Source of the DNA: Xiphias gladius
Taxonomy: Eukaryota > Chordata > Actinopteri > Istiophoriformes > Xiphiidae
DNA length: 64,000 bases
Assembly: GCF_016859285.1 (NCBI RefSeq)
Contig: NC_053421.1
Coordinates: 5,771,600-5,835,599, forward strand
Direction of reading: 5' to 3'
Shown in pieces: positions 1 to 64,000 of this stretch. Below the pieces are notes generated by a model that was given only the letters and a program-made list of their open reading frames with translations, was not told the origin of the DNA and ran no database searches. Numbering within the stretch: the stretch's first letter is position 1; the number at the start of each line of letters is the position of its first letter. Both the position numbers and the translations under genes were made by a program.

Positions 1-97
1 GGAGACGCTTCTTGAAGCCGCCCACGTTGATGCGGATGGCGGCGTTGTCGTCCGCGTGAGCCCCGCCGCCCGGTTCCCCCAGGACGTGACCCGTCAT
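1..97 (-). CDS. kcns2: Kv9.2 potassium-channel modifier subunit, N-terminal fragment
   Basis: Reading leftward from an ATG at 97, the 32 complete codons begin MTGHVLGEPGGG and reach RINVGGFKKRL. That is the start of the T1 tetramerisation domain of the silent Kv channel family, and it closely resembles the known start of Kv9.2 (KCNS2). Kv9 subunits do not conduct alone; they join Kv2 channels at the plasma membrane and change their gating. The ATG sits two bases inside an exon: CTCTCTGCAG/ACATG gives a strong 3' splice site at 100-98, which fits the family pattern of one large coding exon after a non-coding first exon. The rest of the gene lies beyond base 1. The neighbour across the divergent gap is nipal2, as in mammals. 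Only the extreme N-terminus is visible, so KCNS2 rather than another KCNS paralogue rests on the N-terminal match plus synteny. Confidence 0.88.
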   Translation of the reverse strand, partial: MTGHVLGEPGGGAHADDNAAIRINVGGFKKRL

Positions 98-867
98 GTC
101 TGCAGAGAGGGACACACATAGACGCACGGCGCGCAGCGAGAGAGAAAGAGTGACAGGGCAAACCCCGCTGACACAAAGAGGAGGACAGTTAGGAAGAGAC
201 AGCACAAAGAGAGAGGAGAGAGAAAGAAGAGAAGAAGGGGAGATATTTTGAATTGAAGCCCGGAGACAGCTTTCGTGCTTTTAGTTAATGCCACAGATGC
301 TTTTAAAAGTGAAGGACAAAACTGATGCCCATTTGCTACAACATGTGTTTTGTTTTTTGTTTTATTTACAATTACAAACAGCTACAAGAAGAGCGGTTAT
401 TTTCTTCCTTGGCTTCACTGAAACAAAGACACATGTAAGAACTTACTTTAAAGCGCTGCCAGTTCACGGAATGTTCCTACAAGAAGACTCTGCATTTCAT
501 CTCCAGTGAATGCAGAGTGCAGTTTGGGGGGGTCAAGTTGTGCTCGTATAATAAAGGCAGAGACTTCCGTCCGCTGGAGTCCAGACAGGCGCGTCCCTGT
601 CAGGCTGATTCTCCCAGCTCCCGGAGGAGAAGGAAGGCTCTTGGGCTCGGCGCGATGTCAAATTTGATGTTGCCTCCAGAGAGAAAGAAATTGGCGTCTC
701 TCTCTCAAATAGAGCCTGTCCGAGTCTTTGTTGAAGCTGGCAGTCCTTACATCGTGCATTCACCGGGCTTTACACCTTATCCAGCTACAGGTATCGGGCG
801 TCAATTACGGGAGCCATAGGAACTGATACACGCCCTGGCAGTCGCTTTTGTTTGTGCGAGGGAATTC

Positions 868-917
868 CTCTCTCCCTCTCTCTCTCTCCCTCTCTCTCCC
901 TCTCTCGCTCTCCCCCC
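868..917. repeat. (CT)n pyrimidine-rich simple repeat
   Basis: Interrupted CTCTCTCC repeats over about 50 bases, upstream of kcns2. The open frames on both strands here are repeat translations and not genes. Confidence 0.85.
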
Positions 918-928
918 ATTCTTTCTAT

Positions 929-948
929 GTGTTGCTGCGCAGCAACAC
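929..948. promoter_or_regulatory. 20-base perfect palindrome, RFX X-box-like
   Basis: GTGTTGCTGCGCAGCAACAC is its own reverse complement. Its arms contain GTTGC and GCAAC, the half-sites bound by RFX factors, although the spacing is longer than in the classical X-box; the centre TGCGCA also resembles part of an NRF1 site. It lies about 830 bases upstream of the kcns2 start codon on the kcns2 side of the divergent gap. The palindrome is seen directly; its role as a binding site is inference. Confidence 0.4.
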
Positions 949-3390
949 GTAGCCCTCCCTCCGCACCGCCCTCCCGAGGTGATCTCAGCATCGTGGTGTT
1001 GAGGGGCGAGGCGCAGTTCTTGGAGGAGAGGGAGTCGCCCAAGTAACGAACGCACGGGAAGCATCCAGACAGAGGGGGAAGAAGGGTCCAGTGTCACCGG
1101 ATAATAATGACTTAGCGCTAGAACCTACAGAGATGGCATGGGAGATTAAAGAAACAAACATTATTTAGTATAGTAATATCACAAGCTAATGTCGGAGACA
1201 CCTCCATGTAAGAATGTTAATGAAAGAAAATGTGCCATAAGAGAATATAACAGCCACTCTGTTAAGGTGGACTGCAGCAATTTAGAGTTGCACTTCCATA
1301 GAGTGCAGGGGCTCACAAGAGGTGGATTTTTAAAGAGACTGGTCAAAACCAGTACAGCAGAGGTCGAGGTATCTAGACCTTTATTCCATAGTGTTGGTCT
1401 AGCCCCAAAAATGCTTGCATCTTTCATTAGACCCGCTCTGCCTGGTAAACACCCACACCGTGAAAATGGCTTGAAACCCCACCTTGTAGCGCAGAATTCC
1501 CCTTAAAAATCTCCTGTCTCCGGGCCAAAGCCTTGATAATGCTGATGACACCACCAGGGGCCCATTTTGTTAAACTTCGCTGCAGAAAACATTGTACATA
1601 TAAAACTACATTTGGTATCGAGAAGCAGTATAATTCTCCTGTGAGAATGTCTCATTATTGTTTTCTAGTATTATTGTCAAAATCCGGGTGTTTTTTACAT
1701 GGATGTTTACAGGATTGTTACATTTGTGGACTGATGCTTTCATGTAAAGGTCGCAATTGACTGTTGACTGATTCGCCCTCATGAAGCCTGGATCAATAAC
1801 ATTCTGACATTCAACCCGTGCCAATGTCTCCTCACTCGAAACCTTGTTTACTAATCCTCACTGCAGCGTATGTGGCGAACTATGATGCTTGAGCCAAGAT
1901 GCAAACCCTCCTTGAGCTTCCAACATCGACCCTCGCCACCATCTCCACCACCTGCCCCTCCTCTTCTCGATGCAGTGGTGACATCATTAACAGCCCCGTC
2001 GGGCAGAGCATAAAGCCGGCGTTGAAGCCGTGGCCTTGCAGAGCAGCCTTGCTCCTCATCGATTAAGTGCTGAAAGGTTTGTTTCACATGTCCCAGTGTG
2101 CCTCATGAGGGAGATAGCGGCTGCAGACCGACGCTTCCTGGTAGGAATTCTCTTAGGTGTACGCTTGTTAGTTTAGCATCAATCAGCTGTTTGTCGGCAG
2201 GCACAGGAAGGTACGATGCAAGGAAATTGTTGATTACCTCCAGAACCGATGAGTTCCTGGCTAATATAGTGCCGCTGTACTGGGAAAAACATTAGTGCGC
2301 TCTTGTTTGTGCTGTTTGAGCACTTGAAAAAATACACATGTACCCTATTTTCAGTTCGAACACACACATTTAATCAGCCATGATCATACCTGCAGCACTT
2401 CATACTGTTGGATGAGAAGATCTAAAGTGAAAGCTTCAACAGCAGCTGTAGCTCCCTCAGGATGTACCACAGTGATCACTCCAGTCTCTCTTCTCCCTGA
2501 TGTCCTTCACTGGCTACCTTGTTTAAGACAATGGTTTAGCTGCATTGTTCCACACTAGCTTTATTGTATTGCAATACGTGTTTGAAAATATAGCCATAGG
2601 CTCCAGGCAGCACTGGAACTGTTTATTCCTAAATAGGATCACTTCTAGATTTTTACTCCCAGGCATCCAGCACATTAAGATTTCATCGCATTTTCTTTCT
2701 CCCAACAAGTGGAGCTAACATGAACACTGAGATTGCACTTTACGATTTGGGACACACACAGGCCATAGCCTCATTCCGAATGCTTTTAGGAGTTTAATGC
2801 CTCTTCAGGTATTCCCAATATGACGGTATTATAGATAATCTCATACGCCTCTACAGATCCTCTACACCCTCAAACGGCAGGTAGGATTTGGGGAGCTTAA
2901 CAAGAACCTTGCGAACACACACGACCACTCTCTGCCAATTCGGTTACTGTAAAATTACAGACTTTTTCCTATTAACGCTCCTCACTTGTGTGATCCATCT
3001 GTGGTTGTGTGGGAATGTTGGGTTATGATTATAATCCCATGTAATCTATCATTGTCCTCATCCAGCAGGGTCTTATTGACTGCCTGGGTATCATCCTCTG
3101 CTCCCTGTGATTCCTTAATGTTTGTGATCTGTATTGTTCTGATTATTTCTCATCATATTTCCTCTCACTGTGTAGAAATGTCAAATAATCCCATGTTGGC
3201 AACAACATTACTGTACTATGGGACATTTGGATAGTGTTCAGTTGTCACAGCTTTTAGGATTAGGTGACAGTGAGTGTTCATCCTTCACCTGCTGGAAAAT
3301 GCTCATTGTCTGTACGGGATATCTGATGTAGGTGAAAATAACGGGTGTCTTTTTATTACGCAAGCTCCATCAGTCCTGAATGGTATCTCT

Positions 3391-3395
<5 letters not shown>

Positions 3396-3449
<54 letters not shown>
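3396..3449. repeat. (CA)n microsatellite
   Basis: An uninterrupted CA dinucleotide tract of about 27 units in the kcns2-nipal2 intergenic region. Confidence 0.98.
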
Positions 3450-3452
<3 letters not shown>

Positions 3453-6400
3453 CTCCCCAGATTTCATTAGCGTAGGTGAGGAAGCTTGATGTTTGTAACA
3501 TCGACTGCCGTCAGGACTTTGTTCAGGATTACTGAGGTGGTTTGTTCTAAAGTATCTGTGCTAACCAGACTGTCATCTGCAGATTATTCACTCTCTGCTT
3601 TTCATTGAAAACAGGTTGCTTTTGTTTCATTCTTCTCCCACATGGTTGAGTTTAATGTGCTGCTTTGTGGAGGAGGAAATATTCCTCATAGCTTATTTTT
3701 CAACAAGTCTCCTTAGATCTGCTTTCTCATTGATAATGGGCCTTGCTTTTCAATACACTCACGTAAAAATACCTGCAATCAAATTCCCAGTGCAGTAAAA
3801 AAACAGAAATATTATCAGGAAACTATACTAATTAAGCATTAATTCTGCTGATATATTATTATACAGTATATGACATTATTCGATTGTTAGCCTCTTGTCA
3901 AATCTGACAAGCATTAAGAATCTCCCGGACTGTTTTTAGGAGCAAAAACTGAGACACAAAAATGTGTATTCCGAATCTTTTAGGTTCCTCCTGCATTTTA
4001 AATCACCCTCATTTACAAGCAGATTCTTTACACTCTTGGCAGGCTTTCATTCACATCTCATATCTTTCGATGGAGACCTTTGTGGAACCTCAGTATAAAT
4101 TTTATCATAAAAGTATAGACTTATTGTCGTGTCTCAGCCCCAACAGTTGAACATTAGATAAAGGATTAGTATTAAAATATTAAAATGATCTATGGCTTGA
4201 ATTTCAAGCTCTGGCCTTAAATCATAATAATCAAACAACTGTGTTTGCCCAAAGGACATGATTAATTGCATATCAAACAATGTAGATTTTTAATTGATTG
4301 TATGATTAGGGTCAAAAACGGTTGGAAACTAAAGCTTTAGTGCTTATACATGCAGTATATTTCAGTTAAGGGACCAACCAATTGCAGAGCTTTTAATCAT
4401 TCCAACAGTTTGAATTTCAATGTTCAAATCTCATATCCACACGGTTAAGAGGAGACAATCAATCAGCCCATTTATCAGAGGGGATCAAGTCTTTTAGCAA
4501 AGTGAGTGAAAATGACAGAGATAGAGGAAGGGGAAGAGATAAAGAGTGGCTAGAGAAGACAGAATGAGAAGGACACAGAAAAGAAGAGAGCGAGTAAGAA
4601 AAGGATGTGAATATCTCTCTATCTCCTCTTTCCTTCAGAGCCCGAGGTGCAGGCTCAAGTGAGAGTGTGTAGGAGTTTTTTGTGTCGACTAAATCTGCTG
4701 CTCCCTATCTTTTGCTCGGCTGCCTTTATCGTTCTCTCTCCTTCGCTTTCTTTCCCACTCCCTGACTGTCCTTATGTGTCTCTCTTAACATTTTATATCC
4801 ACTGTTTTTATTCTTCGCTCATCCTTCCCTTCTTCAGTGCTCATACATCTTTCTCAATTAGAGGTCAAGGCTCAACATCCTAATCCTCGACTGAAAACAT
4901 CAGGGTGGCATCTGAAGCATCTCCGAGGGACTCCATAACCGCTGGGGAAAATTCCCCCTAACCACGACAAAAGCTGTCAGTCAAGGCTCTCTCCGAATGG
5001 CTGCCAGCACCGATGGATGAACCAGCAGTCTCCTGAGAGATTTATAGGAAAAAGTTTTTAAAAAAAAAAGAAACAGGGTTGGGGGGGATCTGTTTAGTCA
5101 TGTTATTCCAACATGTGACATGAAATGTGCTTACATTCATCTCCGCTCTTCCCCTTCACACCACAGTAATCACATCAAATGGGTCTGGGTTGTTAAGGCA
5201 GAGAAAGCAGGGTGACTCAGGACAAAGCTCAGACACAGAGGGAGCTGAATGAATACAGATAGAAACTGGAGACACTGATTCTCCCGCTTCCAGCTTTGAG
5301 GGTTATAAAGTGCGAGTCTCAGTTATAGTAGTTATAAATATAACATATTAACAAATTATGACACCCGCGTCCATCTGACTGGAGTCGAGCTGCTTCAGAT
5401 GATGAGCACTAATTGGCTCTGATGACAAGCAATAATATGTAACACTAGCAATGACCTAAATACAGAGGCGGCTCCTTGACAGTAATTGAAACGATAGGAT
5501 CTTGCGCTACGTCTGCCCATACAAGGAAATGGCACAGCATTGTATGGCTACTTGCAGCTTGTTTCTGTGTTGAGTCCATGTTCCAATGATGTATCACTCA
5601 ATATACGGTGCTGTATGTGGTCAATCTGAGATTTTTGAAGTCTGAAGCCTGTTTTTATATGTGGATCTAATGCTACTTCCTGTGGAATATGAAATGCAGT
5701 TATGTGGTAGTAATACAGATTGAGACGTGGCCCTCATACCAGTACGTGCTTTTGTTAAGTGTATTTGTGTCAAGAAATATCGAATATTTATATATGTATA
5801 AGGTTTGTATTTGAAGGGAAACAGCAGCCCCATCTACACAGGATAATTTTGTTTATGTAGAGCACACCAGAGCAAAGAAGCATTCATCAGTCACCTATTC
5901 ACAGGCAGGAAGCCCATCAGTGAGATCCCATAAAAGACGACACAACAGTGTGTCTCCCTTCATCCCTTTGACCGGGGACATACGCACAGCTGGACTTACA
6001 CTGAGTGGAGATCAGATACTGTCCTCCTTTTTAGTCATTGCTTGCCACGGTGGCCCATGTTTCATTTTCCTTACAGCTGCTGACGAGGTTTCCAAAAGCG
6101 GTGAGGAGCGGTGGATGGGAATAAATGCGTGGACTCATATACACGAAACGCCTGCTGTCTGTGGGTAAGAACATCATCGGTCTAACAAGGGGGACATCAT
6201 GGGACTCTTTTAAATCAGATGTGTTGTCCAGCCATCTGGGAGACCGTGACCCAGATTTCTCTGCCATCCTGAATGTGCCCAGCAGGTGGCAACTTGTTTA
6301 ACAGCATCTGGAGAACCGGTACCCGAAGCCCAGAAGGCATATCCCAGAGATGGATATTTGGGTTACCAGCAAAAAAGAGTTTCATGTATTCATTTAAATT

Positions 6401-7403
6401 AATTTTTAGATGCAATTTTAATAGTAGGATTTACTCTCTCCAGCACGATCTAGGCTACACACACACGCACTCCACGATGAATGATGCTTAATGACACCAA
6501 CTTAAAACCCTTGCTCCTGGATAAGATGGCCTTGGCGTTTGCACTCGTCAAAAACCCATCGCTTTCTGCAAGGCTTACACTAGCCACTGTTTCTGAGACC
6601 CGGGAGGTTCAATGCCACTGCCAAGAAGAAAATTAAATTCACTCTCCGTTTCAACCCAGACACTATAAATCTTGCGGCCTTTTGGCTATTTCCGCCGACC
6701 CTGAAACAGAAGTCACAAGCAGGAAGTACAACCTGTTGGAAACTGACTGTTTTTCTATGACTCCAGCGTTTTAACCATCTACTTTCGCCTCAGTTCTTTC
6801 CTACTTCACATCGCACAATAACGTGACAAGTGTTGCATCAAAATAAACGTGTTTTTTTCTTGACAGGTGAACCGATATGTTCTTACGTTTGCGCCCGGTG
6901 TACGGAGCTCTCTTTACCGGCGCAGCGGAATGGCACCTGTTCTCGTTATGGTGCCTTCAGGTGCACCTCGTAATGTCGTACATCCGAGCAGTTGCTCACC
7001 CAGTGAATATAAACAAAACGGCTCTCGAAACAGAGTGACTATGTGTTAATGCAGCTAAATGAACAGCAAAATAACGGTCCATTGATATTTTAATCATGTA
7101 ATTGTAATCCATGTCCCCGAACTAATAAACATACCATATAAGTATAGGCTACACAGTCTCCATGGTGTATTTACAACCTCGTTAATTGAAAGTAAAATTT
7201 CCCGACTGCATTTGAAGTAATCACAAACTCCTGATCCAGACTCCGCAACGTCGAGGAACTTTTCCCTGCGAGTTTCCGCTAAAGCAACGGGGACGTGGGA
7301 TGCATGGGATGGGATGAGGGGCATAACAGCGGACAAAGATGTGGAGGGAGTGGGAGCTGTGATCTAGAAGAATATTATTCCCTGTCTGCATGATAAGGAA
7401 AAC

Positions 7404-33563
<26,160 letters not shown>

Positions 33564-33656
33564 GACCAGCTCCATCTGTTGGGACTGTAATTTTGGTATA
33601 TATTAATTGTCTGCATTCCTCTTCCTGGGTACTTCAATAGTACCTCTATTTATAGA

Positions 33657-33662
33657 AATAAA
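33657..33662 (+). promoter_or_regulatory. nipal2: nipal2 polyadenylation signal (first candidate)
   Basis: AATAAA 94 bases after the nipal2 stop codon. Two further AATAAA motifs at 34013 and 34043 could give longer 3' UTRs. Confidence 0.55.
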
Positions 33663-34660
33663 TGGTGGGCAGCAATTTAAACCAGTGCCAGCCAAGCGCC
33701 AGTATTGGTGGCCATATTGGTGGTAAATTTTATGCCAAAAATGGCGAGTACCCCCTTTCAAAAGAGCTCTATTTATCCTAGAGAATTTTCTGGTTCTCTT
33801 GTCTTAACGGTATTTCCAGTAGAGTAATCAGTAATACCTGAGATGAAAGGCTGACTCTAAATGAGTTAAAACTCCTCTGGATCAAAGAGCAACGTCAGAT
33901 GCCTTATTAGCAGCAACTTTTAATTTAAAAAAAAAAAAAAAAAAAAAAGGCGTCTAGGAGGCCACTGTGACAAGATATCTTAGAGTAAAACATGAATTAT
34001 GTTATTCAACTGAATAAATTGCTCTGTGTGTGAACACTTGTCAATAAACAAAGGCAAAATCTGATATTTCAGTAGTCTGAAGATTCCTTGTCATATAGCT
34101 AAATAAGTGCACTACCGCCCTCCAGTGGTTGGGGAAGCTCAAAGATGACCAGACAACTTTGTACGTGGCGTGTTAATCCGAGGTGATGTGAATTCACTTC
34201 ATTTGAAATGACAGAAAATGTACAGTGTTAGTTCTATAAACCTTCTTTCATGGCTCATCAGTTCAAGTTGCTCACATTTACGTGTCAGGTTTTAATTTGT
34301 AAGTGAAGTACTTGAGCACACGACTGGTCTTAAAAAACAAAAAAACACCCTCAAACCTCAGGGTACATACTCAGCCGAGCTGCTACCAAACTTTAGTGCT
34401 GCCAAGCAACAAAACTCTTATCTGCCACCTACACATTATGGGATGTGTGGAAAACCCATTGTTCATGCCAGTGTAACTATAAAAAGAATGAATGTTAAAG
34501 TGTCGGTTGTTTAAAGCTTTTACTTACAAGGGCCAGACTATAATGTGTATTTCAGTGCTGGAGGTTAAATTAGTAAGTGTGCTGTAGCCCTTTTGTGGTT
34601 TTACACAGGTGAAGGTGACAATAATTACACACAGTTGGCACATTCTGTCAAGTGCAGAAT

Positions 34661-34666
34661 TTTATT
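34661..34666 (-). promoter_or_regulatory. pop1: pop1 polyadenylation signal
   Basis: AATAAA on the minus strand about 680 bases downstream of the pop1 stop codon, before the nipal2 3' end is reached. Confidence 0.55.
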
Positions 34667-35344
34667 AGCTTATGTTCAAACAAAACCTTTTCAGAGCTGT
34701 GGCATTTTCTTAACAGAAACTGACACATGAAATTGAAACCCATTAATCTAGTTTTTTTTTTAAAGCAATAGAATGACATCAACATAAATACTCTCAGAAT
34801 CATTAAGTCTGGATATAAAAGGATGTACAATGAGCCATAAATGAAAACCTTTTGGAAACCCATTTGATAAAAGGCTGAACTAATATGTGTAACTGAAACC
34901 AAGGTTTTCATTCAGTTCCATTATTTAACTGATCCCTTTGTGTAGCATTTTTCTGATAAATGAACGGGTATGAAAACAAATATGCAAAAACAACCAACCT
35001 TATTCAACTGAAACGATGAGGGTGTCTCTTCCCAGAGTAAAATATACACAACTAAAAATTCTCTTTTCAACACTGACACCCGGCAGCTGGCATGGCAGTC
35101 ATTCCACATGAATGCCGTTGAGTCTTCCGCCAACACTGTAGATTAGATGATGGCACAATACGAGAAAGCAATTATAAAAAGGCACAGGTATTCTATGAGA
35201 TCACTTCGTCAACGATGCATCATGCAACTTAACTGCATGTGACCTTGGGCCTCGGCAGGACAAAAGTCGTGTTTATCTTTCTCCGCTAATGCAAAGTTCA
35301 ATGTTTTTTGGAAATCAAGTTTTGCATAGGATTAACTGTTTCAA

Positions 35345-38300
35345 TCAGACCTCGATGTTGATTTTAGCAAAGCGGTAATGCAGGGAGGTGGGGTTTCGCA
35401 ACAGCAACACTCCTCTGTGTTCCTTCGGCTGGTTGAGGAGGGTGTTGGCGAGACCAGCAACGCTGACAAACCCCAGAGCCTCCCCACAGCCTGCAGACAG
35501 GGAGAAGTCACCCTGCGTAACCCAGCCTAGTGTCACCCGGGAGCAGTGAGAGGTGATGCTCGGCAGAGGATCCGGCCACAGCCCGAAGATGAGATCCGCG
35601 GAAGACTCAGAGGATAATTTGGGGTCTTCAGCAGAGGCAGTGAGATTTGGTTCAGAGGCAGAGGGAAGGTCTGACCCCTTACTATCAGTCTTATCAGAGG
35701 ACAAAGACGATGTAGCTGCTTTCTTTGAGCCCTTCCTTCTGCGTTTAAGTCTGCTTTTAAAGTGGTTTCTGTGTGGTGGCTCCTGGGGGCCGATGCTGTC
35801 GGACTTGGTGCTCAGCAGCCTAAGGTCCTCTGCGATTGGCACGCACACCATGGCATGGAGCTCTGGTTTGCCCTTCGACAGCAGCGACAGACGCACCCAC
35901 ACCAGACTCGTCTCATGCGCTCTGAGAAACAAGGTCACAGCCGAGGAGTCGAGAGGTGGCACCTCCCTAATACGGCACGGCCTCTGGCCTTTAGATGTTG
36001 TGGGTCTGCACCAACCAGAGAGCAGCCTCAGAGCCTCTCTGTTCCTAGGAAGCAAAGAAACAACCAATACCCATTTATAACATGTGATTAATTGATATTC
36101 AAAGGAAATGTTGCATTATCACTGGCACCATTAGGTGCCCTGAGAGAAATAAAATATTTCTAAATTTCTGATGCTGAAAACAAACAAGCAGCTGATGACA
36201 GTGAAAATCAATCCAATCTTTTTCCCATAAAGTCAGCCATTACTCAAAGCTTGTGTTATGGTTTTATGAGAACAGATGCAACTCTTCCCGTCTACTAATC
36301 TCTGTGATATATTGCAGCAATTTAAGGCTGGATGTACTTTGGGGATTCTCATCAGGGACATTATGATGAAAGAGAGGTAGAATGGAGAAGCGGCATGCAT
36401 CAAGCTTGACAAAAGCTGCACTGGGGTCTCTTAATAAGAAAGAAGAAACATCTAAATGGTGATTGGAGTCCAAGGCCGCAAATACAGTGCACAGTTCTGC
36501 TCAAGAGACCTTTAAAAGTCAACTGTATTAATATTGTTGGATTTGTGATTCAGATGCGCACTTAAATGTCTGAAGGGACCTCAGTATAAACCCGCAGTGG
36601 ATGTTCATTTTGAGTCAATACTAATGAGTTTATTTTCACAGTAAGTAAAAAAAGGAGTAGGGAAAAAAAAAAAAAAACCCCACACATCTTTAGTATTTAA
36701 TCACAAACAAGATTATAAAAGAAGTAAACCAAAACCTTTACCTCAGTACAGTGAAGCGGCTCTGAGGCTTTGTTACGGTGATATCTGGATGTGATGACAT
36801 CGCCTCCTCCATAACCGTGTCAGCGCCTGTTGTGGTTCGGGTCTGACTGTCTCTTTTCCTCTCCTCTCTTCCTTCCATGGTGATAAGCTCCCATTCCTCA
36901 GCCAGCTGTTGCCACGGGCAACGGAACGGAGCCAGACAGCCATGTTTAATATAATTGGTCCTTTTGGCGGGCGGACGCCTACAGAAGAGGTCGGAAAGTC
37001 AATCCCTTGTCAAACTTTTGGGGCAACCCTGCCAATTTATGTCACAAATCATGACCGCTGAGCAGTGGCTAGTAGGGGATAAGCAGTGTGCAGCCTTTTT
37101 AACCACCTCATCTGTATGGTGGGAAAGATCTACATCATAGAAATTAACTGGGGAAACAGCTCTGGAGTGCTTCCCTCTATCAAAACCTCTGATTCATTGA
37201 CAATCTCAGCAGGTACTTAAGTGTACAGGCTCATTAACACTATCTATTCCTTGCAGATGGATTGTACAGCCATAGGTAACGGACCATGACAAAGCATCAC
37301 TCCAACAGAGCCTCGTCACCTTACTCTATGTTTATTTACCTGAAAACATGTTCCCTTACAGTTTAAAGGCTAATTTTAAGTTTGCTAATGGTTAATTACA
37401 ATATATTGTAAAATAAAAACATGTCCATCAGTGAAATGGACTTTTATATTCCGGGCAAGTTCTTAAGATGCTGTTTTCTATCAGCAGGCTGACATACTAC
37501 TTATAAGCCAGAATAATATTACAAGATACATAAAAGGTTTGGCAGTACAAGATGTCCACAATGAATACAGCTCTTAACATGTTTCTGATGATAATCATCA
37601 TCATCATCATCATCATCCCACACAACATTACTATTTTGGTTCCTTTTCTCAGCTTCAGTCTTTAGCTGACCTTTTGAACTTGTCCAGGAGCTCGACCTCC
37701 TGCTCCTCCTGAAAACGAATGCCTGCGGGACAGTCTGGGTAATCATGGGGGAAGTGGGGGGTTCCTTTATTCTGAGAGTGTTTCAGACTCATATTCAGCC
37801 CACCGATGCGAACTCCTCTGTACACCTGGCAGAGGGACAAATAAGCAAGCATCGGATTTTAGGAAACTTGACAAATAAAGCAGGGCTTTTTTATTTGGCA
37901 AATTTCTCAACCTCAGGCCTTCCAGTCTGCCTTTATATGTCAAGGTACAGTTAACATTTTCACTGTGCTCGCCCAAACAAAATGGAACTGCTCCAAAACA
38001 TGGACAAAGGTTCCAAGTAATGAAAACATCTTTCACAGGGCTTTCCATACTGAAATCTACTGCATTATACACTGTATACATGCAAAGTTCTACGAACTGA
38101 AAGACCTGGAAACATACACATTTTTCAGTTTTAATAAAATCCACGTTACCCATATTTTCATTTGACTCGTCTCAACATTTGGACTACATTTGCTGGACAA
38201 TGTTTCAAACAAAAGAATGCTGATAGTACGCATAACCAAGATGCAGGACAAACAAAGAAAAAGGAAATCTCATCTGCACGCTGGAATTTACAAGCTTCCC

Positions 38301-41300
38301 CCAAATAATTATTGGTACCACTTTTTGTTGACGTTGCATCATTACATTTTTTGATAACTTGCAAATTTCAGTGCGAAGACAAGCATCACCTTTTCCAATG
38401 TTTGCCTTATAACCCTGCCAAATATTATACACCGAATATATCTTAATGTGTACAACAGCTAGTATTAGAATACGTGAAAAGGTCCTGTTTCAATACTACA
38501 TAAGGCCGTAAGATAGGCTGTAGCTCACGAGAATGGATATTTTGACAGTGTTTTACCAAGTTAAACCAAACTTACTACTACTACTGTAGGGTGGAAAAAA
38601 AAAAAAAAATTGTTCCAAAAATGCAATGTCCTGGCAGAAACGAAGAGATAATAAAGTAAAATTCAATCAAATAAAAGCACTTTCCATGCTACCTACCAGT
38701 GGGACCCAGAAAGCCATGCCCCAGCCTTTAGGAAGCAACACGTCCCATCCAGCACCCCAGGAGCTCATCTCATGTCCCACCTGCTTGCCGGGCTGGTGAA
38801 TCAGCAGGATGGGGACTCGGCCCTGAAGGGGAGTGGGGCTCAGCCTGGAGCCCGGCACCAGCACCTGACTCCTCATACGGTTCAACTCCTGTGGCAAAAA
38901 ACAGAAATTGCTAGAGGTTAGACTAACATCTAAGCTTATCTGTGCTTTCAGAAATAGAGCTGTAGGCATTTAAAAAAAAAAAAAAGACAATAACCATTAG
39001 TGGAAATGACTGTATGAAATTTCTGGTAGAAAGAAAATGATAAGCTACCTGCTCTGAAATCTTGTTATCAGTGACGTTGTCCCGCACGGACTGCTCCCAC
39101 AGGAAACTCTGACAGCAGTGTGCTGGTACTCCTTGCAGCATCAGCTCCCTCCTCTTCTCCTCGTCCGCCCCTGGAAGAACCACACGGCACAGACACATGG
39201 CACGCTCCTGTATGACCAGCTTCACTCACTAGCATCAGTGACATACGCAGCTCTCTACGTCTGATTTATAACCCAAAATCTGGTGACCTGATCACTGATT
39301 AATAGAGTTCATTCAGCTGTGCAAACAGGAACGTTATGAAACAGTCGCCTATTTTCATATTATTTTTATATGATGCAACTTCACTTATGCGGGTTTGGTG
39401 ATTCTTAGCCTGAAAGGATAGTTTTGCTCAGCAAAATTGCATACTGTAAATGCCGAATGGAACGCAGCAAAAAATCTGCCACTTTTACTGGTTTCACAAT
39501 GGTAATATGTAGCCTTTGGTGTTCAACCATCAAGTTATGCTTCAGTGCATCAATATAAAGAATCTATATGACTTCAAGACTTTCAAATCCTACTGAAGAT
39601 TTGTTATTACATTACAGAGCATCAGGACAATTTATGTAGTAAGTGATTCTAATCATTTTTTAGATTCGATACTGCAGCTCTTGGAAAAGACCTGTTAAAA
39701 GGCTTTACTCAAAAACAGACAACAGATCAAAATCAACAGATAGCCCAATAACCTCCAAGATCTCCAAGGCCTGGATCTCCATTCAAGTGAAGAATAAACA
39801 CAGAGTATGATTTACGAGCACTACTGGCTTCTGAGTCTGCTCAGGCTGAGGGAAAGCATGAAGTTGTTGTTGTTGCCATAAGCAGATCTGTTGAAAAATA
39901 TTCAGTCTCACTGCATCTCATGAAACTAGTGACACCTTCCGCTGTTCTTCTGATCAGCAGAAAAACTGATGATGAACAAGAGCTTTGGTCAGAGTTTAAA
40001 AAAAAGGATCTGATGATTACATGTCACTATGACATGACTTGAAGAATAATCTTGGTTATTTTAGGCCTGGGCTTTATTATCCTCACCATTATGGCTGCAG
40101 ATGCAGATCAAGGTCCTTGCAATACTAACACAAAAAAAAAATTAGTATCTTATATTTGCTTATGGTTGCTTTTAAATTCATGTAAGATTTTGGATAAGGG
40201 TATTCCAGTTAGTAAAATACATAATAAATCAATACATGCCTTTCAAGGGGGAAGTGATTAAATCCTGTTCCTCCAACCCACACACTTACTACAATGTGAA
40301 CACAGACAATCCTGCCTCTGGTATTATCACTGAAATGAAATTTTCCGTGCATTATGGGTTTGAGAGGATTTTTTTCTCCCTAAACTTATTGTAAACCAGA
40401 GATGTGCAAACTGCGAAAAGCTCTACAGTGATGGGATTGACAAAATTTTCTTTTATCTTCAGAGTATCTCCTCATAGCCAGTGAATCAGCTGTTGTCAGT
40501 CACTGAGGGTGTGTTTGGAGTACAGGGTCCTGCCAGGATTCGAACCTGGAACATCTGCATGGCCAGGCAGAGGCCCCCTGGAGCACAGAACCAGATGTGT
40601 ACTCACTGAAACAACCCCAGGACCAGACCCAACAGACTGATTCGGTGCTCAACTATACATATGTCTTATTTAATAGAATATTAGGTCCATCTGCACACTG
40701 CATGACGTACAAGGCCGCATTAGGAAACAGAGTATAACAACAACTATTGAATGACTGAAATCTGGGGAAGTAATCTATGGTTTTCATGCCCCTATAATCA
40801 TCTGTATTTGTAAACCAACTGCCCGCTCTTCTGCCGGTTTGGTAGGTCAGATTTTACCTTGTGTCTGCTTTACACAGGGCAAAGCTTTAACCTTCTTTGT
40901 AGGTAAAGTCAGCCTAGGGTCATCTACAGCCAGGCCTAGCACTGTGCCTGAGGGGAGCTCTCCAGTTGAATAGATATCTGGATGAAGGAAAACATTCATT
41001 GTTAGATAAACATTCATAACAGACGACAAACAGTAACAATATAAATTATTTCACACTGAAAAATATAAATAAACCTTTTAGTATGTCAAAGACATCCGAT
41101 TGTTGTCGATGCAGATTCATCTTGCTCTCGTCTTTGCAGTGCTCAGGCCACCAGAGGGAGGATGGCTGGGATTTATTCATTTCCTTAAAAACAGAAGAAA
41201 GAAATACACGGTTATTCAGTGTGAAAGGCAAATAGACCTCAGAGGCTCTTTTCTTTTTCATGTTGATAACATTGTAATCCTTACATCACAGTCTGTAGCT

Positions 41301-44300
41301 GCTTCCAAAGTTTCAGCCAGAACAGAATGGGACTGTGGTCCAATCAGGCGATAGCGTACAATCTCCATTGTGAGATCACTGCAACAGATCCACAAGTGAA
41401 ATACAAACACTGCAAATAAAACAATCACCACCATTTGCACTAAAAATGATCCATCCAAGCCATATGTTTACTCAGTTTGTATCGGAATCAAATCTGTATA
41501 CTCTACTAACTTTATAACGATTCCAGTTGAACTGGACCTCCATGTGACCGGGGTGCTGGGAGATCTAGTTCCATCCCCCAGGATCTTCTTGGCAGGAGGT
41601 CCACTGGCATTCTTATAGTTCCACTTTCTCTTGGTCCCGGGGATCTGTATGGCATCAGGGGTCTTGTCAGGTTTAAGTTCTGGTTCTGGGGTGGGAGCAA
41701 CCTCTGCAGGTGTTACCACAGGCACAACTGGAGAGACCACAGCCTCACAACACTGGCACACACCTTGTAATTCATGGAGAAGATCCTGGAAGGAGCATAC
41801 AGTATCTGGAGTTAGTTTTTTCTGACCTTGTCTCTCTATTGACTCATATCTACTGAAATTCAAACTTTCACCACAAAATTAATTTACATTTTTTTTGTCA
41901 CATCACTAAATGCTGTTTTTTTATTTTCAATAACACATAAGCTTTTGCATTAGTTAACAACAATCACCATTTAGAACTCTAAAACCCCTCATACCTGTTT
42001 ACTAGTGGGATGAGCCCAGATCCATAGCTGTCTGCGGGTTGAGCCCTGTATACGGGGTCTCCAGAGAAAGGTTACAGGGCCCAGAGGCTGCGAGGGGTAA
42101 TGTCCCGCTCTGTACACCACCACACTCCCCTGTCTCTGTCCTGATATACACAGTGCTGCAGCAAATGTAGGACCTGAAAAACACACACCAACATGCATAT
42201 TTTTCCCACCACCAAAACTAAACTAGACTATGTCAGACTGTGTGATTCAGTAAAGGCTCAAACAAGCTAAAACAGTTTCTCTGAAAGTTAAAAATGCAAC
42301 CCACTATCTGAACATCAAAAACCGAAGAGGAAGAATGCATGGGGGAAAAATATGCCAAATCTCCTGATATTTTTGAAGTGTTAGTAGGTAAAGGAATGTA
42401 CTTACCAGTTTCCTTGCTGGTCAGTTGTGACAGAGAAGCCAGCAGCTTGTCTTCCTCTCCCTGTAGCTCTATGCAGCAGTAGTACGAAAGGTCCTGAGGG
42501 GTCAGAACCAGAGGGTTTAGGATGATTTTAGTGGCACTGAAATCCCCTTCAATACAATCCTAAATTTCTGAAGTAAACGAAGCAAGAAATGTATTCCCAA
42601 TCTGTGTGGTCACCTGCAGCAAACAGTGGGTGCTCATGGCTCTGTAGCAGGGGCGGTAACATTTGTATGTGGGTCTGTCCCCGAGGCAGTAGCCCCACTT
42701 TTTAACCATGTGGAAGCGCTTGGCATGCCAAATGTGCGTTTCCAGCCATATGTTCTTCCTCTGACGGCGGTTGAACTCCAGCAGCAGGTTTCCATGCCGG
42801 CGGCGGGCCTTGCGGCTCTTGCTCTTTGCCTGTTCCTTCTTCTTTGAGCCAGCCTGGAGGCTCTTCTCCCGCTAGGAAGGGCCCAGAAATGTCACTGAAC
42901 ATGTCAGAGGTACTCAGAGAAGGAGAGTTTGTATATGAAACAAGAGACATAAAGTGTTAATTGAGACATTAAGATGCTAAACGTAAATGTGCCCTCAACT
43001 TTACCATTCTGTTGGCCACATCTCTCAGTCTGCGAGGGAGCCGCTTGGTGTTGTGGCTCATAGCCCGTCTCCTCATGTGTTTTGGCAGGGCCCCGAATAC
43101 ATGGCAGCTCCCCGTTGTCTTGGTGACGGCTTTCAACATGGCATTCACCTCTGCTGCCCTGGCCCTAGCGAAAGCACCAGCTGGGTAGGATCGTAGTTGG
43201 AGAGAGGGGTGAGGACACTGAATGTTATTTGTCATTCATCTGATGGTTACATTGCATTTGCAGTTCATAAGCGAATATCATAATTAGTTTCTTCCATGTT
43301 GCGACTTGAAGTAGAGGACAGAAAAAAAACAGCAAAACTGCATCGCATGAAAGCAGTGGATCCAAAACTAAACCATTATGCTCATCATTTTCTACGGCCT
43401 GCAGTATAATAAATGATAAAAGATAGCTATCAGGTCACTGGACAGTTGCACCAGGTAGTGATGTCATTATGCGATCTTCCTGCAAAAAACATCTCAGTAT
43501 GCAGTCCAGCATGCAGAAGCAGGACAATGTCTTTACCAGAGATGTACTTGGGCATCTCTTTGCTGTAGCCTCCGCCATCTTTCTGGTGTCCACGGACCCA
43601 TCCTCTCCGGTGGTGAAGGCTCTTCGGCCTCTCTGTAGATGAATGGATGTCAGATGGACCATCACCAGCATCTCCACCTTTGGGAAGATCAGCAGCTTGT
43701 CAATTCAGGGCCATTGCGGGTAAAAATGAGAATGCGTCCAACACTGGATTACCAACCGGGCATAATAGACTACCGCCCTGGGGCTCCAAACCCTCAGGGG
43801 TTGTTATCTCTATGGCGATTACGTTGTGGTTGAACAAATAGAAATTTGTTTGCAAATAATGAATAATAAAAGTGGAAATGGTAGGGGTCTTCCGGTGGCT
43901 CCTGGACTGTATGTTTACATGATCTTGTGGCCTCGTCTTTAAGATAACCCTTTAATATTCCTCTTGACATCACGACAAAAGTTTTTGCACATTCCTCAAC
44001 AAATATGTGCCCAATTATATTATTTCATGGGAACTGGCACAAACTAAACCTGGGGTTGGGTAGTTTTACAGCATGGTATTTTTTGCCCAGGGGCCCCATA
44101 GCGAGTTAATCCGGCCCTGAATGTGACACATAGCATTGTTATCCTTTACATACACTTTTGCTTGCCCTGCCTGCACAGGGAGGTCTGGATACGTTGAAGG
44201 ACAGTAACCTTGGAATGGACATGGACTGAGTGTCCCGCATACAATACGTGGCGTTGCTGTTGATGACCTGTACTCTCAACCTCTAACAACCCTCTGCTGG

Positions 44301-44655
44301 ATCTGATTAAATCCCCGAGACGTGCAGAGTCAGTGACGGACCGGATGCAGACCCAGATTTGCTGACCCCGTGAAACGCTGACCATGCTGCAGCTGCAGCA
44401 GCAGCAGCAGCAGCAGGAGGAGGAGGAGACGAGGCCGTAGAGAGAATGAGTAGCAGTGAGAAGGGCACAGACGGCATCACATGAGCAAAAGCACAGGCAA
44501 TAACACATGAACAGAGAGGGCAGAGTACCGGTGACCGGGGTGTCTCCTCCGTTCTGTGTGCTGCCCTCCACGTTCAGGGGAGACGCCGGGTACTGCACAC
44601 TGGCGGGCTGGTTTCTCATCTTCTTCTCCCGCATCTTCACTTTAGCGGTAGACAT
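35345..44655 (-). CDS. pop1: Ribonuclease P/MRP protein subunit POP1
   Basis: Largest protein of RNase P and RNase MRP; it scaffolds the catalytic RNA for tRNA 5' maturation and rRNA processing in the nucleus and nucleolus. Fifteen exons, in transcript order: 44655-44529, 43632-43537, 43180-43005, 42871-42614, 42493-42406, 42173-41995, 41785-41511, 41378-41285, 41183-41075, 40977-40858, 39170-39049, 38888-38697, 37825-37671, 36978-36742, 36044-35345. They total 2928 bases, 975 residues (human 1024), with all phases consistent. Landmarks: [10 protein letters not shown] near the N-terminus; [17 protein letters not shown] (about 106-122); the Arg-rich core [20 protein letters not shown] (about 164-183); the POPLD block [12 protein letters not shown] (about 601-612); PAKRTNYIK; a basic nuclear-localisation-like stretch [12 protein letters not shown] in the last exon; and the conserved end [11 protein letters not shown]. 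Head-to-head with rida. Assignment is very secure. Confidence 0.97.
37594..37617. repeat. (ATC)n trinucleotide repeat
   Basis: Eight ATC units just outside pop1 exon 13, inside the intron between exons 13 and 14. They give a poly-Asp open frame that is not coding. Confidence 0.9.
39171..40857 (-). other. pop1: pop1 intron 10 (1.7 kb)
   Basis: The longest pop1 intron. It contains the tRNA-like sequence at 40526-40592; nothing else was recognised. Confidence 0.6.
40526..40592 (-). ncRNA. tRNA-like cloverleaf in pop1 intron 10
   Basis: On the minus strand 67 bases fold completely as a cloverleaf. The acceptor stem is GGTTCTG with CAGGACC (7 of 7, one G-U). The D stem is GCTC with GGGC (4 of 4, one G-U) around CAGG, and the anticodon stem is TCTGC with GCAGA (5 of 5) around an 8-base loop CTGGCCAT. 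The variable loop is TGTT. The T stem is CCAGG with CCTGG around the canonical TTCGAAT. The B box GGTTCGAATCC is perfect; the A box is weak. The short D arm and 8-base anticodon loop argue against a normal decoding tRNA, and there is no nearby T-run terminator. It could be a decayed tRNA, a tRNA-derived repeat, or a tRNA-like RNA processed by RNase P. No matching tRNA was recognised. Confidence 0.35.
44395..44429. repeat. (GCA)n-(GGA)n triplet repeat
   Basis: About seven GCA units followed by AGG units within pop1 intron 1. On the minus strand they give a poly-Cys/Ser frame, which is not coding. Confidence 0.9.
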
Positions 44656-45333
44656 TTTCTACGGAAGACAAGGAGGCACGTTTGAGACGCCGGCTGACAA
44701 GACTTGTTGTCTGCTAAACGAGAAGCTGGCACTCCGGGCAGCTACTCGACGTGCCACCGCGTCTGCTGCCAGCGTCACCTAGCTAACCACGTTACATTAC
44801 TAGGCGTAAAGCCGAGGTGTCTGGCTTAACAACAACACGAATGAAACATATCTTAACATTAAGCGCAGAATAGCTACATCGGACTCGTTCACCTTCACAC
44901 TCCCCAGTATGACCGTGCGGCAGAGGCTCTGTTCCAAACGCAGGCGTCCTCTCTATATCTAACGGTTAGCTACCATGTGATTCTCCATCATGCTGGTGGA
45001 CTCATGTTTGCTTCCGGGTATGTGGTGTTCATGGGATTTGTAGTGTATCGGCGCAACGAAAAAGTCATGATAATCTCAAAATACTTTCTTTTGAGGTTAT
45101 GCCCTGTTTTCTTATGTTTTATTCAAGATGGGAGTATGGAATGTTTCTGTACACCTGCACAATTACTAAAGGGACAAATAAGAAAACATTTTTCGCGCGT
45201 CTAAAACGTCCCTTACGGTAAAGCAGCTCTGACGTTCCTATGGCATCCACGCGCTCCTCTCTCCTCGCGCAGCTCGCTGTCACACGGCTACAGCGCTTTT
45301 CTCATTCACTTGTCCTGACATATTCCCCGTAAC
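44656..45333. promoter_or_regulatory. Bidirectional promoter between pop1 and rida
   Basis: The two start codons are 678 bases apart and face away from each other, so both promoters and 5' UTRs share this stretch. It contains an ETS-type CTTCCGGG (45011-45018) and, at 45033-45044, the minus-strand sequence ACTACAAATCCC, close to the ACTACAATTCCC element of ZNF143-type housekeeping promoters. No TATA box was evident, and the right half is CpG-containing. The head-to-head arrangement is also that of human RIDA and POP1. The motif roles are inference. Confidence 0.7.
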
Positions 45334-48300
45334 ATGGCTGCATTGATCAGGAGGATTATCGGCACAACGAAGGCTCCTGCTGCCATCGGCCCGTACAGGT
45401 GAGAGGAAGCTCTGTGAGGTGGGACCGCCCGCCCGAAAAGCACAAACGGTCCGGCCACACGGCTGACGCGGTAGCAGTCGAAGCAACATGTCAGAAGCAA
45501 CGGCTGGTGTCTAAAATGTTGGGAGAGTCACGACCACTGACTATTTCCCTCGACGTGCTCACGCAGTTGCGTTTAATTGTTCACTGTTCTGCTCGGGACT
45601 CGTGGCTGGAGGTGGAGCAGTAGTCACTCAGTGAGCTGTGCCTTTAGGACCAAAGTGCAGGTTTTTGGATTCCACTTTACACTTTGTAAACTCTTGAAAA
45701 GATTAACTATTAAGAATACCAGCAAACTCATATCTTTGTGTCTACAGTTCCCCCCTTATCAAGTTATTATGGCAATGCATTGTAATGTTTGGTCAACTCT
45801 GTGTGAACACCGGTAGACGGCATTTTACATATTTATCGTTTACTACATGGACTCTGGGAGTTGATACCTAAGTAGAAAAAGCAAATACCCTTATTGTCAC
45901 GTAGAATAGTTATAATACAAAGTTAAATACAAACCGGATTTCCGGCAGTTTTGGTCAATTCAGAAATGCGCCAACTTTTCAGAACTTTCGGCCTGTTCTC
46001 CACCTGTGGCAATGCAGAAGACTAGGACTGACGAGAGAGGACTGGAGAACTCTCTGTCTGAAACCAGCCTCTGGTCTGACGGAGACAGGTCTGTGCTCCT
46101 GTTTGTGTGTCTCCCAGCCAAGCAGTGGTGGTGGAGAGGACGATGTACATCTCAGGACAGCTGGGGATGGATCCTGCCAGTGGGCAGTTGGTGGAAGGTG
46201 GCGTCCAGGCTCAGACCAGACAGGTGACCCTTCACAAAACCAACCGGGAGCAGTGCAAAAGGGGAAACTGTCCAACGTATCATTAGATGTTTCTAATGTA
46301 GTAGTCTGCTGCAATGATGAGTATAATGTGGTTGCTTGTTACTTCCCTTTTGCATTTCCAATCCATTCAGATGGTGCCACAATAAGAATAAATGCAGTGT
46401 ATAATTTGAATTTTTTATTGAAAGTAAATTCATTTGATCCTTGCTTCCTCTTTATAGCGTTTCCATTTTCTATCAGCTCGTCTCATAAATTAGCAGATGA
46501 AAGTAAAGGACTTAAGAACAGGGCACCTATATTAAAAACTTTTTTCCCCCAGGCTCTTGTAAATATGGGTGAAATCCTTAAAGCTGCTGGGTGCGGTTAC
46601 GAGAATGGTGAGAGAAACTTTACTCTCTGCATAGTTTTGCATTTTGAACAGATGACCTAGAAGACCACTTGTGGGAAAAGTCTCATCTTTTTTTGCACAC
46701 CTAATCATTTTGTCATTGTTTCCTGCAGTTGTCAAAACCACAGTGCTCTTAGCTGACATGAACGACTTCACTAATGTCAACGATGTTTACAAGCAGTGTA
46801 AGTACGATGGATGTACTTAATACAATGATTTCCTCTTTGGGGTTTTTCACTGCTGCCGTGTCGGTCACGATAGGCAAAGGTTCATCACTGGGTTTTGCCA
46901 CTGGGTGTCAGCACAATGCAGATAACCTGCATTAACCAGGTTTTCCTAATTGTTGCGGATTAGGTGACTTTCATTTGGTTGGCTTTTATACACACAGACC
47001 CTTCCTGATCATTGCCTTTGTACATACTGGCCTTATTATTACTCAGAGTCTGAAGGATTACTCGTTTAATTCATTTTTCTAGTTGCTTATCTACGATTAC
47101 ATAAACCTTAATTTTCTCTATAGAAAAGAAATAAATCTATTTATGAGCACTATATTTTTCAGGATGCATCTTTCAGATAATTATCCTTGTGTTTTTTTTA
47201 AATCCAGATTGTATGCACAGAAGTAGGAAAGGGATGTTCAGAAAACGGCTAATTTTAAGAAATCCTTTAACTCCAATTACAAAAGCTACATGGGAACCCA
47301 GAAATATTATTCAACATGGAAAGAATATGATGTTGATCTAATGCACCGGATTCTTTTCAGTGCAGTTTTAAGTAGTTTTGTACTGTTTGGCCTTCAAAAA
47401 AGATCCAGGTGTAGTGGTAGTGTTTATGTACCGTGTGTTTTAGTACTACTCTGGCAAACTCATGTGTTGTTCAAGCTGTTAATCTCCTGGCCCTGCACTG
47501 GTGTCACAGCTGTCTACAGTTTTGAGTGGCTTCGAGAAGTGTTAAGTCATTTATAGCTGTTCAAACTGCATTTCCAGCTAGAAAATTAGCACAGGAAAAT
47601 CTTAGTTACAACCCCCCCCATTTTTCTCTCTGTGCATCTTTTGGTTTTTAAAGACCGCAAACAACCATACAGGTGTTTTCACTTACTCCACTCGGGTTGA
47701 AGTTGGGGGGAGTTACATGAGACCGCCAAACTTCATGAACCAATAAGAATGGCAAAGCTATAAATTCTCCCACCCAAACAGGCTGAGCAAAACAAGTAGA
47801 GGGATCAGAGACACTCTTATCAAGACTGGTCTGCACATGTCTTCACAGTCCACTGAAAAGAGCTAATTTAACCAAAATAAGTGAACACACCTGTGTGGGT
47901 GTATCAAGGGTGTGCAGGACCTTTAAGAACTTTTTTTTTTTTTTGCTTTATTCCACTACATTTCCCAGAAATCTCTTGTCCATCGTGTGTCCAATAATAA
48001 GGTTATTTTATGTTTTTCTGTTGATGAAATTTGAGCTTCCAAATTCCAGTGACCTAACAATTGCATACGGTATTTATGTATTTATTGTATAGTATTATGG
48101 AGTAAGCGTGACAGTGTACTGTGTTTGCAGAGAAATCGGTGGATATTTCTGTTTTGTGCCAATAGGAAACTTCAGAGAAAAGAAGTCATTATGTTTTTGC
48201 TTGTTTGTTCACCGATGCGGGTTTCACCCACCCTGTTAGTGTTACCCAAAAAACACATAACGTCCAGTGTACAAGAGGATTTCTTTTTTAATCAAAACCC

Positions 48301-48961
48301 ACCTCACCCAGTATATTTAGAACAACCCATGCAAAAGCCTTCATAAACTGGATATAGGTTTAGTAACAAAAGCTCCTATGACAGCAGACATGATGACATG
48401 TCTTTGCAGGAGAAGCACAGGTTGAACTCATGAGGCTGATGATTGTTTGTCCAGACTGACTGGGACAATGGAGCGGCACACCTGAATTAGTTACACCTGT
48501 GCTTTCCTTCCTGTGGCGGTCAAACTGTCTGCCGTGAAAAAACCTTTGTTTTATATCGGTCAGCAAGAGAAAGTGGCAAAGTAAACAATTCGTATTAACA
48601 TGTTGCTGATTAGAACTTCAACCCAGTGGTGGACGACACTGACTTGGCCAGCTAGTGAAAGCCGAAGATCGGCCTCATGTTTCACTGAACGTCAACACGT
48701 TTAAATGTGTCTATTGTATCCTCATGCCATTTAATGCGCTGCTTTCTCCAGTCTTCAGCACTAACTACCCCGCCAGAGCTGCCTACCAGGTTGCTGCTCT
48801 TCCCCGAGTATGTATGTTTTGAAGACCCTCTGCTCTTTTCCATTGATTCTGTTGTGGATTTAACCAAACTGAAAGCTGTGTTCTCTCTCTGGTTCTCTTT
48901 GTAGGGTGGACTGGTTGAGATCGAAGCAGTTGCTGTTTTGGGCCCTCTGACCGATGTTTAA
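45334..48961 (+). CDS. rida: 2-iminobutanoate/2-iminopropanoate deaminase (reactive intermediate imine deaminase A)
   Basis: RidA/YjgF/UK114-family enzyme. It hydrolyses reactive enamine/imine intermediates released by PLP enzymes to the keto acid plus ammonia, as a homotrimer in cytosol and mitochondria. Six exons: 45334-45398, 46118-46223, 46553-46607, 46729-46797, 48752-48807, 48905-48961. They total 408 bases, 135 residues (human 137), with all phases consistent. Landmarks: LIRRIIGTTKAPAAIGPY at the start, MYISGQLGMDPASGQLVEGG (about 31-50), NMGEILKAAGC (about 61-71), the family signature with Arg107 in NYPARAAYQVAALP (about 103-116), and IEAVAVLGPL near the end. Arg107 is the substrate-carboxylate-binding arginine of the family. 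Divergently transcribed from pop1. Intron 4 is 2 kb and without recognised features. Very secure. Confidence 0.97.
46798..48751 (+). other. rida: rida intron 4
   Basis: Two kilobases of intron in which I see no exon, repeat unit or RNA gene beyond short homopolymer runs. Confidence 0.55.
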
Positions 48962-48982
48962 TAACAAGAACATCTGTCAAAG

Positions 48983-48988
48983 AATAAA
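48983..48988 (+). promoter_or_regulatory. rida: rida polyadenylation signal
   Basis: AATAAA only 22 bases after the rida stop codon, predicting a very short 3' UTR. Confidence 0.65.
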
Positions 48989-50428
48989 AACTGGAGAGCC
49001 AGTGATCACTGAAAAATATATGTGCCTTGTTTTGTAGACCAAGCAAGAACTGATAAAACATAATTCCTGAATAGTACTAATGATATTTATCATAGGTGGA
49101 TCATCTTTTAAAGTGATTTATGTGTTGCAGCGCTGTCACAAATACCTCGCAGATTAACAGCAGTCAGGCTCAGAACACTTTCTCCTGTCTCATTAACATT
49201 GAATAAGCAAGTTTGGTGACAATACTGCATTTCTAATTCCTTCTGTTCACATTTGACCTCCAGTACCTGATCCAATAGTAACTAAGCTTGTTTAGTGTAT
49301 TGCATTGCTCTACCAGCCTGTGTTTTCACGAGTCGTACCAATGATAGTGTATCCTCTTTCATTATGCCAGATGATGGATGATCAAATGTAACTCAATCTT
49401 AAATGTTTTTAATTTGGTTTAATGGTGACTAGCACCTTTCATCTGAGTGAAACCACTTGTTGATCATCACTGTAAACTTTTTTTTTTTTTTTTTTTTTCC
49501 ATTTTCATCACTTGATGATTGGTCCTTATATCAGTTGTTATATATTGGATATTTGTTGAAGCCCCCAGGGTTGTAAAGGATGGAAAACCATTTATACATG
49601 AGGACAGTATGGGTTATGTCCCAGAACATGGTTTAAAATAGTTGACATATTTCCTTCTCTAACCATTGTTCTAATCCTGTTTAACATTCACTGTCAGCAT
49701 AGGGAGTTCATCAAAGACATTATTTCATTCTCTTGGCTTAAAATTAAACTCAACTGAAAAATTATTCTCAAAGGAAGACTAACATAATGTCCGCATATAG
49801 TACAGTCTGTTAATAGGTGTGTTGCATCATGTCCAATATGGGTAAAAGAGAAGCTGAGGCAGCTTTTATGCAAAGTATTCATTCATTTTAAATGAGGTGT
49901 TCATGCCTGGGCACGTTTTGTGCACATAATATCATTACTGAATTGAACTGCAGGGACTACTTTCCCAGCTTCTGTGAGGGAGATGAGACTGTGCTCAGCA
50001 AAAAAAAAAAAAAATTTTAATCATAGTGTGGTGGATTGACCTGTAGTCGTTCAACTGAAATAGTTCTAAAATTAATCTTCATCAGTTATGTTAATATTTT
50101 ACCTTAAGAAGTTATGGATCTAAAGGCCATCTGATGAAAAACAACCCTTTAAAAGGTCAGTGCTGTGCCTTTGAATAATGAAAGTGGCCAACTGTTACTT
50201 GAGGAAATAAGTAAAATTTGTTCGTTTAGCACGTTTCACAGACATAAGTCAAAGTGCTTCACAAGACCATTATATAACATTCAACAAGTTAAGTGTCTGT
50301 GTTTGTGATGTTTTAAGTCCGATGGTATTTTAAGTATAAAACATGTATTGGGGTATTGGAAACACATACAATAAAACACAGTCCCGTTTCAGCTAAAAAA
50401 AAAAAGCACATGCGTTAGTGAGTAAAAC

Positions 50429-50434
50429 TTTATT
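50429..50434 (-). promoter_or_regulatory. erich5: Candidate erich5 polyadenylation signal
   Basis: AATAAA on the minus strand about 1.6 kb downstream of the proposed erich5 stop. A nearer AATAAA on the same strand lies near 50937. Which one is used is not decidable from sequence alone. Confidence 0.35.
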
Positions 50435-52055
50435 CTGTACACTAAAAAGGTTAGCAGAATCACAGACAGAGCTCAGAGAATGAATATATTACAGAGAAAG
50501 AAAGATGAAAAAAGATATCAGACAAACAGATTTTTGTTCCCATAGAGTCCATCACATCTTAATCAGTTAAAATAATTTTCTAAGACCTTGACTCTTTTTA
50601 AACACAGCATGTAGAATTAATGAGAATTTAAATATCATGTCCACTAGGTTATCTCTTACTGTGCTATGCATGTATATAATGCACTCGGAAGCAAATCCTA
50701 TGTGCATGTTACATCAGTGTTGCCAGGCCTCATGATGCCTTTAAAGGTAGCTGGAAAGAAGGAAGATATTTTTATGAACATTTGCCAGCTGCACAAAGTG
50801 GCTTCATGAAACAGCAAGATTACATATCGACACTTGGATCTGTGTCCTCAACCTGGTGATGATTCATTGTGTCCTTACTAATCTTTTGCACATGCGTCCA
50901 ATCATCTCTATGCATTTTTATTTCCTTACGCAACACAGATTTTATTCATCATTTTTCAATGTAAACGGATAAAGTGATATGAAAAGATGACTTACAGTAG
51001 TGCTTATCAATATTACACTGTACACTCTGCTACTCAGCAATTAGTACTGTCATTCCTATTAATTAAATGAGCCTCATTAGAAAGGCAGCCATTAAATAAT
51101 GTGTAAACACCAAACAAAATGTGGATTTATGGCAGAATATACATTTCAGAAAATGTAAAAATTCAATCTGTGAAAATGTGATCTTTTAAAATCACTTTCC
51201 TGTAGGTGGTCTTATACAGTTTGGTGTCACTCCAATCTCTTCGCATCATTTTATTCACAGTCGTGTTTGGCTTGTATTCCTCAGAAGCAGCTACTTTAAA
51301 TAGTCAAGGATTTACTCTAAGCATCATTCTCTACACTTCAACACACTTCCACGCTAAACAATCTCTAAAGCAAGAGTTCACAGATTTCACAGAGTATTGC
51401 ACCATCTTGTCTCATGTTACCTGTTCTAGGTGGTTTCATCGCACTTTGCATGAAAAGCCCCACCTGTGGCTCCAGGCACTTCAGGTCTCAGTAGGAAAAC
51501 TCATCATAAAGGTTTATATTTACAAATTTAGGAGAAATCCTTTTCCTGAAAAAGGAGTTATTAAGGCACCTCACATATTAATGTATCTGGTGTAATTTGG
51601 TTTGGTGAGAGCTGATGAGTCAATACTGTAAATGTAGTGTTTGTTTTGTCGCTTCCCAGGACACATTGCATTTGTTTTCATATTTTGGTAGATTTCTTCC
51701 ACCTGAAAGAGGATAAGAGAAGAGGAAGAACAGACAGTCTTGAAATATCTGACATACAGGTCTGTCATTCATTCATTCAAATATTACACCGAATTCAGTG
51801 TTTTTTGTCAGATTTAGCAAATATCAAATAATTCACATTCAACTTTCTATTTTTTTGTCTCAAAAAACACATCTATTCTATGCACCCAGTTGTAACAAAC
51901 AAACTTGTTTATGGGTACTGTGCATTCTGCAGTGTAAAAAATTTCTACTGGGTTCCAGTGCATGTAATGGCTCCCCTCCAACGGTCAGTAAGTGAGACTG
52001 ATCCTGTAGTATTTGCAGTGGATTTAGTGCGGTTTGCGGTTGTGCTCTTACCAAC

Positions 52056-55000
52056 TCAGTCCTCCTTTTTGGTTTTCTTGCTCTCTGTATCCTGAGAGGC
52101 TTCTGTTGCACACACCACTGCATACACACACAAGGAGAAGAAATCAATACATGACATGTTCATTCAATACAAGCCACATTCTAGTCTTTCATGCTGAGGG
52201 CACTTTGAGCTTGTTTGACATATGACTTTACCATCATCAAAATGAGGACATACAATAACTGCTGTCATAACAGCCCACGGAGGAGAAGTGAAGCATTAAC
52301 ATTCCCTCTTAAGCACATCTGGTTCCGCTGAACTGGTTTACTAGTGACTGACCAGCCCCCTCGCACAAACACGCACACACTGCACTGTGTGATAATTGGT
52401 CTGGCCGGCACAAAGCATAGCCTCTAGAGAGATAGCCTCATAAAGTTATGCAAGGTCTTCCACACCAGACCGGTAGTCCGCACGTGCTGCCTGGAGGGGC
52501 GTCTCTGCCCTGAAAGTACAACGTGTTCTCTGACAGTCAAGAGTGGGGTGCCGCCTCAACTGCGAGCCATGAGTGCTGCCCCTTACACACGGCAACTGAC
52601 CACTGGAGGTACATTTAGAGAGTTAATATGCTCAGTGTATATACTGAATAGCAGCTCATTTCTTTTAGCAGACCTTGCTTCCCCAACAAAGCCAATAGTC
52701 ACTAATTCAGTACTGTGTATACTTTGGGTATTACTTATATTTTAACTGGAGAATATCTGGTCTCTGTAATGAAAAGGTGTAAAATTCCACATATTGTAGC
52801 CAAAACAGGTAAATTTATTGCTTTCATAGCTTATGTCTGTATCTGTAATGAATACCATTAGTTTCAATTCTTAGTAAACACTGTATACATACAATGTTAT
52901 AAATGAAATAATAGTATAATGCAGGTGATATAACAGGGCAAAATCTTGCAGATTAATATCTTGGAGCAATCAACTGAATTTCTCTTTAAATGAGCCCTGA
53001 AATTTTTTTTACTTCCACATTTTGCCTGATGATCGGAATCTCGTCAGGCCTGTATAGGATCTACATTGTCGTATGTAATTAGAGGTTGGAGGGGATGACC
53101 ATGCCGTACGCAGGTCACAATAGAGCATAATGAGTGAGTGTTGCGTGACTGGAGCTATTGTGCTCACAATATGTTCCTGCTATGATCGACACACTCAAGA
53201 CGAGCTACCCAGAGTGTGTATGGCTGCTTTCTGTGCCTCACACTACGTTATGGGTTCAGCCTCACAGGCCCAACAATATCCAATTCATCCTGTCAACCAA
53301 TCACAGGAGTACAAACAGGACCCTGTGTGGGGGATTGTTAGTGCAACAACAATTGAATGGTTTACTGAGAGTTTGCTGTTGCTAATCATGCATGCGTTGG
53401 ATACCGGCATAGTTACCAATGGCAGCACCTTTGAGGGGGTGATGTTGTAAAATGCTGTCTTTCTTGCTTTGCCATACATGTGGCAAGAAGATGGATTGGC
53501 TGTTTGGAGATGTGAAGGACCATTATTTATTTACCTGGATGTGAACAAGATCTTCATATCTCTCTGTTGAACATCACTGACTCTGCCTTTGCTCACCTTT
53601 CTCCTTTTTCTCCCTTCCCACCTCTTTGTGCTTGTTTGCGCCTGCTCAGGGCCTAACACATGTTTGCATAGATTTCCCAAATATTTCAGCCACTGGCAAT
53701 GCTGCACCATTCGATCTCCACCCAAAAACTGTCAGAATTTGTCATTCATGCTGTAACAAGCAGGATATCATGACACCTTAAAGTCAGAGTTAGCATGACA
53801 GGCTTGTCATGGAAACAACTCTGTATTTGCTCATGTAGATCACTGAGCGAAACAAAACTGGCATAAACTCCCTCAAGGCATACAGTACACTCTTTAATAA
53901 TTGCAGTCACTGTCTTATTGTTGTCACCTTTCAATCATCAATTGTTTTACTCTGGAGGAAATGTGACCACACCATATTGCAGTTTGTAAACTGTCACATG
54001 TAGAATATTAAGAAAGTCTGCTTTAAGTGGCTAAATACAGTTCTAAATATAGATTCTGTTCTAGGAATCTTTGTACTTTTCTTTTTTGATTACTGAAAAA
54101 TGGGGCCTAAGAGCTGTTTCTGTATTTGACAAGGCCAAGAGGCAATGTAAAATTTATGATTGGATAAGAAAGAGAGCAATCTTAGGGCGTTAGTGTTTCA
54201 TACCTGTGGGTGAGGGTTCAGGGGCTGGTGCTGGGGTGGGCTCAACCACAGGAGCCTCTGCTGGGGCTGCATTGACCACCATGGACTCTGAGGTCACAGT
54301 TGCTGGTGATGTTTCTGGGGCTACTTCTGCGGGCGTCTCTGAAATGGCTGGTGTGGATGCTGAAGCCTCTGCCATCTGGATCGACTCAGCAGCAGCAGAT
54401 TCAGCTTCTGGAGCCACAGGAGGGGTGGCCTCCGTGGGGCAGGGTGCTTCTGCTGGTGGGGCAGTCTCAGCAGAGGCTGCAGGAGGTTCTGTTGCCACTT
54501 CAGCAGCAGGCTGAGTCTCAGCGCTGACCTCAACTCTGACTGGAGATAATGGATGCATCTCTGGAATAGTTGCTGCAGCAATCTCGGTATCTATGACAGG
54601 CTCTGCAGCCTCTACAGGTGCTGAGGATTCGCTCGGTGCTGAAGCCTCATCTGGTACTATAGCTTCACCTGGTGCCGCAGCCTCAGCTGGTGCTGGTGCT
54701 GAAATTTCACCTGGTTCTGAGGATTCAGCTGGTGTTGCTGAAGCAGTCTCTGGTGCCACATTGTCAGTCGGAGCCTCTGCCTCCACAGGAGCAGCCACTT
54801 CTGCAGGCGCCTCAGCGGACACGGTTACTGCCTCTTCCACAACTACTAGGTCCTCTGCTGGCTCGGATACAACGGGTTCAACAGCAGGGGTGGCAACTTC
54901 AGGAGAGGCCTCAGCTGGCACAGCAGTAACCCCCTCAACGACAGCAGGGGCCTCTGCCTGCACTGCTACAACAGATTCAACGACGGGGGCCTCCTTTGCA

Positions 55001-57770
55001 GCCTCAGCAAGGGCTTCGACCTCAGGGGTGGCCTCAGCCACTACAGTTTCTACAGGGGCAACTTCCTCTACAAGGGGTAGTGCCTCCACCACCACTACAG
55101 CAGCTTCGGGTTCAGTAAAGACTTCTGCTGGAGCAGCAGCTGGAGCAGCAGCCGGAGCCTCTGGAGCTGGCTCTTCAGGGGCAACAGGTTCTGGCCGTGG
55201 TTCAGGAGCTGCCAGAAGGTCCTCTCCAGAGCCAAGATCCTCCTGGGCCTCCAGGGCCACTAACACCGCCTCTGTCTCATCATCGGTTCCTGGTTGAAGA
55301 TCATCTGGTAAAGCAGTCTGCACGGGCAGCTGCATCTGGTCCTCGATGGTTTGAGCATCTTCTGCGATGATACCGTTTCGGACTGCTGTCAATACAGGGA
55401 CAAGAAAAGCTTGATTAGGACTTACAACAACCATGTGACACTAATCAATCTTAGTGAGTCCTTTCAACTGGTAATGTCCTGCTAATCTTTAACACTGAAG
55501 ACATGACAACACTGAGCAACAAAAAAGTCTTGAGGAAAGTTACTCATTTGAATTAGTTTGAAGTGAATCTGTCCTTGAGACCTGAATCTGTCCTATTGAC
55601 CTGAATAGTTTCGTTGAAACACATTGATGTCAAAATAATAATGTCCTGAAAATCTGTTAAAACTATACATTAATACAATTAAGTATTGCATTAAAAATAT
55701 TATAACCAATGCATTCTATGTGCACGTGGACAATAATTTATCAATGTGGATTACTTTAACTCACTATAACACATAAAAGCAGAACTTCAGCCTAACTCAA
55801 CGTGGCATGCAGGAGACAGGAAATAAGAAATAAGGGGCACACAGAATCCGTGCTGAGGAAAACATCTTTTCATTTCCGTAGCTGAAAATATGATTTATTG
55901 AAGCCTGTCTTTGTCTAAAGCCCTGAGGACATGCAAGTCACTCTCAAAGGAAATAAAATACACATGACGATGGCTTTGCTGCTGTTGGAGAGATGACTAT
56001 ACCTTTATTCTTTTTATTCCCTGACCCAGGTTCTTAAATTTTTGTTCGCGTGAACATGCCTTGGGAAAAACTATAGTAGATGAGGAACAAGAGTGGGCTT
56101 GGATACTTTAACTCAAATGTGAGGAGCTTCAGTGCACATCTCAGTTACAAGAATTGTAACAACCTAACCGAAGCTTTTAATGTGTATTATCATTTTACAG
56201 ATAACTGGGTGGACATTGTTCACAAATGAGACAAACCAGATGGGTTCAGTTGGCGGAACGGGTGGACAGTTTGAATGCTGCAGCTTCCTGATTTTATTTG
56301 TCTGTCAGAAGGGGTAAAAATAGCTGAGAGTGATGGGTGGAAGGGAATGTGACGGCCTGGCAACTCGAATGAAAATGAGCCAGTGGAAGAACACGCAACA
56401 CAGAAAAGTATGTAGGTGGCGTGAAATATATTTTTTATGATACCACATTTGAGCCAAGAGTGTAGAAGTTTTAAAGTACAGGTGTTTAGGCAGTGTTTTG
56501 GGTTTTTTTGTTTTTTTTACAACCTTTAAATCCTTGTAAAGTTTCTTGATTTCCAACATGTTCTCCATCAGTCTCCTATTCTTTAACCAGAAATCCAACT
56601 CACAGAGCAGGTATCACACGGCGCAGAAAGCTTTTGTCTGAACACTAGGACAGAACTGGTGTTGAAAAGTGAAAAAACGTGTGTTTGGGTCGAGACAGAG
56701 CCAGCCTCTCCAAGCATGGATGACTTGTGTGTCAACATGATTTAGCAGCCAAAGATGACAGAGATCCCAGTCAAAACAGTGGGATGGCTGGCCAGAAGCA
56801 CAAGGGGCCCAGACAGGGGATGGGACCAGTGGTGACTTGGATGGCATACAGTTGGTTTGTTAAACAGACTGTATACTGTATGATTTAAACCTCCACCCAT
56901 TCAGCCAGTTTTAGAGAAGACTGCCTGCGCAAAGAGTACAATAACTGGTTTTCTTGTTGGGATGATGTCAGGGCCTGGAAAGCTTCTCCAGGTGACCATT
57001 GCTTGCTGGCTAGAGGGACAATGCCCTGACACAAACATCATACAGTGACATAGTGGAAGATGAAAATGCTGTACATGAATACAGAGGCACTATGCCAGTA
57101 CATAACACTTGTTTAGGCTGCTTACTCAAAAACTAGAAGGTACATCTTTTCTCAAATTACTAACTTGAATGGAATCAAAGCAATTAACGTGCAAAAAGAA
57201 ACATTTTCTAACATGGGCAGTGGCTGTCATGTCATGTGTACGGGAGGAAATGCAGTGAGAACATAATGTACATGCAGCTGTGCCTGGCATGACATAGCCA
57301 TGTGCCAGTAGGATGTTGGACCAATGAATGGACAATCGTGGTCTGTGTCAGGCCTCTTGGTGGGCGCCTGCACAGGCTTGAATGCAGAGTACATACTCAA
57401 AGCAAAACAAACCAAAGCCATTACCCAGAGAGCATGACTGCATGTTGAGATGCAAACCTGTTTAGGTCAGACTTTGCTGTCCCAGGCAGAGGAATTTCAG
57501 AGAAGCCTGAAAACATCTGGGGCCTTCTCTTAAAGCCATCAATCTTCCAGCCTCTCCTCTTTTGCCTTTGTAATCCTGCAATTATTGTGTGAGAGCTTTA
57601 AATTCAGGGAGCGAACTTCAAGCATTCCTTGTCATGCAAACACTGAGGACAATCTAAGTGACACGCTTTTTGACTGACTTTTTTCGGCATGCAAATTTTG
57701 GAAACATGACCAGATGCACACTGTCTTTTAGATCACATCCACCTGATCTTGTAGAAGATAAACTCTTGTG

Positions 57771-57813
<43 letters not shown>

Positions 57814-58489
57814 AATATCTCAAGTCATAAATCAGACTGCTGCACAGTGGCAGGAAACAGGTTGGGTCGCAACTCTTGGCTCAGGCTGAAAATCGACAGT
57901 TAGACACTCCCAGCTAGCTTTTACATAGTATTACTCTAGGAGTTGCATGCGCCCTTAGCTAATTCTACAAATCTAGATTAATCTAAACCCCCCTAGTGCA
58001 CTATCTGGAATAAGGCAGATGTCTCATTTCATCGGTAAATCATGCAGTGCAGTTTACAGTTTTTGTCAGAGGATGTCATGCAAAAAAAATGACTAACGAA
58101 AAGTAAATGCCATCCACTTCTGGTCACTGATGAGAAAATAGGTCAACATGAATAATTCTCTTCACTGCAGTGTGCTGTACAGCAGAGTAAATGGAAAAGC
58201 ACACGGTGTACCAGGCCTACCAGCAGCAGCCACACGCCCCTCAGCAGGACCTGACTCAGAAAGTAACAGAGCGACTGCAGTACATATCTTGAGAAACGTA
58301 TATATCATACTTGGTGCTCACCAGTTGAAAAACGCACAAACAGTCAAAGATAAAAGACAATTTTATAAATTTACACTTTAGAAAAGATGATCATTACTTA
58401 CCTAATGTATCTCCATTGCTCTCCTCTGGCTTTGTACCTGGTCTTTTCTCTTGATCAACAGTCTGTGCACTGGACGAGGAGCACCCCAT
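52056..58489 (-). CDS. erich5: Glutamate-rich protein 5 (ERICH5 / C8orf47 orthologue)
   Basis: Three coding exons in transcript order: 58489-58402, 55385-54204, 52102-52056; 1317 bases, 438 residues, phases 1 and 1. The N-terminus MGCSSSSAQT is a textbook N-myristoylation signal with an adjacent palmitoylatable Cys and matches the MGCSSS start of ERICH5. Exon 2 encodes a long unstructured region dominated by Ala, Glu, Pro, Val and Ser (PAE, EAP, EVA repeats, about residues 90-420) after a better-conserved acidic start, VRNGIIAEDAQTIEDQMQLP. Exon 3 adds EASQDTESKKTKKED, a charged tail. The third exon is inferred from an ACAG acceptor and a perfect phase match; without it the frame reads through the donor to a TAA at 54190. 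Function is unknown; membrane attachment is inferred from the N-terminus. Identity rests on the start motif, composition and position between rida and matn2. Confidence 0.87.
52103..54203 (-). other. erich5: erich5 intron 2
   Basis: A 2.1 kb intron if the third exon is right; otherwise partly 3' UTR. Nothing else was recognised in it. Open frames near 53130-53450 have no family signature. Confidence 0.45.
55386..58401 (-). other. erich5: erich5 intron 1
   Basis: A 3 kb intron. It contains the (GT)n tract at 57773-57810. No other feature was identified. Confidence 0.6.
57773..57810. repeat. (GT)n microsatellite
   Basis: About 19 GT units within erich5 intron 1. Confidence 0.97.
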
Positions 58490-59049
58490 GTTTGACAAAA
58501 GGGCTGAGATGAACAAAAAAAAACTTGGAACCTATTAAGGAGCAAACAAAAGTCCCAGTGCTCTCTTTTAGCAAAGACAGAGACTGCCTACCAGTGAAAA
58601 CATGGACAGCTAAACTCTCTTTAGTTCCTAAGAGTAGCTGGGCACCATTATCTCTCTGACTGTGTGCTCATGCATGGCCTGCTGCCCTCTTGCCCCAGAC
58701 AAGGCTCTGTTGTGAACATACAGCTAAGCAGTGCAGGCGCTAAAGCTGAATGTTCCTTGACTGCCTTCTGCTCACAGTCACTCTATACATACTGGAGGAG
58801 GAGGCAAACGTGTGCATGAAGTGTGTGTCCTCCCCTTTATAGGAGTATCCCCTCTGGAGGAGATCTACCACCTTGTGGCAGTGTTTAGAGTAGCACATGT
58901 ACAATGTATTTCTTTCTCCACAGCTTGAACGGCTTTGATTAAATTCTGTCCTTGCTGTAACAGTAAGTACTAAAGATGACTTGGAAAATTGTTTAAAAGT
59001 CCCCCTGTAGAGATCATCACAAAACCTAATAAAAACATGATGTGAAGTG
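58490..59049. other. Gap between erich5 start and matn2 3' end
   Basis: Probably the erich5 5' UTR and promoter (transcribed leftward). No RPL30 exon, which separates these genes in mammals, was recognised here. Confidence 0.5.
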
Positions 59050-59055
59050 TTTATT
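59050..59055 (-). promoter_or_regulatory. matn2: matn2 polyadenylation signal
   Basis: AATAAA on the minus strand about 220 bases after the matn2 stop codon at 59274. It supports 59274-59329 as the true last exon. Confidence 0.6.
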
Positions 59056-59273
59056 TGTCAGTTTCCTGTTCAAAAAGTTATTTACTTGGCTTGGCATTAC
59101 ATAACAAAGAACGTTACAGACAAAAATGAACTGAATACACTGTGTTGCATACAAAAGTCTATAAATAGCTTCTGAAGAAAGCATTGCATTTGCGTAGCTT
59201 GTTGAGCAGGATTAAAAGGATCCTGTGAACGCTCCGCTGCAGGTCAAAAGAGAGAAGGACGGGTCTCAGCCTT

Positions 59274-62200
59274 TTATTTGTGCGCAAGTTGATTCTCGAG
59301 TGTCTCCAGCTTCTCTGACACGGCTTCAAGTAGACATGTTAAGGAAAGATGCGGATCCAAAAGAAAACACAGGCTATCAAGTTAGGAAACCTCTTTTGTA
59401 TTCCCTTAAAGAGAATTTATGTTTAAATAACCACGACAGTTTGAAACAAAGGTATTTCACCACCCCCAAAAATGACTGATGACTGATGAGGTCTATGGAT
59501 GTGCAAAGTCACAGTCCCCTGTCTCTTGGTTGCAGAGCTGGAGGTTTGCTTCTCCACACCCTTTGATTTTACCATTATTGTGTCGATGGGCGATGTTCAT
59601 ATGGGTCATTTGCCACTTAAAGCACGGCACACATAAATCATACTGACCTCTGTCTTTTTTTTTTTTTTTTTTGCCTGTGTTCTGCGTGTACTGACTCCTC
59701 TAGTGGTTGATGTGAATAAGTACATTCACTCAAGTACTGGACATAAGCACAAGTTTGCACAAACACGAGTTTGTTATATTTTAATTCCACTACATTTCAG
59801 AGAAAAATATTGTACTTTTTACTCCACTACATTTATCTGACAGCTATAGTCACTAGTTACTATTCAGATTACAACTTCTACATCTACAAAATATTGGCTA
59901 AGTTGTGTGACGCCTTACGTCAACAGTGTCTACTGGGGGCCCTTCTAAAGTGTTTCACAAATCCATTAGTTGTCAGAAGCTTGACCAAAGAGAGAGAGTG
60001 AAAGATTTCCCCTTGAAATTCATCAGATAATTTAATCTAAATAAGTTTTTAAAGCACACAGAGGTAAAACTATCCAATATTTTACAAAATATTTTACCAC
60101 TGGACTAAACTAGCTAACAGTGTGTAAAGACGTTAAAACTAGCTCCACCTGGACCAGGTACAACAGCAATGCATCAGTTTTAAGAATCTAATAGGGACAT
60201 ATCAGTCACAGGGGCCACTTTACTGTCAAACCAATACGTTTAATTTTTAATTGTTTAAATACATTTTGTTGCTAATATTTGTAACAGAGTGGTTTTGCAT
60301 TTATCTATTAGTACTTTTACTTCACTAAGTAAAGGATCCGAATACCCCTTTTGTATTGGAGCCTAGGCTGTTGACTTTCTACAGGTGTAGTAACTGGTCA
60401 GAACCAACTCATCAGCATTCATGGTTCCATACTGTGATTTAAGTTAAAAGAGGCACAACACAGCACACAAATGTCATTTGAATAATGTTTGCACTTATTA
60501 GCACTGCTGGACGTTTCTCAAGACAATGTGTGTGAAACGACCAACAGTGCTAATGTGTAGTCTGCCCTGGAAAAGCATCCTTAGCGGCAAATACCCAGAC
60601 TTAAAACTGTAATCACAGGTAGCTGTCTATTCACTTGCACTGCTCGTCCATCATTTATATGTGGCCAATACTTTGGCATAGGTAGAGCTGCCAATCTGCC
60701 AAAAAACCATACTGACGGATATTGTAATTGTGGTGTTGACAGCTATTCAGAAAAGGATATTATTCTGCACCAGGTTCTTCAGCTTCTCAGTGACCTGGTT
60801 TTGAAACATTAACACGTTCTCGCACTTGCACATGTTTACATCAGATGGTTTGTCTGTGGGGAAGAACTGAAGTCAGAAAATTCTGTCCTTGGATCTGTTT
60901 ATCTTTTCTCACCTTCTCCCTCTTACCCTTTTCCTCAACCTATCTTTTCTGATCTCCCCCTGCGGGTTTCCCTTCCTGTCTGTGTCTGTAGCAAATGCAG
61001 TAGATGTGGGTGAGATACAGTTAGGAGTGCGCATGAATGGAGAGTAGAAATGGCCGATGTGTTTTATGATATGGAGATAGAGCATAGTGCTCATGCTCTA
61101 AAAATCATACAGTTGCTTGAATCAGTAATCATAATGGCAGCAGTAGGTGGCAGCGATGCAACATTTTAGTTACTGAACATGTTCAAGAATACTGAGCTGT
61201 AGATGAAACAGCACTGAACGGTTCTATTACTTGTCTGATATTACTCTAGATTTCAACACTTTAACAAAAGCACTTTAACACAATTATTGAGACACTGTTT
61301 GTTTTGTTGGAACTTCTTGGGACAAACTTCTTGTTTGACAGAACAGTTCAGCCATGTGTGGAGTACCTTTACATATCCTGGACTTGAGCTTCTTTGTGAT
61401 TTCTCCCAACTTTCCAAAATCCTCAGCATAATATAGGTGGTTCTCATCAGGCTCTGACGCTATTTCTCTCAGCTCCTGTTCGATGGCTTTGCCAACACCC
61501 AAGGCGTACATGGTGACTCCTGAAAGTGAAAGAAACCAGGATAAGGACAGCAAACTGTCTTTGGAGCAAAGTTCATTTTATACAAATGTTTAATACAACA
61601 AATTCTCAAGCCTCAGTGTGGATGGCAAGGCCAGATATTGAAAATCTCCAATGTAAAAATAAGCGTACCAGACTTTTTAACTTTATTAGCCCATTCAGAA
61701 ACATCATCCTGTGATCTTCCATCAGTGAACACGATGCTGACATGTGGGATGTTCGGCCTGGCGCCTTCTTTGGCTGAAAAGCTGAACTCAAACATGTGGC
61801 GTAAGGCTGAGCCAGTCATAGAACCTTTCCCCATGTACTGCATCCGGGTCACAGCCTTTTTGATGTCCTGCGCTGTGGCGTACTGGCCCAGGGTGAACTC
61901 TGTGCGGACCTTGCTGGAATACTGAAGAAGGCCAACATGTGTGCCTGTCTTGGAAATGTCCAGTGAGTCCACAATGCCGTTTGCAAACTGTTTGACCAGC
62001 TCAAAGTTGGCAGGGCCCAGACTCTTAGAGCCGTCAATCACAAAAACCAGATCCATTACTCCATCGCCACACTCTGCTTCTGTCAGACACAGGGACATGA
62101 AAAACGCGTTTTTTATATGGTTATATAAGGGATATTTTGAAGCCAATGGTCTATATCAAAGAAGGCTAAGATCATACTTTTGCAGCTCCTCCCATCTTCA

Positions 62201-63036
62201 TCCAACATAAATCCCTCAAAACACCTGCAGGTGTAGGAGCCAGCGGTGCTGACACACTGATGCTCACAGCCATGGTCCACTGCCTGACATGGATCCAGAC
62301 CTGTGAGTTGAATTGTAGAGAGAGACAAGGATTAGACTGGTGTTGACAAAATATTTCTGTTTGTAAAACATGGAGGAATGAGTTGCAGTAATCAATAAAA
62401 TTGCAGTTTTTACAGTGGAAGTTTGTTTTCCCTGTTGTAAGCTTCTTGTAAGTCCTCTGTCATGGTCATCAACATTACTAACCAAGTGATGTCTATTCTA
62501 CAAGAAAAGGACTACAAACGTGCAAAACACAGTTATAACTATCTGAAGGTATGAAAGCTTCATCATGGTGAACACAGAACATTCCCTTAATCTGGGGGGA
62601 GGGGAGATTTTTTAGTGAGCACTGGGATTACCACTGACCTCCCAACCGGTGCAAAATTAATTCAAAATTATGTAACACACAAATACTGCAATAGGGGAGA
62701 GCAACATCTGAAATGTGTTCATTTTGCCCCACACAAATATCATCTCTGTTTTTTTTTATAACGTTAACTGTATGATCAGGACTAAAGTCAGGCCAGCCTA
62801 TTTTACAACATGAGTTAATTCTATAATCATATTGTAAATTTGCAACTAAATACCCAATCATATCTTTTATGTGCAGTTTACCAGGCACTTATAATGAATG
62901 CGCTTGGACTCACTCTGACATGTTTTGCCATCAGGTTGGAGTGTGTATCCTTTTCTGCATTTACACACGCATGAATCTCCGGCGCTCACAAAGTCCTGTT
63001 CACAGCCATGTTTCCCATCAGCGCAGTGATCAGTCT
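59274..63036 (-). CDS. matn2: Matrilin-2, C-terminal part (two EGF modules, VWA2, coiled coil)
   Basis: Extracellular-matrix adaptor that oligomerises and links collagen and other matrix proteins. Exons in transcript order: 63036-62914 and 62300-62178 (one six-cysteine EGF module each), 62079-61669 and 61519-61367 (von Willebrand A domain), 60853-60761 and 59329-59274 (coiled coil). The gene continues beyond 64000 on the right, so only the last 318 residues are seen. The VWA domain has a complete metal-binding site (DGSKS, then the Thr in GSMTG, then the Asp in FTDGRSQDD) and the signatures [19 protein letters not shown] and [20 protein letters not shown]. After SRICK a very short linker leads to [13 protein letters not shown] and, across the last intron, [13 protein letters not shown], the matrilin coiled-coil end. 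The linker between VWA2 and CKCEN is far shorter than in mammalian MATN2. All phases agree. Very close to MATN2; a separate fish paralogue is not excluded. Confidence 0.93.
59330..60760 (-). other. matn2: U12-type AT-AC intron of matn2
   Basis: Transcript-sense intron of 1431 bases. It begins ATATCCTTTT at 60760-60751, a perfect U12 AT-AC 5' splice site. Its branch-site motif TTTCCTTAAC lies at 59347-59338, and it ends TCTAC at 59330, with the branch adenosine about 9-10 bases from the end. It splits an Ile codon (A + TT). Matrilin genes are known for an AT-AC intron in the coiled-coil region. It contains a reversed hAT-like element (about 59700-60350). Confidence 0.9.
59700..60350 (-). mobile_element. 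hAT-like ACTTAAGTA-family element inside the matn2 AT-AC intron
   Basis: One end reads TAGTGGTTGATGTGAATAAGTA; the other carries TACTTTTACTTCACTAAGTA and AAGGATCCGAATACCCC, the reverse of the start motif seen at 9189 and 12193. The interior contains CCACTACATTT blocks on one side, typical of this repeat. No transposase. Boundaries are approximate. Confidence 0.55.
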
Positions 63037-64000
63037 CTGCAGGGAAGAGTCAGATTAAGGAGTAATTACTGAGAAAATAAAATAACTCTTTACTGCTTCC
63101 CAAATCTGACTCATGCAAAGGAATTATTACCAGTGGTGATTAAACGTATTGTGTCTGCATTTTGATACTGCCCACAATGAAGTGTTGGTGTTGGGTGATT
63201 ATAATCAGATGCACTTCTAACTCTGTTTATGGACAGGGCTCAGTCCACTGGTCCATCTGTCCACCCAAAACTTTGGTCCAAGGTGAGATATCTCAAAAGC
63301 CAATGGCCAATCATTGTCCCCAAATGGTGAATCATGATGTTTTCAATGACTTCCTGCAATTTCATATTTTATCATCAGGCCAAATTTTAATTAGATATAT
63401 CAAAATCTTATGGACAGATGGTGTAAAATTTACTAAGTACATTCATAATCCATAGAGGATGAACCCTGCTGATTGTGCTGACTCCTTGAACCTTACTCTG
63501 TTGCCACCCTCGGGCCAGAATTTCTACCTGTCTGTTTAATCAACATTTATAAAAAAAATTTTTTTTTAATCTTCATATTGTGATGTGTAAAAAACAATGC
63601 AGCCCCTAGTGGCTGGTAACACTTTTGACATATGTTAAACGTTTCTTTAAGGCACAATTTATGGTCCCAATCAATGCAAAATTACATCTACATTTACAAC
63701 ATCAGTGGCCAGAGTAGAAGAATATTTAGCCCCAGATGGCTAAATAATGTTGAGGTTTATATCTGATTATGACCCACTTTCAAATTTCCCAGCATACAGC
63801 CTCTCTAAGAACACATGAAGCAAGGTAAGCCTTTTATTCAAGAGAGTGAGCAGCTAATAATCAAATTTCATTTTGCATATTTAAAATGCTTGCGGTCGTG
63901 TCGGACTGTTGGACTCAACCACAAAGACAAATTGTTCAGACAGTCCTGTAGCGCTAATGCAACACACTGTAGGTTCAAGGACATCTACAATAGATATTAA
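63037..64000 (-). other. matn2: matn2 intron running off the right edge
   Basis: No further EGF exon was found up to 64000. A fragment of the GCATGTTAGCATGC-family repeat lies at about 63226-63400. Confidence 0.6.
63226..63400 (+). repeat. Fragment of the GCATGTTAGCATGC-family repeat
   Basis: TGGTCCATCTGTCCACC, CTTTGGTCCAAGGTGAGATA, TATCTCAAAAGCCAATGG and a following ATCATCAGGCCAAATTTTAA block parallel the first half of the copy at 17499 (GGTCCACCACTTTGATCC, GTCTTAACAGCTATTGG). Only part of the unit remains. Confidence 0.45.

Follow-up and report, generated by a model that had tools for sequence, protein, structure and literature searches.

The 3' end of a fish gene, very probably matn2, with a predicted U12-type AT-AC intron in its coiled coil

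Where does the matrilin gene on the minus strand of this window end? The window is the whole 64-kb stretch of DNA analysed; it ends at position 64000, so that the 5' portion of the gene falls outside. Downstream of the exon that begins the C-terminal coiled coil, the frame either runs on into a stop codon or continues, across an intron with AT-AC termini, into a further exon. We consider it very probable that the locus belongs to a fish matn2 and represents its 3' end, with a coiled coil that would be encoded by two exons split by a U12-type AT-AC intron; our confidence is high rather than complete because the statement names matn2, and matn4 was allowed for as a rival.

Exon structure and splice signals

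The features of the locus, in the direction of transcription, are as follows.

62914..63036, minus strand: EGF-like exon of matn2 (Pfam cEGF scores 27.8 bits against a cut-off of 26.6; FXa_inhibition, at 27.6 bits, falls short of its 33.4)
62178..62300, minus strand: EGF-like exon of matn2 (Pfam FXa_inhibition 48.2, cEGF 34.9, EGF_CA 30.1 and EGF 24.3 bits, all above cut-offs)
61669..62079, minus strand: opening exon of the final VWA domain, presumably the second (the ORF containing it matches Pfam VWA at 3.1e-45)
61367..61519, minus strand: second exon of the same VWA domain (Pfam VWA 2e-08 within the joined C-terminus)
60853-60761, minus strand: first of the two coiled-coil exons (CKC...LVQN; the Pfam Matrilin_ccoil match spans positions 6-28 if the last exon is left off)
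59330..60760, minus strand: predicted U12-type AT-AC intron of 1431 bases, in phase 1 as judged from the exon lengths (it starts with the donor ATATCCTTTT and closes with AC)
59338..59347, minus strand: branch-site-like TTTCCTTAAC, whose final C precedes the A of AC by 7 bases
59274..59329, minus strand: coding part of the last exon, which closes the split codon and adds 17 codons and TAA (with it the Matrilin_ccoil match reaches position 45 of 45)
59050..59055, minus strand: an AATAAA that probably serves as poly(A) signal for the last exon (the motif is observed, its role presumed)

One reading frame stays open across all six exon pieces; the four introns upstream of the AT-AC intron are all GT-AG and all phase 1, and the acceptor CCCCACAG precedes the coiled-coil exon. 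The combination that marks the matrilin family, namely VWA, EGF-like modules and a C-terminal coiled coil, was recovered with Pfam matches above cut-off, and EGF-type families exceeded their cut-offs in both EGF exons, narrowly so for 62914..63036. A home-made EGF pattern missed both of these exons, its sole match being a CVCV repeat at 3449. In the exon arrangement given above, only about ten residues link the VWA domain to the coiled coil (the intron between them occupying 61366-60854); in mammalian matrilin-2, a longer unique segment lies between the two domains.

The consensus of the U12-type AT-AC 5' splice site is ATATCCTT, and that of the branch site is TTCCTTAAC. Directly after the coiled-coil exon, at 60760-60751 on the minus strand, stands the donor ATATCCTTTT, as an earlier note on this DNA had proposed, with an exact match to ATATCCTT at 60760-60753. 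The branch-like sequence which that note placed at 59347-59338, followed by an AC end, was likewise found: a TTCCTTAAC-like site is present close upstream of the acceptor in the form TTTCCTTAAC, and the intron ends in TTTCCTTAACATGTCTAC at 59330, with the AC at 59331-59330. The distance from branch site to intron end is about 9-10 bases, at the short end of the range for U12 introns. Beyond the AC the protein continues in phase; the split codon, which reads AAT A before the junction and TT after it, closes in phase 1 as claimed, and the frame is kept across 60761/59329. By donor, branch site and acceptor, the 1431-base intron is of the U12-type AT-AC class, its splicing being predicted from these signals. 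Read-through past 60760 would instead meet an in-frame TGA at 60749-60747, after NNILF, and the protein would end in ...LVQNNILF.

The earlier description of the last exon as 56 bases with 18 codons stood in part. The coding part is 56 bases long and runs to a stop, but it holds 17 whole codons plus the split codon, and the 3' UTR had been overlooked. AATAAA motifs are found at 59278, where the motif overlaps the stop, and at 59055, where it is followed by a T-rich, GT-containing stretch; the latter motif appears to be the likelier poly(A) signal, and suggests a poly(A) site near 59035 and a terminal exon of approximately 290 bases including the 3' UTR.

The joined coiled coil and the role of chance

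When the two exons were joined, the C-terminus matched Pfam Matrilin_ccoil over positions 6-45 of 45 with 45.5 bits, and aligned without gaps over 40 positions (E 2e-06) with PDB 1aq5, 'cartilage matrix protein', which we take to be chicken matrilin-1; 15 of 40 positions were identical, 8 of 24 before the junction and 7 of 16 after it. The earlier note had remarked, from the sequence alone, that the joined heptads look like those of other matrilins. The read-through form matched positions 6-28 with 32.6 bits; stopping at the TGA, which was said to remove half of the helix, would cost 17 of the 45 profile positions, less than half.

Copies of ATATCCTTTT in the 64-kb window numbered two, with 0.23 expected, and at least two arose in 3 of 100 shuffles; TTCCTTAAC occurred once (expected 0.55; at least one copy in 40 of 100 shuffles). 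Neither the donor motif nor the branch motif is decisive alone, because short consensus matches occur in the window at a rate not far from chance; the conclusive part is the homologous in-phase peptide that both motifs delimit.

Continuations of the coiled-coil exon were scored against the 1aq5 coiled coil in a fixed register, with this single relative as the reference. Among the 1225 AC acceptors within 20 kb that could be joined to the same donor, the proposed acceptor ranked first with a score of 94, the runner-up reaching 66; the best of 1397 AG acceptors within 20 kb of that donor scored 72. The proposed junction was again the best when any dinucleotide was admitted (n = 19940 within 20 kb; next 72), and also when GT, GC and AT donors were combined with fitting acceptors in 20267 ways (next 69; best GT donor 63), the donors being drawn from a stretch that starts 20 bases into the frame of the exon and ends at the TGA, with the first exon bases left out. 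When the 2 kb downstream were mononucleotide-shuffled 300 times and scanned for AC acceptors only, 94 was never reached; the largest score was 69 and the mean best score 58.

A rough U12 scan, using scoring matrices written from the consensus, found three donors in the window that scored at least 12. Within 10 kb, two donor-branch pairs were found, both with the 60760 donor, and the stronger was the proposed pair. For the second exact ATATCCTTTT, at 23271-23262 on the minus strand, no branch site scoring at least 12 and close enough to an AC or AG was found within 10 kb, and no clear gene was apparent among the ORFs listed around 23262-23271. GTATCCTTTT at 62945 on the plus strand falls within an EGF exon in antisense orientation and was taken as a chance match.

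Gene identity and rival gene ends

Towards the lower coordinates of the window lie POP1 (minus strand; Pfam POP1_N), a Ribonuc_L-PSP gene on the plus strand that was taken as RIDA, and a minus-strand ERICH5-like gene, named from a loose start motif with no family match. The motif (MGC, then S or A) occurs at two places, 58489 and 48330. A minus-strand ORF of 416 amino acids at 54190-55440 has a high content of A, P, E and V. An MGCSSSS stretch is found upstream, at 58489, and together they are perhaps the ERICH5-like gene. Pfam and NCBIfam gave no family match for this ORF, and NCBIfam returned nothing for three neighbouring ORFs, a negative of little weight from a library made for bacteria and archaea. 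At gathering thresholds, Rfam gave a single weak tRNA match of 31.9 bits against a cut-off of 29; it lies on the minus strand at 40525-40592 and may be a tRNA-derived repeat. In the human genome POP1 and RIDA are neighbours of MATN2 on 8q22, and ERICH5 is a neighbour too; RPL30 adjoins human MATN2 as well, and was not found in the window with six short motifs as the query.

By comparison with human gene order, POP1 and RIDA favour matn2 over matn4, and the ERICH5-like gene is a weaker pointer in the same direction. With neighbours that match the surroundings of human MATN2, it is improbable that the intron is as described and the gene is matn4, even though an order of two or more EGF exons, then VWA and coiled coil, is compatible with both genes, and the short linker departs from the longer segment of mammalian matrilin-2. 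The published fish loci also leave room for matn4: according to PMC1464127, Tetraodon MATN2 adjoins LAPTM4B and KCNS2, KCNS2 also adjoins MATN4, and the accession table carries a dash for zebrafish matrilin-2. PMC12673963 describes pikeperch matn2 (matrilin-2-like) as transcribed.

The rival gene ends are less probable. A GT-AG intron that starts inside the coiled-coil exon and leads to some other terminal exon would belong to the usual intron class, and GT dinucleotides are present in the coiled-coil exon, but the best such product within 20 kb reaches 63, compared with 94 for the AT-AC join, and we give this account next to no weight. Were the gene to end by read-through at the TGA, the downstream peptide would be a relic or a product of chance. 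The read-through product lies above the Pfam cut-off (32.6 versus 26.3 bits) and four ATTAAA motifs are found in the intron; set against this, the missing part of the domain is encoded downstream in phase, with a score that none of the 300 shuffles attained, and PMC6865273 attributes minor introns to each of the four matrilin genes. Such an ending is extremely improbable. Retention of the last intron as a switch, giving a matrilin-2 without the last 17 of 45 coiled-coil positions, is hypothetical and very unlikely; if it did take place, nonsense-mediated decay would probably be escaped, because no intron is left downstream.

In the preferred reading, that of a matn2 whose coiled coil is split by an AT-AC intron, the minor spliceosome (U11/U12 and U4atac/U6atac with U5) would remove the 1431 bases and join 60761 to 59329, which would complete the C-terminal oligomerisation helix. 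We infer this splicing from sequence signals, homology and published matrilin genes. The domain match, the 1aq5 alignment, the acceptor scan and the gene neighbourhood agree in supporting a matn2 AT-AC intron.

Comparison with known matrilin introns

The main relevance of the matn2 AT-AC intron is to correct gene annotation; a pipeline that admits only GT-AG introns would shorten the oligomerisation helix and miss the last exon and the 3' UTR. The locus would be a further vertebrate example of a matrilin gene that has the minor intron reported for the family. The known matrilin AT-AC intron probably splits the coiled coil at the same codon. The title of Muratoglu et al. (2000) reports 'conservation of an AT-AC intron in matrilin genes'. 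That matrilin genes carry such an intron, as the earlier note stated, accords with the statement on all four genes in PMC6865273; according to PMC2831892, U12-type introns are conserved in all eight vertebrate lineages in 156 of 180 intron cases. The AT-AC intron described here is an already known feature of the family, and ordinary biology. It shares its AT-AC termini and a matrilin host gene with the known intron, and set against descriptions of the latter it showed no difference; its own length is 1431 bases. The encoded coiled coil has in common with that of 1aq5 the cysteine pair at its start and an ungapped alignment of 40 positions, and differs from it in being identical at only 15 of these and in belonging to another paralogue.
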